A stretch of DNA of 64,000 nucleotides, taken from positions 1 through 64,000 of the forward strand of contig NZ_FOFD01000009.1 in the NCBI RefSeq assembly GCF_900110865.1, read 5' to 3'. The DNA is from Natrinema salaciae. GTDB taxonomy: Archaea > Halobacteriota > Halobacteria > Halobacteriales > Natrialbaceae. Below the pieces are notes generated by a model, which saw only the letters and a program-made list of their open reading frames with translations, was not told where the DNA came from and searched no databases. Each line of letters begins with the position of its first letter. The first letter of the stretch is position 1. A program made the translations under genes and the position numbers. Shown here one piece after another: positions 1 through 64,000 of the stretch.

Positions 1-541
1 CGTCGTAGAAGTCGTCTTCGTCGTAGTCCATCAGTTCGATGGTCATCTGGCAGGCCTGGAGGTCGACGCCCTGCTCGAGGGAGAGGTCGATGAGTTCCTG
101 GATGGTGGCGGTGCCGTTTTCGTCGATTTTCTTCTGCATCATCTTAGTGGCCATGCGGTCCATCCCGGGAAGGGCGGCGATCGAGTTCGGCAGCGGCATG
201 TTCGGGTTGCCGACGGCGCTCAGTTTGAGGTCCGCCGATTTCTCCTCGTGGAGGATGTCGAGTCCCCAGAAGGTGTGGAAGACGACGACGTCCCAGCCGA
301 AGGCAGCGGCCGTGCTCGCGAGGATCAGCGGCGGGTAGGCCATGTCGAAGCTGCCCTTGGTCGCGACGATGGTCATCTTTTTGCCGTCGTCGCCGGTGTC
401 CACCGCTGCAACCGACGCTTCCAGTTCCTCGACGCGCTCGCGTAGTGCCCGTAATTCGGCGGGGTCGAACTCGGCTTCGGATTCGGCGGCCGGTTCGCCG
501 TCGCCGTCGTCGACTGAGGGAGTTGAGTTGTCCGTGCTCAT
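1..541 (-). CDS. DsrE/DsrF/DsrH-like sulfur-relay protein (C-terminus outside window)
   Basis: The frame starts at the ATG at 541 and is open to the window edge (180 codons seen), so the C-terminus is missing. An acidic N-terminal tail of about 35 residues with a short heptad-like stretch precedes a DsrE-like core that opens with MTIVATKGSFDMAYPP. A cysteine (LQACQM) lies about 12 residues before the edge. The family moves protein-bound sulfane sulfur in the cytoplasm and partners TusA. The ATG overlaps the TAA of the upstream tusA by one base (TAATG), so the two are almost certainly co-transcribed and translationally coupled. Confidence 0.85.
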   Translation of the reverse strand, partial: MSTDNSTPSVDDGDGEPAAESEAEFDPAELRALRERVEELEASVAAVDTGDDGKKMTIVATKGSFDMAYPPLILASTAAAFGWDVVVFHTFWGLDILHEEKSADLKLSAVGNPNMPLPNSIAALPGMDRMATKMMQKKIDENGTATIQELIDLSLEQGVDLQACQMTIELMDYDEDDFYD

Positions 542-786
542 TATTCCGTCTTTTGCACGTAGTGGGTGTAGCGGCCGTCGCCCTCGACCTGGTCGAGGAG
601 TTCGACGCCCTCGGTACCGGTCGCCCACCCCTGGATGTCGCTCATACTGCCCGAGTCCGTCGCGACGACCTCGAGTACGTCGTCGGCCTCGAGCTCGTCG
701 ATCGCTTGCTTGGTCTTCACGATGGGCATCGGGCACGATTGTCCTTTGACGTCCAGCGTCTCCGTGGTCTGGTATTCCGAACTCAT
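541..786 (-). CDS. tusA: TusA-family sulfur carrier protein
   Basis: This 81-residue protein has the full TusA/SirA fold length. The signature Cys-Pro lies in VKGQSCPMPIVKTKQ (Cys near residue 18), the residue that carries persulfide sulfur. Known role: accepts sulfur from a cysteine desulfurase or rhodanese and passes it on for tRNA thiolation, molybdopterin or sulfur metabolism. It is first in a two-gene operon with the DsrE-like gene. A TATA-like element lies at 835-842 and implies a leader of roughly 25 bases. Confidence 0.92.
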   Translation of the reverse strand: MSSEYQTTETLDVKGQSCPMPIVKTKQAIDELEADDVLEVVATDSGSMSDIQGWATGTEGVELLDQVEGDGRYTHYVQKTE

Positions 787-797
787 TGGTTATCTGT

Positions 798-842
798 GCT
801 CCGTATTGGAGCTATCCCACAATATTGGCCGTTCGTATAAAA
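798..842 (-). promoter_or_regulatory. tusA promoter and leader hairpin
   Basis: On the minus strand a TTTTATAC box occupies 842-835. A perfect inverted repeat (GCTCC, 5-base loop, GGAGC) occupies 798-812, where transcription should begin. It may be an operator or a short leader hairpin. No factor is identified from sequence. Confidence 0.5.
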
Positions 843-1580
843 GGCTACCGGCTATTGTGAGTTTCGCGAACATCCGCTCTTCGGCTGCAGTTCGAACCCC
901 GATGCTAACAGACGAGCAGTGGTTCGGCACAGCAGCACTGGAGCTGCCACTCACCACGACTGGAATCGACGTGTGATTGGCTCGATATCGACGGAATAGT
1001 CGTCTACTCTGCGCCACAATCTTGTAGGATTCATTCAAAAATATCGCCACCATTTCCGGAGTTAGCGACTCTCGAAGGGGGATCACGAGACAGCAGACAC
1101 CTGCACAACTGGTCGTGAGAAGCGGCGATCGGCACAAAAATTGCCGGTATCGGTGACGCCAGCGCGCTCATCGAAGTCCCCGTCCCGCGCGTCGGCCCCG
1201 GCGCGCTCGAGCGGCTGGTCGGACGACGAACGGTCGATAGAATCGAGCACGACGAAGATTGCGGTGGTCGGACTCGGCCTCGTCCTGCCGATGTTGTTCG
1301 TCGATTTCGGCCTGCTCGTCGGATCTCGTCCGGCTTCTTCGGGATCGCGGGTCGTTCTTGATCACACCTGCGCTTCCCCGCACGGGCTACGCGTCCAGCG
1401 TTGGGGGAAGGGTGTTCGTCTCACATCCGTCGGAGCGCGATCTCCGGGACGATGGCACCCGAATCCGTTACCGACGGACTCCGACGTGCTCACCGAAGCC
1501 TCGATCGAACCGCGAGCGCCGTTCGACGACCACGAATCGATTCCGATCGTCGCCGCTCGCGGAATAGGTTGGGCAGGATT
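843..1580. other. Long non-coding or decayed stretch
   Basis: About 740 bases between the tusA promoter and the promoter of the next regulator carry no convincing gene. Open frames here are basic, lack haloarchaeal codon bias and show no motif I recognise. The part from 900 to 1060 is richer in A+T than its surroundings and could be a decayed gene. Confidence 0.5.
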
Positions 1581-1607
1581 GTGTAATCCCTACACAAGTC
1601 TTTTAAC
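1581..1607 (+). promoter_or_regulatory. Palindrome and TATA box before HTH regulator
   Basis: GTGTA-atccc-TACAC is a perfect inverted repeat at 1581-1595, directly ahead of a CTTTTAAC TATA-like box at 1600-1607. The start codon at 1637 is about 30 bases beyond the TATA box. The position suits a factor that blocks or aids TBP/TFB binding; autoregulation by the downstream HTH protein is a guess. Confidence 0.5.
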
Positions 1608-1636
1608 TGCGTGGTTCCTACCTAGCGCTGATTCCG

Positions 1637-2038
1637 ATGCCAGATTCGATGTCCGAACAACTCCAGCAAGATATGCAATGTGAAGGGCTCCTCGAGTGTT
1701 TCCACGGCCTCAAACAGCTCGACAAGGAGTGTTTCCAGGCGCTCGTCAGCGCCGAGGAACCGATGACCGTCGACGAAGTCGCCGACACCGTCGACCGGGA
1801 GCGTTCGACCGCATACCGGTCCGTCCAGCGGCTCCTGCAGACCGGCTTCATCCAGAAAGACCAGGTCAACTACGACCAGGGCGGCTACTATCACGTGTAT
1901 TACCCGACCGACCCGTCCCAGATCGCGAGCGACATGCAGCGGATGCTCAACGACTGGTACGCGAAGATGGGCCAGCTCATCCAGGAGTTCGAAACTAAAT
2001 ACGAGAAGGCGGAGCCGACGGCGCCAGTCGAGGGATAA
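1637..2038 (+). CDS. TrmB-like winged-helix transcriptional regulator
   Basis: 133 residues. Residues about 25-85 form a winged helix of TrmB/MarR type: CFQALVSAEEPMTVDEVADTV, then a recognition-helix segment RERSTAYRSVQRLLQTGFI, then a wing. The C-terminal third is an amphipathic helix probably used for dimerisation. No cofactor domain and no Cys pair for redox sensing are obvious (cysteines near residues 15, 20 and 32 only). It lies next to the divergent tusA-dsrE operon and upstream of the usp and thioredoxin genes, so it may control sulfur or redox genes. That role is inferred from position only. Confidence 0.8.
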   Translation: MPDSMSEQLQQDMQCEGLLECFHGLKQLDKECFQALVSAEEPMTVDEVADTVDRERSTAYRSVQRLLQTGFIQKDQVNYDQGGYYHVYYPTDPSQIASDMQRMLNDWYAKMGQLIQEFETKYEKAEPTAPVEG

Positions 2039-2360
2039 CCTCGCACAGTACGACGCCACTCTCGGTTCCGTGGCGATCCACTCTTCTCTCTTCTGACTCC
2101 TTTCGCAGATAGCGGCGAATGTTTCCTCATTCCTGCGAGTACTCCGTCGGGGAACGGAGACGAAGCCGGTCCGGACGGCCGAACGGTGGGCGGGTCCAGA
2201 ACACGCTCGTCAGTGGACCGTACCCGCCCGTCCAGTCCGGCGTAGGTCACGCCGGCGTTGGCTGCGAACCATTTAGCGAACCGTATTTCTCGAGATTCGT
2301 GGAGCGTACGCTCGACGCGGTGCGGAATCCGTTTTTCGCACGTGAGAGTCGGGTGATAGG
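2039..2360. other. Intergenic region without a visible gene
   Basis: About 320 bases between the regulator and the usp promoter. No frame shows coding bias or a recognisable motif on either strand. Confidence 0.5.
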
Positions 2361-2368
2361 TTTATAAT
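2361..2368 (+). promoter_or_regulatory. TATA box of usp (leaderless)
   Basis: TTTATAAT ends 21 bases before the ATG at 2390. This is the spacing of a haloarchaeal leaderless transcript and supports that start codon. Confidence 0.65.
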
Positions 2369-2389
2369 GGTCGATCGAATTCGTTCGTC

Positions 2390-2812
2390 ATGGCCGACCG
2401 AATTCTCGTCGGGTACGATGGGTCACCGCAGGCAACGGACGCCCTCGAGTTCGCTTTCGAAAAATTCCCGGACGCGACCGTCATCGCGCTGCACGTCATC
2501 GAGGTACCGGACGGCCGCTGGGCACAGATCGTGGGCCCCGAACTGCAACTCCCCGTCACCGAGCGAGCGCGGGAATACGCGGCGGACGTCCTCGAGTCCG
2601 CGACGGATATCGCGGCCGAGCGCGGCCGCAGTCTCGAAACGAAGATCGTCACGGGCGAACCGGATCACCGCATCGTCGCGCAGGCGGCGGACGAATCCGT
2701 CGATCTGATCGTCGTCGGTAGCCACGGACAGGAGGTATCGCGCATGCTACTCGGCAGCGTCGCGGAAAACGTCGTTCGTCGGTCGCCGGTGCCCGTCCTC
2801 GTGGTCCGGTAG
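2390..2812 (+). CDS. Universal stress protein, single UspA domain
   Basis: 140 residues. The first strand ILVGYDGS and the C-terminal nucleotide loop GSHGQEVSRMLLGS mark an ATP-binding-type Usp fold. The loop is one residue shorter (8 instead of 9) than the usual G-x2-G-x9-G-S. Usp proteins are cytoplasmic, usually dimeric, and raised under energy, oxidative or anaerobic stress; the target of this one cannot be read from sequence. Its closest relative in the window by eye is the usp at 50999, with which it shares the ENVVRRSP ending. Monocistronic, convergent with the DUF302 gene. Confidence 0.93.
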   Translation: MADRILVGYDGSPQATDALEFAFEKFPDATVIALHVIEVPDGRWAQIVGPELQLPVTERAREYAADVLESATDIAAERGRSLETKIVTGEPDHRIVAQAADESVDLIVVGSHGQEVSRMLLGSVAENVVRRSPVPVLVVR

Positions 2813-2868
2813 CTGCCGACGCGTCGGCACTCGATTTTCGACGACGTAATCGACACCGGAGCCCCGGG

Positions 2869-3252
2869 TTACAGCGACTCGAGGACCCTGTCGAAGCGCT
2901 CGCGGGCGTCGTCTCCGATCGGATCGAGGTCGTCGTCGTCGGCGAGGCCGATCAGGCGCTGGGGATCGACCGCGCTGACGACGACGCCGTCGTCGCCGTC
3001 GTAGACGACGACGTTACACGGAAGCAGCGTCCCGAGATCGAGGTCGTCTTCGAGGCCTCGGTGTGCCAGCTGCGGATTGCACGCGCCCAGAATTCTGTAC
3101 TGCCGGAAGTCCGTGTCGAGTTTGTTCCGGAGCGTTTCCCGGACGTCGATATCACAGAGGACCCCGAACCCCTCGTCCTCGAGTGCACCGATCGTTCGCG
3201 AGACGACGTCGTCGAACTCGCCGTCGACCTGCGTGTGGAACGTGTAGGACAT
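2869..3252 (-). CDS. DUF302-domain protein
   Basis: 127 residues starting MSYTFHTQVDGEFDD. A longer upstream frame exists but its first 44 residues are basic and unlike the rest, so the start at 3252 is preferred. The DUF302 core includes GVLCDIDV, the ACNPQLA motif typical of the family and a closing VSAVDPQRL segment. The biochemical function of DUF302 is unknown; homologues occur beside redox and sulfur genes. Divergent from the methyltransferase at 3370. Confidence 0.85.
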   Translation of the reverse strand: MSYTFHTQVDGEFDDVVSRTIGALEDEGFGVLCDIDVRETLRNKLDTDFRQYRILGACNPQLAHRGLEDDLDLGTLLPCNVVVYDGDDGVVVSAVDPQRLIGLADDDDLDPIGDDARERFDRVLESL

Positions 3253-3369
3253 ACCGTCCAAGCGGTCCGGAAGGAGGTCGTGGTTGGGCCGGCAACGGCA
3301 AGTCGCGGGCGTTCGTCTCCCGTCGGTTCGGCGAAAGACTGGAGCCCGTTCGAAACGAACGCGTTCCCG

Positions 3370-4017
3370 ATGGGCGCTCGTCACACGTCACGAGTGGTCG
3401 CCTCCCTGCTCGGACTGGCCGTGCTCGCCGGGATCGGGTACGCGCTCCGATGGCGATCGAACCCGACACCGTGTCCGTACTCGCAGCGTGTCTGGATCGA
3501 TCTCCCTCGACCGGGGATCACACGAACCAGGGTGCGCACGCTTCTAGAGCCGCGGCCCGGCGAACGCATCCTCGAGCTCGGGCCGGGAACCGGCTACTAC
3601 ACGGGGGCGATCGCGCAATCGGTCGAACCGAACGGAACGGTACACGCCGTCGACGTCCAGCAGGCGATGGTCGACCACCTCCGAACGCGGATGCGGAAGC
3701 GGGGCCGCCGGACCGTCCAACCGATCCGTGGCGACGGACGGCGACTCCCGTATCCGGACGACAGTTTCGACGCCGCGTATCTGGTCCTCGTTCTCGGCGA
3801 AATTCCGGAGCAAGGGCGGGCGCTCGCCGAACTCGAGCGGGTACTCGAACCGGGCGGCCGACTCGTCGTCGGGGAATCGCTCCCCGATCCGCATTTCGTC
3901 GGATTCGGGACGCTCCGACGGCGCGCCGAGCGCCACGGGCTCGAGTTCGAGGACCGCGTCGGAACGCGGGGGAGCTATTACGCGCGGTTTGCGGTGGCTC
4001 CTTCGCCGCCGACATAG
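3370..4017 (+). CDS. Membrane-anchored SAM-dependent methyltransferase
   Basis: 215 residues. An N-terminal hydrophobic segment (about residues 8-25, VVASLLGLAVLAGIGYAL) probably anchors it in the membrane. A class I Rossmann methyltransferase follows: motif I ILELGPGTGYY, acidic motif II AVDVQQAMVD, and motif post-I DDSFDAAYLVLVLGEIP. UbiE-like methylation of a lipid or quinone is possible, but the substrate is unknown. The ATG at 3370 is chosen because the frame upstream is antisense to DUF302. Confidence 0.82.
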   Translation: MGARHTSRVVASLLGLAVLAGIGYALRWRSNPTPCPYSQRVWIDLPRPGITRTRVRTLLEPRPGERILELGPGTGYYTGAIAQSVEPNGTVHAVDVQQAMVDHLRTRMRKRGRRTVQPIRGDGRRLPYPDDSFDAAYLVLVLGEIPEQGRALAELERVLEPGGRLVVGESLPDPHFVGFGTLRRRAERHGLEFEDRVGTRGSYYARFAVAPSPPT

Positions 4018-4041
4018 CCTCGACTTAATTGCTTATCTAAT

Positions 4042-4053
4042 GCACAACTGTGC
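4042..4053 (+). promoter_or_regulatory. Short GCACA/TGTGC inverted repeat
   Basis: GCACA-ac-TGTGC lies 24 bases after the methyltransferase stop and about 190 bases ahead of trxA. It shares the half-site TGTGC with the stronger palindrome at 4184-4196, in the opposite arrangement. It could be a distal operator or chance. Confidence 0.3.
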
Positions 4054-4183
4054 CGACCACCAGCCTCGAACCCGTCACTGCTGTCTCACTCCATCGCCGT
4101 GAGATGCGACGATATCGTTCACTTTCGGGCGAAACAGTTCGTTGTGGTCCGTCGACCGCGCCCGTGGCACCTCACCCCTATAT

Positions 4184-4209
4184 TGTGCAGTGCACACAAA
4201 ACCTTTAAA
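4184..4209 (+). promoter_or_regulatory. trxA promoter with TGTGCA palindrome
   Basis: TGTGCA-g-TGCACA (4184-4196) abuts a CTTTAAAC TATA-like box at about 4202-4209; the trxA ATG at 4235 is 25 bases further, giving a leaderless start. The arrangement, palindrome then TATA, matches the promoter at 1581-1607. Confidence 0.55.
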
Positions 4210-4234
4210 CACCGTCGGTCCCTACGAGGGAGTG

Positions 4235-4591
4235 ATGGCAACCGATACACGCGGCGCTTCCGGAGAGTCGATCGACGAACCGCTCCACATCGAGGGCGAA
4301 GACCACCTCGAGGACGTCACGACGGAGTACGACGTCGTCCTCGTGGACTTCTACGCCGACTGGTGTGGCCCGTGTCAGATGCTCGAGCCGGTCCTCGAGG
4401 GACTGGCCGGCGAGACCGAAGCCGTGATCGCGAAGGTCGACGTCGACGAAAACCAGCCGCTCGCCGGAGCCTACGGCGTCCGCGGTGTCCCGACGCTCGT
4501 CCTCTTCGCGAACGGCGAGCAGGTCGAACAGCACACCGGCGTGCTGCCGGCCGACCGGCTCCGCGACCTGATCGAGGGATACACGGAATGA
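4235..4591 (+). CDS. trxA: Thioredoxin
   Basis: 118 residues with the classic thioredoxin core VLVDFYADWCGPCQM (redox Cys44 and Cys47) and the cis-Pro loop GVRGVPTLVLF. The N-terminus carries an acidic haloarchaeal extension of about 25 residues. It reduces protein disulfides in the cytoplasm using electrons from the adjacent TrxB. The ATG at 4235 is set by the TATA box 25 bases upstream; the 31-codon upstream extension would place the promoter inside the gene. The ATGA overlap with trxB shows an operon. Confidence 0.95.
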   Translation: MATDTRGASGESIDEPLHIEGEDHLEDVTTEYDVVLVDFYADWCGPCQMLEPVLEGLAGETEAVIAKVDVDENQPLAGAYGVRGVPTLVLFANGEQVEQHTGVLPADRLRDLIEGYTE

Positions 4592-5616
4592 ACGAGGCGA
4601 CCGTCCGCGATGTCGTGATCGTGGGCTCCGGCGTCGCCGGCCTCTCGGCGGCCGTCTACGCTGCGCGGGCGGACCTCGAGCCGCTGGTGCTCGAGGGTCC
4701 CGAACCGGGCGGGCAGCTGACGCTGACGACCGACGTCGAGAACTACCTCGGCTTCCCCGACGGAATCGGCGGAATGGAGCTGATCCAAAACGGCAAGGAG
4801 CAAGCGACGCGCTTCGGCGCCGAATTCGCGCACGGAACCGTCGAGCACGCGGCGCTCGAGAGCCGACCGTACGAACTCGAACTCTCGAACGGCGACACCC
4901 TGCGAACGCGTGCGTTGATCGTCGCGAGCGGCGCGAGCGCTCGCTGGGTCGGTGCAGACGGCGAGGACGAACTCATGGGCTACGGCCTCTCGACGTGTGC
5001 GACCTGCGACGGCGCGTTCCACCGCGGCGACGACGTCCTCGTCATCGGCGGCGGCGACAGCGCGATGGAAGAGGCGCTCTTCCTCGCGAAGTTCGCCGAG
5101 AGCGTGACCATCGTTCACCGACGCGACGAACTCCGCGCCTCCGAGATCATGGCCGACCGGGCCCGCGACCACGAAGACATCGCGTTCCGCTGGAACACGG
5201 AACTCGAAGCGCTTCACGGCTCGCAGGAGGAGGGCGTCACCGGTGCGACGCTCGTCTCCCACCCCGACGGCCATCCCAGCGAGAAGGCCGCGACCGGCGT
5301 CGACGTCGACCGAGAAACCGTCGACATCGGCGGTGTGTTCTACGGGATCGGCCACACGCCGAACACCGGGTTCCTCGAGGGAACCGCCGTCGAACGCGAC
5401 GAGAGCGGCTATCTCCACACTCGATCGGACGACGCCGGCCGAGCGACGACCGAGACGGCGATCGACGGCGTCTTTGCCGCCGGTGACGTCGCCGATCCGA
5501 ACTATCGACAAGCGATTACCGCTGCCGGCACCGGCAGTATGGCGGCACTCGACGCCGAAGCGTACCTCGAGACGCTCGACCGGACGGACGAGACCGTCCT
5601 CGAAGTTTCGCCGTAA
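4588..5616 (+). CDS. trxB: Thioredoxin reductase (FAD/NAD(P)H)
   Basis: 342 residues. N-terminal FAD-binding VIVGSGVAGLSAAVYAA (about residues 8-24), redox pair CATC at Cys137/Cys140, second nucleotide motif VIGGGDSAMEE (about 153-163), and C-terminal FAD motif GVFAAGDVAD. Length and order match low-molecular-weight TrxR. It passes electrons from NAD(P)H to TrxA. Its ATG overlaps the trxA stop (ATGA). An FAD-type flavin cofactor is inferred from the family. Confidence 0.95.
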   Translation: MNEATVRDVVIVGSGVAGLSAAVYAARADLEPLVLEGPEPGGQLTLTTDVENYLGFPDGIGGMELIQNGKEQATRFGAEFAHGTVEHAALESRPYELELSNGDTLRTRALIVASGASARWVGADGEDELMGYGLSTCATCDGAFHRGDDVLVIGGGDSAMEEALFLAKFAESVTIVHRRDELRASEIMADRARDHEDIAFRWNTELEALHGSQEEGVTGATLVSHPDGHPSEKAATGVDVDRETVDIGGVFYGIGHTPNTGFLEGTAVERDESGYLHTRSDDAGRATTETAIDGVFAAGDVADPNYRQAITAAGTGSMAALDAEAYLETLDRTDETVLEVSP

Positions 5617-5807
5617 TCGCTGCTCGAGGACGACTCGAATCGCCGCACCTCCTTCTGTCGACCGCGAACGCTCAGCCGGGGTACTACGCGACCGCGGGTA
5701 GTGCCGTAAGCGGTAGACCGGCCGAGCGCGACGACCCGCGCACGTCTCACGCTGTCCCGACGGGACGGTGCCGAAGAACGAAGACAGTGGACGCCGAATT
5801 TCCGGTC

Positions 5808-6692
5808 GTGTACGACCGAATCTTGATCGCCGTTGACGGAAGCGAGGAGGCCGAGCGAGCAGCGCGACGTGGACTCGAGTTCGCTCGCGCGTTCGATGCC
5901 ACCGTCGACGTCTTGTGCGTCGTCGAGCGGAAATCGCTCCGACTCGCGGCGACGGCCGACGAGAAATCGCGACTCCGGGACCGAGGTGAAACCGTTCTCG
6001 AGGAAATCGAAGCGATTGCGTCCGCTATCGGCCAGCCCGTGACGACGGAACTGACCGACGGAAAACCCGCGTCCCGGATCGCAGCGTACGCGGCCGAACG
6101 GGATGCAGGATTGATCGTCGTCGGAAGACAGGGACTGACGGGACTCGAGAAGCGACTCCTCGGCGGCGTCACGGAGCGGCTCCTCCACCGAAGCGATGTT
6201 CCCGTCTTCGTCGTCCCGAAGGGTGCCTCGGACGCGGCGATCGACTACTCCGATCTGCTCGTGCCGACCGACGGAAGCGAAATCGCCACCGCCGCCGCCC
6301 GACACGGTGGTGCGATCGCAAAACGGTACGGATCGACGGTCCACGTGCTGAACGTGGTCGATCTACAGGCTGCAGGAGGGGCGTTCAACGCGGGCGGCCT
6401 CGACAGGACGTTCACCGAGCGACTCGAGGAAAACGGGACGGAGGTCGTCGAGGACGTCGCGTCGGAGATCGACGACACGGCTCCCCACGTCACAACTGCA
6501 GTCCTGCAGACGAAGTCGTTCGACGGCGTCGCTGCTGGCATCCGCGAGTACGTCGATGACGCCGATATCGACCTCGTCGTCATGGGGGCGCGCGGTCGGT
6601 CGAATCTCGGCCGCCGGGTCCTCGGCAGCGTTACCGCGGCGCTCCTCCGGACGATCGATACCCCGATGCTGGTCGCGACGCGCCCGTCGTAA
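5808..6692 (+). CDS. Universal stress protein, two UspA domains
   Basis: 294 residues from a GTG at 5808, chosen because the protein then begins YDRILIAVDGS, the canonical Usp first strand; a GTG at 5787 would add seven residues. Domain 1 (about 1-145) has the loop GRQGLTGLEKRLLGG, with Gly instead of the final Ser. Domain 2 (about 150-294) restarts with LLVPTDGS and has the intact loop GARGRSNLGRRVLGS. The two-domain form resembles DosR-regulated mycobacterial Usp proteins. It lies 191 bases after trxB; only a weak TATA candidate is seen, so read-through from trxAB is possible. Confidence 0.9.
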   Translation: MYDRILIAVDGSEEAERAARRGLEFARAFDATVDVLCVVERKSLRLAATADEKSRLRDRGETVLEEIEAIASAIGQPVTTELTDGKPASRIAAYAAERDAGLIVVGRQGLTGLEKRLLGGVTERLLHRSDVPVFVVPKGASDAAIDYSDLLVPTDGSEIATAAARHGGAIAKRYGSTVHVLNVVDLQAAGGAFNAGGLDRTFTERLEENGTEVVEDVASEIDDTAPHVTTAVLQTKSFDGVAAGIREYVDDADIDLVVMGARGRSNLGRRVLGSVTAALLRTIDTPMLVATRPS

Positions 6693-6827
6693 TCGTCTCG
6701 CTGTACCGCCCCGTCAGCGGTTGGCGGTGTGGCCCACCGGACACCAGCGGGCCGGAGACGGACCCGCGGGTCCGCGCTGTCCTTCCAACAGTCCGAACTG
6801 CCGGCACGAGCAGGCCGAGGGCGACGA

Positions 6828-7385
6828 CTACGCGTCGGGCTCGAGCTCGCCGACGACGCGGTCGCCGAACGCGAGCACGAGTACCGCACCGAGCAGATTG
6901 AAGCCGATATCGAGGAGGGTGTCTTTCGGGCCGTACGTGACGAGTATCGGTTCGAATCCGAGGCGCTTCGCCGTGGCGTGAATGGTGTACTCGACGACCT
7001 CCCAGAGGAGTCCGAGGCAGGCGACGGCGGCGACGACTCGTGGACCTGGATCGCGGCCTCGACGGCGACTGATCGCGAAGACGGCCCCGCCCAGGATTGA
7101 CGAGGAGTGGGCGTGTGTGAGGTGGTCCCACCACCAGACGTCGTCGTACGGGCCGAGCATCCCGATGGCGTGGGTGATCATCGCGATATCCACGTACGCG
7201 CGCTGCCACGGACGGAGTTCGATGCCGTACGCTCGCTCGGCGAGGTCGGGGAGATAGGTGCCGATCACCGCGATAACGGCGTTCACGGCTGCGCCAGGAT
7301 CTCGTCGCCGGACTCCGACGGCGAATATCGCGAGCAGTGCGTACCGAATGCCGCGTGCCGTCCTGCGCCCGGCCGTTTCGTCCAT
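6828..7385 (-). CDS. Polytopic membrane protein, YjdF/DUF2238-like
   Basis: 185 residues with four to five hydrophobic segments. A cluster of conserved-looking residues, DVWWWDHLTHAHSS (about 85-98) and WEVVEYTIH (about 133-141), recalls the YjdF (DUF2238) membrane family with an Asp/His-rich loop. The upstream frame could extend the protein by 80 residues, but that part is basic and glycine-rich, so the ATG at 7385 is preferred. Function unknown; divergent from the regulator at 7619. Confidence 0.72.
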   Translation of the reverse strand: MDETAGRRTARGIRYALLAIFAVGVRRRDPGAAVNAVIAVIGTYLPDLAERAYGIELRPWQRAYVDIAMITHAIGMLGPYDDVWWWDHLTHAHSSSILGGAVFAISRRRGRDPGPRVVAAVACLGLLWEVVEYTIHATAKRLGFEPILVTYGPKDTLLDIGFNLLGAVLVLAFGDRVVGELEPDA

Positions 7386-7618
7386 TGTTCTAATTCGAAA
7401 TGAATACGCGGGATACATAGAGATATCGCCCTGTGGCTCGACCGGTTCGTTCCGGCGGGGATCGGGAAACCGCGGCCGAGCGCCCCGCCGGGTGAGAGTC
7501 CACCCCGAAACCGATCGCGTCCCGCCGTTCCCGTTTCCGACACCGTTCGAAAGATCAAAGTGTACCAGTCCGTGGGAATACGATGTAGCTTTTACCGTTC
7601 TGCTATCGACTTCCCGAC

Positions 7619-7981
7619 GTGTCATACGCCATGATCAGGTGTCCGATCATCGATCGAGACGGCGTCGAGCGATGTGCGTGTAACGCGGACGACATTCTTG
7701 GACTCCTCGCAAATGCGCGTCGCCGCGCCGTGGTTTCCGTCCTCGAAACGACGGACGACGACTGGATCGGTTTCGATCGACTGGTCGCTGCGTTGTCCGC
7801 CGAGACCGCCGACGTGAGCGCCGAGACGTGGCGGATCGAACTCCACCACGTTCACTTACCGATGCTCGAGGAGCTGGGTGTGATCGAGTACGACGGACAC
7901 GCCGGAACGATCCGCTACTATCGCTGTGAGCTGCTCGTGGACGTTCTCACCGCTGTCGAAGCGACTCGCGACCGGCGGTGA
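7619..7981 (+). CDS. DUF7344-type winged-helix protein
   Basis: 120 residues. The segment DILGLLANARRRAVVSVLE opens a haloarchaeal winged helix of the DUF7344 class, ending with VHLPMLEELGVIEYDG, the usual helix-wing junction. These small proteins are likely DNA-binding regulators. The start is taken as GTG at 7619 because a TTTTACC box lies about 28 bases upstream; an ATG four codons later is the alternative. Two Cys residues (CACN) near residue 19 could bind metal, but that is speculation. Confidence 0.75.
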   Translation: MSYAMIRCPIIDRDGVERCACNADDILGLLANARRRAVVSVLETTDDDWIGFDRLVAALSAETADVSAETWRIELHHVHLPMLEELGVIEYDGHAGTIRYYRCELLVDVLTAVEATRDRR

Positions 7982-8119
7982 CCGCGACTCGAGTCGCGTG
8001 TCGGGACCGAACGACGATTCAGAACGTTCGAGCCGTCGCCTCCGGAGGATCCGTTCTCGTCCCTGCCCCGTGGCTCTCCTTTTATTCACTGTGGGGTGGT
8101 AGGGCGTCCGGACTGACCC

Positions 8120-9022
8120 ATGACCCACCACCTCGAGATCGAGCGGATACTCGTTCCGACCGATGGCAGCGAGGGCGCACTGGCAGGTGCGAGACGAGGA
8201 ATCGACCTCGCTCGAGCGGCGAACGCCGAGATTCACGTTCTCTCGGTCGTCGATACGGAGGCTAGCTCCCTCTTCCAGTCCCAGATCGACGACGAGGCAG
8301 CGGAGCCCGAAGCGACCGCCGAGGCGTCCGTCGAAGCGGTCGCGAACGCGGCCGATCGCGCGGACGCGAGCCTCGACGTCACTACGGCCGTCGAACGCGG
8401 ACCCCCGCACGAAACGATCGCCGACTACGCGTCAGCGAACGACGTCGACGTCGTCGCGATGGGAACGAAGGGGAGAACCGGCCTCGAACGAGTCCTGCTC
8501 GGAAGCGTGACCGAACGCGTCCTCCGAACCGTCGAGATACCGGTCCTGGCGGTGCCGCCGGAGAGCGGCTACCCCACTCCGGACGGCCAGCCGTACGAAA
8601 CCGTCCTCTTGCCGACCGACGGAAGCGAGGGCGCAACGGTCGCAGTCGACTGGAGCCTCTCGCTGGCGGCGTTGTTCGACGCGATGGTCCACACCCTCTT
8701 TTCGGTCGATACGAGTCGCGTTCCGGCGACACCGACGCCGAGCGACGTCTTGACCGACCTCGAGCGAACCGGCGAAGCGGCCCTCGAGGAGGTTCGAACT
8801 CGCGCCGATGACGCCGGTGTGAGCGTTACCGGCCTCGTCGCGAGCGGCCCGCCGACGCGGGTGATCCTGCAGTACGTCGACGACAACGAGATCGACCTGA
8901 TCGTAATGGGGACCCACGGCCGCTCGGAGCTTCCCCAACACGTCCTCGGAAGCGTGACGGAGAACGTCGTTCGAAACGCCGATGTCCCGGTATTTTGCGT
9001 CCCGATGGCCGACGACGCGTAG
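8120..9022 (+). CDS. Universal stress protein, two UspA domains
   Basis: 300 residues. Domain 1 starts ERILVPTDGSEGA and ends with GTKGRTGLERVLLGSVTERV; domain 2 restarts at about residue 155 with TVLLPTDGSEGA and ends GTHGRSELPQHVLGSVTENV. Both nucleotide loops keep G-x2-G-x9-G-S, so both halves should bind ATP, unlike the tandem protein at 5808. A CTTTTATTC box at about 8082-8090 serves as promoter. The PPOX gene follows 111 bases later on the same strand with its own upstream sequence. Confidence 0.93.
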   Translation: MTHHLEIERILVPTDGSEGALAGARRGIDLARAANAEIHVLSVVDTEASSLFQSQIDDEAAEPEATAEASVEAVANAADRADASLDVTTAVERGPPHETIADYASANDVDVVAMGTKGRTGLERVLLGSVTERVLRTVEIPVLAVPPESGYPTPDGQPYETVLLPTDGSEGATVAVDWSLSLAALFDAMVHTLFSVDTSRVPATPTPSDVLTDLERTGEAALEEVRTRADDAGVSVTGLVASGPPTRVILQYVDDNEIDLIVMGTHGRSELPQHVLGSVTENVVRNADVPVFCVPMADDA

Positions 9023-9133
9023 CCGGACGCGCCTCGAGCGCGACGACACACCGGTCGCCCGTCGGAACGGGTGACTCTCCGCTCCGGTGATCGGTGAGTG
9101 ACTTTTTCTCTCCCGCTGTCGACACGGTATTGT

Positions 9134-9610
9134 ATGTCAGTTGATGAATTGCGGGCGTACGGGCTGGTCGAAATGGACGACGGCGAACTCCGGCAGTTCC
9201 TGTCGAGCCAGCGGACGGGCGTGCTCGGACTTCCCGGCGACGACGCCCCGTACCTCCTCCCGCTGTCGTTCGGGTACGACGGCGACGAGCGGCTCTACTT
9301 CACGTATCTCCTCGGCTCCAGCAGTCGCAAGAAAACGCTGAGCGAACGGGCGGACGTCGCCAAGTTCCTGGTCTTCAAGGTCGACACCATGTACAACTGG
9401 CAGAGTGCGCTTCTGACGGGGACGATTAGCGAGGTCCCCGAATCCGACTGGGACGCGCTCGAGGAGACTCTGAGTGGCGCGTGGCGTCCGAGTCTCTTCG
9501 ATTCGGCAACCCTGTCCGGCGATGTTGCCGTCTTCGAATTCCGTATCGAGGAGCAGACGGGGATCAAACATCAGGGCCTGCCGCCCGCTCTCGAGGCGGA
9601 CGAGGGGTAG
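9134..9610 (+). CDS. PPOX-like flavin-binding protein
   Basis: 158 residues. The split-barrel fold is shown by the N-terminal helix MDDGELRQFLSSQRTGVLGL, the strands YLLPLSFGYDG and LYFTYLLGSSSRK, and the LLTGTISEV strand. Such proteins bind FMN or F420 and act as small oxidoreductases. The ATG at 9134 is preferred over an earlier one that adds 12 non-polar residues. It is the first of three PPOX-like genes in the window (others at 25427 and 37251), each next to or near usp genes. Confidence 0.85.
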   Translation: MSVDELRAYGLVEMDDGELRQFLSSQRTGVLGLPGDDAPYLLPLSFGYDGDERLYFTYLLGSSSRKKTLSERADVAKFLVFKVDTMYNWQSALLTGTISEVPESDWDALEETLSGAWRPSLFDSATLSGDVAVFEFRIEEQTGIKHQGLPPALEADEG

Positions 9611-9657
9611 CTCCGCGACACTGGCACCAGCCCGCTTTCGACGGCTTCGAGTCCGTG

Positions 9658-10146
9658 TCACTCGTCCGCGTACGATCCCTCCTCGAGCTGCATCTCGGGA
9701 ATCGACGGTGGCGCGTAGTACCGGACGACGTGGACGTCGTACGTCGGGTTTTCGGCGATGCCGCCGGCGACGCTGGTCACCGGATGGGCGATCTCGCCGA
9801 CGTTGTCGGTTCCGAGGAAGACGACCGACGGGCGGACGTCCTCGGCGATCGACCTGATTTGCGTCGCGATCGCCGCGGGCGTTTGCCGATCAATTCGCTC
9901 GTATCGGAACGCGGCTTGCGGGGCGATATCGGTGACACCCTCGTGGAGCTTTCCGGCGACGTACGGGACGCTAAACGGTTCGTCCTCCCCATCTTCGTAC
10001 CACCCGACGTCGATCGCGTACGCGTCGTCGTCCGGAACGACGGTCAGGGCGACCACGTCTTCGTCCAGCGCCTCGCCGTACTCGGCCGCCCGTAGCAGCG
10101 CTGCTTCGGCCAGATACGACCCGTCGAAGGGAACGAGAAACGTCAT
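9658..10146 (-). CDS. Divergent UspA-fold protein lacking the ATP loop
   Basis: 162 residues. The first strand TFLVPFDGSYLAEAALLRA is clearly Usp, and the fold continues through LTVVPDDD. The C-terminal loop that should read G-x2-G-x9-G-S is replaced by LGTDNVGEIAHPVTSV, so ATP binding is doubtful. The usp at 15211 is a close paralogue with the same loss (FVVPFDGSELAEAALVRA, GSENVGRVVTPLTSV). Start at 10146 gives the usual Usp N-terminus. A GTAGC-ttc-GCTAC hairpin sits nine bases before the ATG. Confidence 0.85.
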   Translation of the reverse strand: MTFLVPFDGSYLAEAALLRAAEYGEALDEDVVALTVVPDDDAYAIDVGWYEDGEDEPFSVPYVAGKLHEGVTDIAPQAAFRYERIDRQTPAAIATQIRSIAEDVRPSVVFLGTDNVGEIAHPVTSVAGGIAENPTYDVHVVRYYAPPSIPEMQLEEGSYADE

Positions 10147-10154
10147 TGCTATCG

Positions 10155-10167
10155 GTAGCTTCGCTAC
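10155..10167 (-). promoter_or_regulatory. Hairpin just before a usp start codon
   Basis: GTAGC-TTC-GCTAC is a perfect 5-3-5 inverted repeat ending nine bases upstream of the ATG at 10146. It could fold over the initiation region or be an operator. Confidence 0.35.
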
Positions 10168-10200
10168 TTGAAGTGAACAAGCTTGGGGTGTCCCCATCGC

Positions 10201-10644
10201 TTACCGAACGACAGTGACGGGAACCGGTGCCCGACGGACGACCCTCTCGGCGACGCTCCCGTAGACCGCTCGCTTCGTGTCGGACCGTCCGTGGGCACCG
10301 AGCACGATCTGATCGACGTCCTCGTCGGTGGCGTACTCGAGAACGAGGCGTTTCGGGTCGCCGATGTCGGAGTCGGTTGCAACCGATCGGTCGTAGTCGG
10401 CGGCGATCTCGTCGACTTCGGTGAAGCGTCGGTCTCTCACCTCGCCGACGAAGCGATACCACTCGTCGGAGCCGAGCATCGGTTCGTACATCGACGCGAC
10501 GGCTTGGTCCGCGTAGTCGGGTTCGAAGAGATCGATCACGTGGTACGCCGTGAGCTCCGCGTCGGGAAACTCGCGCAACGCGTACCGAAGGGCCCGCGAG
10601 GACAGCGGCGAGCCGTCGACGGGAACGAGAACCGTTCGTACCAT
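10201..10644 (-). CDS. Universal stress protein, single UspA domain
   Basis: 147 residues. Starts MVRTVLVPVDGSPLSSRALRYA and ends with the intact loop GAHGRSDTKRAVYGSVAERV. It belongs to the subgroup with a GSDEWY segment in the middle, shared with the usp at 17792. It precedes the divergent usp at 9658 by 54 bases on the same strand, so they could be one transcript. A CACTATTG TATA-like box lies about 27 bases upstream. Confidence 0.93.
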   Translation of the reverse strand: MVRTVLVPVDGSPLSSRALRYALREFPDAELTAYHVIDLFEPDYADQAVASMYEPMLGSDEWYRFVGEVRDRRFTEVDEIAADYDRSVATDSDIGDPKRLVLEYATDEDVDQIVLGAHGRSDTKRAVYGSVAERVVRRAPVPVTVVR

Positions 10645-10755
10645 GTGGCCCCTTCCGGCTACAGAACAATAGTGTCACGGGGGAACTCCCGGCGAACGAT
10701 GCTACCGTCTCGAGCCGAACGGTTCCGCGACCGTCTCGGCCCGTCGTGACCGCCC

Positions 10756-11361
10756 TCAGGCTTCGCGATACCGTTCGGGGAGATACGGGACCAGCGGACC
10801 CGGTGCCAGACCGGCGAGACGCTCGGCGAGCGTCGCGAGGGATTTTCGAAACAGGACGTAGACGACCGAGACGGACAGGAGCGCGACCGTGACGACGATG
10901 ACGGGCCCGTCCCCGGTACCGACGAGCGGGACCGCGACGACCGCAGCGAGCGCGAGGTCTTCCGGTGCACCGTCGTAGCGGACGAAGCGGCGGGGTCGAA
11001 TCCAGCGGTCGTGATAGTGACTGTAAACCGCACGCTCGGATCCCTCTTTCCACGGCCGCAACTCGAGGCCGCCGCCCAGAACGTCGGCGACGGCGTGAAG
11101 TGCCGACGCGACGAGCGCGACGGCGAGTGCGACGGTCGTCGTCGACGGCGCGACGAGCGCGAGACCGACCGTCGGAACGGCAGCGACCGACGCGTAGACC
11201 GGATAGTGGAGGGTTTTCCGGTGGCCGACGTAGAGATCGAGGTCGGGGAGCAACCCGCCGACGAGTCCGGCTGCGAAGGCGGCAGGGGCGAACTCCGGAG
11301 CGATCGCGAGGACGGGGAGCGCGAGTAGCATCCCCCAGAGCACGTGAGTTGTCGCCATCAT
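10756..11361 (-). CDS. Membrane-bound metal-dependent hydrolase (YdjM/DUF457 type)
   Basis: 201 residues with four to five membrane segments. Family hallmarks are the N-terminal MATTHVLWG, GGLLPDLDLYVGHRKTLHY (about 35-53) and HAVADVLGGG (about 88-97), where His and Asp residues would bind metal. Related bacterial proteins are inner-membrane hydrolases of unknown substrate. An extra ATG directly precedes the chosen one's neighbour (MM), so the start may be three bases later. It lies 111 bases upstream of the usp at 10201 on the same strand. Confidence 0.8.
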   Translation of the reverse strand: MMATTHVLWGMLLALPVLAIAPEFAPAAFAAGLVGGLLPDLDLYVGHRKTLHYPVYASVAAVPTVGLALVAPSTTTVALAVALVASALHAVADVLGGGLELRPWKEGSERAVYSHYHDRWIRPRRFVRYDGAPEDLALAAVVAVPLVGTGDGPVIVVTVALLSVSVVYVLFRKSLATLAERLAGLAPGPLVPYLPERYREA

Positions 11362-11582
11362 TGTGACCTTCGGTAAGGGACGGGACTACAAGAGTGTTTC
11401 TCGCGACCGAGAGCGCGAGAAGCGTACGGTTGCGGGGCGTCGAGACACACAGAGCGGTTTCGATACCATCCCGTTCCACCGAGCCAGGTCGGTACATTCG
11501 AGCCCGCGTCTCGTTCCGAGCCAGTGATACTCGTGGCAAGCAATTACCTAGTTCGACGTTGTCCTCCGTACTGGAGAGAGCC

Positions 11583-12002
11583 ATGCCAATCGATGACTTA
11601 TCCCGAACCGACGTCGTAACGGCCGAACCGAACGCCCCAGTCACCGATCTCGCCGCCACGATGGATCGAGAGGCCGTCGGCAGCGTCGTGATCACCGACG
11701 GCGATTCGCTGGTCGGCATCGTGACCGATCGCGATCTGGTCGTCCGCGTCCTCGCCGACGACGCCGATCCGTCCGATCGAACGGCAGAAGACGTGATGAC
11801 CGACGACCTCTGTACGATCGATCGCAACGCCGGATTCTACGAGGCAATGAACGTGATGGCCGACAACGGAGTCCGTCGGCTGCCGGTCTGCGAGGGCGAC
11901 GAACTCGTCGGGATCATCACCGCAGACGACTTGACGGAACTCATCGCAGACGAGGAACAGCAACTCGCGGACGTCATCCGAGCGCAGCGGCCGGAGTACT
12001 GA
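11583..12002 (+). CDS. Two-CBS-domain protein (Hrp1-like length)
   Basis: 139 residues made of two CBS motifs: residues about 8-62 (GSVVITDGDSLVGIVTDRDL) and about 72-125 (GVRRLPVCEGDELVGIITADDL). CBS pairs bind adenine nucleotides and act as energy sensors. Length and lack of other domains match the mycobacterial hypoxic response protein Hrp1. Its 3' end overlaps the tail of the convergent CBS-HPF gene by 29 bases. A TATA-like TTACCTAG lies about 35 bases upstream. Confidence 0.88.
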   Translation: MPIDDLSRTDVVTAEPNAPVTDLAATMDREAVGSVVITDGDSLVGIVTDRDLVVRVLADDADPSDRTAEDVMTDDLCTIDRNAGFYEAMNVMADNGVRRLPVCEGDELVGIITADDLTELIADEEQQLADVIRAQRPEY

Positions 12003-13230
12003 CCGCCCACGATCGCGACCTCATTTTCCGCCGTGCAGGCGTCGGCGAGCGGGTCGCGGACCGACGCCCTCTTTCGCGCTGACGGCTCTTCTCGTCGCGG
12101 ATCTGTCGCTCGAGAACCACTCGCGCCTCGTTGAGTGCGTGACTCGCACCGTATCCCTCCCCGGAGGCGATGTAGAGCCCCCGATCGGTGTGCAGGCGGG
12201 CTCGCGCGAGCAGGAGGGGCCTCCCGCGACGCGTCTCGTCGTGTTCGTGGAGGTGGACCTTCGCGTCCAGCACGTTCATCCCGTGGTCCCTGTCGTCGAA
12301 CTTCTCGACCATCGCCACGATCTCCTCGTCGGTCGCGTCGTCTATCAGGTCGACGCCGTACACCTGGACGCTCCGGTTGCCGCCGGCCTCCCACGTGAGC
12401 GAGTCGAGAACGTCGGTCTTCGTGAGAATGCCGTACGGGGACCCGTCTTCCGTGACGATCAGCGACGAGCCGTCGATCTCGAACAGCTCGTCGACGGCCG
12501 TCTCGAGTGTCTCGTCTGGTCGTATCGTTCGCACCGGCGAGGTCATGACGTTCCTGACCGGCAGATCGAGCATCCGTTCGCGTTCGCCCTCTCGGGCACC
12601 GAACCCGCCGCGACGCGAGCGGGCGGTGCTGTCGGCTATCTCTCCGCCGAAGGGGTCCGTCCCGCTGGCATCCCCGCCCTGGCTCTGTACCTCGGCCCGC
12701 ACCGTGAGGTGGGTGACGTCGTAGAGGCTGAGGATACCGATCGCCGCGCCGTCCTCGACGACCGGGAGGTGCGTAATGTGATGCTCTCGGAAGGCGTTGA
12801 GTGCTTCCCCGAGCACCGACTCCGGAGCGAGCGAGACGAGGTCCGTGGACGCGGCCTCGGCGACGGTTGCGGCCTCGAGGAACGGTTTGACTTTCCGAAG
12901 GACTGCGTCCGCAGTGACGACACCGGCCAGTTCCCGCCCCTCGAACACGGGGAGTAGTTGCGCGTCGCTGTCGGTCATGAGCCGTGCCACCGTGCGAACG
13001 TTTTCGTCCGGCGCGAGTCTGGGGACGTGCCAGACCAGCGAACCGAGTTTTTCGTTCGGCTGCCGATGCGACGTGGCCAACTGTCGCCGCGTGACGACGC
13101 CCTCGAACTCCTCGCCGCGTACAACGACGCCCTTGACGCCGGAATCCGTGAACGTGCCGACGAGTTTCGACACGGGCGTTTCGGGAGCGAATTCGGTGTA
13201 CGCTTCCGAAATGATGTCAGCGATATCCAT
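11974..13230 (-). CDS. Four-CBS protein with C-terminal HPF/RaiA-like domain
   Basis: 418 residues. Four CBS motifs (about 8-55, 72-118, 125-180, 225-282) are followed by a region of about 100 residues (287-385) whose pattern is that of the hibernation-promoting factor fold: strand VQVYGVDL, helix DEEIVAMVEKF, strands DAKVHLHEH, LLLARARLHT and GLYIASGEG, then helix ASHALNEARVVLERQIRDE. HPF/RaiA binds the small ribosomal subunit; CBS domains bind AMP/ATP. Together this suggests an energy-gated ribosome-binding protein (inference). The last 35 residues are strongly basic and run antisense to the neighbouring gene, so the natural stop may have been lost. Confidence 0.85.
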   Translation of the reverse strand: MDIADIISEAYTEFAPETPVSKLVGTFTDSGVKGVVVRGEEFEGVVTRRQLATSHRQPNEKLGSLVWHVPRLAPDENVRTVARLMTDSDAQLLPVFEGRELAGVVTADAVLRKVKPFLEAATVAEAASTDLVSLAPESVLGEALNAFREHHITHLPVVEDGAAIGILSLYDVTHLTVRAEVQSQGGDASGTDPFGGEIADSTARSRRGGFGAREGERERMLDLPVRNVMTSPVRTIRPDETLETAVDELFEIDGSSLIVTEDGSPYGILTKTDVLDSLTWEAGGNRSVQVYGVDLIDDATDEEIVAMVEKFDDRDHGMNVLDAKVHLHEHDETRRGRPLLLARARLHTDRGLYIASGEGYGASHALNEARVVLERQIRDEKSRQRERGRRSATRSPTPARRKMRSRSWAVSTPAAALG

Positions 13231-13461
13231 AGTTCATGTGAGTAAGTTGGGTGATCGGACGACGATACCGACTGGACCGCGCTGTCCGCAGTGGTGTACG
13301 TTACTGTCTATCAAGTAGGCGAGGGTCGGATCGGTCTCGCCCTCGAACCCGTCGACGATCTCCGGCGGAACGACCTGAACCGCGAGGACGTAGACACGGC
13401 TTTCCGACCCGTGGAGGTGACAATAACATACATGCATCGCGGTCTCGTTCGTCCGGAACGT

Positions 13462-13686
13462 ATGGACAAGAACGTCGGCGGGATCGACCGAACCGGACGT
13501 ATCGTCATCGGAACGGTGCTCGTGATCGCAGGCCTCGCAGCGCTCACCGGTTACTGGGCTATCGGTGCCGTAGCCGGCGGAGTGGCGATCGCCGTCGCCG
13601 CCGTTCTCCTCGTGACCGGAACGACCCAGAAGTGCCCGATCAACGAAGCCGTGGGCGTCGACACGACCGCGGAGGACGCCGAGTGA
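13462..13686 (+). CDS. DUF2892 (YgaP-type) small membrane protein
   Basis: 74 residues starting MDKNVGGIDRTGRIVIG. Two membrane helices (about 12-32 and 35-56) end in TQKCPINEAVG, the conserved tail of the family with its single Cys. DUF2892 is the membrane part of YgaP rhodaneses; alone, its role is unknown, though it often accompanies sulfur-transfer genes. The longer frame upstream is not coding-like. A second copy lies at 54172. The methyltransferase at 13761 follows on the same strand. Confidence 0.85.
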   Translation: MDKNVGGIDRTGRIVIGTVLVIAGLAALTGYWAIGAVAGGVAIAVAAVLLVTGTTQKCPINEAVGVDTTAEDAE

Positions 13687-13760
13687 TGGCGGATCGGCCG
13701 TCCCGGATCCGGCGACGGTTCCGGCGAAAACCGACGGTCGACGCTCCACCCCAGTGACCG

Positions 13761-14477
13761 ATGGACACGAGTGTGCCGCCCGACCGACACCCGACGTTCG
13801 CGGACTGGCGCTCGCCGGATTCGATCACTCGAGTCGACCGGTCCAAACGCGACGCGATCGCGTGGTACGACCGGATTAGCCCGTGGTACGACGCGCTCGT
13901 CGGCCGATTCGATCGCCGACCCCGGAACCGCGGCATCGCCCTCCTGAACGCGGAGCCCGGCGAACGGGCACTCGAGGTCGGATTCGGAACGGGACGGGCG
14001 CTCGTCTCGTTCGCCGACGGCGTCGGGTCGGACGGCCACGTCGTCGGACTCGACAGCTCCAGCGGGATGTCCGCTGTCGCTCGAGAGCGAGTTGCGGCGG
14101 CGGACGTTACGGATCGGGTCTCCATCGTCCAGGGTGACGCCGAACGACTCCCATTCGACGGTGACGCGTTCGACGCGGTGTTCGCGAGTTTCACGCTCGA
14201 ACTGTTCGACACGCCGTCGCTGCCGAGGGTCCTCGGGGAGTGGCGACGTGTGCTTCGCGACGACGGCCGACTCGGCGTCGTGGCACTGTCCACGCGCGAC
14301 GGCGGGCTGGTAACTCGCGCGTACGAACGACTCCACGAAGCGTTCCCGCGCTACGCCGACTGCCGACCGATCTTCGTTCGGGAACTGCTCGAGGAGAACG
14401 AATTCGACGCGGTCGAGGCGGAGACGCGCCCGCTGTGGGGACTAACCGTCGAAATCGTAGTCGCGACGCCGCGCTGA
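13761..14477 (+). CDS. SAM-dependent methyltransferase, UbiE-like
   Basis: 238 residues. Class I fold: RISPWYDALVGRF preamble as in UbiE/COQ5, motif I ALEVGFGTGRAL (about 74-85), motif II VVGLDSSSGM, a GDAERLPFDGDAFDAVF segment, and a C-terminal EFDAVEAETRPLWGLTVEIV. It may methylate a quinone, lipid or small molecule. A similar fold in opposite orientation is encoded at 14573. The substrate cannot be named. Confidence 0.85.
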   Translation: MDTSVPPDRHPTFADWRSPDSITRVDRSKRDAIAWYDRISPWYDALVGRFDRRPRNRGIALLNAEPGERALEVGFGTGRALVSFADGVGSDGHVVGLDSSSGMSAVARERVAAADVTDRVSIVQGDAERLPFDGDAFDAVFASFTLELFDTPSLPRVLGEWRRVLRDDGRLGVVALSTRDGGLVTRAYERLHEAFPRYADCRPIFVRELLEENEFDAVEAETRPLWGLTVEIVVATPR

Positions 14478-14572
14478 CGCGATGCGGGTCATCGGCGTAA
14501 TCGGACGGCCTCGATCGCACGGTCCCGAGGCGAGCCGGTTGCTGTGACACGAGAGGGGAGATGAATGCTCCG

Positions 14573-15202
14573 CTATCGAACCGCCTCGATTCCGACGAAC
14601 GAGCCCTCGCCGTATCCCTCGTCGACCGGTTCGGGGTCGTCGATGTCCGCCGGCCACCGGTAGATCGTTTGAACGAACTCAAAGTCGGCGAATCCCGCGG
14701 CCTCGAGTTCGTCGACGAGTTCCCCCGTCGAGACGAACTCCGCGTCTCGATAGAACGGATTGTCGGCCGCTTCCTCCCGATAGCGTCGTCCGACGGGGCT
14801 GTCTTCGTCGATGTATCCGATGACGAGCGAGCCGCCAGGACGCAGCACCCGCCGAGCTTCGGCGACCGTTCGAGAGCTATCGTCGACGAAGCAGATCGTC
14901 GTCACGATCAGCGCGGTGTCGAACGTTTCCGCCGGGAACGGGAGCGCTTCGGCGACTCCCCTGACGACGTCGACGCCGCGGTCTCGAGCCCGGCCGAGCA
15001 TCTCGTTGGCGGGGTCGATACCGACCTGAATTCCGAGGGGCGACGCGAACCGGCCGCTCCCGACGCCGATCTCGAGTCCGAACCCGGGTTGGGCGAGCAG
15101 TCGCCGAAGCGCTTCGACTTCGGATCGATAGGCGTCCGGATGTGCCTCGAACCAGTCGTCGTATCGGTCCGCGTATCGCTCGAACGGTTCCGATTTCGGC
15201 AT
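14573..15202 (-). CDS. SAM-dependent methyltransferase
   Basis: 209 residues from the ATG at 15202. Motif I is FGLEIGVGSGRF, followed by GIDPANEML, AEALPFPAETFDTALIV and RRVLRPGGSLVIGYID. Eight bases separate it from the stop of the usp at 15211, or a GTG at 15214 would overlap that stop (GTGA); either way the two form an operon. The substrate is unknown. A usp-methyltransferase operon is uncommon and hints at a stress role. Confidence 0.85.
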   Translation of the reverse strand: MPKSEPFERYADRYDDWFEAHPDAYRSEVEALRRLLAQPGFGLEIGVGSGRFASPLGIQVGIDPANEMLGRARDRGVDVVRGVAEALPFPAETFDTALIVTTICFVDDSSRTVAEARRVLRPGGSLVIGYIDEDSPVGRRYREEAADNPFYRDAEFVSTGELVDELEAAGFADFEFVQTIYRWPADIDDPEPVDEGYGEGSFVGIEAVR

Positions 15203-15210
15203 GCCGTCTC

Positions 15211-15711
15211 TCACCCCTCGGTCGCGTCGTCAGTCCGGTAGAAGTCGGCGTGGGGCTCGAGTGCGTCGACGTTGGGCGGGCCGGGCTGTCGGACGATGAA
15301 GACGTCGTAGGTCTCCTCTGCGGCGACGTGGACGCCGACGCTCGTCAGCGGGGTCACGACGCGGCCGACGTTCTCGCTGCCGAGGAACACGACGCTCGGA
15401 TCGTGTTCCCTGGCCAGTCGTTCGATGTGGTCGGCGAGTTGCGCTTCCGGTGGAAACTCCCGGATGCGTTCGTATTCGAACGAGACGTTCGGAGCGAGGG
15501 TCCGAACCCGTTCGCGAAGGGAGTCGACGACCGACGCGACGTCGTACTCCTCGCCCTCGTCGATCCACCCTTTCTCGCGTGCGTACCGCTTTCGTTCCGG
15601 GACGACGGAGATAGCAGTGACGTCTTCGTCGAGGGCGGTGCCGTACTCGACCGCCCTGACGAGGGCGGCTTCCGCGAGTTCCGAGCCGTCGAATGGGACG
15701 ACGAACGTCAT
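15211..15711 (-). CDS. Divergent UspA-fold protein lacking the ATP loop
   Basis: 166 residues starting MTFVVPFDGSELAEAALVRA. It is the paralogue of the usp at 9658: same first strand, the same ALDEDV segment and the same loss of the G-x2-G-x9-G-S loop (here GSENVGRVVTPLTSV). An insertion with KGWIDEGEEYD lies near residue 55. A GTTATTGAC box at 15737-15745 fits a promoter 26 bases upstream. It is first in an operon with the methyltransferase at 14573. Confidence 0.85.
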   Translation of the reverse strand: MTFVVPFDGSELAEAALVRAVEYGTALDEDVTAISVVPERKRYAREKGWIDEGEEYDVASVVDSLRERVRTLAPNVSFEYERIREFPPEAQLADHIERLAREHDPSVVFLGSENVGRVVTPLTSVGVHVAAEETYDVFIVRQPGPPNVDALEPHADFYRTDDATEG

Positions 15712-15745
15712 AGGTCCCCTCTCTACCCCCTCGTCAATAACTTCG

Positions 15746-16287
15746 TGGGCCGGTGATCGGCTACTGGAAACCGTTCGCGTCTCTCGCCGGACGTTCCGGA
15801 TCGAGAGACGGTTCACGGACGGGAAAGCTGGTCGTCCGAGTGGACTCGTCGGACGGCGGAATTCGTGGGCTGCTTATGAAATATGCCATACAGATGGCCG
15901 CGGATCGCTGCCGATAACGGTTGGCTTTCCGTCGAAATGGTTTACATACATACTGCTGTAACATTACCGGAATACCTCCCGCATACCACGGGTCGTACCG
16001 ACATCGGGAGCCGAAACGATCGAACCGGTCGAAACGGTCAAGTATATTTTAATTTATCGTCATCACGGCCATACTCCGACGGCGGGTGCGGTCCGGAGGT
16101 CGGATCGACCGACGAAACTAGCCCGACACTGATCGAAGCCGAAGCCGACGACCGCTACCGATCACTCGACGCTACGGAACGGTATTCGACGCAGCAGCGT
16201 GGTTCGGATCGATACGTCGGCCAGTGGCGGAATCGATCACTGGAGCGACGTCGTGCGTCTCCGTCGTGATCAACTCACGCGAATCGA
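15746..16287. other. A+T-rich intergenic stretch, no gene seen
   Basis: About 540 bases without a credible gene. Between 15935 and 16060 base composition shifts to A+T, with a strong TATA-like run (AAGTATATTTTAATTTATCG at 16040-16059) that leads to no open frame of useful length on either strand. It may be the remains of a promoter or of a lost gene, or promote a non-coding RNA. Confidence 0.45.
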
Positions 16288-16707
16288 TCACGCGGTCAAC
16301 ACCGGTCGGTCGGCGTGTCGAACGACCCGTTCGGCGACGCTCCCGATCTTGCCGTGGCGCTCGTGACTCTGTCCCTGAAAGCCGATCACGATCAGGTCGG
16401 CGTCGATCTCGTCGGCCTTTTTGTAGATCTCTTCCCACGGCTGCCCGTGGCAAACGGTCGAGGTACAGTCGATCCCGACGTTGTCCGCGCGATCGGCGAG
16501 CTCCTCGAGCATCGCCGCTCCCTGTTCCTCGAGTCTCTCGAGAACGATTTCGGCGCTACTTAGCGCGGGTTCGCCGTACCGGTGGGTCTCGACGCAGTAC
16601 ATCGCGTGAACGTCGGCCTCGTACATGTCGGCCAGTTCCAGCGTGTGTTCGACCGCGCGGTTCGCCGGATCGCTCCCGTCGGTCGGAACGAGTATCGTGT
16701 CGTACAT
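16288..16707 (-). CDS. Universal stress protein, single UspA domain
   Basis: 139 residues, start MYDTILVPTDGSDPANRAVEH. The nucleotide loop GFQGQSHERHGKIGS keeps the family spacing. It is a near relative of the next usp upstream (16821): both share the ETH/DTRRYGE segment and the HADRPV/YVDRPV ending, so the pair looks like a local duplication. An ACTATTTAG box lies about 30 bases ahead of the start. Confidence 0.93.
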   Translation of the reverse strand: MYDTILVPTDGSDPANRAVEHTLELADMYEADVHAMYCVETHRYGEPALSSAEIVLERLEEQGAAMLEELADRADNVGIDCTSTVCHGQPWEEIYKKADEIDADLIVIGFQGQSHERHGKIGSVAERVVRHADRPVLTA

Positions 16708-16820
16708 CGGGTACTGGTATCGACATCGAAAGCAGCTAAATAGTTCATACTCGAATGGTTGACACGTCGGTACGGACGGTCCGCAACTCGAAATCAGCGG
16801 TTCTCGTTTCGGTCCGTGGT

Positions 16821-17225
16821 TCAGGCCGTAATCACCGGTCGATCGACGTACCTGACGACTCGTTCTGCCGTACTTCCGATCTCGCTGCCGGCCCCGAGCC
16901 CGCGGTTGCCAATCACGAGCAGATCGGCATCGATCTCCTCGGCGTACGCGTCGATCTGGTCGTGAGGACGGCCGTTACGGATCTCGGTCGTCACGGCGAT
17001 GTCGGCTCGCGCTTCGGTATCCCGCAGGAGGTCCATCGCCTGCGCTTCCAGATCCGCGACGGCCGTCTCCGAGTCCGTGAGCATCGACTCTCCGTACCGA
17101 CGGGTATCGACGACGTAGATCACGTGGAGGTCGGCATCGAACGTCGACGCGAGGTCGAGTGCGTGGTCGACCGCACGGTGCGCTGGCTCGCTTCCATCCG
17201 TCGCGGCGAGTATCGTCTCGTACAT
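16821..17225 (-). CDS. Universal stress protein, single UspA domain
   Basis: 134 residues, start MYETILAATDGSEPAHRAVDH. The nucleotide loop is GNRGLGAGSEIGS, two residues shorter than normal between the second Gly and the final Gly-Ser. Tandem duplicate of the usp at 16288, but with its own strong TATA box (17252-17262), so the two can be regulated separately. Confidence 0.93.
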   Translation of the reverse strand: MYETILAATDGSEPAHRAVDHALDLASTFDADLHVIYVVDTRRYGESMLTDSETAVADLEAQAMDLLRDTEARADIAVTTEIRNGRPHDQIDAYAEEIDADLLVIGNRGLGAGSEIGSTAERVVRYVDRPVITA

Positions 17226-17251
17226 GCCGTGACTGATTCACCACCGACCGA

Positions 17252-17262
17252 GATATATAATT
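17252..17262 (-). promoter_or_regulatory. TATA box of usp (leaderless)
   Basis: On the minus strand AATTATATATC ends 26 bases before the ATG at 17225, the best TATA match among the usp genes of this cluster. Confidence 0.65.
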
Positions 17263-17382
17263 AACAGGCGTGGCGGGACGCCGGAGCGGTCGTCGGCGAC
17301 CAAGGTGTAATCCGCGATCCGATCGGCTGGCCGTCACCGATCGTCGAGTACCCGCCCATCGTGTCGGTCCCAGTGACGTATC

Positions 17383-17682
17383 CTATCGGACGTAGGCGGC
17401 CACCGCTGCGACGAACAGGGCTGCGTGCCAGACGATCACCGACGCCGCGACCCGCGAATCCGTCGCTGGCAGGGGCGGGTTCCGGAATACCACGTCGTAT
17501 ACTAGAAGCGTCGCGACGAGCGCCCCGACGAAGAGACCGGTCGTAACCCCGAGGGCGGTCGCGACACCGAGCAGTGCTCCCCCGAGGATACTCCCCGCGA
17601 TGCCCACGATGACCCTGTCGTAGTAGTCGAGTATTGGTGATCGCCTCTCGTCGGAAGTAGTCTCTCGACGGAAAAACGGCAC
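17383..17682 (-). CDS. Small three-helix membrane protein, unknown
   Basis: 99 residues. A charged N-terminus of about 24 residues (RRETTSDERRS) is followed by three hydrophobic segments: VIVGIAGSILGGALLGVATA, GLFVGALVATLLVYDVVF and VIVWHAALFVAAVAAYV. Codon use is typical of the genome, so I accept it as real. I recognise no family. It sits between two usp genes on the same strand, 109 bases downstream of the usp at 17792. Confidence 0.7.
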   Translation of the reverse strand: MPFFRRETTSDERRSPILDYYDRVIVGIAGSILGGALLGVATALGVTTGLFVGALVATLLVYDVVFRNPPLPATDSRVAASVIVWHAALFVAAVAAYVR

Positions 17683-17791
17683 ACGATAGTTCCCGTCGTT
17701 CGGGAACCGGGTCGAACGACCACGGGACGGAGACCCGTTCGATCACGTTGCTCGCCGAGGACACGTGCGACGTGCCGATCGGAGGCGCGCG

Positions 17792-18253
17792 CTACTGTTC
17801 CGTGTCGCCGCGAACTACCGTGACGGTTACCGGCGAGCGACGGACGACCATCTCGGCGACGCTCCCGATCAGCAGCCGGGTCACCCCCGTTCGACCGTGA
17901 CTGCCCATGACGATCTGATCGACCTCGTGGTCTTCGGCGTAGTCGACGATCTCGCGCGCAGGTTCGCCGACCGCACGTTCGGTCTCGAGAGTCACGTCGG
18001 AGTCGGCCGCCAGTTCGCGGGCGTCGTCGAAGATGCGCTCCTCCTCCTCGCCCGCCCGCTCGTACCACTCGTCGGAGCCGTGGCGCGGTTCGTTTCGAAC
18101 GTCGACCTCGGTCGCGGAACTGTACCCCGGGTCCGTCGGATCGAGGACGTGAAGCGCGACGATCGAGACGTCCTCGTACTCTTCGAGGGCGAACTCGAGC
18201 GCTTGCTTCGATAGCGGTGAGTCATCCAGGGGAACGAGCAAGTGGCGAGACAT
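17792..18253 (-). CDS. Universal stress protein, single UspA domain
   Basis: 153 residues, start MSRHLLVPLDDSPLSKQALE. Intact loop GSHGRTGVTRLLIGSVAEM. The middle contains HGSDEWYERAGEEEERIF, the GSDEWY feature shared with the usp at 10201. A short acidic tail (RGDTEQ) follows the last strand. A TAGTATTTTG box lies about 25 bases upstream. Confidence 0.93.
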   Translation of the reverse strand: MSRHLLVPLDDSPLSKQALEFALEEYEDVSIVALHVLDPTDPGYSSATEVDVRNEPRHGSDEWYERAGEEEERIFDDARELAADSDVTLETERAVGEPAREIVDYAEDHEVDQIVMGSHGRTGVTRLLIGSVAEMVVRRSPVTVTVVRGDTEQ

Positions 18254-18513
18254 CGGCCATCCATACGTCGCGGAGCGTCAAAATACTATCCGGCAGCGAG
18301 GTCCGGTCTCCCGGATCGCGTTCGTCGCTTCGCCGTCGATCCCGGAACTGAGAACCCTCGTCCGGCGATCGGACGTGAGGGGACGGCCGACCCGGGTTCC
18401 TCCGGAAGCCGGAGCGTCGCCGTTCGACAGTCCCCAGTACCGCCGTCGTTCGATAGCGACCGGACGCCGTCCGGATCACTGGCGTATTTGTGTCCGGTGT
18501 TCGAATAGGTTCT
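18254..18513. other. Intergenic region between usp and UbiB genes
   Basis: Divergent promoter region of about 260 bases. A TATTTG box near 18485-18490 could start the UbiB transcript. No gene is seen in the remainder. Confidence 0.45.
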
Positions 18514-18558
18514 ATGAACGGTCAGGCGAACGCCGTCAGAACGACCCGCGACCAATGA
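18514..18558 (+). other. Possible 14-codon leader ORF overlapping the UbiB start
   Basis: An ATG at 18514 opens a 14-codon frame that ends in TGA at 18556-18558, overlapping the ATGATG start of the kinase gene. A TATA-like box lies 24-29 bases before this ATG, so ribosomes on a leaderless message would meet it first. Translational coupling is possible; the peptide itself has no recognisable feature. Confidence 0.3.
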
Positions 18559-20123
18559 TGGGATACTACGCTCGGTTTCTGCAGGTAGTCGTACGCTTCC
18601 TCCCCTTCGCGATCGCGTTCCTCAGGGATCGCCGGCGGTTCCTGTTGTTCGGGCCGTCTCGCGGCACTTCGACCACGGTGCATCGTGATCGCGCCGAACG
18701 GCTCACCGAGACGATGCTCGATCTCGGGCCTGCGTTTATCAAGGTCGGACAGGTGCTCTCGACGCGACCCGACATCGTCCCGCCGACGTACGTCGACGCG
18801 TTCGGGACGCTACAGGACGAAGTTCCCGAGGACGCGGGCGGTGATCCGCTGACCGTCGTCGACGACGAACTCGGCGACGACATCGATCTCGAGACGATCG
18901 AACCGGTCGCCGGGGGATCGCTCGCGTTCGTCTACACCGCCGAGTACGAGGGCGAACGGATTGCCCTGAAAGTTCAACGACCGGGAATCGCGGCGATCGT
19001 CAAACGGGACCTGCGAGTTATCGGCGGACTCGTGCCGCTGCTCGCGGCGTTCGCCGACGAGCGACAGCGATACTCGCTCGAGAACGTCGCCGACGACTTC
19101 GAGAAGATCATCCTCGAGGAACTGGATTTCCGCCGCGAAGCGTCGATCATGGCGGAGATCGAGGCCAACTTGGCGGAGATCGATCGCGTCGTGGTCCCGT
19201 CGGTCTATCCGGAACTGTGCTCCGAACGCGTGGTGGCGATGGAGCACGTCGACGGCGAGAAGATAACCGACGAGCGAGCCCTCGACGATGCCGGCGTCGA
19301 ACCCGGCGACATGGCGACGCTCGTCGCCCGAACCTATCTCAAGATGAGCCTCGTCGACGGCGTCTTCCACGCCGACCCCCATCCCGGAAACCTCGCAGTG
19401 ACCGACGCGGGGCGGCTGGTCATCTACGACTACGGGATGAGCCAGCGACTGCGTCCACAGGAACAGGACGATATCACGCGCCTCTATCGCACCCTCGTCC
19501 GCCGTGACGTCGACGGGCTTCTGAACGCGCTCGTCGCACTCGAGGTCCTCGAACCGACGGTCGATCGCGTCGCGGCTCGACAGGTCCTCGAACTGATGAT
19601 TGAGAACCTCGAAGGACGGTCCGACATCACCTGGCGGTCGATCGTTACCGAGTTGTTCTCGCGACTCCACGGATTTCCGTTTCGCATCCCGCCGAACGTG
19701 ATGCTGCTCGTTCGCGCCGGCACGGTCGGTGAAGGCGTCTGTCGAAGTCTCGATCCGGAGTTCGATTTCATCGCCGCCACGCGGTCGTTTCTCGTGGACT
19801 ACGGGTTCATCGAAAGCGAGTTCGAGGCGGCCGTCGAAGACGTACGCGCCGATCTCCGCGAGTCGGCGCTGGTGCTCGCGCGAGCGCCCGCCCGGTTCGA
19901 TGCCGTCTTCGGACAACTCGAGCGGGGCGAACTCGTCGTCAGAACCGACCCGGTCGACCGGCCGCGCGGCGGCGATCCGGCGGTCGGCTACGCGATCGTG
20001 GCCGGGTCCTTGTTCGTCGCGGCTGCCGTGCTGACGTTCCACGAACTGCCCCTCGAACTCGTTGGCGCGTCGCTCGGACTCGTCTTTCTCGGCTTGTACG
20101 TTCGCCGGCGCTGGTCCGACTGA
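18555..20123 (+). CDS. ABC1/UbiB (AarF) family atypical kinase
   Basis: 522 residues. ABC1 signatures in order: KxGQ motif FIKVGQVLSTRPDIVP (Lys63), the Ala-type nucleotide loop GGSLAFVYTAEY, catalytic Lys139 in ALKVQRPG, HADPHPGN, and IYDYGM where most members have DFG. Two membrane helices close the protein (about 470-515). Bacterial UbiB and mitochondrial COQ8 support quinone biosynthesis by ATPase activity on membrane lipids; haloarchaea make menaquinones, so a quinone or lipid role is likely but inferred. The ATG at 18555 is the only nearby start. Confidence 0.9.
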   Translation: MMGYYARFLQVVVRFLPFAIAFLRDRRRFLLFGPSRGTSTTVHRDRAERLTETMLDLGPAFIKVGQVLSTRPDIVPPTYVDAFGTLQDEVPEDAGGDPLTVVDDELGDDIDLETIEPVAGGSLAFVYTAEYEGERIALKVQRPGIAAIVKRDLRVIGGLVPLLAAFADERQRYSLENVADDFEKIILEELDFRREASIMAEIEANLAEIDRVVVPSVYPELCSERVVAMEHVDGEKITDERALDDAGVEPGDMATLVARTYLKMSLVDGVFHADPHPGNLAVTDAGRLVIYDYGMSQRLRPQEQDDITRLYRTLVRRDVDGLLNALVALEVLEPTVDRVAARQVLELMIENLEGRSDITWRSIVTELFSRLHGFPFRIPPNVMLLVRAGTVGEGVCRSLDPEFDFIAATRSFLVDYGFIESEFEAAVEDVRADLRESALVLARAPARFDAVFGQLERGELVVRTDPVDRPRGGDPAVGYAIVAGSLFVAAAVLTFHELPLELVGASLGLVFLGLYVRRRWSD

Positions 20124-20227
20124 GAGATCGTCGACAGCGATCGGCACCGTTGCTGCCCGTCGAACCCGTCCCTCAGCCACCGAGTGCGCAAGTAGTTTCT
20201 TCCGAGAGAAGCGCCTCTAACGGCACG

Positions 20228-21169
20228 ATGACTCGATTCACCGATTGGATCGGCACCTCGAGCGGCCCGGACGGGACGGAACCGCGGGCGAAGCCGGGCG
20301 GCCGGGCACCGCGTCGCCTGGCGCTATCGGCTGCCGTCGTCCTCGCCGTCGGTCTGGCGGTCGACGCCGAGAGGCGGTACAGCTTCCAGCGACAGATCGA
20401 CGACCGGGTGAGCGAACTCCTCGCGGACGCCCGTTCGGAGCCACAGGGCAGGACGCGATACACGAGCACGGACGTCGACGGACTGCCGGCGCCCGTCGCC
20501 CGATACTTCCGGACGGTTCTCGAGGACGGCCAACGGCCCGTCCGGACGGTTCGACTCCGCCAGCGCGGCGAGTTTCGTCTCGGCGATCGGGACGGGGCGT
20601 GGCGGCCGTTCGAGGCGATACAGCACGTCGCGACGCGGCCGCCCGGCTTCGTCTGGGATGCCGAAATCGACGTCGCGCCGCTGCTCTCGGTTCGGGTCCT
20701 CAACCGGTACGCGCGCGGCGAGGGACTGCTGCGAGCGAAGCTTCGGTCGACGATCCCGGTTGCCAGTGCCGGTCCGTCCCCGGAGATGAACGAAGGAGAA
20801 CTCGTCCGGTACCTCGCCGAGGCCGTGTGGTACCCCACCGCCCTCCTGCCCGCCCACGGCGTCGAGTGGGAGCCGATCGACGATCGAACGGCGAAAGCGA
20901 CGCTCGAACACCGGGAAGTGACGGCGTCGCTCGTCTTCCACTTCGACGATCGGAACGAAGTCGACCGTGTGACGACCGAGCGCTATCGACAGGAGACGGA
21001 TTCGACCGCGCCCTGGATCGGCCGCTTTCGAGACTACGAGAGCCAAAACGGGCGGCGGATTCCGACCCGGGCGACGGTCGGGTGGGCGCTCCCGGACGGC
21101 GACCTGCCGTACTGGCGAGCGACGATCGACGCGATCGAACACGACGATGTCGACGACGAAACGCGCTGA
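20228..21169 (+). CDS. DUF6544-family protein
   Basis: 313 residues. One membrane helix near residues 28-45 (LALSAAVVLAVGLAVDA) is followed by a soluble domain with LPAPVARYFRTVL, RQRGEFRLG, PFEAIQHV and LAEAVWYPTALLPAHGVEWEPI, which I recognise as the DUF6544 (formerly DUF6920) pattern. The function is unknown in all members. The start at 20228 excludes a short upstream frame without coding bias. It lies 104 bases after the UbiB gene on the same strand. Confidence 0.8.
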   Translation: MTRFTDWIGTSSGPDGTEPRAKPGGRAPRRLALSAAVVLAVGLAVDAERRYSFQRQIDDRVSELLADARSEPQGRTRYTSTDVDGLPAPVARYFRTVLEDGQRPVRTVRLRQRGEFRLGDRDGAWRPFEAIQHVATRPPGFVWDAEIDVAPLLSVRVLNRYARGEGLLRAKLRSTIPVASAGPSPEMNEGELVRYLAEAVWYPTALLPAHGVEWEPIDDRTAKATLEHREVTASLVFHFDDRNEVDRVTTERYRQETDSTAPWIGRFRDYESQNGRRIPTRATVGWALPDGDLPYWRATIDAIEHDDVDDETR

Positions 21170-21265
21170 ACAGCTCGGTATCGGATCAGGTCACCGTTCC
21201 CGGACCCGCGACCGCGGCCGATCGACTCCCGGACGAACCGCCGAAAGGGACGCTATTCCGGGCGG

Positions 21266-21655
21266 CTACTCGGCTCCATACACGAGGAGGACGAGAGCGA
21301 GGTTGATGAGCACGCCCGCCGCCCCCTTCTCCACCAGGAGATCGAATCCGCCGTCCCACATCGCGAGGAGGACGAGCGTCGAGAGAATCGCCGATCCCAC
21401 GACGACCGGCGGCCACCACGATCGATCGAACGCGTACCCGAGGCCGCCGAGAACGAACCCCACCGTCACCGCGACGTACGCGACGCTGGCCAGCGAGAGG
21501 ATCGTCCCCTCCGAGAGAAGCGACGAGAGGAGCCAGGAGTGGCCGTTCCACCCCATCTGATCCTCGACCTCGACCCACCCCTGACTCAACACGACGTACC
21601 ACACGTGGACGACTCCGTGGAGGATCAGGAAGACGCCGCCGAAAACTCTAACCAC
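21266..21655 (-). CDS. Four-helix membrane protein, unknown
   Basis: 129 residues from a GTG at 21655, where hydrophobic sequence begins (VRVFGGVFLILHGVVHVWYVV). Four membrane segments in all, two with small conserved-looking polar residues (HGVVH, GHSW). The extension upstream to 21760 is Cys/Arg-rich and is not coding-like. The layout is DoxX-like, but I cannot assign the family. It is convergent with the DUF6544 gene. Confidence 0.65.
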   Translation of the reverse strand: MVRVFGGVFLILHGVVHVWYVVLSQGWVEVEDQMGWNGHSWLLSSLLSEGTILSLASVAYVAVTVGFVLGGLGYAFDRSWWPPVVVGSAILSTLVLLAMWDGGFDLLVEKGAAGVLINLALVLLVYGAE

Positions 21656-21942
21656 GGTCGTTCTCCCCCGTTCGCAGTGGGCCGTGTGCAATCGCCCCCG
21701 GCACGTACAGCCAGACCCACAGCGCAAGCGAGAGAGTCGGGTCGATTCCCGAGCGGACATCGCGATCGATATGCATAGTCACTGTAGATGTGACATCGGC
21801 ATAACCGTCGTCGTAATTCTCGCCGCTCGAGACCCAGATCCTCGAGTTCGGGCGAACGACCTCCGGCCGCGACGCGGCTTTCGAACCGTCCGAGGGGCGG
21901 TCGAGAGAACTCGAGGCGAATCTCGATCCGGTCGCGGTCGAT

Positions 21943-22824
21943 TCACGCGGTCGGCGAGGGCTCCTGGCCCCGGCGTCGTCGTTCGTCCTCGACGTCGTCC
22001 CCCAGTCGGCCGCGGGTGAGCGCCACGAGCGCGAGGACGCCGACGAACAGGGCGGCTACCTGTACCGTCAGGAGCGTCGTGTACGTCGGACCGAAGACGA
22101 GTTCGTCCGCGAACGGCACTAGGTGGACCGTTCCGGTGTTGAACCCGCCGTGGAGCACCATCAGCAGGAGGACGCTCCCGGTGTGGTTGTAGAGCCAGGT
22201 GTAGAAAAACGAGTAGAGAACGATTCCCAGGGCCGTGAGCAGCACCATCCCACCCAGGACGATCGGGTCGGCGATCCCATGAGACGACCGCGGATCGACG
22301 AAAAACACCGGCAGGTGCCAGACCGCCCAGACGGTTCCGAGCAGGAGCGTCGCACCCAGCGGGCCGTACCGCTCCTGGAGACGGGGGAGCGCGAAGCCGC
22401 GCCACCCCGGTTCTTCGCCCAGGCCGGCGAGCAGCGTGAGGCCGACGAGCGTCGGGAGGTACGTCAGCAGCGGATCGGGCAACCGCGAGAGATCCGGAAC
22501 GTACCCCAGCAGCGCGAATCCGGCGTCCGCGGCCCCGAAGATGACGATCGGGATCGCGATCGTCGCGGCCCACCAGCGCAGCGGGACGCGCCAGCGGGCG
22601 ATGCGACCGGCCCACTCCCGGATCGACCCGCCGGTGTACCACAGGACGAGGCCGCCGGCGATCGCGGGCCCGAACTGGGCGACCAACAGATTCAGCCCGC
22701 CGAACGCGTCGTCGACGCCGAGTATCGAGGGAAGAAAGCCGAGCCACGAGATGGCGTAGGCGAGAACGAAGAACGAGACGACCGGGTGACGACCAACGCG
22801 GTCCCGGACGGTGCGCCGGTTCAT
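21943..22824 (-). CDS. CPBP-family intramembrane glutamic protease
   Basis: 293 residues with about eight membrane helices. The CPBP (Abi/CAAX) motifs are present: GLGEEPGWRGFALPRLQ (motif 1, Glu-Glu), WAVWHLPVFF (motif 2, His), and a later H in LMVLHGGFNTGT (motif 4). Related to Rce1-type prenyl-protein proteases; archaeal substrates are unknown. The C-terminal tail is charged (DDVEDERRRR). It starts 128 bases from a divergent second CPBP gene at 22953. Confidence 0.88.
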   Translation of the reverse strand: MNRRTVRDRVGRHPVVSFFVLAYAISWLGFLPSILGVDDAFGGLNLLVAQFGPAIAGGLVLWYTGGSIREWAGRIARWRVPLRWWAATIAIPIVIFGAADAGFALLGYVPDLSRLPDPLLTYLPTLVGLTLLAGLGEEPGWRGFALPRLQERYGPLGATLLLGTVWAVWHLPVFFVDPRSSHGIADPIVLGGMVLLTALGIVLYSFFYTWLYNHTGSVLLLMVLHGGFNTGTVHLVPFADELVFGPTYTTLLTVQVAALFVGVLALVALTRGRLGDDVEDERRRRGQEPSPTA

Positions 22825-22952
22825 GGACGGACAGTGATCGCGATCGGCGATAGCCTCGTCGATGATTCCCGTCGCGTGGACGCAATCGGCGGGTTTCCGC
22901 GTCCGTCAGACGAGTCGGTATCTCGATATGCGACGACGATCTACGTACTCGC

Positions 22953-23858
22953 ATGGGCGATCGAGAAACTTCCCGACCGTCGGCGACCGAACCCGGCAGC
23001 GAGACGTCCGTGTGGGCCGCCCTCGAGAACCGACGCAACTTCGATGTCTGGGGGTTTCTGCTGTTTTCACACGGCTGGACGTGGTGCTGGTGGAGCGTTC
23101 CGATTCTCGCCGAGTGGCACGCCTTCCGGTTTCCGGGGATCGTCTTTCTGATCGTCGGCGGTCTCGGCGTCACGATCGGCGGCGTCGCTATGGCCTGGCT
23201 GGTCGGCGGCCGGACGGGGCTGGACGACCTGTGGCGACGCCTCGTCGACGTGCGACGGCTCCCGTTGCGGTGGTCACTGGTGGTGCTCGCGCTCTTTCCG
23301 GCGCTCGCACTGGTCGGTGCCGGCGTCGCGACCGTCGTCGACGGGGCAGCACAGCCGTTGAGCGCGGCTCCCCTGCAGGCTCTGCTCGGCGACCCGCTCG
23401 CGCTCGTGGCAACGCTGGCGATGATCTTCTTCCTCGGACCGTTCCACGAGGAGATCGGCTGGCGAGGGTACTGGCTCGATCGGCTGCAACTGCACTGGAG
23501 CGCGCTGACCGCCAGCCTCGTCCTCGGCGTCGCGTGGGCGGTCTGGCACGCGCCGCTGTTCCTGATGGTCGGGTACTTCAGCAGCTGGGACTTCGCTCCG
23601 GAGCCCGTCTGGTTCGCCTTCAACATCCTCGTCGGCTCCGTCCTCTATACCTGGCTGTACAACAACGCGAACCGCAGCGTCCTCGCGGTGATCCTGTTTC
23701 ACTTCGTCGGGAACGCGACCGGGCAGCTCCTCGAGCTCTCGCCGGCGGCGGACCGGTATCAGACGATCGTTACGACGGGACTCGTCCTCGTCGTCCTGCT
23801 CTGGTGGGGGGCGAGCGATCTCCGTCGCGGAGCGGAGCGCCCGCGTCCGCCGTACTGA
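22953..23858 (+). CDS. CPBP-family intramembrane glutamic protease
   Basis: 301 residues. After a hydrophilic N-terminus of about 35 residues come eight membrane helices with GPFHEEIGWRGYWLDRLQ (motif 1), WAVWHAPLFL (motif 2), and LFHFVGNATG (motif 4). Catalytic Glu and His positions are conserved. It forms a head-to-head pair with the CPBP gene at 21943; the shared middle helices suggest an old duplication, though their N-termini differ. Confidence 0.88.
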   Translation: MGDRETSRPSATEPGSETSVWAALENRRNFDVWGFLLFSHGWTWCWWSVPILAEWHAFRFPGIVFLIVGGLGVTIGGVAMAWLVGGRTGLDDLWRRLVDVRRLPLRWSLVVLALFPALALVGAGVATVVDGAAQPLSAAPLQALLGDPLALVATLAMIFFLGPFHEEIGWRGYWLDRLQLHWSALTASLVLGVAWAVWHAPLFLMVGYFSSWDFAPEPVWFAFNILVGSVLYTWLYNNANRSVLAVILFHFVGNATGQLLELSPAADRYQTIVTTGLVLVVLLWWGASDLRRGAERPRPPY

Positions 23859-23875
23859 GCTCGTCGAAAACGGGA

Positions 23876-24013
23876 TCAGAACGCGCTCGCGACGTGTTCG
23901 CGCAGCGCCGCCGTCGCGAGCGAGCCGGTCACGTGGCCCTTCTCGAGGGTCGAAACGGGCAGTCCCTCGTCGCTCGGCCACTGTCGATCGAGCTCGATGG
24001 TCCGATCGTTCAC
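23876..24013 (-). CDS. Possible 45-residue protein or C-terminal gene fragment
   Basis: A GTG at 24013 opens a 45-codon frame with almost only G or C in third positions, acidic at the N-terminus (VNDRTIELDRQWPSDEG) and ending LREHVASAF. The codon bias is that of a real haloarchaeal gene, and the frame stays open further upstream into the Bat gene region, so it may be the remaining C-terminus of a truncated gene. I recognise no domain. It is convergent with the CPBP gene, 17 bases apart. Confidence 0.35.
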   Translation of the reverse strand: MNDRTIELDRQWPSDEGLPVSTLEKGHVTGSLATAALREHVASAF

Positions 24014-24078
24014 TCGTCGTTGACGGTTCGCACTGACGTCACCGGAGTGGATGTGATGCAGGACATGACCGGCACTGT

Positions 24079-24087
24079 TAATAAATT
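24079..24087 (+). promoter_or_regulatory. TATA box of Bat-type regulator (leaderless)
   Basis: TAATAAATT ends 20 bases before the ATG at 24107. It fixes that start codon and rules out the very long upstream frame as coding. Confidence 0.6.
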
Positions 24088-24106
24088 CGAGATCGAACGG
24101 TCGCGT

Positions 24107-24841
24107 ATGAGTCTGTACGAGGCCTCGTTTCGGTTAAAACACGAGTGTCCCTACCGGGAGATCTCGGAGCGGTATCCGGACCTCACGATTCGCGAGTGGT
24201 ACCTGAGCGACTGTCAGGTCCTCGAGATCAGCTCTGCAGGGGCGCCGACCGACGAGTTGCTCGAGGAGATCGAGGAGATCGGAACGGTCCTCCACGAGTC
24301 GGTCGACGACTCGGGTCTCCACGTCGTCACCCAGTCCTGTCTCTGCTCGCTCGAGGGGTCGATTCTGGAGCGGTTCGAAGAACACGATTGCCTCTACCAG
24401 CCGCCGACGATCCACCGGCAGGGGTGGGAACACTACACGGTGATCGCGTTCGACGAATCCGACGTCCGGGCCCTGCTTCGGGAGCTGGAGGCGGATCGAG
24501 ATATCGAACTGCTCTCCAAGACTGCCATCGCGGAGCAAGCGATCCCGCACAGCATGCTGGCACCGGTCGATCAGTTGTTCGAGGATCTCACCGACCGGCA
24601 GCTGGCGGCGTTACAGCTGGCGCTGGAGCACGGCTACTACGAACAGCCACGAGGGACGTCACTCCGAGAACTGGCGTCGCAGACGTCCGTCGCCCGCTCG
24701 ACCTACGAGGAACACCTCCGGAAGGCGGAGAACAAGCTCATGGCGAACGCCGGCACGTACCTGCGGCTGGTGACGTCGGGAAGTGGGGCGGATCCGCTGG
24801 GTACGGGTCGGGCGGAGCCGTCCGAACAGCACGCAGACTGA
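24107..24841 (+). CDS. Bat-type HTH_10 transcriptional regulator
   Basis: 244 residues. The N-terminal domain (about 1-150) starts SLYEASFRLKHECPYREIS and lacks PAS or GAF motifs. The C-terminal helix-turn-helix is HTH_10 (bacterio-opsin activator type): LTDRQLAALQLALEHGYYEQPR (about 167-188) and the recognition region SVARSTYEEHLRKAENKL. Several Cys residues (Cys15, a CLCS near 87, C in HDCLY) could sense redox or metal, though this is speculative. Family members respond to oxygen, light or redox. Targets are unknown; it is a candidate regulator of the usp island. Confidence 0.85.
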   Translation: MSLYEASFRLKHECPYREISERYPDLTIREWYLSDCQVLEISSAGAPTDELLEEIEEIGTVLHESVDDSGLHVVTQSCLCSLEGSILERFEEHDCLYQPPTIHRQGWEHYTVIAFDESDVRALLRELEADRDIELLSKTAIAEQAIPHSMLAPVDQLFEDLTDRQLAALQLALEHGYYEQPRGTSLRELASQTSVARSTYEEHLRKAENKLMANAGTYLRLVTSGSGADPLGTGRAEPSEQHAD

Positions 24842-25014
24842 CCGCTCGAGCGTCCGCCCACGTTTCTGTCGGCCCGCGTCGCTGTCGACGACGTCCCATG
24901 CGATCGGTGAACGGATGCGACGATCGCATTCGAGCAGGCAGTCAGTACGATCTGGCGAGACAGCCACCGAAACGTTCATTTAGTGTTGGGTGCGTACCGT
25001 AGACCGAGATAAGT

Positions 25015-25149
25015 ATGAAGAATCGGATCAATACGTCTGTTACATTGTACGAATGTATGGTATGTGGGGCGCGGGCGAAGGCCCCCCGTTCGATGGGCTG
25101 TCCGAACTGCGGCGGCGAGATGCAGAATCTCGGCAATTCTCGAGAGTGA
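25015..25149 (+). CDS. 44-residue zinc-ribbon (rubrerythrin-like) protein
   Basis: A very short gene with ATG at 25015 and TGA at 25147. Two CxxC knuckles, YECMVCGA and MGCPNCGGEM, twelve or so residues apart, match the zinc-ribbon end found in rubrerythrins and in haloarchaeal stand-alone micro-proteins annotated as rubrerythrin-like. It probably binds one zinc or iron and may act as an electron-transfer or regulatory micro-protein. Monocistronic, with a TTTAG element about 35 bases upstream. Confidence 0.75.
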   Translation: MKNRINTSVTLYECMVCGARAKAPRSMGCPNCGGEMQNLGNSRE

Positions 25150-25426
25150 TGCGACTCGGCGGGAGGTACTCCCACGCGGACCGCAGTCGCTCGAGCGGAC
25201 CGAGCGAGAGGTCCGCGGGTTCGGCGACCGACGTGGGGAATCGGCTGCGAACCATACCGGTACGCCGCCGGCCAGTCTGAAACCCATACCCCGGGGTCCC
25301 GCGAGGAGGAAACGACGGGCAACCCTATCACCGTCTTCGGCGCGAGACACCGGCGGACGAGACGACCGGTTCGACGCGCCGGTCGTCGGCCCCACTCTTC
25401 ATGCTGTTCGCGGACGTTCGTCACGT

Positions 25427-25870
25427 ATGGATCACGTCGAGTATGTCTACACGATCGGAATGTCCGACGAAGAGGTGCGAGAGCACCTCGAGCGCGTCGA
25501 TACCGGGGTACTCGCGCTCGCGGCCGACGATGACGCGTACGCGATTCCCGTCGCCCACCACTACGACTCGGGCTCGCTCTACGTTCGACTGTCGACCGAC
25601 GGCTCGAGCGAAAAGCGCTCGTACCTCGAGCACACGGAAACCGCGTGCCTTACGATGTACGACGTCAGCGCGTCCGGCGACTCCTGGAGCATCGTCGCCA
25701 CCGGGCCGCTCCGGAAACTGACCGGACGGGAGCGGGCGCAGTTCGACGACACGGCGGTCAACGAGTCGTTCCTCGATCTTCGAATCTTCGACGAGGACGT
25801 CGCAGCGGTCGACCTCGAGATCTACGAACTGGAGGCAGAGTCGATCACCGGCCGGCGGACCGCCGACTGA
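25427..25870 (+). CDS. PPOX-like flavin-binding protein
   Basis: 147 residues starting MDHVEYVYTIGMSDEEVREHL. Split-barrel features: RVDTGVLALAADDDAYAIPVAHHYDSG, LYVRLSTDGSSEKRSYLE and WSIVATGPLRKL. FMN or F420 binding is expected. The upstream frame to 25064 overlaps the zinc-ribbon gene and is not coding-like, so 25427 is the start. Related to the PPOX genes at 9134 and 37251 only at fold level. Confidence 0.85.
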   Translation: MDHVEYVYTIGMSDEEVREHLERVDTGVLALAADDDAYAIPVAHHYDSGSLYVRLSTDGSSEKRSYLEHTETACLTMYDVSASGDSWSIVATGPLRKLTGRERAQFDDTAVNESFLDLRIFDEDVAAVDLEIYELEAESITGRRTAD

Positions 25871-26014
25871 CGTGATCGGTTTGACGGCACCGTCCCCTCC
25901 AGGGGCTGCCGTTCGGCTGTGCGCTTGCGTTCACGCGTGGTTCGCGGCGGACGGCGAATCGAGGCCATCAACGTACGTGTACTGCCGTCGCAGTGGGTCG
26001 GAGAGACGAGACAG

Positions 26015-26779
26015 ATGACACGACCAACCTTCTCGAGCGGGACCGACTCGTCGATGCTGATCGACCGCTACGTGCCCGACTACGACGTCACGGCGATCCG
26101 GCACGCGGTCGTCGACGCCGATCCAGAAACGACGTACGAGGCGATGCTCGACGCCGACCTGCTGGACACCGGACCGATCGTCCGCGCTCTCGGAGCGCTT
26201 CGAAACGCGCCGATGGCGATTGCACGCCGAACTCGAGGACCACCCGGTGCGTCGCCGCCCGAGCGGCTGCGGTTCGCCGACGTCCCGGAGACCGACGAGT
26301 GGACGCTGCTCGACGAGGCACGGGGCGAGGAGTTCGTCTTCGGTGCGGTCGGAACATTCTGGCGACCGGCGATCGAGTGGCGACGAGTGGGAGCCGACGA
26401 GTTCTCGGCGTTCGACGAGCCCGGGTACGCCAAACTCGCGATCGGACTCTCCGTCCGGCCGTACGGCGAGGGGCGGACGCTGCTGTCCTACGAGGCGCGC
26501 ACCGCGACGACCGACGACCGGGCCCGCCGGAACTTCCGACGGTACTGGCGCGTCATCGGTCCGTTCGCGGGCTACCTGATGTCACGCGCGCTCGAGTGCA
26601 TCGCAGCCGACGCGGAAGCGAGCGCGAGTCGCCGCCCGCCGGAGACGAAAGCGGAGACGGCCTCCGGCACCGAAGACGGACCTCGTGGCCGCTCGAACGG
26701 ACCCGCCCGAGGGCGAGGCGTCGTCGCGGCGGTCGCGCTCCTCGCCGCGGCCGCGTACCACGTCGCGATACGGCCCTGA
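26015..26779 (+). CDS. SRPBCC-like protein fused to the N-terminus of a second SRPBCC protein
   Basis: 254 residues. The first 200 form an SRPBCC-like ligand-binding domain: MLIDRYVPDYDVTAIRH, VVDADPETTYEAMLDADL, FGAVGTFWRPAIEW and LSYEARTATTDDRARRNFRRYW. The last 24 residues (GRGVVAAVALLAAAAYHVAIRP) are a membrane helix of the kind that opens the next SRPBCC protein. The frame ends in TGA at 26777 exactly where relatives of the second protein have Arg-Pro-Trp, and the reading frame continues in phase beyond. An alternative start is the ATG at 26056. Confidence 0.75.
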   Translation: MTRPTFSSGTDSSMLIDRYVPDYDVTAIRHAVVDADPETTYEAMLDADLLDTGPIVRALGALRNAPMAIARRTRGPPGASPPERLRFADVPETDEWTLLDEARGEEFVFGAVGTFWRPAIEWRRVGADEFSAFDEPGYAKLAIGLSVRPYGEGRTLLSYEARTATTDDRARRNFRRYWRVIGPFAGYLMSRALECIAADAEASASRRPPETKAETASGTEDGPRGRSNGPARGRGVVAAVALLAAAAYHVAIRP

Positions 26780-27394
26780 CACCGTCGCTGGGGCACGACC
26801 GAGGCGGAAGCGCGAGGGCCGCTCCCGAGCGACGACCTCCTCCCGGACGCGACGGACCAGGTCACCCACGCGATCGAGATCGACGCCCCCGCCGAGTCGG
26901 TCTGGCCGTGGCTCGTCCAACTCGGACAGGGTCGCGGCGGCTTCTACAGCTACGACTGGCTCGAGCGGGCCGTCGGTGCCGACATCCGGAACGTCGACCG
27001 GATCGTTCCGGCGTACCAGGACCTCGCGGAGGGCGACGTGGTCAGATTGGTACCCGAGGACGATCCCGTCGCCGCGCCCGAATCGGCGCCGGAAGTCGTC
27101 CGTCTGGACCCCGGCCGAGCGCTCGTCTTCGGGCCGCCCGGCGATTCGCCGGCGTGGACGTGGGCGTTCGTCCTCGAGCGGGTCGACGAGGGGACGACGC
27201 GGCTGCTCGCTCGCACGCGGTCGGTCCCGAGTCGGTCGTCGATCGGACCGCGGGCTGCCCACCCGATACTCGGCGAGGCGCTCGACTACCTCTTCTGGGA
27301 ACCCGCGCATTTCGTCATGGAGCGGAAGATGCTCCGGGGGATCAAACGCCGCGCGGAACGAGCAGACCGAACGGAACCCACCACGACGGTGTGA
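26780..27394 (+). pseudogene. SRPBCC-family protein cut off from its start by an in-frame TGA
   Basis: The same reading frame continues after the TGA at 26777-26779 as HRRWGTTEAEARGPLPSDDLLPD, then ITVDAP-like AIEIDAPAESVWPWLVQLGQGRGGFYSYDWLE pieces typical of the SRPBCC family, and ends at 27394 with FVMERKMLRGIKRRA. No ATG, GTG or TTG occurs in frame before a GTG at 27038, which would remove the conserved N-terminal half. So the gene is broken by one nonsense change (TGG to TGA is the simplest), is read through, or contains a sequencing error. Confidence 0.75.
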
Positions 27395-27463
27395 CGTGGC
27401 GGGCCGAACGCGCGTTCCGCCGGCCCGGTTCGTGGCGCGACCCGAACCGAGAGCCACCCGTCG

Positions 27464-28033
27464 TCACCCGGGCAGGAACAGGTTCAGAATCGCGACGACG
27501 ATCCCTGCGAGCCCCATTCTGACGCCGGCGACGATCCAGTTCTGTTTCGAAATCGAGCCAAGATATGCACCGAACATGAACAGGACGGCGACGCCGACTG
27601 CGATGGCGATCAGCGTCGCACCGAGCATGGAGACGGCGTCGCCCTCGGCGAGAAACGGCACCAGCGGTAGGACGATCCCGATGAGCGGTCCGATCCCGCT
27701 CGCGATCGCGTTGATCTTGCGAGCGCCCGCCCGCCGCTGCTGGACCGCCGTCTCGTCGAGGTCGGTCAGCATCGCCTGCTCGAGCGCCAGCAGTTCGGCC
27801 TGTTTCTCGGCGCGTTCGATCTCCCAGACGCTCCAGACGCCGGACGTCCCTAACCCGACGGCCGCGCCGAGGCCGATCGTGATTACCGTGAGACCGTCCG
27901 AGACGCCCGACAGATAGGCGCCGACGACGACGCCGATGCTCGTCAGCGTCCCGTCGAACCCGTTGGAGATGAAGTACCGCCGCGAGATCGACCTGACGTC
28001 GTCGTCCTCGAGGAGGTCGCGGATAGAGCTCAC
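27464..28033 (-). CDS. VIT1/CCC1-family metal transporter
   Basis: 189 residues, five membrane helices. The family opening RRYFISNGFDGTLTSIGVVVGAYLSG (helix 1 with its Asp) and a charged cytoplasmic segment WEIERAEKQAELLALE (metal-binding helix of VIT1) are visible. VIT1/CCC1 proteins move Fe2+ or Mn2+ out of the cytosol. It follows DUF211 by 13 bases, so the two form an operon; haloarchaeal genomes often pair them. Confidence 0.88.
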   Translation of the reverse strand: MSSIRDLLEDDDVRSISRRYFISNGFDGTLTSIGVVVGAYLSGVSDGLTVITIGLGAAVGLGTSGVWSVWEIERAEKQAELLALEQAMLTDLDETAVQQRRAGARKINAIASGIGPLIGIVLPLVPFLAEGDAVSMLGATLIAIAVGVAVLFMFGAYLGSISKQNWIVAGVRMGLAGIVVAILNLFLPG

Positions 28034-28046
28034 GCGTCGCCTCCGG

Positions 28047-28340
28047 TCAGCGGTCCTGCGGCGTGCCGCTCTGTTCGACGACGCGGTCGCCGCAGACGAC
28101 CTGATCGATCGAGTGCACCGTCCCCCCGAGGTCGACGAGCGCCTCCTCGAGGGCGGTCGCGTCGATCCCGTCCCCCTCGACCGTGAATTTGAGGTTCTGC
28201 ACCTTCCGATCCGTCTCGATCAGCATGACGTTGACGGCCTCGACGCCCGAGCAATCGGCGGCGGTGTCCGCGAACTCGAGGATGTCCGGCTCCTGTGGCT
28301 TCATCACGTCGAGGACGAGTCGTCGTATCGATTGTGACAT
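28047..28340 (-). CDS. DUF211 protein
   Basis: 97 residues starting MSQSIRRLVLDVMKPQEPD. A ferredoxin-like fold is predicted from the pattern LVLDVMKP, GVEAVNVMLIETDRKVQNLKFTVEG and LVDLGGTVHSIDQVVCG, all DUF211 hallmarks. DUF211 oligomers may bind metal; function is unproven. First gene of an operon with VIT1, suggesting a role in metal export. An in-frame ATG 60 bases earlier is less likely. Confidence 0.85.
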   Translation of the reverse strand: MSQSIRRLVLDVMKPQEPDILEFADTAADCSGVEAVNVMLIETDRKVQNLKFTVEGDGIDATALEEALVDLGGTVHSIDQVVCGDRVVEQSGTPQDR

Positions 28341-28405
28341 AACCGTATGCTCTCGCTCGAGGACTTTAGTGTCGGGGACGATACCCTGCATCCGCGACAC
28401 TCACC

Positions 28406-28680
28406 CTATTCGCGGACGTTCGGCCGCACCTCCTCGGCAGTTCGAGCCTCGCGCCACCAGACGAGCTCGAATCCGATGCTCCGTTTCGCCTCGGTATCCC
28501 CGCCGACCAGTTCGACTCGCCTTCCAGCTCGAAGGTGACGGGATCGGACGGGTTCAACAGGACGTCGCTCCCGCCGAGTTCGAGCGTCACGTCGCCGCCG
28601 TCGAGCTGGTCGGCGAGGTCCCGGAGGAAGCTGGCGATTTCGGACCGCGATCGCTGGTCTTCGGTCTCGAGTTCTCCCAG
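28406..28680 (-). pseudogene. Amphi-Trp domain protein with frameshift and no normal start codon
   Basis: On the minus strand a 92-codon amphi-Trp protein can be read: GELETEDQRSRSEIASFL, then LADQLDGGDVTLELGGSD, FELEGESNWSAG, and after a one-base loss in the G run at 28498-28501 it resumes as DTEAKRSIGFELVWWRE to a TAG at 28406. At the expected start (28680) the codon is CTG, with no ATG, GTG or TTG between the preceding TAA and there. A TATAAGG box lies about 30 bases upstream. Either the gene is decaying or the assembly has a homopolymer error and CTG is used. Confidence 0.7.
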
Positions 28681-28766
28681 ACTACTGCGACGGCGAAGAG
28701 CGCCTTATAGGAGCGGGGACGAGTCGAGTCGCACCACCGTCCGCGTCTTCCGCGGCGATCGAACGG

Positions 28767-31370
28767 TCACCACTCGAGTCGCCTGACGAGTGCAGCGACC
28801 GCGACGTAGGCGGGCAGACACACCACGAGCACGACGCCGACGAGCGCCCAGTCCGCCGGCCCGAGCGGAACGGTCCCGAAATATCGGTTGAGCGGCGTGT
28901 ACAGCACCGCGAGCTGGAGCGCGATCGAGGTCGCGACGGCGGCCGCGAGCCACGGATTCGACAGCGTCGGCGTCTCGCGAAGCCAGCGGATGACGTAGAG
29001 CTTCGCGAACTCGAGGAAGACGAACGCGGTAAAGACCACGGTCATCGCGTACGCCGTCACCGCGGTCGCCCCCTCGAGCGTGTAGAACATGAGCGCGAGC
29101 GTGACGACCGTCGTGACGGTCCCGGTCCCGCCGATCAGTCCGAGCATGGGACGGCTGATGATCCCCCGATCGGGATCGCGCGGCGGTCGATCCATCACGT
29201 CGCCGCTTTCGGGATCGGCGCCCAGCGCCAGCGCCGGTAGCCCGTCGGTCAGGAGATTGATCCACAGCAGTTGCACGGCCGGCAGGATGAGATAGCCGTA
29301 CAGTGAAGCGACGAAGACGATCGCCACCTCTGCGACGTTCGCGCTGAGGAGGTACGCGACGAACTTCCAGATGTTGTCGAAGATCGCCCGGCCGCGTTCG
29401 ACGGCTCGTTCCATCGTCGCGTAGTTGTCGTCCAGCAGGACGATGTCCGAGGCCTGCCTGGCGACGTCCGTCCCGCGAACCCCCATCGCGACGCCGACGT
29501 CGGCGTTCTTCAGCGCCGGCGCGTCGTTGACGCCGTCGCCGGTCATCGCGACGTCGTTCCCCCGCGCCTGCAACGCCTGCAGAATACGGACCTTGTGTTC
29601 GGGCGACGTCCGCGCGAAGACATCGACGGACGCGACGCGCTCGCGGAGCGTCTCGTCGTCCATCCGTTCGATCGACCGCCCCTCGAGCACCTCGGTTCCG
29701 ATCCCCAGCGACTCCGCGATCGCCCGCGCGGTTCGGACGTTGTCGCCGGTGACCATCTTCACCGCGATCCCCGCGCGCCGCGTCACCGCGATCGCGTCGG
29801 CGACCTCCTCGCGGGGCGGATCGAGCATTCCGGTCAGGCCGACGAACGTGAGGTCGCCAGCGAGGTCGCCAGCGTCGGACGGATCGTCGCGATAGGCCAT
29901 CGCCAGCACGCGGAGCGCGTCGTCGCCGAACTCCCGAACCGTCGTCTCGATTCGGTCACGCCGATCGTCGGTCAGGGGCTTCGGCCCGTCGGCGGTCAGA
30001 ATCCGATCACAGTTCTCCACGACGACCTCCGGTGCGCCCTTGACGTAGCCGACGCCGTCGTGGACGGTCCCCATCCACTTGCGTTCGGAGGAGAACGCCA
30101 CCTCGTCGGTCCGTGGGTTCGCGTCCCGGAGCCGGTCGACGTCGAGGCCGCGGCGATCGGCCGCGTCGACCAACGCCAGTTCTGTGGGATCACCGTCGTC
30201 GTCCGCGAGCGTCGCATCGTTACAGAGCGCGCCGATCCGCAGGAGCAGTTCCTCGCGGTTGGAGCCGACGTCCGGGTCGGGCTCGCTCGAGTCGAGTTCG
30301 ATCACGGCGTCGTTCACCCAGAGCGTGCTGACGGTCATCTGGCCTTTCGTGAGCGTCCCCGTCTTGTCGGTGCAGACGACGTCGACGGCACCCAGCGCCT
30401 CGACCGCCGGGAGCCGCCTGACGAGCGCGTTCTCGTCGGACATCGAGCGCACGCCGAGCGCGAGCGTGAGCGTGACGACGGCCGGTAACCCCTCGGGAAT
30501 CGCCGCGACGGCCAGCGACACCGCGGTCAGTGCGGCCTGAACCGCGGTCGTTCCGCGCAGGAGCAACAGCGGTGCGACCAGCGCCGAGAGGGCGAGCACG
30601 CCGAGTCCGAGCGTGCGACCCAGTTCGTCGAGTTCGTCCTGCAGGGGCGTCCGCGTCTCCTCGGTCATGGCGAGTTCCCGAGCGATCGCGCCGACCTCGG
30701 TCTCCATCCCCGTTCCGGTGACGACCGCGACACCCTTCCCGCGCGTGACGCTGGTCCCGTTGTACACCATACTCGTTCGCTCCGCGAGGGGCGTCTCCGG
30801 CCCGACCGGCGCTGCGGACTTCGCGACCGGAACGCTCTCGCCGGTCAGCGCCGCCTCGTCGACCTCGAGGTCGGTCGCCTCGAGCAGTCGGCCGTCCGCG
30901 GGGACGACGTCGCCGCCGCGCAACAGGAGGACGTCGCCGGGAACGAGTGCCGTGGCGTCGACCGCACGAACCTCGCCGCTCCGTCGAACCGTCGCCGTCG
31001 GGGCGGCCAGTTCGCGCAGCGACTCGAGGCTCCGCTCGGCCCGGTAGTCCTGGACGAATCCGAAGACGCCGTTGGCGACCACGATGATCGCGATCAGGAC
31101 TGCGTCGACGACGTGCCCCGCCCAGATCGAGAGGCCGGCCGCGGCCAACAGAACCCAGATCAGGGCGCTGTCGAACTGCGCGACGAAAATGTCGATCGGC
31201 GATCGCCCGCCCGCTCGAACGATGTCGTTCTCGCCGTGTTCTTCGCGTCGTCGTCGGACCTCGTCGTCCGTCAGTCCGTCGCGTCGCGACTCGACTGCCG
31301 CTACGACGCGTTCGGCCGGCTCTTCGTGTGAGCTACCGGACACTGCTCGGTTTTCCAGCCGAAACGCCAT
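28767..31370 (-). CDS. Type II P-type cation ATPase (PMR1/CtpF-like)
   Basis: 867 residues. N-terminal cation-ATPase domain, LTGESVPV actuator loop (near 170), PEGLP in helix M4, phosphorylated Asp335 in [10 protein letters not shown], nucleotide-domain KGAPEVV, hinge [11 protein letters not shown] and a C-terminal block of six helices. The PEGLP motif and length are those of Ca2+/Mn2+ or Na+/K+-type pumps; no Cys-Pro-Cys, so not a copper pump. CtpF of the mycobacterial DosR regulon is the same class. It lies just downstream of the amphi-Trp remnant's divergent side and is monocistronic. Confidence 0.92.
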
Positions 31371-31660
31371 AGGTGTATGTGTCAGTTCGATCCCGGCAAT
31401 GTGACGGGCGGATACGTATCCGATCGACGCGGGGCGGCCACACCAGCGGGCAGTCTCGCATGCAGGACGCCACCGGCCCGCGTATCGGGCGGTCGGGACC
31501 GCTCGTACGTTCCGCGAAGCGGTCGAAGCAGCGGAGACTGCGGTGGAAAGCGCGCTGTACCGTGAGTCGGTGCCGGGGACAGTGAACCGGTCTCTCCGAC
31601 TCTCGAGAACTGGCCCACCAGTTCGAGGCGAATGCGCATAGTCCGTCCGCCGGGGTGCCC
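31371..31660. other. Intergenic stretch with a weak coding-like remnant
   Basis: About 290 bases. In one plus frame around 31510-31590 a stretch reads TARTFREAVEAAETAVESAL, which looks coding-like but has no start and soon loses its codon bias. It may be a gene remnant or chance. Otherwise this holds the P-type ATPase promoter. Confidence 0.3.
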
Positions 31661-32512
31661 TCAGTCGCCAGCCGTCGGTGCGCTCGAGAGGGACCGCGAG
31701 TTGGGCGGGATCGAGCGGAGAAAACGAACCATCAGAACGACGCTGCCGATAGTCAACGTTCCGAAAATGACGATCTGGGGGACGGGGACGGCCTGTCCGT
31801 CACGAACCATGAAGACCGCCATCGCCAGGACTGCCCCGCCGAGCGTGGCGATCTTCACGAGGAGGACGGCGGTGAACGCGTATCCGTAGGGCCGACCGTT
31901 CAACAACCAGTACGCGGTGAGAACGAACGCGGGAACGACGATACCGAGATCGAACGAATAAATGACGGACGTGGGAAGGCCCGCGTCGGCGATACTCGCC
32001 GGAGTCGTTCCGGAACGAATCGCCGGGAGTATTTCCGACAACCACAGCAGCGCTATCAAGACGCCCAATAGCAGGTGAAAGCCGACGTACGGCCGAACGG
32101 ACGTCTCTCCGACCGAGCGCTTCAACCCGGCCGCATCCAGCCGGATCAGTCCGCCGACGAACGTGTAGAGGGTCAGCCAGAGCAGCGTCGTATACACCAG
32201 ATAGAGTTCGTTGAACGCCGTCATGAACGAGTAAGAGGCGTAGGTGTAGAGCAGGTATCCGGTCACGCCCAGCCAGACGACGTATCCGCGAAGCGACCCC
32301 TGGACGGCGAAATACAGCGACAGGACGAGGGCCGGAAGGGCGACGACGAGCGTCAACAGATCCTGTCCGTACACCTGCGGGAGGAGCACCGGTGCGTCGC
32401 GGTAGAAATCGGCGGTGAACAGGCCGACGATGGTCGCGACCGCGGTCAGGAGCGACGTCGCTACCGATGCGAGGACGTACGGACGCGGAACCGACGCGTG
32501 AGAGGTGGTCAT
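31661..32512 (-). CDS. Eight-helix membrane protein, unknown
   Basis: 283 residues with about eight hydrophobic helices and short loops; a Tyr-rich stretch GYLLYTYASYSFMTAFNELYLVYT (about 79-101, given in parts only) runs through helices 3-4. I recognise no domain or active-site motif. Start MTTSHASVPRPYV gives a short cytoplasmic N-terminus. Monocistronic; divergent from DUF2243. Transport or sensing roles are both possible; nothing in the sequence decides. Confidence 0.7.
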   Translation of the reverse strand: MTTSHASVPRPYVLASVATSLLTAVATIVGLFTADFYRDAPVLLPQVYGQDLLTLVVALPALVLSLYFAVQGSLRGYVVWLGVTGYLLYTYASYSFMTAFNELYLVYTTLLWLTLYTFVGGLIRLDAAGLKRSVGETSVRPYVGFHLLLGVLIALLWLSEILPAIRSGTTPASIADAGLPTSVIYSFDLGIVVPAFVLTAYWLLNGRPYGYAFTAVLLVKIATLGGAVLAMAVFMVRDGQAVPVPQIVIFGTLTIGSVVLMVRFLRSIPPNSRSLSSAPTAGD

Positions 32513-32649
32513 GGGGCTCTGACTTGCACAGACACCCTCCTGTATCTACCGCAGCACGACCGAGGGGTCGGACGACATTCGGCTCAATCCCTTCACACCC
32601 GGCAAGAGAGCGGTCAAGTTACTTTCCGATCGGTCGGGTCGAACGACCC

Positions 32650-33198
32650 ATGCGCAAACCGGACGAGACGGAGACGTGGTTGGGAATCCAGAAGATCGGG
32701 CGGCCGCTCGTCGTCGCGGGTACCGTTCTCGGAGTCGGGCTGGGCGGGTTCTTCGACGGAATCGTGTTACACCAGCTACTGCAGTGGCACAATATGGTGT
32801 CGTCGTACCCGGACCCGAGCGTTGCAAACGACTTCCGGCTGAACGTGGTCGCTGATGGGTTGTTCCATACGATGGCGTACGTATTCACGATCTTGGGCGT
32901 GAGTCTCCTCCTGCGAGCGTGGCGACTGTCGTTCGTCCCCGCCTCGAGACGCACGCTGTTCGGTTCGGTGATCCTCGGATGGGGGATCTTCAACGTCGTC
33001 GAAGGGATCGTCGACCATCAGCTTCTGGGCATCCATCACGTCTGGCCGGCGGGTCCCGGCCCCGTTCTCCTGTGGGACGCGGCGTTTCTGCTCTGGGGAC
33101 TGTTGTTCATCGGCGGCGGATACGCCATCGTTCGAGGGGATGCAGCCGTTACACCGACGCCGCAGCGAGAGCAGGCCGGACAGGAACAGACGTCGTAG
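32650..33198 (+). CDS. DUF2243 membrane protein
   Basis: 182 residues, four membrane helices. DUF2243 hallmarks: FFDGIVLHQLLQWHN (first His pair), ADGLFHTMAYVFTILG, and WGIFNVVEGIVDHQLLGIHHV (second His cluster). The conserved His residues suggest metal or heme binding in the membrane, but no activity is known. The ATG at 32650 follows a short promoter region; the frame upstream is antisense to its neighbour. Also found beside cytochrome genes in other genomes. Confidence 0.82.
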   Translation: MRKPDETETWLGIQKIGRPLVVAGTVLGVGLGGFFDGIVLHQLLQWHNMVSSYPDPSVANDFRLNVVADGLFHTMAYVFTILGVSLLLRAWRLSFVPASRRTLFGSVILGWGIFNVVEGIVDHQLLGIHHVWPAGPGPVLLWDAAFLLWGLLFIGGGYAIVRGDAAVTPTPQREQAGQEQTS

Positions 33199-33271
33199 CG
33201 GTGAGACGACAGCGCAGCAACGGTGGACGGCCCGATCCGTCAGACCCTGCTGTCCGCGTCTCCGTACGGCG

Positions 33272-34471
33272 TCACGCCGCGCAGTTGTTCGGCCCGAGTT
33301 CGAGCGTCGTCGCCTCGGATTCGTCCTCGGGCGACGCCGCGCCCGTGTTGATTTCGATCACCCGCTCGTAGTTCGGCGGTTTCTCGGGCGCGTTCTCGGC
33401 CAACCGGGTCACGAACTCGTCTTCGTCCAGTCCGAGCAGGTCGAGTTCGTCCCGCAGTTCGCCCAGTCGAGCGCCGATCAGGTCTCCCGGCGAGCCGACC
33501 TCGTACCGGTTGTCCGCCGTGACCGACACGTGTCCCGGGAGAATCCGTGTCTCGTCGGGCAGCTCGAGGATGGTTTCGTGAAGCGAGTCGTAGAGCAGTT
33601 CGGCGCCGTGTGCCGCGTCTTCGTCGCTCGCGCCGTCACCGCTCGCATGTTCCGAGGCGCTACGCGCCTCGCTCTCCCCGAACTGGAGTTCCGTCCGGCC
33701 GACGGATTCGACGAACAGCGTGTCACCGGTCAGCAGCGCCTCGCCGTCGACGAGGTAGTTGACCATCTCGGTCGTGTGTCCCGGCGTGTGCAGCGCTTCG
33801 AGTTCGATCTCGCCGAGTTCGATCGTCTCGCCGTCGGTGAGCGGCTCGTAGTCGTACTCGACGTCCCGCTCGGTCGCTCGGTCGCCGAGATGGTAGGGGA
33901 CCTCGAGCTCGTCCGCCAGCTTCCGGCCGCCCGAAATGTGGTCGGCGTGGACGTGCGTGTCGAGAACGCGATCGATCGTGAGTCCGGCCTCCTCCGCGAC
34001 GATCTTGAACTGATCCGTCTGGCGCGTCGGGTCGACGACGACGGCGGACGCCGCGTCCGTCGATCCGACGACGTAACCGAGACAGCCCTTCGCCCGGCGC
34101 TGCAGTTGCAGGACGACGAGATCGTCGGTCTCGGTCTCGACGGGAACGACCTCGTACACCTTGCTCCAGTCCTCCATACCGCCTTTCACGACGGAGACGT
34201 CGTCGTAGTCGTGTTGCTCGAGTTCGAAGCTGAACGGCGTCGACGTGAGTCCCTTTCCACAGATCGCGACGATCGAACCGCCGTCTCTGGCCGCCTCGAG
34301 CTGTTCGCGTTCCTCGTCGGTGAATTCGTCGTCCGGACCGAACGGAACGTTCTCCGCGCCGTGAATCCGCCACCCCTCGTAGCTGTCTTCGGGACGCGTA
34401 TCGACGAGCGTAAACGATTCGTCGGCGTCGAGCATGTCGGCGAGCCGGTCGGGGGATATCTGGTTCACCAT
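33272..34471 (-). CDS. Rhodanese-metallo-beta-lactamase fusion, persulfide dioxygenase-like
   Basis: 399 residues. N-terminal rhodanese (about 1-110) with active Cys71 in AICGKG. C-terminal metallo-beta-lactamase (about 115-390) with THVHADHISGG (His173, His175, Asp177, His178), HTPGHTTEMV and TGDTLF, the ETHE1-type iron site. Such fusions oxidise persulfides or move sulfane sulfur to thiols; most have MBL first, here rhodanese comes first. An acidic insertion (SASEHASGDGASDEDAAHG) is a haloarchaeal addition. Functionally linked to TusA/DsrE at the left end and the CoA-disulfide-type reductase, though distant. Confidence 0.87.
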   Translation of the reverse strand: MVNQISPDRLADMLDADESFTLVDTRPEDSYEGWRIHGAENVPFGPDDEFTDEEREQLEAARDGGSIVAICGKGLTSTPFSFELEQHDYDDVSVVKGGMEDWSKVYEVVPVETETDDLVVLQLQRRAKGCLGYVVGSTDAASAVVVDPTRQTDQFKIVAEEAGLTIDRVLDTHVHADHISGGRKLADELEVPYHLGDRATERDVEYDYEPLTDGETIELGEIELEALHTPGHTTEMVNYLVDGEALLTGDTLFVESVGRTELQFGESEARSASEHASGDGASDEDAAHGAELLYDSLHETILELPDETRILPGHVSVTADNRYEVGSPGDLIGARLGELRDELDLLGLDEDEFVTRLAENAPEKPPNYERVIEINTGAASPEDESEATTLELGPNNCAA

Positions 34472-34755
34472 TGGGATCTCCTTACAAGACTATGTGGTGC
34501 GGATTCGCGGTTAGGTCTCATCCTTGCATAGGCATCCTCGCCCGGCGGAAACGGTATCGTCTCCGCTGGACCGACGATCCCGCTCGAGCCGAGCACCGTG
34601 TCGCGGGACGGCCACTGCTCGCTCGGTCCCGGCCGACCGTTCTCGAACGGACACCGACGAGACCGAGCGCGAGTACCGTAGAGACAGCCGTCACTGGACG
34701 GGGTCGAGGCCGTGACCGCTCGAGGGGGCCCGGCCGGCGAAGCGCAGTCGCTCCA

Positions 34756-36015
34756 CTAGCTCAATCGGTACGCCGACGATCGGCGGGCGTCCGCTCGAGC
34801 GAGTCGAACGGGTCCCGCGACGACGGTGACGACGGTCGCGGCCACCGCGACGAGACTCGCGGCGAGCAGGAGCGGCTCGTAGCCGACGCCGGCGGAGATC
34901 GCGAGGCCGGCGAACGCGATCGGACCGGCGGTCCGTCCGAGGAACGTGGTGCTGTTGCGCAGACTCATCGCGCCGGCCAGGTGGTCGGTGGCGACCCGAT
35001 CGCTCACGGCGGCGTCGACGACCGGCATCAGGAGGCCGACCCCGACGCCGACGACCGCGACCGACCCGATCGTCCCGAGTAGCCCGGTCGCGGCCCACGC
35101 AGCAGCGAACCCGGCGGCGTAACACCCGAATCCGGCCGCGATCAACCACTCGTTCGAGAGGTAGCGCGCCAGCCGGCCGCTCGAGAGCGCGACCAGCATC
35201 GACGCCGTCTCGGAGATCAGGATCACGACCCCGATCAGGACCGGCGTGAACGCCGTCGCGAGGACGAACGGCATCGCGGTGAAGATCACGCCGAACAGCA
35301 GGAACTCGGTGAGGAACGCGACGGCGAACAGCGCCGCGATCGCCGGGGTCAGGACCGTTCGGGCGGCGTCGACGAGGTACGACCCCCCGTCCACGTCACC
35401 GGTGCGGTGCGGTTCGTCGAGCGCGACCTGCGTGAACGCGGCGATCGGGATCGCCACCAGGTACGCGAGAAACGGCGCGTTCCACGAGATCCCGACCAGA
35501 AGTCCCCCGACGACGGGGAACAGCGCGGCGGTCGCCGAGAGGACCGCGACGTTCGCGCCCAGCACCGCGTTCCGCTGTACGCCGTCGAACGCGTCGCCGA
35601 CGATCGTGACGGTCGTGATGAAGATCGCCGCCGCAGCGGTCCCCTGCGCGATCCGGAGCGCGAGCAGGACTTCGAACGTCGGCGCGATCGCCATCGCGCC
35701 GCCGAGGAGACCGAACGCCAGCAACCCCCCGACGAGGACTCGCTTGCGACCGATGCGGTCGGCGAGGACGCCGATGAAGGGTGAGAGAACGATCCCCACG
35801 AGGAAGTAGGTGCTCACCAGCAGACTCGCTTGCGCGTCGGTGATCCCGAACGCGTCCCGAACGACCGGCAGTGCGGGGCTGATGAGCGGGACGCCAAGCG
35901 GTGCGAGCGCCGTGCTCGTCAACACGAGCTGGACCGTCCGGGACCGCCACGGGACGGCCTCGCTCGGTTGGGCAGCCGATTCCATTCGTCCACCGGACTC
36001 GATGTCGTGGGCCAT
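34756..36015 (-). CDS. MFS drug/metabolite exporter
   Basis: 419 residues with 12 membrane helices. The MFS motif A loop GVLADRIGRKRVLVGG (about 83-98) and a 12-TMS exporter layout with SPALPVVRDAFGIT near the start fit the DHA1 drug-efflux group. The start at 36015 is chosen by a GATAAGTG promoter-like element about 35 bases upstream; a second ATG ten codons in is possible. Divergent from the FilR1-type regulator, which is likely to control it through the palindromes between them. Confidence 0.88.
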   Translation of the reverse strand: MAHDIESGGRMESAAQPSEAVPWRSRTVQLVLTSTALAPLGVPLISPALPVVRDAFGITDAQASLLVSTYFLVGIVLSPFIGVLADRIGRKRVLVGGLLAFGLLGGAMAIAPTFEVLLALRIAQGTAAAAIFITTVTIVGDAFDGVQRNAVLGANVAVLSATAALFPVVGGLLVGISWNAPFLAYLVAIPIAAFTQVALDEPHRTGDVDGGSYLVDAARTVLTPAIAALFAVAFLTEFLLFGVIFTAMPFVLATAFTPVLIGVVILISETASMLVALSSGRLARYLSNEWLIAAGFGCYAAGFAAAWAATGLLGTIGSVAVVGVGVGLLMPVVDAAVSDRVATDHLAGAMSLRNSTTFLGRTAGPIAFAGLAISAGVGYEPLLLAASLVAVAATVVTVVAGPVRLARADARRSSAYRLS

Positions 36016-36075
36016 AGTCGTACAGATGCGCTCGGACCTCGTGTAGTCACTTATCGATCGAAAAACCGCCATCGA

Positions 36076-36117
36076 ACACCGGTGTCGTCGGGTTCGACGC
36101 GTCTCAGCACCTGAGAC
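36076..36117. promoter_or_regulatory. Operator-like palindromes between MFS and FilR1 genes
   Basis: Two perfect palindromes lie in the 159-base divergent region: ACACCGGTGT at 36076-36085 and GTCTCAG-cac-CTGAGAC at 36101-36117. The second is long (7-3-7) and sits where it would cover the regulator's promoter or leader. Most likely the binding site of the adjacent FilR1-type regulator. Confidence 0.65.
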
Positions 36118-36174
36118 AGAGCTATGACCGCGAGACGCGTAGGTTCCCTCCTCGTCGGCAACGACGCGATCGCT

Positions 36175-37038
36175 ATGGCAAACACAGTCCTCGACGAAAT
36201 TCTGGAGACGACCCGCGAGTTGGACTCCAGTTCGGTATCGGCACACGAACTCGACGACCGGATGGCGACCGACGACCTCCTCGACATCGTCCGCCACCGC
36301 GACCTCCTCGAGGCCCTGGCGGCCGAGCCGCTCGATCGAACCGATCTCGAGGCGCGACTGGGCGTCTCCCGGGCCACGAGCCACCGGTTCACCCGGTGGC
36401 TCGACGAGCGCGACCTCGCGGAGCGGGTCGACAACCGGTTTGCACTGACCGGAGCGGGCCAGGCCTACGCCGACGCGGTCAGTACCCTCGAGCGGGACCT
36501 GCGGGCCGCGACGGCGCTCGCCCCGTTGCTCGAGTCGATCTGCGAAGCCCACCGGGAGTTCGTCGTCGCACCGTTCGCGGACGGAACGGTGACGACCGCG
36601 TCGCCCGAAGACCCGTACGCGCCGGTGACCCGGTTCGGCCGGCTGCTACGCGAGAGCGAGACGTTTCGCGGGTTCAACACGACCCACATGCTCCCGCCGG
36701 GGCTCGCGGAGTCGGCGGAGCGGCCGTTCGACGGCATCGAGGCGGAACTCATCTACCTCCCCGAGGTGGTCGACGCCCTCTTCGAGCGCCATCCCGAGCG
36801 GCTTCGCGACGCGATCGACGCGGGCCACCTGACGCTCCGGACGCGCGAGGCGCTCCCGTACGGCCTCGCTATCTTCGACGACCGCGTCGGCGTCGCCGGC
36901 TACGACGACCGGACCGGTACGATGCGCGTGTTCGTCGACGCCGACTCCGCGATCGCCCGCGGCTGGGCCGAACGCGTCTTCGCGACGTATCGGGACCGCT
37001 CCGATCCGATCCGGAACCGGAACGGAACCGAGTCGTGA
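36175..37038 (+). CDS. FilR1/MrpR-type winged-helix regulator
   Basis: 287 residues from the ATG at 36175 (a basic 17-residue extension from 36124 is possible but unlike the rest). Winged helix at about residues 40-90 (LEARLGVSRATSHRFTRWLDERDLAER) followed by the FilR1/DUF1724 sensory domain: LIYLPEVVDALFERHPERL, LTLRTREALPYGLAIFDD, GYDDRTGTMRVFVD and ARGWAERVFATYR. The family controls methanogenesis and other genes in Euryarchaea, with unknown ligands. Placed divergent from the MFS exporter, so probably senses a substrate of that pump. Confidence 0.85.
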   Translation: MANTVLDEILETTRELDSSSVSAHELDDRMATDDLLDIVRHRDLLEALAAEPLDRTDLEARLGVSRATSHRFTRWLDERDLAERVDNRFALTGAGQAYADAVSTLERDLRAATALAPLLESICEAHREFVVAPFADGTVTTASPEDPYAPVTRFGRLLRESETFRGFNTTHMLPPGLAESAERPFDGIEAELIYLPEVVDALFERHPERLRDAIDAGHLTLRTREALPYGLAIFDDRVGVAGYDDRTGTMRVFVDADSAIARGWAERVFATYRDRSDPIRNRNGTES

Positions 37039-37250
37039 GCCGACCGTTGGCGACGGTCCGTCGCCCTGCAACGCGGTCTCGAGCGCCTCGGACCGTGTGT
37101 CTCGACGAACGCGCCGGCGTGTGCCCGGATATCCCAAGCGAAGTCCGCCGTCGCGTGCTCACCCGGCGGTCGATCGGTTCGTTCTCGTCGCGTTGAACGT
37201 ACGGTTCGCTGTGGCGAGATACTTTCTATCGCACCATCGTATCGTGGCGT

Positions 37251-37700
37251 ATGCAGGGACTGCGCTGGCTGCAAATGAGCGAGGAAGAGATGAACGAATT
37301 CCTCGGCCGAGGCGGAACGGGCGTCATCTCGTTTTCCACGGAGCCGGATGACCCGCCGGTCTCGATCCCCGTGTCGTACGGGTACAGCGCCGACGTGACG
37401 CGGTTTTACTTCCGGCTCTCCTTGCCGACGAACGGCAGGAAAGAAGAACTCGTCGACAAGCCGACCGCATTCGTGACGCACGACCAGACCGACGACGGGT
37501 GGCAAAGCGTCGTCGTCACGGGGCGACTCGCGGACATCTCCGACGCCCCGTACAGATCCGCCGAGGTACAGGGAATGTGGGCGATTCGAATCCCGCTCGT
37601 CGACATCTTCGAGCGGCCGCCAAAGGAGACGTCGTTCCGCTTTTTCTGCCTCGATCCCGAGACGATGACGGGACGGAAAGAGGTGAAAGTTGACTCGTAA
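37251..37700 (+). CDS. PPOX-like flavin-binding protein
   Basis: 149 residues. Starts MQGLRWLQMSEEEMNEFLG; split-barrel strands at GTGVISFSTEPDDPPVSIPVSYGYSA and RFYFRLSLPTNGRKEELV, later VVTGRLADIS. It ends with a segment TSFRFFCLDPETMTGRKEV. Binds FMN, heme or F420 in related proteins. An ATG nine codons later is a possible start. Monocistronic, followed convergently by a small membrane protein. Confidence 0.85.
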   Translation: MQGLRWLQMSEEEMNEFLGRGGTGVISFSTEPDDPPVSIPVSYGYSADVTRFYFRLSLPTNGRKEELVDKPTAFVTHDQTDDGWQSVVVTGRLADISDAPYRSAEVQGMWAIRIPLVDIFERPPKETSFRFFCLDPETMTGRKEVKVDS

Positions 37701-37733
37701 CGGCGTCGGCGCTGAAAACCGTGGGCGGCCGAG

Positions 37734-37922
37734 CTAGCCCCAGAACGACGCGTTTCCCAGGCAGTAGAGAAACGCGACCCATCCGACGAAGAGTCCGGCG
37801 ATTATCACCAGGAAATCCGCCAACTTCGTTCCGACGATGAAGTCGTACCCGATACCGATCGTCAGAAGAACCAACGCGATGCCGATCAAGACGTGACACC
37901 GACGCTCCGCCTGCGGTTTCAT
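37734..37922 (-). CDS. 62-residue two-helix membrane protein, unknown
   Basis: Starts MKPQAERRCHVLIGIAL; helices at about 10-30 and 36-58, the second with YCLGNASFWG at the C-terminus. The start is fixed by a TATA box (37943-37950) 21-28 bases upstream; an upstream extension of the frame is basic and overlaps the promoter. No family recognised. Convergent with the PPOX gene. Confidence 0.7.
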   Translation of the reverse strand: MKPQAERRCHVLIGIALVLLTIGIGYDFIVGTKLADFLVIIAGLFVGWVAFLYCLGNASFWG

Positions 37923-37942
37923 AGCCTCGCATATCACGTTTC

Positions 37943-37950
37943 GATATAAA
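37943..37950 (-). promoter_or_regulatory. TATA box of small membrane protein (leaderless)
   Basis: On the minus strand TTTATATC ends 21 bases before the ATG at 37922. Confidence 0.6.
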
Positions 37951-38089
37951 TAGTCGGCAGGTATACACGAAATACAGTGTCGGTTTCGAACGGGTCCGCG
38001 ACACCGACGCGGCGATTCGCCCCTCGTCCCTCGAGGCGGTCGAGATGCGTCCCGGATAGCTGTAAGTGCGTGCCGATCGAACGCGCCGT

Positions 38090-38944
38090 ATGTACGATCG
38101 ACTCCTCGTCCCGACGGACGACAGCGGCCCCGCAAACGCCGCCCTCGAACTCGCCGGTCGAATCGCGTCACCGGAGGCGACGCTGCACGTGCTGGTCGTC
38201 TCCGAGGACGATCGCGTCGGCCCGCGTGCGGTGCGCGATCGGACGGCCGACGAGATACTCGCCGACGCTCGCGAGACCGCGGCTCCCGACGTCGAGACCG
38301 TCGTTACCGAGGAACGACGCGGCGACCCTCGAGAGCGAATCCTGGAGTACGCCGAGAGTGCGGGGGTCGAGATCGTCGTCATGGGTGCACACGGCCGGCG
38401 AGACCCCGAACCGGTCGTGCTGGGACGCGTCACCGAAGGCGTCGTCCGCGATGCACCAGTCCCGGTCCTCGTCGCTCGCGCGAGCGACGATATTCGGGGC
38501 CTGTACCCGTTCGAGCGCGTCCTCGTCCCGACGGACGGGAGCGATCACGCGCGAACCGCGCTGGAACTCGGCGTGGAGATCGCCGCCGAAACGGGAGCGA
38601 CGCTCCACCTCCTGTCGGTCGTTGACGCGACGCGCTACGGGATCGATGCCGAGTCGGACGCGCTACTCGACCGCCTCGAGGAAAACACGACCCGCGCTCT
38701 CGAGTCGACGGCCGAGAACGCGGCGCTCGACGGGGTCGAGGTTCGCCCGGCGGTCACCGTCGGATCGGTCCACAGCGCGATCGCCGCGTACGCGGAAACC
38801 GAAGATATCGAGCTGTTGGTGATGGGGACCCACGGCCGGAGCGATAGCGACCGAGCGTACCTGGGGAGCGTCACGGAGCGTGTCCTGCGCGCCGCACCGG
38901 CACCCGTCCTGACCGTCCGCGCTCCGGAATCCGGCGGAACGTAA
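38090..38944 (+). CDS. Universal stress protein, two UspA domains
   Basis: 284 residues, start MYDRLLVPTDDSGPANAALE. Domain 1 ends GAHGRRDPEPVVLGRVTEG, with Arg in place of the loop Ser; domain 2 restarts VLVPTDGSDHARTALELG and has the intact GTHGRSDSDRAYLGSVTERV. So, as in the protein at 5808, only the second domain keeps a full ATP loop. The first 8 codons of the longer frame are ignored because MYDRLLVP is the canonical start. Confidence 0.92.
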   Translation: MYDRLLVPTDDSGPANAALELAGRIASPEATLHVLVVSEDDRVGPRAVRDRTADEILADARETAAPDVETVVTEERRGDPRERILEYAESAGVEIVVMGAHGRRDPEPVVLGRVTEGVVRDAPVPVLVARASDDIRGLYPFERVLVPTDGSDHARTALELGVEIAAETGATLHLLSVVDATRYGIDAESDALLDRLEENTTRALESTAENAALDGVEVRPAVTVGSVHSAIAAYAETEDIELLVMGTHGRSDSDRAYLGSVTERVLRAAPAPVLTVRAPESGGT

Positions 38945-39026
38945 CGAGCTCGCACGGGAGGCCGGTCCCGACGCTGAACCGCTGTGTCTCGCGCTGTCGG
39001 AACACCGACTGACGAACCGCCGCGAG

Positions 39027-39827
39027 TCACCCGGAGAGGTCGCGCCGTTCGAAGTATTCGCCGCTGATGACGACGAGGACGACGACTGCAACCAGGAGTA
39101 CGGAGAGATCCGACCACGAGAGATCGCCGTCGACGAGGATCGCACCGGGGTCGAAGTACCGGGAGAACGCGACGTCACCGATCCACTCGTAGTCGGTATC
39201 GAACGTGAACGTATCGAGCAGGAATAGCCCGAAGACCGATCCGGCACCGACGGTCTGCGCGCGGCGGACGGAGTCGAACGCGACGGAGGCCGAGAGTCCG
39301 ACGCCGGCGCAGGCGAGCAGGTAGGCGATCGAGTACGCGTGGACGGCGAACAGGTGCGTAACGTCGATCGATTCGCCGACGACTCCGACGCCGACGAAAA
39401 CTGCGACGAAGGTGATCGCGTTGACGAGCACGACGCCCGGAACGAGCGACAGGAACTTCCCGACCACGACCCGCGACCGCGTCACCGGCAACGACAGTGT
39501 CAGTTCCATCGTCCCGCGTTCGACCTCCCCTGCGACCGTCGAGGCCGCGGCGTACGCGTAGTAGATCGCGAGCAGTAACACCCATCCGAACTGGTAGAGC
39601 TGGGAGACGAGGTAGCCCTCGATCGTGGTCAGCGTCGTCACGTTCCCGACGAACGCGCGCGTCGCTTCGGGGGGCAGCGACTCGAGGTAGGCGTCGAGAT
39701 CGGCCCCCGTCTCCCGGATCGACGGGAAGAGCGCGACGGTGAGGGCGATCAGCGCGACCATCGCACCGGCGAGCAGCAGGGAGCCACGCAGTCGGCGATC
39801 GGCTTCGAACGCGGTGAGTTCGAACAT
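39027..39827 (-). CDS. ABC-2-type transporter permease
   Basis: 266 residues with six helices. ABC-2 signature: SQLYQFGWVLLLAIYYAYAAAST then AGEVERGTMELTLSLPVTRSRVVVGKF, the conserved EVE-GT-E-L-L-P loop of NatB/ABC-2 permeases. It would pair with the ATPase at 41204, which lies on the same strand but is separated by an opposite-strand gene. Exports an unknown substrate. Confidence 0.88.
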   Translation of the reverse strand: MFELTAFEADRRLRGSLLLAGAMVALIALTVALFPSIRETGADLDAYLESLPPEATRAFVGNVTTLTTIEGYLVSQLYQFGWVLLLAIYYAYAAASTVAGEVERGTMELTLSLPVTRSRVVVGKFLSLVPGVVLVNAITFVAVFVGVGVVGESIDVTHLFAVHAYSIAYLLACAGVGLSASVAFDSVRRAQTVGAGSVFGLFLLDTFTFDTDYEWIGDVAFSRYFDPGAILVDGDLSWSDLSVLLVAVVVLVVISGEYFERRDLSG

Positions 39828-39986
39828 CGAGTATCGGACCGTCCCGTTCCCGACGAGAGCCGACAGCTTATACGTGAGGCGGGACCGATCGAGGCAACCA
39901 GGTATTGCGACAACAACCGTCCGGTAAGTATCGTTTTACTTGCGGGAACGGGTGAGCCGATTTATCGGCGTTTCGACCGTCTCGGC

Positions 39987-41174
39987 GTGGACATGAGCGG
40001 CCGAGCGGCGATACCGAGTCGGCGGCGTCGCGTAGTCGTCACGGTGAGCGCCCTCTCGCTGGTCGTGGTGATCGGCGTCGTCACAGCGACGGTCCCGATC
40101 GAGACACAGACGGTCACGCCGCTACAGAACGAGTCGGGAAACGACACGAGCGCGGCCGAACCGAGCGACGGTCCGGTGACCGACGAAAGCGCCCCGGCCG
40201 CCAGGGCGGCTGGAAACGAGTCCGCGCCGCGACCGCCGGTCGAGAACGACACGCCCGCCTCCGGGCCGCCGCGAGCCGCATCGGCGACGGATCCACCGCT
40301 CGTCCAGGCGCTCGAGGGGAACGTTACTGTCGCCGTCGCGGCGAACCAGTCGGTCCGCGCAGGCGAGACGACATCGATCACACTCGAGGTGACGAACGAT
40401 GGCGACCGACAGGCGACCGACGTCGTCGTGACCGTGCGAGCAGCGGACGGTGCCGTCACGCTCGGCCCGCCGGCCGCGCCGCAGTCGATTCGGTCGGTCG
40501 TCGTCGACGATATCTGGCCCGGCGACACCGAGACTGTGGCCGTCGACGTCGTGGCCTCGGACGTCGATTCGGGGAGGTATCCGCTGTTCGCTTCCGTCCA
40601 GTACAAAATCGATACCGACGCCCCAGTCGACGCGTTCCAACCGAACGAAACCGACGAGACAAACGACACGCGAACCGACGACGATGACGACGATGACACG
40701 ATCGTCCGAACCGAGGGTCCGACGCTGCTCGAGCTCGCGGTCGACAGGTCTCGAGCGTTCGACGTGACGCCCGTCAACGACGAGATCCCCGTCGACGGGG
40801 AGGGTGTCTACGAAGCCCGGATCAGGAACGACGGTGACGAACCGGTGACCGGCGTCGTCGCCACGGTCGAGGTCGGACCGCCGCTGACGAGCGAGTCGCC
40901 GACGGCACACCTCGGCACCCTCGACGCCGGCGAGTCGAAAACTGCGCGGTTCGCTCTCGAGTCGTCCCCGGACGCGGTCGAGACGACGACCAGCGTCGCG
41001 CTTACGCTCGAATACGAGACCGACGCCGGCGCCCGAACGAGCGCGGACCCCGTTCCGCTTCCGGTCTCGATCGTCGAGCGGGACGACGACACCGACGTCG
41101 ATTCCGTCGCGCCGTTCGTCGCCGTCGCGCTCGTGTTCGTACTCGCAGCGGTCTGGTGGGCTCGGAGGCGCTGA
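39987..41174 (+). CDS. CARDB-like surface protein, membrane anchored
   Basis: 395 residues (GTG at 39987; an ATG two codons later is equally possible, TATA near 39958-39967). Residues about 15-37 form a signal-anchor helix; then a Ser/Thr/Pro/Asn-rich stretch with many N-x-S/T sequons (NES, NDT, NET). Two CARDB/NEW3-type beta domains follow (about 105-205 and 255-360), separated by an Asp run near 230. A C-terminal helix ends WWARRR. Extracellular and probably glycosylated, acting as a cell-surface or transporter-associated protein. Confidence 0.78.
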   Translation: MDMSGRAAIPSRRRRVVVTVSALSLVVVIGVVTATVPIETQTVTPLQNESGNDTSAAEPSDGPVTDESAPAARAAGNESAPRPPVENDTPASGPPRAASATDPPLVQALEGNVTVAVAANQSVRAGETTSITLEVTNDGDRQATDVVVTVRAADGAVTLGPPAAPQSIRSVVVDDIWPGDTETVAVDVVASDVDSGRYPLFASVQYKIDTDAPVDAFQPNETDETNDTRTDDDDDDDTIVRTEGPTLLELAVDRSRAFDVTPVNDEIPVDGEGVYEARIRNDGDEPVTGVVATVEVGPPLTSESPTAHLGTLDAGESKTARFALESSPDAVETTTSVALTLEYETDAGARTSADPVPLPVSIVERDDDTDVDSVAPFVAVALVFVLAAVWWARRR

Positions 41175-41203
41175 GCGGGGAGCCGTCGTCCCGTCGGTCC
41201 GGG

Positions 41204-42145
41204 TCAGGGAGCGGTGTCGACCCCGTTCGCCGCGGGGCCGCGGTCTCCGTCGGCCGGGGTTCCATAAAAGTGCATGAACACGTCCTCGATAGACGCCTCG
41301 CGGACCTCCAGATCGAGCACGGTGTATTCGTCCAATCGGTCGATCAGGGCGTCGAATTCGTGCGAGAGGACGATCTGATACGTCCCGTCTCGCCGGTCGA
41401 TGCGCACGACACCGGCGAACTCGAGCGCCGCGGCCGGCGGCTCCTCGGCCAGCCGAACGGTGACGACGGTACCGCCCTCCGCGAGGATGTTCTCGACGGT
41501 GTCGAGTTCGATCAGCCGGCCGTTTCTGATGATCCCGACGCGATCGCAGACGCGACGGACCTCGCTCAGGATGTGCGAGGAGAAGAAACTCGTCCGCCCG
41601 GCGTCCCGTCGCTCCTCGAGCAACTCGTAGAACTCGTTCTGGACGAGCGGGTCGAGTCCCGACGTCGGCTCGTCCATGATCGCCACCTCGGGTTCGTGCA
41701 TGAACGCCGCGACGATGGCGAGTTTCTGCCTGTTGCCGCTCGAGTAGGCCTTCACGTTCCGATCGAGGGGGACGGGGAAGCGCTCGAGGAGGTCCCCGCG
41801 GCGCTCGTCGCCGCGCAACCGAGCGAAGTGATCGAGCACCGCCGCTCCCGTCACGCGATCGTAGAAGGTAACGTCGCTCGGGAGATAGCCGAGTCGTCGC
41901 TTCGCGTCGCGCAGTTCGGTTCGATCCGTCACGTCTCGGCCCAGCAGCGACGCCGTTCCGTCAGTGGGTTTCGACAGCCCGAGGAGGACGCGAATCGCCG
42001 TCGACTTGCCCGCCCCGTTCGGGCCGAGGAAGCCGAAGATCTCGCCCCGATCGACGGCGAACGTGAGGTCTTCGACGCCCCGAACGTCCCCGTAGTACTT
42101 CGTCAGGGACTCGAGTTCGATCGGCGGTGGTTCGGCGCTGCTCAC
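41204..42145 (-). CDS. ABC transporter ATP-binding protein (NatA/CcmA type)
   Basis: 313 residues. Walker A GPNGAGKS (about 41-48), Q-loop region LGYLPSDVTFY, signature AYSSGNRQKLAI (a normal variant for this class), Walker B VAIMDEP and His switch SSHILSE. The C-terminal 85 residues form the usual regulatory domain. It serves the permease at 39027. Starts 139 bases downstream of the usp at 42285 in the same direction. Confidence 0.93.
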   Translation of the reverse strand: MSSAEPPPIELESLTKYYGDVRGVEDLTFAVDRGEIFGFLGPNGAGKSTAIRVLLGLSKPTDGTASLLGRDVTDRTELRDAKRRLGYLPSDVTFYDRVTGAAVLDHFARLRGDERRGDLLERFPVPLDRNVKAYSSGNRQKLAIVAAFMHEPEVAIMDEPTSGLDPLVQNEFYELLEERRDAGRTSFFSSHILSEVRRVCDRVGIIRNGRLIELDTVENILAEGGTVVTVRLAEEPPAAALEFAGVVRIDRRDGTYQIVLSHEFDALIDRLDEYTVLDLEVREASIEDVFMHFYGTPADGDRGPAANGVDTAP

Positions 42146-42284
42146 GCGCCGACCGACGGCGTCTCGAGCCTTATACGTACCAGGTGGCCCCGCCCGTTCC
42201 GGTTCGGTCGCGAGGCGTCACGTCGGGACGACCGAGACGACCGACGCAAACCGCGACACCGCCGGGCACCTGAAACACTCACAT

Positions 42285-42737
42285 TCACGGGTCGGCTCCC
42301 GAGGTCTCCTCCCGAACGATCGTCACCGTAACGGGGGACTGCCGAACGACCTGTTCTGCGACGCTGCCCAACAGGAATCGCTTGAGGCCGCGTCTGCCGT
42401 GACTGCCGAGGACGATGTGACAGACATCGTGTTCCGCCGCGTACGCGACGATCGTCTCGGGGACGGTTCCGATCTCCGTCGCCGTCGTGATCTCCGTGTC
42501 GTACTCTCGAGCGATCTCCGCGGCCGTCGCGATCACCGCGGCGGCGTCGTCCTGCGATCGTTCGAACGCGACCTCCGCGGAGAAGATGTCGCCGAGCCCA
42601 CCGGCACCGGCCCACTCCCAGGGGTCGTTCACGTAGAGGACGTGAATCGAAGCGTCGTCGTCGGTCGCGAGCGCGTGGCGCAACGCGGCGATCGCCTGCG
42701 GCGATTCGTCGAACGCGACGAGGACGGTGGGGGCCAT
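42285..42737 (-). CDS. Universal stress protein, single UspA domain
   Basis: 150 residues starting MAPTVLVAFDESPQAIAALRHA. Intact loop GSHGRRGLKRFLLGSVAEQV. Carries the YVNDPWEW segment; the usp at 47363 (HVNDPREW) is its paralogue. Start 42737 is chosen over one nine codons earlier because the Usp first strand begins there. Confidence 0.92.
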   Translation of the reverse strand: MAPTVLVAFDESPQAIAALRHALATDDDASIHVLYVNDPWEWAGAGGLGDIFSAEVAFERSQDDAAAVIATAAEIAREYDTEITTATEIGTVPETIVAYAAEHDVCHIVLGSHGRRGLKRFLLGSVAEQVVRQSPVTVTIVREETSGADP

Positions 42738-42857
42738 GTGCCCCCTGTCGACGGCCAGCGACAAAGCGTTCTCTCACAGCGAGCCGACAGACGGCGCTGG
42801 GAGATCGACCGACGGCGACGCAGCGCGTCTCGGGACAGTCCCCCTGCGGGGTCGACG

Positions 42858-43295
42858 TTACCGGACTACCGTTACCGGTATCGGGGCTCGCCGCATCACG
42901 GTCTCGGCGACGCTTCCGAGTAACACCCGCGCGACGCCGGTCCGACCGTGGCTCCCCATGACGACGTGATCGACACCGTTCTCGTCGGCGAACTCGAGAA
43001 TCGTCCGAGCGGGCTGGCCCGTTTCGACCGCGTGCTCGAGGATGGTCGTCTCGAGAATCCCCGCGTCGTCGGCGCGCTCACGCGCCTGGTCGCCGAACTC
43101 CTCGCCACGTTCGACGGCCCGTTCGTGGGTCTGCGAGTCGTAGTAGCCGCCGCCGTAATCGCTGTAGACGCCTTCCAGCGGATCGACGACGTGCAACGTC
43201 GTGATCGTCTCGCCATCGTAATTCGCGACGGCGTAGTCGAACGCCGCCCACGATTGCGGTGAGCCATCGAGCGGGACGAGTACGTGTGTTCCCAT
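42858..43295 (-). CDS. Universal stress protein, single UspA domain
   Basis: 145 residues, start MGTHVLVPLDGSPQSWAAFDYA. Loop GSHGRTGVARVLLGSVAETV is intact. A Gly/Tyr-rich insertion (SDYGGGYYDSQTHE) replaces the GSDEWY region of the related proteins at 10201 and 17792. Its own promoter (TTTCTTGTAC) lies about 25 bases upstream. Confidence 0.92.
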   Translation of the reverse strand: MGTHVLVPLDGSPQSWAAFDYAVANYDGETITTLHVVDPLEGVYSDYGGGYYDSQTHERAVERGEEFGDQARERADDAGILETTILEHAVETGQPARTILEFADENGVDHVVMGSHGRTGVARVLLGSVAETVMRRAPIPVTVVR

Positions 43296-43517
43296 ACCCA
43301 GTCAACGCTACGAGAGTACAAGAAACTTTGACGAGTCTGCGCCTTCCGGCCCTCGATTCGCCGCGCCGCTATTCGATGCGCGTACGTCCCCATCGGTCGC
43401 GGCGCATCATCCGGGTCCGTTCGCGCAGCTACTGCATTGCATCGAAACGGCGCGATCCGCGTCTCGACCGTCTCGAGGCGCTCTCTGGGCCCCGGTCACG
43501 GTCGCGCCGCGGACCGA

Positions 43518-43721
43518 TCAGTGCTGGACCGGGAATGCGATTTCGGTCGTCGCCTTGTACTGTACGATCTCGCCGTCTTCGACGTCGGCCGTCCACTTTT
43601 CGACGTTGATGCCGGAGATGTCGTCGACCGATTGGCTCGCTTCCTGGAACGCTTCGTGAGCGGCCGCTTCCCAGGACTCTTCTGACGTTCCCATCACGCG
43701 GATAACTTTGACTGCTGGCAT
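43518..43721 (-). CDS. Dodecin (flavin storage)
   Basis: 67 residues, the family's length: AVKVIRVMGTSEESWEAAAHEAFQEAS, then NVEKWTADVEDGEIVQYKATTEIAF. Trp43 lies at the aromatic flavin-stacking position and VQYK precedes the last strand. Dodecins form a hollow 12-mer that stores riboflavin or FMN. A TATA box at 43747-43753 gives a leaderless or near-leaderless message. In a region with three flavin-binding PPOX genes and a flavodoxin, a flavin-buffer role fits. Confidence 0.9.
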   Translation of the reverse strand: MPAVKVIRVMGTSEESWEAAAHEAFQEASQSVDDISGINVEKWTADVEDGEIVQYKATTEIAFPVQH

Positions 43722-43746
43722 AGCAGTCGTCGTACCACTGACTCCG

Positions 43747-43753
43747 TTATAAT
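43747..43753 (-). promoter_or_regulatory. TATA box of dodecin gene
   Basis: ATTATAA on the minus strand, 26-32 bases before the ATG at 43721. Confidence 0.6.
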
Positions 43754-43967
43754 GCCCACCCGTTCTGACCGTGACGGTCGTGTTCGGCGAGGAGTCTGCG
43801 TCGCACAGCCGGTAACTCCCCTGTCGAATCGACGCGACGCGGCGGCAGCCAGCCGTCGATCCCCGCTGTGTGCGCGAACGGCTATCGCTCCGCTCCGTCC
43901 GACGGCATCGCACCGATACTGATGGACGGGGTTTATGCCGCTGAGCGGTGTGGAACGTTCGAGACCC

Positions 43968-44429
43968 ATGAATTTCGACGAGTTCACCGGCGAGATCCAG
44001 CACCGCCTCGAGCTGCCCGGAACGGGCGAAACCGTCCGCGCGATCAGAGCCACGCTCGTGACGCTCGGCGAACGGATTCCGGAGGGGGCGGCCGACGATC
44101 TCGCGGCGTCGCTTCCGATGGAGATCCGCTGGTACATGACCGGCGCCGTCAGTGAGCACGGCCAGCGCTTCGACTGGCGGGAATTCGTCTCGCGAGTGAG
44201 CGACATCGAAGGGTGTGATGCGTCCGAGGCCGCGTACCACGCTCGCGTCGTGATCGATCTCGTCCACACGCAGGTTCCTCCGTCCGATTTCCGACAACTT
44301 CGCGATCAGCTTCCCGAAGATCGACGCGACGAGAACTGGGGGAAACTGTTCGAGGTCGTCGACGCCGGCGGCTGGGGCGACGCCGAAGAGGCACAGACGG
44401 GCGGTGGCCCACAACCCGAGAGCGAGTAA
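43968..44429 (+). CDS. DUF2267 protein
   Basis: 153 residues starting MNFDEFTGEIQHRLELPGTGE. DUF2267 pattern: RAIRATLVTLGERIPEGAADDLAASLP and HARVVIDLVHTQVPPSDFRQLRDQLPE, two repeats of about 60 residues. A helical bundle is expected; function is unknown, though the domain is frequent beside stress genes. The ATG at 43968 is chosen; 11 codons upstream in frame look non-coding. Divergent from dodecin. Confidence 0.85.
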   Translation: MNFDEFTGEIQHRLELPGTGETVRAIRATLVTLGERIPEGAADDLAASLPMEIRWYMTGAVSEHGQRFDWREFVSRVSDIEGCDASEAAYHARVVIDLVHTQVPPSDFRQLRDQLPEDRRDENWGKLFEVVDAGGWGDAEEAQTGGGPQPESE

Positions 44430-44708
44430 TCGCGGATCGGATTCGCAGCCGAATGCCTCCGTTCACACCGAGCCTCGACGCACAGCGAACCGCTCGAAAC
44501 GGGCCGCGAGCGAGCCGCGCCGCCTCGAGCGAGCGTTCCACGCACGTCATAGTGGTTCTGCGCCAGAAATAGCCGATTTCCGAAGTTACCGAGCACAGGC
44601 GTACAACCGTAATAGGAGAGACGAACGATAGCCGGACGGCGAGCGGCGCGGGTCGGCCCTCGCTGAAACAGTTACAACAGCACGTAATTCAGTCCGAGAA
44701 CGCAGTTT
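44430..44708. other. Intergenic region, no gene seen
   Basis: About 280 bases between DUF2267 and the AI-2E-family gene. No coding-like frame. A TTAACAC box at 44711-44716 is the promoter for the next gene. Confidence 0.45.
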
Positions 44709-44739
44709 CGTTAACACTCATAGCGTGGTAGCACTCCAT

Positions 44740-45954
44740 ATGGTCGAAACCGATTTTTCAGGACGGAGCGTCCGCGACTGGCCGGGGCGCGAACGCCTCG
44801 GATGGTGGGCGCTGGGGGCCGTACTACTGGCCGTGCTCGGACTCCTCGTCGATCAGTATCTCCCGTGGCTCGTCTTCGGACTGTTCATTTACTACGTCGC
44901 GCGGCCCATCACCCGACGACTCGAGCAGCGCATCGCCTCGCCGACGCTCGTCGCCGCACTGACGCTGCTCCTCATCGTCGTCCCGATCATCGCACTGGTC
45001 GGGGTGCTCTTACTCGTCGCACTGGGGCAACTCGTGACGGCGATCTCGAACGCACCGGTGGACAGGATCGTCGCACAGTTACCGATCCCGGTGCCGGATC
45101 TCCCGAACACGCCGACGGAAGTGTACGACACGACGATGCTGTTGATCCAGGAGCCGTCGGTCCAAACCCTCCTGGGCACGGTCGGCGGAGCGATCGGCGC
45201 GATCGGCGCGGTGCTGTTCAACGCGTTCGTATCGCTGCTGATCGCGTTCTTCCTGCTGATCAACGACCGCGGCATCGCCGCCTGGTTCGAGTCGAACGTG
45301 TTCGGCGAGGACAGCCTCGCATCGGCGTACCTGTCGGCGATCGATCGCGGGTTGGGGTCGGTCTACTTCGGGTACACGATGACGATCTTCGCGGTCGTCA
45401 TCCTCTCGGCCGTTCTCTACGCGGTGTTCAACCTCGCTGCGCCGGCGGGGATAGCGATCCCCTCGGCGGTGCTGTTCGCCGTCGTTACCGGTCTCTTCAC
45501 GCTCGTCCCGCTCGTCGGACGATCGATCGTCTACGCGACGATCGCTGCCATCCTCGCCGTCCAGGCGATCGCGATCGAGCCACGGCTCCTCTGGGTCCCG
45601 CTGGTGTTCCTCGCGGTCATGATCGTCGCGTTCGACAACCTCGTCCGAACGTACATCCGGCCGTCTCTCTCCGGACGACTGCTCGACACCGGGCTGGTCA
45701 TGTTCGCGTACCTGTTCGGCCCGCCGCTGTTTGGCTGGTCGGGCATCTTCCTCGGCCCGTTCCTGATGCTGTTTATCGTGACGTACGTCCGGCTGATCCT
45801 CCCGATCCTGGCTGATCCGGCGCACGAGAACGCCGGCATAGAGACCGAGCATACGCTCGACGAGTTCGCCGAGAGCGCCCCCGACCAGCAGGACGAACGG
45901 TCGTCCGAAGCGGATCGCTCCGATTTCGGGCCGGACGACGGGCCGACAGTGTGA
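44740..45954 (+). CDS. AI-2E-family transporter
   Basis: 404 residues. About eight helices in two groups: four near the N-terminus (LGWWALGAVLLAVLGLLV, WLVFGLFIYYVARPITRRLE) and others after residue 145, with the family segment LFTLVPLVGRSIVYATIAA and FDNLVRTYIRPSLSGR. The family exports small molecules (AI-2, or Na+/H+ in some archaea). The C-terminal tail of 60 residues is acidic and unstructured. Start 44740 is set by a TATA-like box 24-31 bases upstream. Confidence 0.88.
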   Translation: MVETDFSGRSVRDWPGRERLGWWALGAVLLAVLGLLVDQYLPWLVFGLFIYYVARPITRRLEQRIASPTLVAALTLLLIVVPIIALVGVLLLVALGQLVTAISNAPVDRIVAQLPIPVPDLPNTPTEVYDTTMLLIQEPSVQTLLGTVGGAIGAIGAVLFNAFVSLLIAFFLLINDRGIAAWFESNVFGEDSLASAYLSAIDRGLGSVYFGYTMTIFAVVILSAVLYAVFNLAAPAGIAIPSAVLFAVVTGLFTLVPLVGRSIVYATIAAILAVQAIAIEPRLLWVPLVFLAVMIVAFDNLVRTYIRPSLSGRLLDTGLVMFAYLFGPPLFGWSGIFLGPFLMLFIVTYVRLILPILADPAHENAGIETEHTLDEFAESAPDQQDERSSEADRSDFGPDDGPTV

Positions 45955-46376
45955 ATTTCCGGCGTGGCGCGGGGAGACGGAACTGCGATGTGGCCACCGA
46001 CGCGGATTGAGTCCGGAACGAGTTCCGAACGGAGACGGCCGACGAGGGCTCGGTACCCGAGCCCCTCGGACTCCATCTTCCCTCGAGCGCGCGGCCACGC
46101 TGATCAACGGAGACGAGGACGACCGAAGCGAGGACCGTCGAGGAACCGACGCGGACCCGCTAGTTGGCCATCGCGAGCGTGCCGTTCAGCGACAGAACGA
46201 ACGCGAACGCAGGAAAGAAACGGGAAGTTGCCGTCGTGTACTCCGAGAAACACTAACTGCCGTCGTCAACTCACTGCCCTTTGGGCGCGAACTGTGAACC
46301 TGTGCAACGAAGGACGTGCATATACGCGTGAACGTTCCGGTCGGTACGATAGGCACGATCACGGAGAATACGGACC
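45955..46376. other. Intergenic region with a strong hairpin
   Basis: About 420 bases without a credible gene. It holds a perfect 8-3-8 inverted repeat, GGGCTCGG-tac-CCGAGCCC, at 46046-46064, about 90 bases after the AI-2E stop, and a CATATACG element near 46318 as a possible promoter of the next gene. Confidence 0.5.
46046..46064. terminator. GC-rich hairpin after the AI-2E gene
   Basis: GGGCTCGG-TAC-CCGAGCCC can fold into a very stable hairpin. No run of T follows, so classical termination is uncertain; it could be an RNA-stability element or a protein-binding site. Confidence 0.35.
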
Positions 46377-47009
46377 ATGAGCCTCGTGGAAGTTCTCCCG
46401 CTGGCCATCGTGATGGTCGCGGGTCCACAGATACTCTCCCCGATCTTCCTCGCGACGAGCGAGCAGTGGCGGGCGAATTCGCTGGCCTACGTCTTCGGTG
46501 CAGCGCTCTCCATCAGCCTCGTCGTCTTCGTCGCGTACCTCCTCGGGAACAGTTTCGGCGGTGGCGGCGGCCTGTTAGGGGCGAGCGCGAGAGAGGTCCT
46601 CTTCGTCGTCGTCCTCGTGTTACTCCTCTACGCGGCAGTGGAGACCTACCGAAAGCGGAACGTGTCCGAGCCGCCGGAGTGGATGGGGAAGTTGACCACA
46701 GCGACGCCCGGGTTTTCGTTGAAACTGGGCTTTCTTCTGTTGGGCGTGTTCCCGACCGACGTCGTCACCTCGGTCAGTGTCGGCACCTACCTCGCAGCGA
46801 ACGGCGATCCGGTCACGGACGCGGCCGGCTTCGTCCTGCTCACGCTCTTTATCCTGTCGCTTCCGTCGCTCAGCGTGTTCCTGCTCGGCGAGCGAGCGGA
46901 AGCCGCGCTCCCGGGGATTCGCGACTGGATGAACGACAACTCGTGGATCATCTCCGAGGCAGTAATCGCGATTTTCCTCGTCCTGACGCTTCAGAACCTC
47001 CTCGGTTAA
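46377..47009 (+). CDS. GAP/Sap-family membrane protein
   Basis: 210 residues, six helices. The N-terminus SLVEVLPLAIVMVAGPQILSP and the middle TPGFSLKLGFLLLGVFPTDVVTS match the GAP (Sap, sulfolipid-addressing) family of the LysE-like superfamily. Possibly exports small lipids or amino-acid-like molecules; nothing fixes the substrate. Preceded by a long non-coding region and followed by the usp at 47363, 353 bases away. Confidence 0.75.
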   Translation: MSLVEVLPLAIVMVAGPQILSPIFLATSEQWRANSLAYVFGAALSISLVVFVAYLLGNSFGGGGGLLGASAREVLFVVVLVLLLYAAVETYRKRNVSEPPEWMGKLTTATPGFSLKLGFLLLGVFPTDVVTSVSVGTYLAANGDPVTDAAGFVLLTLFILSLPSLSVFLLGERAEAALPGIRDWMNDNSWIISEAVIAIFLVLTLQNLLG

Positions 47010-47362
47010 TTGTCACCTACGGCGGAACCGAAGCGGGCGAACAGGTGTTCGCGACCGACGGGACGCCGGCCCGCGTTCGAACCACCCCGTCATCCCGTCG
47101 ACGACCGATCTCGAGCCCGGTACCGGGTACACACTCTAGACGAAAATCGCCGACACCTCGAGCGCACCGACCACTACCGGCACGGCGACCGTCCTCGATG
47201 TCGAGGCAGCGGGCCACCGACCTCGTACTCGACGCGGACATCGATCCGCTCGCTGTCTCCCCGGTCCTCGCCACCGAACCGGTCCCGACGGCGGCCGAAC
47301 GAGGGACGGCCCCGATATCGACTCCCCGAGATAATTTGCCGCTGCCTGTCGACGGGGGCGAT
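47010..47362. other. Intergenic region, possibly a decayed gene
   Basis: About 350 bases without an intact gene. Short phrases in different plus frames (VTYGGTEAGEQVFATDGTPA, TDLEPGTGYTL) look like pieces of a fibronectin-like protein shifted out of frame, and CCCGGTACCGGG at 47116-47127 is a 12-base palindrome. The end of the region carries the usp promoter (GATAATTTG near 47329-47337). Confidence 0.3.
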
Positions 47363-47812
47363 ATGGCATCACGAATCCTGGTCGCGCTCGACGAGTCGCC
47401 ACAGGCACGCGCCGCGTTCCGACACGCGCTGTCGACGTATCCCGATGCGGAGATCCACGTGCTGCACGTGAACGATCCGCGAGAGTGGTCCAGTAGCGAC
47501 GGAATGGGAGGATTCTATTCGGAGGACGCGTACGAGCGAACGCAGCAGTCCGCGGAACAGCTCCTCGACGAGGCAGCCGAAATCGCGCGGGAGTACGACG
47601 CGGCGGTAACGACGAACACGACCGTCGGGAAAGCGGCACCGGGAATCGTCCGGTATGCGGAAGAGCACGACGTCGATCACATCGTTCTCGGCAGCCACGG
47701 CCGCCGCGGGCTGTCACGATTCCTCCTCGGCAGCGTCGCCGAACGCGTCGCTCGCCGCTCGCCGGGGTCCGTGACGATCGTTCGAGAGGAGCAGTCGGAC
47801 CGAGAGGCGTAG
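47363..47812 (+). CDS. Universal stress protein, single UspA domain
   Basis: 149 residues, start MASRILVALDESPQARAAFRHA. Intact loop GSHGRRGLSRFLLGSVAERV. Near-paralogue of the usp at 42285 (HVNDPREW versus YVNDPWEW, same REYD segment), though on the other strand. A GATAATTTG TATA-like box lies about 26-34 bases before the ATG. Confidence 0.92.
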   Translation: MASRILVALDESPQARAAFRHALSTYPDAEIHVLHVNDPREWSSSDGMGGFYSEDAYERTQQSAEQLLDEAAEIAREYDAAVTTNTTVGKAAPGIVRYAEEHDVDHIVLGSHGRRGLSRFLLGSVAERVARRSPGSVTIVREEQSDREA

Positions 47813-48127
47813 GTCTCAGTTTGGCCGCTGCCGATCCACTCCGGCGATCCGAATTCGACTGGGCCGAGTTCGACGGCTGTGAAATCCCCACCCGTCCAGT
47901 GACTGCAGTCGCTCGAATTCGCAGGCACGCATCGGTCGCTCGTAAGACGAGCCATGGACCTCCGAGCAGACGAAGCGGATACGGAGCCCGAGGCCACCCG
48001 GGTTCCGCGGAGACGCCGCCTCGACGACTCGGCGTCGAGGCGGACCCACTGCACCCGCGGCCGAGCGTGCGCATCTCTCGAGACCGCCTCACTGGGGACT
48101 TTTGGCCGTCGAACTCGAACGATCCGT
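47813..48127. other. Intergenic region before SOUL gene
   Basis: About 315 bases, no gene seen. The plus frame open into the SOUL gene has no start codon or coding bias in this part. Confidence 0.45.
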
Positions 48128-48784
48128 ATGCGTACGTCACGGAAGGCACTGTACTGGCTCGGCCTGTTGTTCGCGCTGTGGATCGGTTGGGGCGCGTACG
48201 TCACCCGAACGACCGAGCGCGTCCCGTCGGAAACGCTGGCGCGATTCGACGGGATCGAGCTGCGACGGTATCCGCAATCCGTGCTGGTCGAAACGACGGC
48301 ACCGGACGCGGGAACGGCGTTTCGACGGCTCTTTCGCTACATCTCCGGTGCAAACGAGCGGCGCGAGGACGTCGCGATGACCGCACCGGTCGCGATCCGA
48401 GGCGAAAGCGAATCGGTCCCCATGACCGCTCCGGTCCGAACCGATATGGACGGCGACGGCGTGACGATGGCCTTTTTCCTCCCGTCGACGTACGGACCCG
48501 CGCGCGCCCCGACCCCGACCGATCCAACCGTCAGCCTCGTCGTCGAACCGCCGCGAACGGTCGCAGTACGGCGGTTCTCCTGGTACGCCACGGACGACCG
48601 CGTCGACCGCGAGCAGGATCGGCTGCGCGAGGAACTCGCCCGACGGGGTCTCGAGGCGAGAGACGACCCATCACTGCTCCAGTACAACGATCCGTGGACG
48701 CCGCCGTTCATGCGAACCAACGAGATCGAAGTCGATCTGGCGGCCGTTCCGGAGCAGTTCCACAGCGATCATGGGGGGTGGTGA
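48128..48784 (+). CDS. SOUL heme-binding family protein, membrane anchored
   Basis: 218 residues. One N-terminal helix (ALYWLGLLFALWIGWGAYV, about 7-25), then the SOUL domain: ELRRYPQSVLVETTAP, GTAFRRLFRYISGANERRED, the repeated MTAPV motif (two copies near 93-110) and a final YNDPWTPPFMRTNEIEV. SOUL proteins bind heme or porphyrin. Its outward orientation (helix then domain) suggests an extracytoplasmic location. The start at 48128 has no competitor with a helix. Confidence 0.88.
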   Translation: MRTSRKALYWLGLLFALWIGWGAYVTRTTERVPSETLARFDGIELRRYPQSVLVETTAPDAGTAFRRLFRYISGANERREDVAMTAPVAIRGESESVPMTAPVRTDMDGDGVTMAFFLPSTYGPARAPTPTDPTVSLVVEPPRTVAVRRFSWYATDDRVDREQDRLREELARRGLEARDDPSLLQYNDPWTPPFMRTNEIEVDLAAVPEQFHSDHGGW

Positions 48785-48983
48785 CAGGGAAACGAGAGGG
48801 GTCGAGGGAAGCGTCCCGGACCGTGACGGACCCCGGAACCGGTCGGTCGTCACCTGACGCCCGTGACCGGGGACGTCGATCCGACGCTCCCGTACCGCGG
48901 ACGACGTCGACGCCGTCGTGTTTCTCCGCGGACGCCGTCACCGAAGACCGGGAATTATTGAGCACGTCGACGAACGGCACGGT

Positions 48984-49385
48984 ATGTACGACGACATTCT
49001 CGTTCCGACCGATGGACGCGAAGGCACCGACCGCGCGATCGACGAAGCGATCGGTCTCGCCGGCGAACACGATGCCACGCTGCATACGCTGTACGTGGTT
49101 AACTCGGCTGCGATCGCTCCCGGTATCGACTTCGACGATCTCGAGGAGATCGGTCGACAGGCGGTCGAGTACGTCCGGGATCGTGCGGCGGCGGCCGGCG
49201 TCGAGCACGTCGAGTGCGACGTTACGCACGGGCTTCGTCACCGATCGATTCTCGCGTACGCCGACGAACACGGGATCGATCTCATCGTCCTCGGTCGACA
49301 CCGAGAACTGGACCACCTCGTTCGCGGGAGCGTGTCGAAACGCGTCTCCGAAGCGGCGTCGGTTCCGGTGTTGATCGTCGAGTGA
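48984..49385 (+). CDS. Universal stress protein with degenerate nucleotide loop
   Basis: 133 residues, start MYDDILVPTDGREGTDRAIDEA. The loop reads GRHRELDHLVRGSVSKRV: the second Gly is replaced by Arg and the spacing is short, so ATP binding may be weakened. A GAATTATTG box about 25-35 bases upstream acts as promoter. It precedes nicotinate phosphoribosyltransferase by 109 bases. Confidence 0.9.
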   Translation: MYDDILVPTDGREGTDRAIDEAIGLAGEHDATLHTLYVVNSAAIAPGIDFDDLEEIGRQAVEYVRDRAAAAGVEHVECDVTHGLRHRSILAYADEHGIDLIVLGRHRELDHLVRGSVSKRVSEAASVPVLIVE

Positions 49386-49494
49386 ACGCGCCGCCGGCGA
49401 CGGGGACTGGTCCGAGCCGCGTCGGCCGACGCTGTGCCGACGGGGGTGATCGCGGGGCTATCGTTATTACGCCCTCCGTACTGTACTCGGCGGT

Positions 49495-50850
49495 ATGTCC
49501 GAACCGACGTTCGGCTTCGTGTCAGCGGAGACCCTCCCGCTGTTCACTGACCTGTACGAACTGCGGATGATGCAGGCCTACGCGAATCGGGATCACAACC
49601 CGCGGGCGACGTTCAGCCTCTTCGTCCGCGACTTACCGCCGAACCGCGGCTACATGGTGGCGGCGGGTCTGGAACAGGCGATCCACTACGTCGAATCGCT
49701 CTCGTTCGAGGACCGTGCGCTCGAGTATCTGGCCGAACAGGGGTTCGACGACGCGTTCCTCGAGCGACTGGCGGCGTTCGAGTTCACGGGAGAGATCCGC
49801 GGGGTGCCCGAGGGGACGCCCGTGTTCGCGAACGAACCGCTGCTCGAGGTAACGGCACCGATCCTGCAGGCACAGCTGCTCGAGACGGCGCTGATCAACC
49901 AGATCGGATACCAATCGCTGATCGCGACGAAGGCGAGTCGAATGCGGGACGTGATCGATCGAGACGGGGACGGGCAGCGGCTGATCGATTTCGGTTCGAG
50001 ACGGGCACACGGAACGGACGCCGGGATGAAAGCGGCGCGGGCCGCGTACATCGGCGGCTTCGACGGAACGTCGAACGTCGCGGCCGGCGAGGCGTTCGGG
50101 ATACCCGTCTCCGGGACGATGGCCCACTCGTGGGTCCAGAGTTTCGAACGCGAACGCGACGCCTTCGAGGCCTTCGTCGCCGAGTACGGTGACGAGAGCG
50201 TGCTGTTGATCGACACCTACGAGACGGTCGGTGGTGCACGAATTGCGCGCGAGGTCGCCGACGCGGCGGACGTGGACCTCCGGGGCGTCCGGCTCGATTC
50301 GGGAGATCTCCCCGCGCTCTCGAAGGCGGTCGACGAGGTCGTCCCTGGCGTCGACCAGTTCATCTCGTCGGGGATCGACGAGTACGCGATCCGCGCGTTC
50401 TTCGACCGCGGCGGCGTTGGGGCGGGCTTCGGACCGGGAACGGCGCTGGTGACGAGCGCCGACGCGCCGAAAGTCGAGGGTGTCTACAAACTCGTCGCCG
50501 TCGAACGCGACGGAGAGATGCAGCCGACGATGAAGCTCTCGGCGGGGAAGGTAACCTATCCGGGATCGAAGACCGTCCGCCGGACCGAGTCGGACGGCCA
50601 ATACGCCGGCGACATCGTCGGTCTCCGGGACGAATCCCTGCCCGGATCGGAGCAGTTGGTACCCGTCATCGAGGACGGGAAGCGGGTCTCCGAACTGCCG
50701 GACCTCGATCGCATTCGAGACACCGCGACCGCGAAGCGACGGATGCTCCCCGTCGAACATCGACGAATCGACGATCCCGACCCGTATCCCGTTCAGATCG
50801 GCGAGAAACTCCGGCAGGAGACCGACCGACTGAGACGAACGCTCGAGTAG
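49495..50850 (+). CDS. pncB: Nicotinate phosphoribosyltransferase
   Basis: 451 residues. N-terminal LPLFTDLYELRMMQAY, the substrate loop SRRAHGTDAGMKAARAAYIGGFDGTSN (with the His that is phosphorylated in this family), the VDxRLDSGDL segment RGVRLDSGDLPALSKAVD, and the C-terminal VYKLVAVERDG. It salvages nicotinate to nicotinate mononucleotide for NAD. The long form of about 450 residues is the class also found in the mycobacterial DosR regulon (PncB2). Preceded by a TATTACG promoter near 49460-49470. Confidence 0.93.
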   Translation: MSEPTFGFVSAETLPLFTDLYELRMMQAYANRDHNPRATFSLFVRDLPPNRGYMVAAGLEQAIHYVESLSFEDRALEYLAEQGFDDAFLERLAAFEFTGEIRGVPEGTPVFANEPLLEVTAPILQAQLLETALINQIGYQSLIATKASRMRDVIDRDGDGQRLIDFGSRRAHGTDAGMKAARAAYIGGFDGTSNVAAGEAFGIPVSGTMAHSWVQSFERERDAFEAFVAEYGDESVLLIDTYETVGGARIAREVADAADVDLRGVRLDSGDLPALSKAVDEVVPGVDQFISSGIDEYAIRAFFDRGGVGAGFGPGTALVTSADAPKVEGVYKLVAVERDGEMQPTMKLSAGKVTYPGSKTVRRTESDGQYAGDIVGLRDESLPGSEQLVPVIEDGKRVSELPDLDRIRDTATAKRRMLPVEHRRIDDPDPYPVQIGEKLRQETDRLRRTLE

Positions 50851-50967
50851 CCGACGCGGGTCGGCCACGATCGGTGATCGCGGCTCGGTTCCTCCCGGAC
50901 GCCGACCGACTGTCGACGGCGTCCGGCACCGTCGGCGGTCGTACTGCGCCGTCGGTCGCGGTCACGG

Positions 50968-50975
50968 TATTATAT
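50968..50975 (+). promoter_or_regulatory. TATA box of usp (leaderless)
   Basis: TATTATAT ends 23 bases before the ATG at 50999. Confidence 0.6.
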
Positions 50976-50998
50976 CGATGGGACGCGTAACGTGACGC

Positions 50999-51424
50999 AT
51001 GAGTGACCGACTCCTCGTACCGTACGACGGTTCGGACCCGGCGGAAGACGCACTCGAGTACGCACTCGAGACGTTCCCGGACGGGGACGTCGTCGCCCTG
51101 TACGTCGTTCCGGTTCCGGAAGGCTACTGGGCGGCATTTCAGGAACCAGACGAACGGATTCCCGCGGCCGACGGGGCACACGACCACGGACGCGATATCC
51201 TCGACGAAGCGGCCGATGTCGCCGCGAACCGCGACCGCGAGATCGAGACGGAAATCGCTACCGGAAAACCCGATCACGAGATCGTCGAGCGGGCGGTGGA
51301 CGGCGCGTACGATACGATCGTCATCGGCAGCCACGGGCGAGAGGGAATCTCGCGTATCCTGCTGGGGAGCGTCGCGGAAAACGTCGTTCGTCGGTCGCCG
51401 ATACCGGTCGTCGTGGTTCGGTAG
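50999..51424 (+). CDS. Universal stress protein, single UspA domain
   Basis: 141 residues, start MSDRLLVPYDGSDPAEDALEYA. Loop GSHGREGISRILLGSVAENV is intact and the ending VVRRSPIPVVVVR matches the usp at 2390, to which it is the closest paralogue (both also have EVPDGRWA/PVPEGYWA in the middle). Monocistronic with a clear TATA box. Confidence 0.93.
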   Translation: MSDRLLVPYDGSDPAEDALEYALETFPDGDVVALYVVPVPEGYWAAFQEPDERIPAADGAHDHGRDILDEAADVAANRDREIETEIATGKPDHEIVERAVDGAYDTIVIGSHGREGISRILLGSVAENVVRRSPIPVVVVR

Positions 51425-51566
51425 CGTCGACACCGTTCGACGCGACGGCGCACGATCGATTCTGGCCAGGAGACCGGCGACCGAGACGCTCCAGCGGCTC
51501 GTAACGTCGCCCGATGGCGAGAGAGCGGGTCGAACCGAGTGACCACGAGCTTCGCGGCGTGGTCGT

Positions 51567-51574
51567 TTTATATC
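51567..51574 (+). promoter_or_regulatory. TATA box of flavodoxin gene
   Basis: TTTTATAT, 29-36 bases before the ATG at 51603. Confidence 0.55.
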
Positions 51575-51602
51575 TGCGCTCGAGGTAGCGGACGCCGAGA
51601 CG

Positions 51603-52196
51603 ATGGCATCGGTTCTCGTCCTCTACGGCACCGGTGAGGGGCAGACGCGAGACGTCGCCGCCCGCATTACCGAGACGTTGGACGACCGCGGTCACGACGT
51701 AACGGCGATCGACGCCGACGACCGTCCAGCGACGGTCGACCTCGACGGGTTCGACGCGGTCCTCGTCGGCGCGTCGATTCACGCCGGGACACACCAGTCG
51801 TCGGTTCTCGAGTTCGTGCGATCGAATCGGGCGGCGCTGGGTGCAATGCCGACGGCGTTCTTTCAGGTGTCACTGTCGTCCGCGACCGAGGACGGTCGCG
51901 CGCAAGCGGCGGGCTACTTCGAGGCGTTCGTCGACGAGACGGAGTGGCACCCCGACCGAGTCGGGTTCTTCGGCGGCGCGTTGCGCTATTCGGAGTACGG
52001 GTTCCTCAAGCGGCTACTGATGAAACAAATCGCCAGGCGGACGCTCTCGGACACGCCCGAAGCCGACGCGTCGGGGGACGTCGAGTTCACGGACTGGGAC
52101 GAAGTCGAGGCCTTCGCCCGCGACGTCGCTGCGTTCGTCGAAGGCCGGTTGGGCGTCGCGCCGCCGGCCGCGGGCGAGCGGACGGAATCGGAGTGA
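51603..52196 (+). CDS. Flavodoxin-domain protein, HemG-like
   Basis: 197 residues. The FMN phosphate loop is LYGTGEGQTRDVAARI (about 7-22), then VLVGASIHAGTHQSSVLEFVRSN and TAFFQVSLSSATEDGRAQ, a pattern shared with HemG protoporphyrinogen oxidase. It may oxidise protoporphyrinogen or act as a general flavin electron carrier. The SOUL heme protein lies 3 kb to the left. An acidic tail of about 15 residues ends it. Confidence 0.85.
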   Translation: MASVLVLYGTGEGQTRDVAARITETLDDRGHDVTAIDADDRPATVDLDGFDAVLVGASIHAGTHQSSVLEFVRSNRAALGAMPTAFFQVSLSSATEDGRAQAAGYFEAFVDETEWHPDRVGFFGGALRYSEYGFLKRLLMKQIARRTLSDTPEADASGDVEFTDWDEVEAFARDVAAFVEGRLGVAPPAAGERTESE

Positions 52197-52298
52197 GCGC
52201 TCGCGGTCCACGAGTACCGATCCCGGGACGACGACGGATCGCTCGAGGAACGCGGCCCGTACCGCTTGCAAAGTCGGGAAAGCCGACGCCAATCTGTC

Positions 52299-53432
52299 CT
52301 ACCACTCCCGCTCCAGTCCCTCGAGTAATCGATCGATATCGGTCGCGGTATTGACCGCGTGGACTGAGGCCCGAACGGCGTTCGGTTCGGGAAGCGCTCG
52401 AACGACGATCCCGTCGGCCGCGAGGCGCTCGACGGTCGCCGCCGGGTCGTCGGTGTCGATCGTCACCAGCCCGGACTCCGGAGCCGACGGACTCCGAAGC
52501 CGATCGTCGGGGACGCTGTCGGCCAGCCGTTCGGCGAGACGACGGGCGCGAGCTTCGATTCGGTCGATGCCGACTTCGTCGATCACGTCGATCGCTTCCC
52601 GGAGCGCGACGTGGGGTGCCGGGTTCGCCGATCCGACTTCGAATCGACGCGCGCCGGCCGCGAACTCGTAGGGGTCCGCGGTCGGCGTCTCGACGCTCCG
52701 ATAGCCGACCGTTCGCGGCTCGAGGCCGTCGGCGACGTCTCGATCGACGTAGAGGAATCCGCCACCCCACAGCCCCAACAGCCACTTGTGCCCGGCGGCG
52801 GCGACCGCGTCGGCGCCCCACTTCGCGACGTCCATCGGCAGCTGTCCGGGCACCTGCACGGCGTCGACGAGCGTAAACGCGCCGGCCTCGTGGGCGATGT
52901 CGACCAGTTCCGCCACCGGCAGCCGCGTTCCGTGAGTCCACGTAACCGCGCTGAAACAGGCGAGTCTGGCGTCGGCGACGGCCTCGGCGAACCGATCGAG
53001 GTCGATTCTGCCGTCGTTCGTCTCGACGACGCGAACCCTGACGCCCTCCCGCTCGAGGCGCTGCCAGGGGAGCGTTCCGGCCGGATGCTCGAGGTCCGTT
53101 CGGACGACGACATCGCCGGGCTGCCAGTCGATCGCGTTCGCGACGGCGTTGAGTCCGGCAGTCGTGCTCTCGGTGAGCGCGATCTCGTCCGGTTCGGCCC
53201 CGACGAACGACGCGACCGTCTCTCGCGTGCGGTCGAACGCCCGAAACGCGGTGTCGTAGGGGTCGTCCGCGACCGGCGCGTCGTACTCGTGTTCGCGGAC
53301 GAACTCGTCGGCGGCGTCGACCACGTACTTCGGGCTCGGCCCGTGTGCGCCGAAGTTGAGATAGGCGCTCTCCTGCAGGGCGGGGATATCCGCCCGGAGT
53401 TCGGCTGGCGTCATCGTCATAAACGGTTGCAT
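52299..53432 (-). CDS. Class V aminotransferase (cysteine desulfurase-like fold)
   Basis: 377 residues. NFGAHGPSP opening, the PLP phosphate site TESTTAGLNAVANAI (about 87-101), the Asp of VDAVQVPGQLP and Lys216 in AAAGHKWLLG. The catalytic Cys loop of desulfurases is not obvious near the C-terminus, so isopenicillin-N epimerase-like or other class V reactions are possible. An ATG five codons in (MTMTPAE) is an alternative start. Monocistronic. Confidence 0.85.
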   Translation of the reverse strand: MQPFMTMTPAELRADIPALQESAYLNFGAHGPSPKYVVDAADEFVREHEYDAPVADDPYDTAFRAFDRTRETVASFVGAEPDEIALTESTTAGLNAVANAIDWQPGDVVVRTDLEHPAGTLPWQRLEREGVRVRVVETNDGRIDLDRFAEAVADARLACFSAVTWTHGTRLPVAELVDIAHEAGAFTLVDAVQVPGQLPMDVAKWGADAVAAAGHKWLLGLWGGGFLYVDRDVADGLEPRTVGYRSVETPTADPYEFAAGARRFEVGSANPAPHVALREAIDVIDEVGIDRIEARARRLAERLADSVPDDRLRSPSAPESGLVTIDTDDPAATVERLAADGIVVRALPEPNAVRASVHAVNTATDIDRLLEGLEREW

Positions 53433-53559
53433 TACTCGTCCCTACGGAGGCAGCCGTCAATAATCTTGGGACGATTATGAAATATTGGTTGCCGAACTCA
53501 CCGAGCGAACGATCCATCGACGGGTGCGCCGACGGGGATCACGTCCGACGACCGTCGGC

Positions 53560-54162
53560 TCAGTCGTCTGCCCGTTCGAACAGCAGCGCATAGTGATACG
53601 GCGGCAGTTCGATTCGCTCCTCGAGCGAGAACGTCGCACACCCTCGCACGACGGACGCCGTCTCGTCGGGGGACAGCCGCAGGTCGGTCGGTGGCCCCCG
53701 GGGTTCGCCCGCGACGGTGGTCGTCTCACGCCGCTGGGCGTGCCAGTTGACGACGACGAACCGCCCGCCTGGACGGAGTGACTCCGAGGCCTGCCGGACG
53801 AACCCCTGCTGGTCGTCGATTCCGTGGAACGTGTTCGCGACCAGCACCGTCTCGACGCGTTCCGGGAGCAGCGCCGCCATCCGTCGCGCGTCGCCGTGAA
53901 CGGGTACGACGTTCTCGATCCGCTGTCGTTCGGCGACGCGAACGCACTCCTCGAGCAACGACTCCTCGAGGTCGAGCGCGTAGACCGGTTCGGGATCGGT
54001 GATCCGGGCGGCGGGAAGCGCGAAGTAGCCGTTCCCGCAGGCGACCGCAGCGACCGACTGACACGAGGCGATCCCGAGGCGGCGGAGCGTCGAGCCGGGC
54101 GTCGGCCAGAGCCGTCCCCACCAGTCCCAGTCGGGTTGCCCCGTGTTCCGAAATCGCTCCAT
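53560..54162 (-). CDS. SAM-dependent methyltransferase
   Basis: 200 residues. The N-terminus DWDWWGRLWPTPGSTLRRLGI precedes motif I SVAAVACGNGYF, then ALDLEESLL, VPVHGDARRM, VANTFHGIDD and LRPGGRFVVVNWH. Known relatives in haloarchaea and bacteria lie beside metal-resistance and thiol genes; substrate unknown. Its start is nine bases after the DUF2892 stop, so it ends the operon that begins with the CoA-disulfide-type reductase. Confidence 0.85.
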   Translation of the reverse strand: MERFRNTGQPDWDWWGRLWPTPGSTLRRLGIASCQSVAAVACGNGYFALPAARITDPEPVYALDLEESLLEECVRVAERQRIENVVPVHGDARRMAALLPERVETVLVANTFHGIDDQQGFVRQASESLRPGGRFVVVNWHAQRRETTTVAGEPRGPPTDLRLSPDETASVVRGCATFSLEERIELPPYHYALLFERADD

Positions 54163-54171
54163 CGATGGCAG

Positions 54172-54390
54172 TTAGCCGGACTCGGACGTATCGACGCCCA
54201 GAATCCGATACAGGAGACAGATTCGAGTCAGCGCGGTCCCGAGGAGGACGGCCCCAACCACCACCGCGAGGACGCCCACCACCGTCCCGAACTCGAGTGC
54301 GCCGACGAGCGTCGCGACGCCGATGGCTGCCAGGACTGCGCCGCCGACCGCTCGGCCGATCCGGTCCGTCGATCCGATATTGTTCTTCAT
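54172..54390 (-). CDS. DUF2892 small membrane protein
   Basis: 72 residues starting MKNNIGSTDRIGRAVGG (or two codons earlier at 54396). Two helices (AVGGAVLAAIGVATLVGALE and TVVGVLAVVVGAVLLGTAL) end in RICLLYRILGVDTSESG, the Cys-containing tail of DUF2892. A TTAACC box (about 54412-54418) may give it its own leaderless promoter in addition to read-through from the M20 gene. Second DUF2892 gene of the window. Confidence 0.85.
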   Translation of the reverse strand: MKNNIGSTDRIGRAVGGAVLAAIGVATLVGALEFGTVVGVLAVVVGAVLLGTALTRICLLYRILGVDTSESG

Positions 54391-54415
54391 ACCCATAAAT
54401 GCCAAAGACTGAGGG

Positions 54416-55714
54416 TTAAGCGTTTCCCGAATTCCCGGATTCGGGGACCGAGCCGGACGCTTCGGTTTCGTCGACCGCGGCCGCCCACAGTTCGGGGAGG
54501 CGCGCGTATATCGTCGCGTTCCCGACGAGTGCATCGACGGTCGTGTACTCGTCGACCGCGTGGACGGTGTCCGTTCCGAGCGCGAACTCGACCGTCGGAA
54601 TCCCGGCGTTTCGAACCTTCTTCGCGTCGCCGCCGCCGGTCGCGCTCCGCCGATACACCCGATCGCCGGTCACCGTTTCGGCGGTCGACGCGACGGCCTC
54701 GACGAGCGGACTCCCGACCGGTTCGGCGGTGCCGACGCTCCAGGAGACGTCGGCGATCGTGATGCCGTCGCAGTCGGCGACACAGTCCCGGATTTCCGAG
54801 AGGACGTCGGACGTCCGGACGCCGGCGGTCAACCGGATATCGACCGCCGCACGGGCGGACCCGGGAACGCTGTTGATCGCTTCCCCGCCGTCGAGAATCC
54901 CGAGGTTGATCGTCGGGTACCGAAAGAGATCGCGGGCGGTCTCGGTGCCCATCGTCGGCGCGTAGTACTCGACCGACTCTTCGAGTATCGGTTCGAACGC
55001 GGGATCGATACGCAGTCGCCGCGTCCCGAAGCGTTCTCGGAGCGTCGTGACCGCCCCGTAGAGCCGATCGATCGCGTTCTCGCCGAGCACCGGACGGGAG
55101 CCGTGTGCGGCCTCGCCGGTCGCCTCGAGCGTCAGCCAGATGCTCCCTCGGTCGGCGACCGTCACCGAGTGGCGTCCCTCCTCGCAGGTCGTCTCGCCGA
55201 TGATGCAGGCGTCGGCGTCGAGGCGATCGGCCTCGAGTACCGCCGGGAGGCCGGCGTCGCCGCCGACTTCCTCGTCGCTGACGAACGCGAACGCGAGATC
55301 GCCGGGCGGTTCGGTGTCGGTCTCGACGAACGCGCGAACGACGAACAGCATCGCCGCGACCGCGCCCTTCATGTCCGTCGCGCCGCGGCCGTAGAGCCGG
55401 TCGCCGACGCGCTCCCCGAGCGGATCGTGCGACCAGGCGTCGGCGTCGAACGGCACCGTATCGAGGTGGCCGTTGTACAGCAGCGTTCGATCGCTCGCGC
55501 CCGGAAGCGTCACGAGGAGGTTGGGCTTCGCCGGATCGATCGCGACCCGCTCGACGTCGACCGGAAACGGCGATAGATACTCCTCGAGCAGGGCGACGAT
55601 TTCCCGCGTGTCGCCGGGCGGATTCGACGTGTCGATCGCGAGCAGGTCGCGCGCGAGGTCGATCAGGTCCGCGCGGTGGTCGGCGACGTACGCCTCGAGT
55701 TCGGCTGTCGTCAT
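54416..55714 (-). CDS. M20-family metallopeptidase/deacylase (ArgE/DapE type)
   Basis: 432 residues. Metal ligands are visible: NGHLDTVP (His83, Asp85), GATDMKG (Asp114), VSDEEVGG (Glu148-Glu149), IIGETT, and HAVDEYTTV near the C-terminus, with a lid domain in the middle. Such enzymes cleave N-acyl groups or dipeptides; a thiol-related or amino-acid substrate is possible given the operon. It begins seven bases after the stop of the reductase at 55722. Confidence 0.9.
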   Translation of the reverse strand: MTTAELEAYVADHRADLIDLARDLLAIDTSNPPGDTREIVALLEEYLSPFPVDVERVAIDPAKPNLLVTLPGASDRTLLYNGHLDTVPFDADAWSHDPLGERVGDRLYGRGATDMKGAVAAMLFVVRAFVETDTEPPGDLAFAFVSDEEVGGDAGLPAVLEADRLDADACIIGETTCEEGRHSVTVADRGSIWLTLEATGEAAHGSRPVLGENAIDRLYGAVTTLRERFGTRRLRIDPAFEPILEESVEYYAPTMGTETARDLFRYPTINLGILDGGEAINSVPGSARAAVDIRLTAGVRTSDVLSEIRDCVADCDGITIADVSWSVGTAEPVGSPLVEAVASTAETVTGDRVYRRSATGGGDAKKVRNAGIPTVEFALGTDTVHAVDEYTTVDALVGNATIYARLPELWAAAVDETEASGSVPESGNSGNA

Positions 55715-55721
55715 CGCGATC

Positions 55722-57068
55722 TCACTCGAGTTTCCCGGCGAGAACCTTCGCCGCAGTGAGGATCGGGTCCCAGACGGGGCTGAACGGCGGCGCGTACGCC
55801 AGGTCCGCGTTCTGCAGTTCGGTGACGGTCATGTCGGCCGTCAGCGCCGTGGTAACGGTGTCGATGCGCTTTGCCCCCTCGCGGCCGACGACGGTGCCGC
55901 CGAGCAGCCTGCCGCTCTCGCGATCGGCGACCAGCGTGACGGTGAGCTCCGCGCCGTCGGGGTAGTAGTGGGCGCGCGTCGACGCCGAGATCGTCACCGA
56001 AACGGGATCGAAGCCCGCCTCGCGGGCCCGCTCCTCGTCGACGATCCCCGTCCGGGCCGCGCCGAGGTCGAACGCCTTCACGATCGCGGTGCCCGCGATC
56101 TCGCCGACCGGCGTCGGGTCCCCGGTGACGGTCTGTCCGATCGCCCGGCCCGCGCGGTTGGCGGTCAGCGCCAGCGGGACGTGGTCCGGTTCGCCGGTCA
56201 CGACGTGGGTCGCCTCGGCGCAGTCGCCCGCCGCGTAGACGTTCTCGTCGTTCGTGCGCCCGTACTCGTCGGTCGCGACGGCGCCGGTTGGGCCCAGTTC
56301 GATCCCGGCCGCCTCGGCGAGGTCGGTGTTGGGTGCCACGCCGACGCCGACGATCGCGATGTCCGCGGCGACGACCTCGTCCTCCAGTTCGACGCCGTCG
56401 ACCCGCTCGTCGCCGACGAAGCCCGACACGGCGGTCTCGAGGTGGAGGTCGACGCCCTGCTCGCGGAGGTGGTCCTCGACGACCGCGGCGACGGCCTCGC
56501 CGAACGGCTGGAGGACGTGGGGTAGCATCTCGTAGAGGTGGACGTCGACGCCGCGGGCCGACAGCGCTTCGGCCATCTCGATACCGACGTAGCCCCCGCC
56601 GACGATCGCAGCGGTCTCGGGGCCGTGCACGGTGACGTACTCCTCGATGGCGTCGGCCTCGTCCATGTCGTGGATGGTGAACACGCCCTCGAGTCCCAGC
56701 CCCTCGAACGGCGGCTCGATCGCGCTCGCGCCCGTTGCGACGAGCAGGTCGTCGTAGGGTTGTTCGTCGGTCCCGTCGTCAGTCTCGACCGTCACCGTCT
56801 GGAGTTCGGTGTCGACGTCGACGACCTCCGCGCCCGTTCGCAGGTCGACGTCCCGTTCCTCCCGGAACTCCTCGGGAGTCACGGTGACGAGGTCGTCTAG
56901 CTCGTCGACGGCTCCCTTCACGTAGTACGGCATCCCGCAGGCGGCGTAGGAGACCCACTCGCCCTTCTCGAAGACGATCACCTCGCGGTCGGGATCGTCG
57001 CGTTTCGCCTTACTCGCGGCGCTCATTCCGGCTGCGTCACCGCCGACGACCACGAACGTCTCGGTCAT
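55722..57068 (-). CDS. FAD pyridine-nucleotide oxidoreductase, CoA-disulfide-reductase-like
   Basis: 448 residues. N-terminal FAD motif VVVGGDAAGMSAASKAK, active Cys44 in SYAACGMPYYVKG (single Cys, as in CoA disulfide reductase and Nox), NAD motif AIVGGGYVGIEMAEAL, FAD motif ENVYAAGDCAEATH and a C-terminal dimer domain. The enzyme reduces CoA disulfide or persulfides, or oxidises NADH with O2 or S0. First gene of a four-gene operon with M20, DUF2892 and methyltransferase. Divergent from the copper regulator. Confidence 0.9.
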   Translation of the reverse strand: MTETFVVVGGDAAGMSAASKAKRDDPDREVIVFEKGEWVSYAACGMPYYVKGAVDELDDLVTVTPEEFREERDVDLRTGAEVVDVDTELQTVTVETDDGTDEQPYDDLLVATGASAIEPPFEGLGLEGVFTIHDMDEADAIEEYVTVHGPETAAIVGGGYVGIEMAEALSARGVDVHLYEMLPHVLQPFGEAVAAVVEDHLREQGVDLHLETAVSGFVGDERVDGVELEDEVVAADIAIVGVGVAPNTDLAEAAGIELGPTGAVATDEYGRTNDENVYAAGDCAEATHVVTGEPDHVPLALTANRAGRAIGQTVTGDPTPVGEIAGTAIVKAFDLGAARTGIVDEERAREAGFDPVSVTISASTRAHYYPDGAELTVTLVADRESGRLLGGTVVGREGAKRIDTVTTALTADMTVTELQNADLAYAPPFSPVWDPILTAAKVLAGKLE

Positions 57069-57296
57069 ACGCGAATAGTGGGGCGGTAGCGCCTAAAGTA
57101 TTTCGAGGAATTCCCAATATTATACAACTCACTGTGACCGACGACTTCGGCAGCACGTCGACTGCGTCGATCCGCTATACCCGAACGCGAGACCGATACG
57201 TGTTCGGGCGATTTGCCGAGTCGACGGTCGTCGTCCGCCATCGGCAGTTCGCTGGCGGCTACCGAACCTCGTATTCGTAACCGCTCGCCGACTACA

Positions 57297-57330
57297 CTTT
57301 GGATTGCAAAGCAATTCCGGAGGTATATCC
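57297..57330 (+). promoter_or_regulatory. Copper-regulator promoter with CTTTGGATT box
   Basis: CTTTGGATT at 57297-57305 runs into a perfect repeat ATTGC-aaa-GCAAT (57303-57315), followed by an AGGTATATCC TATA-like element (57321-57330). The start at 57353 lies about 25 bases further. The same layout occurs ahead of copA. Confidence 0.6.
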
Positions 57331-57352
57331 CGGCTCGGCACGTACGACCCCC

Positions 57353-57952
57353 ATGCGAGACCTCGACGAAACCGACATGGAAATCCTGCGACTGCTCGGT
57401 GAGGACGCCAGACGACCGTTCAGCGACATCGCCGACCGGGTCGATCTCTCCGGGCCGGCCGTCTCGGACCGCGTCGAGCGACTGCAAGAGGCGGGCGTCA
57501 TCAATCGCTTTACCGTCGACGTCGACCACTCGCAACTCCGAGCCGGCGTCCCGGTATTCGTTCAGTTATCGGGCGGGATCGGTGCCGTCGACGACCTCAG
57601 AGACCGAATCGACGACGCCGACGCGGTCGAACACGTGTTCGTCACCGCGGACGGCGAACTCTGGTTTTACGCCCGCGCACAGGTCGGAACCGTTCGCCAG
57701 TGGATCGACGGGCTGGTCGGCGACGGTGACGACGTCGATGACATCGAGTACGCGGTAACGTTGATCGACGACGTCGAGTGGCAGCCCTCGCTCGACGGAA
57801 CCGAGTTCGCGCTCACCTGCGCCGAGTGCGGCAACACCGTCGATAACGAAGGCGAGTCGACGAGCATCGACGGCCAGCTGTATCACTTCTGCTGTCCGTC
57901 GTGTCTGAGTCGGTTCGAGGATCGGTACGACCGCCTCGAGGAGAACGCGTAA
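57353..57952 (+). CDS. Lrp/AsnC-type copper regulator with TRASH domain
   Basis: 199 residues. Winged-helix Lrp domain at about 3-55 (DMEILRLLGEDARRPFSDIADRV, SGPAVSDRVERLQEAGVI), AsnC-like ligand domain at 65-140, and a C-terminal TRASH domain with Cys156, Cys159, Cys180/181 and Cys184 (CAECGN and HFCCPSC). This is the architecture of the Halobacterium regulator VNG1179C, which activates a copper ATPase. Start at the ATG 57353; upstream extension overlaps the promoter. copA follows at 58040. Confidence 0.9.
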   Translation: MRDLDETDMEILRLLGEDARRPFSDIADRVDLSGPAVSDRVERLQEAGVINRFTVDVDHSQLRAGVPVFVQLSGGIGAVDDLRDRIDDADAVEHVFVTADGELWFYARAQVGTVRQWIDGLVGDGDDVDDIEYAVTLIDDVEWQPSLDGTEFALTCAECGNTVDNEGESTSIDGQLYHFCCPSCLSRFEDRYDRLEENA

Positions 57953-57986
57953 TCGGTTCGGATTCGAAAGAACGGCTCGCCGTCTC

Positions 57987-58031
57987 CTTTGGATTTCTAT
58001 CAGAAATAGAGGTAAGTGACGGCCCCTTATA
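57987..58031 (+). promoter_or_regulatory. copA promoter with CTTTGGATT box
   Basis: CTTTGGATT at 57987-57995 overlaps the perfect repeat ATTTCT-atc-AGAAAT (57993-58007). An AGGTAAGTGA element at 58010-58019 stands where the regulator promoter has its TATA box. The box-to-start distance is 53 bases here and 56 bases before the regulator. A second TATA-like TTATAAG at 58026-58032 is too close to the start to serve a leaderless message. Confidence 0.6.
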
Positions 58032-58039
58032 AGACAATA

Positions 58040-60646
58040 GTGACTCATCGAACCACGCACCTCGAGATCCAGGGGATGAGCTGCGCGAACTGTTCACAGT
58101 CGATCACCGACGCCCTGGAGGCGCTCGACGGGGTATCGGAGGCGACCATCAACTTCGCCACCGACGAGGGCTCCGTCGAGTACGACCCGGGAGCGGTATC
58201 GCTCCGGGAGATCTACGACGCGATCGACGAAGCCGGCTACCACGCCGAGTCCGCCACCGCCTCGATCGGGATCGCCGACATGACGTGTGCGAACTGCGCC
58301 GACACCAACGAGGAGGCGCTCGAGTCGGTTCCCGGCGTCATCGACGCGGAGGCGAACTACGCGACCGACGAGGCACAGGTCGAATTCAACCCCGCCGACG
58401 TCTCGCGGTCGGCGCTCTACGACACGGTCGAGAAGGCGGGCTACACGCCCATCCGCGACGACGACGGTGCCGAGGAGTCGGACCAGGAACGGCGCGACGC
58501 CGCCCGGCAGGCGGAGATCGACAAACAGCTCCGGCTGACCCTCTTCGGGGCGGTGCTGTCGGCCCCGTTCCTGTTGTTCCTGGCCGATCGGTTCCTGCTC
58601 GGTGGGAGCGTCTTCCCCGAGACCGTCTTCGGCCTCGAGTTCGAGTGGATCGGCTTCCTGCTCGCGACGCCCGTCCAGCTCGTCCTCGGGCGGCCGTTCT
58701 ACGTGAACTCCTACAAGGCGATCGTGAAGAACGGGCGGGCGAACATGGACGTCCTCATCGCGCTGGGCTCGTCGACGGCGTACGTCTACAGCGTCGCCGT
58801 CCTGCTCGGGCAGGTCGCCGGAGAGACGTACTTCGACACCGCGGCGCTGATCCTCGTGTTCATCACGCTCGGGAACTACCTCGAGGCCCGCTCGAAGGGG
58901 CAGGCCGGCGACGCGCTCCGGAAGCTCCTCGAGATGGAGGCCGAGACGGCCACGGTCGTCGACGCGGACGGCACCGAGCGTGAGGTCCCGCTCGAGGACG
59001 TCGACGTCGGCGATCGGATGAAGGTCCGGCCCGGCGAGAAGATCCCGACCGACGGGGTCGTCGTGGACGGGCAGTCGGCCGTCGACGAATCGATGGTGAC
59101 CGGCGAGTCCGTCCCCGTCGAGACGGAGGAGGGCGACGAAGTGGTTGGCTCGACGATCAACGAGAACGGCGTGTTGGTCGTCGAGGCGACGAAGGTCGGC
59201 TCGGACACGGCGCTCCAGCAGATCGTCCGGACGGTCAAGGAGGCCCAGTCCCGTCAGCCGGAGATTCAGAACATCGCCGACCGGATCTCGGCGTACTTCG
59301 TTCCCGCGGTCATCGCCAACGCCCTGTTCTGGGGGACCGTGTGGTTCCTCTTCCCCGAGGCGCTGGCCGGCTTCGTCGACCAGGTACCCCTGTGGGGACA
59401 GGTCGCCGGCGGACCCGCCCCCGCAGGCGGCTCCGTCTCGGTCTTCGAATTCGCGATCGTCGTGTTCGCCTCGGCGGTCCTGATCGCCTGTCCCTGCGCG
59501 CTCGGACTGGCGACGCCCGCGGCGACGATGGTCGGGACGGCGATCGGCGCTCAGAACGGCGTCCTCTTCAAGGGCGGTGACGTCCTGGAGCGCGCGAAGG
59601 ACGTCGACACGGTCGTCTTCGACAAGACCGGGACGCTCACCGAGGGCGAGATGGAACTGACCGACGTCGTCGTCTTCGACGCGGACGACCAACCGGTGCC
59701 AGACGGCGGGGCGGCAGCGGCCGACAGCGATACCCCTGCGATCCGCGACCGACTGACCGAGGACGACGTCCTCGGACTCGCCGCGGCGGCAGAGAGCGGC
59801 AGCGAACACCCGCTCGCCCGAGCCATCGTCGAGGGGGCCGAAGAACGCGGCATCGACGTCGTCGACCCGGACGAGTTCGAGAACGTGCCGGGACACGGGG
59901 TCCGCGCCACCGTCGACGGCGGCGAGGTGCTCGTCGGGAACCGCAAACTGCTGCGGGACAACGGGGTCGACCCCGCGCCCGCCGCGGAGACGATGGAGCG
60001 CCTCGAGAAGGAGGGCAAGACGGCGATGCTCGTCGCCTACGAGGGCGCGCTCGCGGGCGTGGTCGCCGACGCCGACACCGTCAAAGCGAGCGCCGAGGAG
60101 GCGGTCGCCGCACTCCGCGAGCGGGGCATCGACGTGATGATGATCACGGGCGACAACGAACGGACGGCCCGCGCCGTCGCCGAACGGGTTGGCATCGACC
60201 CGGAGAACGTTCGCGCCGAGGTCCTCCCCGAGGACAAGTCCAGCGCGGTCGAGGCGATCCAGGCCGAGGGTCGGGAGGCGATGATGGTCGGTGACGGCGT
60301 CAACGACGCGCCCGCGCTGGCCGTCGCGCACGTCGGCACGGCGATCGGTAGCGGGACGGACGTCGCCATCGAGGCGGCCGACGTGACGCTGATGCGCGAC
60401 GACCCGGTCGACGTCGTGAAGGCGATCCGTATCTCCGACGCGACGCTCCAGAAGATCAAGCAGAACCTCGTCTGGGCGCTCGGCTACAACACGACGCTCA
60501 TCCCGCTGGCCTCGCTCGGGCTGCTCCAGCCGGTGCTGGCCGCCGCGGCGATGGCGTTCTCAAGCGTCTCCGTGCTGTCGAACAGCCTGCTGTTCCGTCG
60601 GTACGTCCCCGACCACGACTACGAGTTGCTCGGGTTCCTGCGCTGA
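58040..60646 (+). CDS. copA: Copper-exporting P1B-type ATPase
   Basis: 868 residues from a GTG at 58040, which gives a normal N-terminus before the first heavy-metal domain. Two metal-binding domains with MSCANC (Cys15, Cys18) and MTCANC (Cys83, Cys86), TGESVPV actuator loop, ion-site CPC at Cys484-Cys486, phosphorylated Asp528 in [19 protein letters not shown] (His-Pro of P1B pumps) and GDGVNDAP. It exports Cu+ across the cell membrane. Its promoter shares a motif with the adjacent copper regulator. Confidence 0.96.
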
Positions 60647-60730
60647 ACTGACGGCTCGGTTTCGACGACGGGAACGCGGCGCGCCGATCGAACTCGCGGG
60701 TCGGCGACCGACCGTCGCCCTCGTTCGTCC

Positions 60731-61312
60731 CTACCCCCGAACGGCGGGTTCGTCGGTGTCGCTCGAGACGACATCGAGCTGTCCGCGGAGGTACCGTTCG
60801 CCGCGTCGCGTCAGGCGATACTTCCCGCGTTCGGTCCGCTCGACGAGCCCGTGTTCGTCCAGTTGGATCAAGCGACGGTTCACCTCTTTCCGGCTAAACC
60901 CGGTGTTGAAGGCGACAATCGACGGCGTCAGTATCAGGTCGGTTCCGTGGAGCGTGTCCAGTATCGTGTCGTCTATCGGCGTCATCCACTCGGCAGGCTG
61001 GCGAATCCGATCGGGCTCGGTGAGGAGTACGCGCGACCATTCCGTCGTCCGAACGTCGTTCGTCACGGGGTCGTAGAAGCCGAGGACGACGAGTATCGCG
61101 CCGATCCCGTGGATCCAGTGGACGAGCGCCGGCGCGAACAGTTCGGCGATCGGGCCGCCGATGACGGCCAGGACCAGCCCGGCGACGGTGACGAGTATGT
61201 GTTGACGATACGCCGCCACTGACGCCTCGAGCGAGAGAACGTACAGCAACTCGAGGACGACCACGATTCCGACGATCAGGTTGTACTCGGCGAAGGGTGT
61301 CAGTCCGTCCAC
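60731..61312 (-). CDS. Membrane-bound winged-helix regulator
   Basis: 193 residues. Three to four hydrophobic segments at about 10-95 (LIVGIVVVLELLYVLSL, ILVTVAGLVLAVIGGPIAELF, WIHGIGAILVVLGFY) precede a winged helix at about 118-185: DTILDTLHGTDLILTPSIVAFNTGFSRKEVNRRLIQLDEHGLVER and a wing. The layout suggests a membrane-anchored one-component regulator. It begins six bases after the DUF7521 stop, so the two form an operon; this pairing recurs in haloarchaea. Confidence 0.8.
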   Translation of the reverse strand: MDGLTPFAEYNLIVGIVVVLELLYVLSLEASVAAYRQHILVTVAGLVLAVIGGPIAELFAPALVHWIHGIGAILVVLGFYDPVTNDVRTTEWSRVLLTEPDRIRQPAEWMTPIDDTILDTLHGTDLILTPSIVAFNTGFSRKEVNRRLIQLDEHGLVERTERGKYRLTRRGERYLRGQLDVVSSDTDEPAVRG

Positions 61313-61318
61313 GACGGG

Positions 61319-61621
61319 TCACCCCGGTGATCGCCGCCGCTGAATCTGGCGGTGCCTGAGGATCAACAACCCGAGAAATATCGCGACGATCGTGTTCGAC
61401 GCGCTCCGAAGCACGTGCAGAATCAACGTGTCCGGTCCGACGACGAGCAACATCGTGTGATAGATCGTCAGGACGACCATCACGAGCGAGAGCAACGCGA
61501 CCGCCAGTCCGAACGGCGAATCCCGGAAGATACCGAACGAGAGGAGCGCGAACACCCCGGCTCCGGTACCGGCGATGAGTGCAAACGGAATTCCGAGGAG
61601 CTGAACGGCGGGAGGGATCAC
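61319..61621 (-). CDS. DUF7521-type membrane protein
   Basis: 100 residues from a GTG at 61621, where the frame becomes hydrophobic (IPPAVQLLGIPFALIAGTGAGVFA). Three helices with the GFYD-free, charged end LRHRQIQRRR. DUF7521 proteins are short haloarchaeal membrane proteins encoded beside winged-helix regulators and may be their membrane sensors. The 78-codon frame upstream is Cys/Arg-rich and not coding-like. Confidence 0.7.
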   Translation of the reverse strand: MIPPAVQLLGIPFALIAGTGAGVFALLSFGIFRDSPFGLAVALLSLVMVVLTIYHTMLLVVGPDTLILHVLRSASNTIVAIFLGLLILRHRQIQRRRSPG

Positions 61622-61919
61622 ACGACGAGCAACGGGACCTCGAGTCGTCAAACCACGGCCTGAAACTGCATCGACGGGGCGACGGCCCCTCATCCTGCCC
61701 GCCGTACAGAGGTACCAATCTCGTATTAGCGGCGTAAGAAGGGACTGACTCGGCGACGCGCCGGAGAAACCACCGATTTGACTCCCGGAACGGTTTTTGC
61801 AACGACCGCACCGATCGACCACGCCGTGGCAGCCAGCGCGAGTATCGCACCTCACCGTATGGTCGAACTGTCCTGTGGAGGGGATAACAAAGTCCGTCGT
61901 CGCCGATCGCCCGAGTGCA

Positions 61920-62273
61920 ATGGCACTGACCCAGATCGATCACGTCAGCGAAAACGAGGAGATGCAGGAGTGTATCGACAGCTGTTTCGAGTGCGCGCAG
62001 GCGTGCGAGTGGTGTGCCGACGAGTGCGCCGACGACGGCGAGGAGATGGCCGAATGTATCCGGCTCTGTCGGGACGTCGCCGACCTGACGACGATGCACG
62101 CGCGGTTCATGGCCCGCGACTCCGGCTACAGCACGGACATCGCCGCGATCACCGCCGACGCTTGCGAGGAGTGTGCCGACGAGTGCGAGCAACACGACCA
62201 CGAGCACTGTCAGGTGTGTGCGGAGGTCCTTCGCGAGTGCGCGGAAACCTGCCGAAACATGGCGTCGGCCTGA
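61920..62273 (+). CDS. Cysteine-rich four-helix-bundle copper-binding protein (Csp-like)
   Basis: 117 residues. Helices are lined with Cys: ECIDSCFECAQACEWCADEC (given to 20), ECIRLCRDVADL, ACEECADECEQHD, CQVCAEVLRECAETCRNMA. Copper storage proteins (Csp) of this DUF326 family bind many Cu+ ions in the bundle core. It lies 1.3 kb after copA and is probably part of the copper response, though its promoter (GGATAACAA about 30 bases upstream) lacks the CTTTGGATT box. Confidence 0.87.
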   Translation: MALTQIDHVSENEEMQECIDSCFECAQACEWCADECADDGEEMAECIRLCRDVADLTTMHARFMARDSGYSTDIAAITADACEECADECEQHDHEHCQVCAEVLRECAETCRNMASA

Positions 62274-62375
62274 AATCGCGATCGGAGTTCGGGAGCGGCC
62301 AGCGACCCCGATCCACCACACTCGTCGACTCGAGCCCCAACTGCACGTGGTTTCCACGAACACGGGAACCGACGA

Positions 62376-62747
62376 ATGGAGATGATGAAACTCACGGCTG
62401 GCGGCAACGGCGCGATCGGCTGCTGGCTGCTCGTCGCGCCGTTGGTCTTCGACGCGCCGGCGACCGGTCGCTGGAACGACGTGCTGGTCGGTGCCGCGAT
62501 CGCCGTCGGTGCCGGCTACAACTGCGCGAGAGCGGCCAGACGACGGTCCATGAGCGTGCTCAGCACGGGGGTCGTCACGCTTCTCGGATGCTGGCTCGTC
62601 ATCGCGCCGTTCGCGCTCGGCCTCGAGGGCCCGGCGCTGTGGAACGACGTCGTCTCGGGGACCGTCGTGGCGGGCATCGGGAGCTACAACACGTACGTCG
62701 CAGCCGCCGCTCACCCCGGCTCATCCTTTCGCATGACTGCCGAATAA
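62376..62747 (+). CDS. SPW-repeat membrane protein
   Basis: 123 residues (ATG at 62376, with further ATGs at 62382 and 62385). Two SPW repeats, each a helix pair: CWLLVAPLVFDAPATGRWNDV near residues 15-35 and CWLVIAPFALGLEGPALWNDV near 72-92, each followed by a Gly/Ala-rich helix ending YN. Function is unknown. Sits between the copper-binding protein and the GH15 gene on the same strand. Confidence 0.82.
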   Translation: MEMMKLTAGGNGAIGCWLLVAPLVFDAPATGRWNDVLVGAAIAVGAGYNCARAARRRSMSVLSTGVVTLLGCWLVIAPFALGLEGPALWNDVVSGTVVAGIGSYNTYVAAAAHPGSSFRMTAE

Positions 62748-62829
62748 CGAACCAGCTCCGGAGAGAAATACCGAGCCACTCGACAGCATCCGAACGACTG
62801 CACGCCGCCTACGAACACAACCAGACGTG

Positions 62830-64000
62830 ATGCAGTACAAACGCCTCACTGAGTACGGCGCGATCGGTGACGGGAATACGGTCGCGTTGGTCGGCCGCGA
62901 CGGTTCGATCGACTGGTGTCCGTTGCCACACGTCGAGTCGCCGAGCGTCTTCGCCGCGATCCTCGACGCCGACCGCGGCGGCCGCTTCTCCGTCCAGCCG
63001 ACGCGGTCGTTCGAGTCGATCCAGCGGTACCGCGACCGGACGAACGTCCTCGAGACGACGTTCCGGACCGCCGACGGCAGCGCGACGGTGACGGACTTCA
63101 TGCCGGTCGCCGAGGCGACCGGATCGGCCGACCGGCCGCCCGCTATCTACCGACGGCTCGAGTGTGACGACGGTCCGCTCGAGTTCACGGTCTCGTTCGA
63201 GCCGCGGTTCGACTACGCGCGGGACGTCCCCGCCGTCGAGCCGACATCCGACGGCGTCGTCGCGATCGGCGACGACGAGCGGGCCGTCCTCACGAGCGAC
63301 GTGCCGCTCGAACCGACGGCCGAGGGCCACGGCGGGAGCGCGACGGCGACGCTCGAGGCCGGCGAGAGGCGCTGGCTGGTCCTCGGCTACGGCGAGGCGA
63401 TCCCGCTCGAGCCGTCACGCCACCGGGAGGTGCTCGACGACGTCGTCGACTACTGGCGGGGGTGGAGCCACGACTGTGACGGGGCGGACTGTCCCATCGG
63501 CGGACCGTGGCACGAGCTGGCAGTTCGGTCGTCGCTCGTCCTCAAACTCCTCATTCACCGCGGAACGGGCGCCGTGTGTGCAGCGCCGACGACGTCGCTC
63601 CCCGAGGACCTCGGCGGCGTCCGCAACTGGGACTATCGGTTCAACTGGATCCGCGACGCGGCCTTCACGGTCCAGGCGCTGGCCGAGCTGGGGCACCTCG
63701 CGGAGGCGCGCTCGTACTTTCAACTCTGTCTCGACCACTGTCGAGGCCACGACCCCGCCGACATCCCGCCGGTTTACGGGCTCCACGGGGGCGACGACCT
63801 CGAGGAGCGCACCCTCGATCACCTCGAGGGCTACCGCGGATCGGCTCCCGTTCGCGTCGGTAACGCGGCCCGTCAGCAGCGACAGCTCGACGTCTACGGC
63901 GAGTTGATCCTCGCGATCTACGAGAGCGTCCGCTACGGCGAAGCGGTGACGACCGACGACTGGGCGGTCATGCGCGGTCTCATCGACGCCGTCTGCGAGG
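62830..64000 (+). CDS. Glycoside hydrolase family 15 protein (C-terminus outside window)
   Basis: Opens MQYKRLTEYGAIGDGNTVALVGRDGSIDW, the N-terminal super-beta-sandwich of GH15 glucoamylase/trehalase-like enzymes, then LLIHRGTGAVCAAPTTSLPEDLGG and the conserved NWDYRFNWIRDAAFTVQAL segment of the (alpha/alpha)6 barrel. 390 codons are seen; the catalytic Glu near the C-terminus is beyond the edge. Likely cleaves trehalose or alpha-glucans in the cytoplasm (no signal peptide). Linked to osmolyte or storage-sugar turnover. Confidence 0.9.
   Translation, partial: MQYKRLTEYGAIGDGNTVALVGRDGSIDWCPLPHVESPSVFAAILDADRGGRFSVQPTRSFESIQRYRDRTNVLETTFRTADGSATVTDFMPVAEATGSADRPPAIYRRLECDDGPLEFTVSFEPRFDYARDVPAVEPTSDGVVAIGDDERAVLTSDVPLEPTAEGHGGSATATLEAGERRWLVLGYGEAIPLEPSRHREVLDDVVDYWRGWSHDCDGADCPIGGPWHELAVRSSLVLKLLIHRGTGAVCAAPTTSLPEDLGGVRNWDYRFNWIRDAAFTVQALAELGHLAEARSYFQLCLDHCRGHDPADIPPVYGLHGGDDLEERTLDHLEGYRGSAPVRVGNAARQQRQLDVYGELILAIYESVRYGEAVTTDDWAVMRGLIDAVCE

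Follow-up and report, generated by a model that had tools for sequence, protein, structure and literature searches.

The window analysed here is a stretch of 64,000 nucleotides from contig NZ_FOFD01000009.1 of the haloarchaeon Natrinema salaciae, and the gene under study encodes a protein in which a module of four CBS domains is followed by a domain resembling the ribosome hibernation factors HPF and RaiA (Table 1). The codon composition of the reading frame (13230..11974, minus strand) is coding-like, with GC1/2/3 of 0.70/0.47/0.81. The preliminary description had placed a stand-alone two-CBS gene tail to tail with this gene, inside an island of universal stress protein (usp) genes, and both the neighbour and the island are real. 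The two-CBS gene was rejected as a fixed partner, clear homologs being found at only 4-5 of 39 related loci. The usp genes cluster on the 114.6-kb contig (window 9658-18253 and 2390-51424), and 71 Usp matches occur genome-wide. Adjoining the two-CBS gene is a YdjM-like membrane protein (window 10756-11361) that scores slightly below the Pfam cut-off, and two large ORFs of the same island (window 58016-60646 and 28767-31370) resemble metal/cation P-type ATPases by eye. An Rfam scan of the window returned no RNA feature, and a search for sigma-70-type promoters found none; such promoters are not expected in an archaeon.

Table 1. Positions in the window of the hibA-type gene, its parts and its neighbours.
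Feature	Position	Strand	Remarks
hibA-type gene (very probably an accessory, long-loop HibA)	11974..13230	(-)	ATG start, 418 aa
CBS module, four CBS domains	12397..13230	(-)	Pfam, AlphaFold, alignment
Glycine-rich CBS3-CBS4 loop, residues 178-214	12589..12699	(-)	alignment; site of the P. abyssi HibA PTC loop (PMC13324472)
HPF/RaiA-like domain, residues 279-392	12055..12396	(-)	Pfam sub-threshold, profile, AlphaFold, Foldseek
Non-homologous C-terminal end, residues ~385-418	11974..12087	(-)	replaces conserved tail; overlaps two-CBS gene 3' end by 29 bp
Stand-alone two-CBS protein	11586..12002	(+)	tail to tail with hibA-type gene
Universal stress protein	10201..10644	(-)	one of several flanking hibA-type gene
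Further flanking universal stress proteins	9658..10197, 16288..16707, 16821..17225, 17792..18253		

The four CBS motifs read earlier from the sequence are recognised by Pfam as four N-terminal CBS domains (112 bits; residues ~1-53, 64-116, 123-174 and 222-278), and the AlphaFold model of the full chain (mean pLDDT 83.5) agrees. In that model residues 288-393 follow the order E-H-E-E-E-H, which is also obtained when the domain is modelled alone (pLDDT 77.8). The preliminary description had assigned residues ~287-385 to an HPF/RaiA-like domain and had proposed a structural comparison as the check; when the isolated domain was submitted to Foldseek, the top matches were all chloroplast or bacterial HPF, RaiA, YfiA and protein Y (E ~1e-4), with TM-scores against HPF/pY of up to 0.80 by target. 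A profile of the C-terminal domain from 52 relatives, run against the PDB, retrieved bacterial HPFs at E 0.0009-0.006 besides HibA, so that profile, AlphaFold and Foldseek all agree on the assignment. The Pfam model S30AE/HPF (PF02482) matches residues 296-385 with 15.8 bits (E 0.024), under its curated cut-off of 23.7 bits, and reaches E <= 0.01 in 14 of the 52 relatives. This low score is what could be cited for a domain that is HPF-like superficially only and has no role at the ribosome, a reading that we find scarcely credible given the fold match to HPF/pY, the profile match to bacterial HPFs and the homology to HibA solved on ribosomes; the profile and Foldseek matches, together with the published work, largely refute it (PMC13324472). 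Bacterial and chloroplast HPF, RaiA and protein Y have the fold of residues 279-392 in common with the window protein but lack a CBS module, and their sequence identity to the domain is very low (9-28%).

The fusion of CBS and HPF domains is not new. Four CBS domains plus HPF/RaiA define HibA, an archaeal family of ribosome hibernation factors described in Nat Commun in April 2026 (PMC13324472). HibA adopts three conformations on the P. abyssi 70S ribosome. Its HPF domain occupies the mRNA/tRNA channel of the 30S subunit, and its CBS3-CBS4 loop is inserted into the peptidyl-transferase centre (PTC); the protein blocks translation in vitro, and deletion of HibA in T. barophilus lowered stationary-phase 70S by ~60% and delayed regrowth (PMC13324472). 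A phmmer comparison with P. abyssi HibA (9sr9) aligned both halves of the protein, almost from end to end, at E 2e-28. The P. abyssi protein (Q9UYR4; PDB 9sr9 group) has in common with the window protein the four CBS domains, the HPF/RaiA domain, the CBS3-CBS4 loop and the CBS3/CBS4 aspartates (PMC13324472), differs in a loop ~25 residues shorter, and is ~23-29% identical to it by domain. The HPF domain, which in HibA carries two archaeal-specific insertions (PMC13324472), is 115 residues long in the window protein and 114 in P. abyssi HibA. By fold, the CBS part of the window protein matched AMPK gamma and two sets of CBS modules that bind archaeal ribosomes, Dri of Pyrobaculum (PDB 9e7f) and SriA-D of Methanosarcina (PDB 9znf, 9zng, 9zni). 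Dri consists of two fused CBS modules and the Sri proteins of separate ones, in both cases without an HPF domain, whereas the window protein joins one module to an HPF domain. We regard the window protein, with high confidence, as an accessory HibA.

A second, core HibA of 385 aa is encoded in the same genome (contig 1, 96866-98020); it has the same architecture and is 34-38% identical to the window protein by domain. Core HibA, whose loop in haloarchaea measures 12-13 residues, was present in 43 of the 44 haloarchaeal genomes examined. A basal long-loop form is the sole HibA match in the 44th, the core gene there apparently having been replaced or being missing from the assembly. HVO_2384 of Hfx. 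volcanii has the same architecture as HibA (PMC12607858) and may be of either the core or the accessory type. Beside core hibA, on the opposite strand, lies an ORF that by eye encodes a RecA/RadB-like ATPase. This neighbour is of note, since in Thermococcales pull-downs proteins of recombination and replication came down together with HibA (PMC13324472). The accessory type represented by the window protein, counted where a genome has a full-length match of at least 58% identity, occurs in 26 of the 145 sampled genomes, and ~20 further genomes of this sample have related types at 39-52% identity; within its own genus it occurs in 10 of 29 genomes. Relatives are found on 46 plasmid records. Among viral contigs no virus-borne relatives were confirmed, and one DNA pattern match there looks like an internal repeat. 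A single H. mediterranei strain has two distinct accessory HibA genes, one on plasmid pHME505 and the other on plasmid pHME132.

The loop between CBS3 and CBS4 is 26-37 residues long in all 73 aligned accessory sequences, the window protein having 37, compared with 10-13 in core HibA, other Halobacteriota and P. abyssi HibA. Residues G185, G186, G208, G209, G211, R213 and, just past the loop, G215 are invariant in 73/73 accessory sequences, and the loop is disordered in the AlphaFold model (pLDDT < 50). In trees built without the loop and the tail, the long loop requires one change, and the long-loop clade is supported at 95 in a quick tree and 95/93 in a careful one; the expansion thus has a single origin, at or before the haloarchaeal spread, and has been retained since. 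With a loop ~15-25 residues longer, proteins of the accessory clade may reach further into the PTC of the 50S subunit or bind more tightly there.

Such a contact with the 50S subunit would fit both a set of apparent large-subunit entries in the PDB and the published work on P. abyssi, which reports no complex of HibA with 50S alone (PMC13324472). Chain a of PDB 9l96 is identical to the window protein at 269 of 392 residues (69%; E 2.5e-179) and corresponds, over the 392 residues compared, to WP_004060604.1, encoded on plasmid pHME505 of Haloferax mediterranei. This protein is of the same clade type as the window protein and has the same 37-residue loop. The large-subunit protein uL16 is likewise present in entries 9l96, 9l98, 9l9c and 9l9v, and searches with haloarchaeal uS12, uS7 and uL1 sequences returned no chain from these four. 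We read the group, from its sequences, as models of the large subunit in complex with the CBS-HPF protein, with the qualification that a 70S particle of which the 50S part had been refined would look alike; it is probably a ribosome structure with a close relative of the window protein at the tRNA/mRNA sites. A literature search found no publication for PDB 9l94-9l9v. Together with the HibA architecture, the HPF fold and the ribosome function shown for HibA in Thermococcales, the presence of a 69%-identical ortholog in entries with uL16 supports the ribosome-silencing role put forward in the preliminary description. Architecture, fold and family membership suggest that the window copy, too, would act in hibernation.

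The preliminary description had further supposed that the CBS pairs read AMP/ATP and that the protein could thus silence ribosomes when energy falls. The aspartates of the ribose sites of CBS3 (D171) and CBS4 (D273) are intact and invariant in 121/121 aligned sequences, whereas the equivalent positions of CBS1 and CBS2 have no conserved Asp in the same alignment. This pattern fits the binding of one AMP at CBS3/CBS4, as in P. abyssi HibA, which holds one AMP per module at this position with a Kd of 12 uM (PMC13324472). AMP, and more weakly ADP or ATP, is accordingly predicted at the CBS3/CBS4 interface of the window protein. Nucleotide binding is thus likely, but the step from binding to silencing finds no parallel in P. 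abyssi, where neither AMP nor ATP altered ribosome binding, the conformations stayed the same with AMP and the effect of ATP was small (PMC13324472).

The window copy departs from its orthologs at the C-terminus. Ortholog ends read '...KTYGRSKKPPGEEFWEKRFGWLLEE', with the tail motif 'SKKPP..EFWEKRFGWLLEE', and orthologs read to the stop carry a conserved tail such as SKKPPGEEFWEKRFGWLLEE, or AEYWEKRFGWMLEGE in H. mediterranei WP_004060604.1. In the window copy the ~20 conserved terminal residues are missing, and the chain ends in ~32 residues of unrelated sequence. Similarity to other loci halts at ~12087 and resumes only within the two-CBS gene at 11992; past ~12087 the ORF crosses unrelated DNA and then enters that gene at its 3' end. 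A C-terminal frameshift was rejected because no frame of the window contains the conserved tail, which has thus been lost or replaced, not shifted. We take the loss as a rearrangement in this lineage, or possibly as an assembly fault, and the tail-less copy may be altered in function. That the gene is a damaged allele, its function gone with the tail, seems unlikely to us. The absence of the tail from all frames and the gap in similarity from 12087 to 11992 favour such damage, as does the position of the P. abyssi HibA C-terminus near the SD:antiSD duplex (PMC13324472). Yet the HPF fold ends ahead of the non-conserved tail and is intact to ~residue 386, the frame is open, and dN/dS against orthologs is low (~0.14-0.21), which argues against a long decay of the window gene; moreover, many contacts of P. 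abyssi HibA are redundant, and two insertions could be deleted from it with inhibition kept (PMC13324472).

A stand-alone CBS module can serve as a transcription regulator, as HhpR does. For the window protein, a HibA fold that has been kept while its job has changed to that of a CBS-based, nucleotide-sensing regulator of a non-ribosomal target appears very improbable. An accessory paralog with a remodelled loop, present alongside a retained core HibA, leaves room for such a change, and so do the Thermococcales pull-downs mentioned above; against it, the HPF domain is kept in all aligned accessory sequences, and the PDB entries that include the H. mediterranei ortholog include uL16 as well.

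The accessory genes also differ from core hibA in their surroundings. Per 10 kb there are 1.43 usp genes around accessory hibA, compared with 0.15 around core hibA and 0.08 at arbitrary positions in such genomes, an enrichment of ten to eighteen times over both controls. Loci with usp genes number 25/40 for accessory hibA, 4/20 for core hibA and 2/20 for arbitrary sites (Fisher p 0.0025 and 0.0001, values that are optimistic, as some of the 40 loci come from close relatives). This usp-rich, often plasmid-borne setting suggests that the accessory protein supplements, under stress, the core HibA that another part of the genome encodes, and accessory hibA would accordingly be expressed in times of stress. 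We tentatively propose, as a possibility that we rate somewhat below even, that haloarchaeal hibernation has two layers, a near-universal core HibA and an accessory, often plasmid-borne long-loop HibA whose glycine-rich loop would enable it to hold and protect the 50S subunit as such, an activity not observed for P. abyssi HibA. The four H. mediterranei entries, which include uL16 and gave no match to haloarchaeal uS12 or uS7, support this proposal.

No description of a long-loop, usp-linked, often plasmid-borne subfamily was found in the literature searched. A protein hitherto annotated just as 'CBS domain-containing' can now be placed, with the confidence given above, in a defined hibernation family. 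Haloarchaea moreover carry an extra, mobile form of this factor with a distinct, strictly conserved loop at the point from which the catalytic centre of the ribosome is reached, offering a testable case of a dormancy function supplied by plasmids and a natural variant with which the role of the PTC loop may be probed.

Follow-up and report, generated by a model that had tools for sequence, protein, structure and literature searches.

A conserved dyad before copper genes of Natrinema salaciae and other haloarchaea, the probable site of a CopR-type regulator

Organization of the regulator–copA locus

The analysed window, a 64,000-nt stretch of contig C9 of the Natrinema salaciae genome (G000), carries a copper regulator gene (57353..57952, + strand) and, behind it in the same orientation, the gene of a copper-exporting P1B-type ATPase, copA (58040..60646, + strand). 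The copA product (868 aa) possesses two HMA domains, an E1-E2 ATPase domain and a HAD domain, as is characteristic of CopA, and in the alignment its GTG start codon stands where relatives have their ATG. A CoA-disulfide-reductase-like flavoprotein (55722-57068, - strand) is encoded divergently from the regulator, at the place that copZ occupies in many relatives. Near copA lies the gene of a Cys-rich DUF326/Csp1-like protein (61920-62273, ATG at 61920), a possible copper storage protein scoring below the NCBIfam cut-off; upstream of this gene the box described below was not found (best 5 mismatches). ARAGORN detected no tRNA, and a scan for bacterial promoters and terminators yielded no useful result.

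The regulator (199 aa) consists of an AsnC-type HTH, a RAM-like middle part and a C-terminal TRASH domain. The HTH of the Lrp/AsnC type is recognized by PF13404 (3.5e-15, residues 4-45) and the TRASH domain by PF24273 (3.3e-26, residues 153-199), with the cysteines C156, C159, C180, C181 and C184 invariant in all 19 aligned proteins. No Pfam RAM match was obtained for the middle domain, while its predicted elements (E66-74, H79-87, E92-97, E103-109, H111-122, E131-137) follow the beta-alpha-beta-beta-alpha-beta order of RAM in a model with a mean pLDDT of 63.9. The best Foldseek matches of this model are Lrp/AsnC structures (E ~1e-8), at TM-scores below 0.5. A second TRASH-family regulator, 61% identical, is encoded elsewhere in the same genome (C8:87865). 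In the surrounding segment (L076, G000:C8:84500-91500) this paralog occupies 3363-3950, and a box of the distal copA type lies near 3954-3968, just past its stop codon, with no copA following; this box was probably left behind when a copA was lost.

The element shared by the two promoters

According to the initial annotation, both promoters carry CTTTGGATT followed by a perfect inverted repeat with a 3-base centre, by an AGGTA element 23-24 bases on and by the start codon 53-56 bases on, the whole being read as the operator through which the Lrp/TRASH regulator controls itself and CopA. The letters are in place (+ strand throughout): CTTTGGATT at 57297-57305 before the regulator gene and at 57987-57995 before copA, the repeats ATTGC-AAA-GCAAT at 57303..57315 and ATTTCT-ATC-AGAAAT at 57993..58007, AGGTA at 57321-57325 (regulator, 24 from the box start) and 58010-58014 (copA, 23), and the start codons 56 (ATG 57353) and 53 (GTG 58040) bases from the box start. 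The window holds two copies of CTTTGGATT against 0.06 expected, a third of all copies in the 4.86-Mb genome, where six exact ones occur, both window copies included. Among Markov-shuffled pairs of the two promoters, 444/20000 (~2%) shared some 9-mer, so the window alone is suggestive and not decisive.

The comparison with relatives was carried out on upstream DNA from regulator relatives in 125 family genomes (90 regulator loci, 72 copA loci; 70 and 60 distinct sequences, respectively), queried with the 15-mer CTTTSGATTCSAAAG at limits of 2 and 4 mismatches. At the stricter limit the query is present in 36/70 regulator and 36/60 copA upstream sequences (shuffled-control mean 0.02 sequences each), and at the wider one in 63/70 and 58/60 (controls 3.71 and 2.33), leaving 7/70 regulator and 2/60 copA sequences in which the box is missing even at 4 mismatches. 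The absence of the box from the copA promoters of relatives, which had been named as the result that would speak against the proposal, was thus not encountered; it is conserved there. Its positions relative to the start codon are fixed, at about -58 and -88 for the regulator and at -53 and -84 for copA, which defines a pair of sites with a spacing of 30 or 31 bp.

The same comparison redefines the element. The pairing within the 3-base-centred repeats is not conserved: the fraction of cells with complementary pairs is 0.35 for the regulator (n=45) and 0.41 for copA (n=41), and these repeats were rejected as the operator. The corresponding stretch in relatives reads CTTTCGATTCCAAAG, CTTCGGATTCCAAAG, CTTTCGATTCGAAAG and so on, and judged from this alignment the conserved element is CTTTSGAWTCSAAAG, a dyad of 15 bp with a single central base, whose pair complementarity reaches 0.71 at the regulator and 0.68 at the distal copA box. 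At the proximal copA site of relatives the value is 0.34, and this poor symmetry makes a weak site or a half-site probable there. The dyad is rare: only four sites with at most one mismatch are present in the genome, two of them in the window promoters and the others at C1:173179 (within a long ORF) and C8:67986, neither at copper genes. By its conservation, then, the box shared by both promoters is real and functional, although it had been partly misread in detail.

Architecture of the regulator and copA promoters

Upstream of the regulator gene the proximal box CTTTGGATTGCAAAG (57297..57311, + strand) is a 15-bp dyad with one mismatch to the consensus. It is followed by the core promoter AGGTATATC (57321..57329, + strand), with the TATA box ~26 bases before the ATG, a spacing that implies a leaderless mRNA; this TATA box (GTATATC) is better than the GGTAAG of copA. 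A possible degenerate distal box, CCTCGTATTCGTAAC (57267..57281, + strand), is located 30 bp upstream of the proximal one; it is weak and, with more than 4 mismatches, falls outside the mismatch count.

The copA promoter contains a full distal dyad overlooked by the initial annotation, GTTCGGATTCGAAAG (57956..57970, + strand), which starts 3 bp past the regulator stop codon; relative to the copA start it lies at -84, as it does in most relatives. Exactly 31 bp downstream and abutting the core promoter is the proximal box (57987..57995, + strand), in which CTTTGGATT forms the left half of a degenerate dyad with the register 57987-58001; the window copy adjoining the BRE is thus a half-site, and CTTTG occupies this position in 30/41 distinct relatives. 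The core promoter (58001..58016, + strand) comprises the BRE-like CAGAAATAG and the weak TATA-like GGTAAG, ~24-29 bases before the GTG, BRE and TATA being assigned by position. It includes the AGGTA of the initial annotation, which at both promoters falls inside the BRE/TATA region and is no separate element. In having a semi-palindrome directly upstream of the position-assigned BRE/TATA, the copA promoter resembles those of the CopR type.

An alignment of 52 of the 57 non-redundant copA promoters from several families (L037, L056, L058, L068 and L171 were omitted, their register being shifted or missing) reads TGACTTTnGATTCGAAAGTA ... ACTTTGGnTTnnnAnCAGnAAAGnGGGTAAGnnnGGAnCCCnTA, with the core-promoter consensus CAGnAAAGnGGGTAAG. 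In this consensus GGTAAG, ~27 bases before the start, replaces the TATA box and CAGnAAAG the BRE, both named by position. A conserved CCCnTA near -10 has its window counterpart in CCCTTATAA (58024..58032, + strand). TTATAA at 58027-58032 was considered as the TATA box of copA and rejected, because the alignment of the GTG with the relatives' ATG puts it near -10. An activated promoter would be expected to combine, as copA does, a weak core promoter with a box immediately before it.

Distribution of the copA-type promoter

A sequence model built from the 52 copA promoters (R1, match threshold E<=0.01) finds a single match in the N. salaciae genome, located at the copA promoter (E 3.0e-14). Across the haloarchaeal class, 123/145 genomes contain matches at this threshold and 22/145 do not. 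R1 lies directly upstream of 31/35 named haloarchaeal copA loci at E<=0.01 and of two more at 0.015 and 0.043, while L321 reached only E 0.3 and L300 gave no match; it was found upstream of 0/20 non-haloarchaeal copA loci searched (25 further loci of the 80 were left out). These genome and locus counts are not fully independent, because some of the genomes are close to the training sequences. In Halobacterium salinarum DSM 3754 the composite precedes copA at E 1.7e-8, and an HMA chaperone gene follows directly downstream; the numbering of VNG0700G and VNG0702H points to such an arrangement for yvgX too, with which this copA may be identical. As judged by these matches, close copies of the box precede copper genes across the salt-loving archaea.

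The loci L151-L157, from genomes of four different families, are nearly identical in their copA promoters and in the DNA upstream of the regulator; such similarity suggests that they spread recently, probably by way of plasmids. At L191 (G187:C1:1237200-1239000) the regulator and copA are apparently divergent, with near-perfect dyads between them, as in Pyrococcus.

Predicted members of the regulon

From the ~150 R1 matches listed, 35 that lie in other genomes and away from known copA starts were chosen and inspected. They precede 16 copZ genes (small HMA chaperones), 7 copA paralogs, 8 SHOCT genes, 3 thioredoxin-like genes and 1 other gene, so that 34/35 belong to these four kinds. The classes were assigned by scripted sequence patterns, and nine representative proteins were scanned against Pfam, which returned SHOCT in 5/5 and thioredoxin in 2/2; the odd one has no Pfam match. 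Behind the copA-type promoter, small Met/His-rich SHOCT membrane proteins are encoded at L225, L229, L230, L231, L235, L237, L243 and L247 (L231 assigned by Pfam, L230 and L247 from reading the translation), and thioredoxin-like CxxC proteins at L226, L227 and L232. A role of the SHOCT membrane proteins in copper handling appears likely from this arrangement.

R1 missed the copZ gene of N. salaciae itself, which stands alone on C3, away from the window. A second model, R2, was built from 42/51 copZ promoters with the N. salaciae sequence excluded and L046, L064, L080, L081, L273, L274, L277, L283 and L305 omitted; no clear box is present in the omitted promoters L273, L274, L277 and L283. In the N. 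salaciae genome R2 recovers copZ as its sole strong match (E 1.9e-11; next best 0.22).

Many relatives have copZ and the regulator gene transcribed divergently across a gap of 126-134 bp, which makes the two boxes there common to both genes. In the window-type loci (L007-L015, the window included) no copZ was found divergently next to the regulator, and the regulator proximal box is kept at <=2 mismatches in 9/9 of them. This retention without a neighbouring copZ points to self-control, the box serving the regulator.

Comparison with known copper systems

In Sulfolobus, the CopT/CopR cluster unites a TRASH regulator, a metallochaperone and CopA, and the window resembles it in having a TRASH regulator and CopA as neighbours. 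PMC3600143 names this Sulfolobus copper cluster.

The H. salinarum regulator VNG1179C is likewise an Lrp-TRASH protein, without which copper fails to induce a CopA pump and HMA chaperones. According to PMC3551603, it is needed for the copper induction of yvgX, which is lost without it, and its own transcript is unchanged with copper; PMC3600143, where the regulator is printed as VNG1197C, calls it a Cu(II)-dependent activator. Its targets in these sources are yvgX (VNG0700G), VNG0702H and VNG2581H. The composite of the window is also present at the H. salinarum copA promoter, whereas the gene numbers place the regulator there away from yvgX. PMC4236453 gives a motif of VNG1179C as a figure. 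In a full-text literature search, with figures and most subscription papers outside its scope, no haloarchaeal copper box printed in letters was found, which is not proof of absence.

A close anatomical parallel is CopR of Pyrococcus furiosus, for which PMC7830388 describes the cop motif TTNNCAWWWTGNNAA, a semi-palindrome of 15 bp that immediately precedes the BRE, and in vitro activation of copA together with repression of copR. Both systems share (i) a regulator with an Lrp/AsnC HTH and a TRASH domain, controlling, here by prediction, copA and the regulator gene; (ii) a semi-palindrome of 15 bp that is A/T-rich in its centre and adjoins the BRE on the upstream side; (iii) an atypical TATA in the regulated promoters. 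There are also differences. Compared with the published Pyrococcus motif, the haloarchaeal CTTTSGAWTCSAAAG deviates at positions 1, 6, 10 and 15 and so does not conform to the Pyrococcus consensus; furthermore, in contrast to the P. furiosus arrangement, the regulator and copA are here tandem and not divergent, two boxes 31 bp apart are present at copA, and the predicted regulon includes an HMA chaperone. We class the system among the CopR-type copper switches, as a haloarchaeal form whose box has letters of its own.

Proposed mechanism

Taking together the observed conservation, position and spacing of the box, the membership of the regulon by sequence and the domain make-up of the regulator, the explanation we consider highly probable is that CTTTSGAWTCSAAAG is the site of the adjacent TRASH-Lrp/AsnC regulator, which would activate copA and copZ and control its own gene. 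We infer the binding protein, its copper dependence, the direction of control and the geometry of the oligomer as follows. The dyad would be bound by the CopR / VNG1179C type of Lrp/AsnC-TRASH regulator encoded next door. At copA the regulator would find a full site and, 31 bp further on, a degenerate one that borders on the BRE of a weak core promoter; 31 bp correspond to about three helical turns, which places both sites on one face of the helix. The copper-loaded regulator, as an Lrp oligomer, may bind both sites and recruit or stabilise TBP/TFB, thereby switching copA on, and copZ, elsewhere in the genome, would join the regulon through a promoter built alike. Self-control would be exerted at the one good site in front of the TATA box of the regulator gene, more likely as damping than as copper-driven induction, since the H. 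salinarum regulator transcript is unchanged with copper (PMC3551603). By its anatomy, the system would therefore work like CopR, with activation of copA and copZ and damping or basal control of the regulator. Several observations count against this explanation: the proximal copA box of the window is a half-site, the distal box of the regulator is degenerate, R1 gave no match in 22/145 class genomes, 7/70 regulator and 2/60 copA upstream sequences lack the box, two of the four closest sites in the genome lie away from copper genes, and the 61% identical paralog could bind the same box.

The initial proposal is supported in that the site is best explained as one at which the Lrp/TRASH regulator controls its own gene and CopA. 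At copA, the word operator should probably read upstream activating site, because the box abuts a weak core promoter from upstream and the H. salinarum relative is described as an activator. A true repressor operator, in which the apo-regulator covers the copA BRE/TATA and leaves on binding copper in the manner of CsoR or CopY, is unlikely. The box does touch the core promoter, and metal ions weaken P. furiosus CopR binding in vitro (PMC7830388); however, the site lies upstream of the BRE/TATA and not over it, the TATA of copA is weak, which fits a promoter that is activated, and deletion of the H. salinarum regulator abolishes the copper induction of yvgX (PMC3551603).

Equally improbable is another binder, either the TRASH paralog on C8 or an unrelated metal regulator, with the adjacent regulator a bystander. 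The 61% identical paralog could bind the same box, and a box remnant lies just after its own stop codon, but across the class the box accompanies the family of the window regulator together with copper genes, and the window regulator has it both before itself and before copA. That the shared 9-mer arose by chance, or belongs to haloarchaeal core promoters in general, is a very remote possibility: some 9-mer is shared by 444/20000 shuffled promoter pairs, but this reading is contradicted by the mere six exact CTTTGGATT copies in 4.86 Mb, the fixed box positions in dozens of relatives, the 34/35 inspected matches before the same few gene kinds, and the R1 counts of 123/145 class genomes and of 31/35 haloarchaeal against 0/20 non-haloarchaeal copA loci.

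The activating arrangement may extend to a class-wide haloarchaeal copper promoter code, a proposal we put forward tentatively and at somewhat less than even chances. Two dyads fixed 30-31 bp (three turns) apart would be combined with a degenerate TATA (GGTAAG / ACAAAG), and an Lrp-TRASH oligomer wrapping ~50 bp would substitute for the TATA on copper binding; the code would reach beyond efflux to the Met/His-rich SHOCT membrane proteins and the CxxC thioredoxin-like protein.

Significance for archaeal copper biology

The haloarchaeal copper regulator hereby gains a precise, testable predicted DNA site and a promoter grammar, and the site is tied to a regulator with published H. salinarum genetics. 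The tight spacing combined with a weak TATA makes a neat model for Lrp-type activation of an archaeal promoter. For work on archaeal copper, the SHOCT and thioredoxin-like proteins are provided as predicted regulon members; if the class-wide code is true, they would represent components of copper defence in archaea that have so far escaped recognition.
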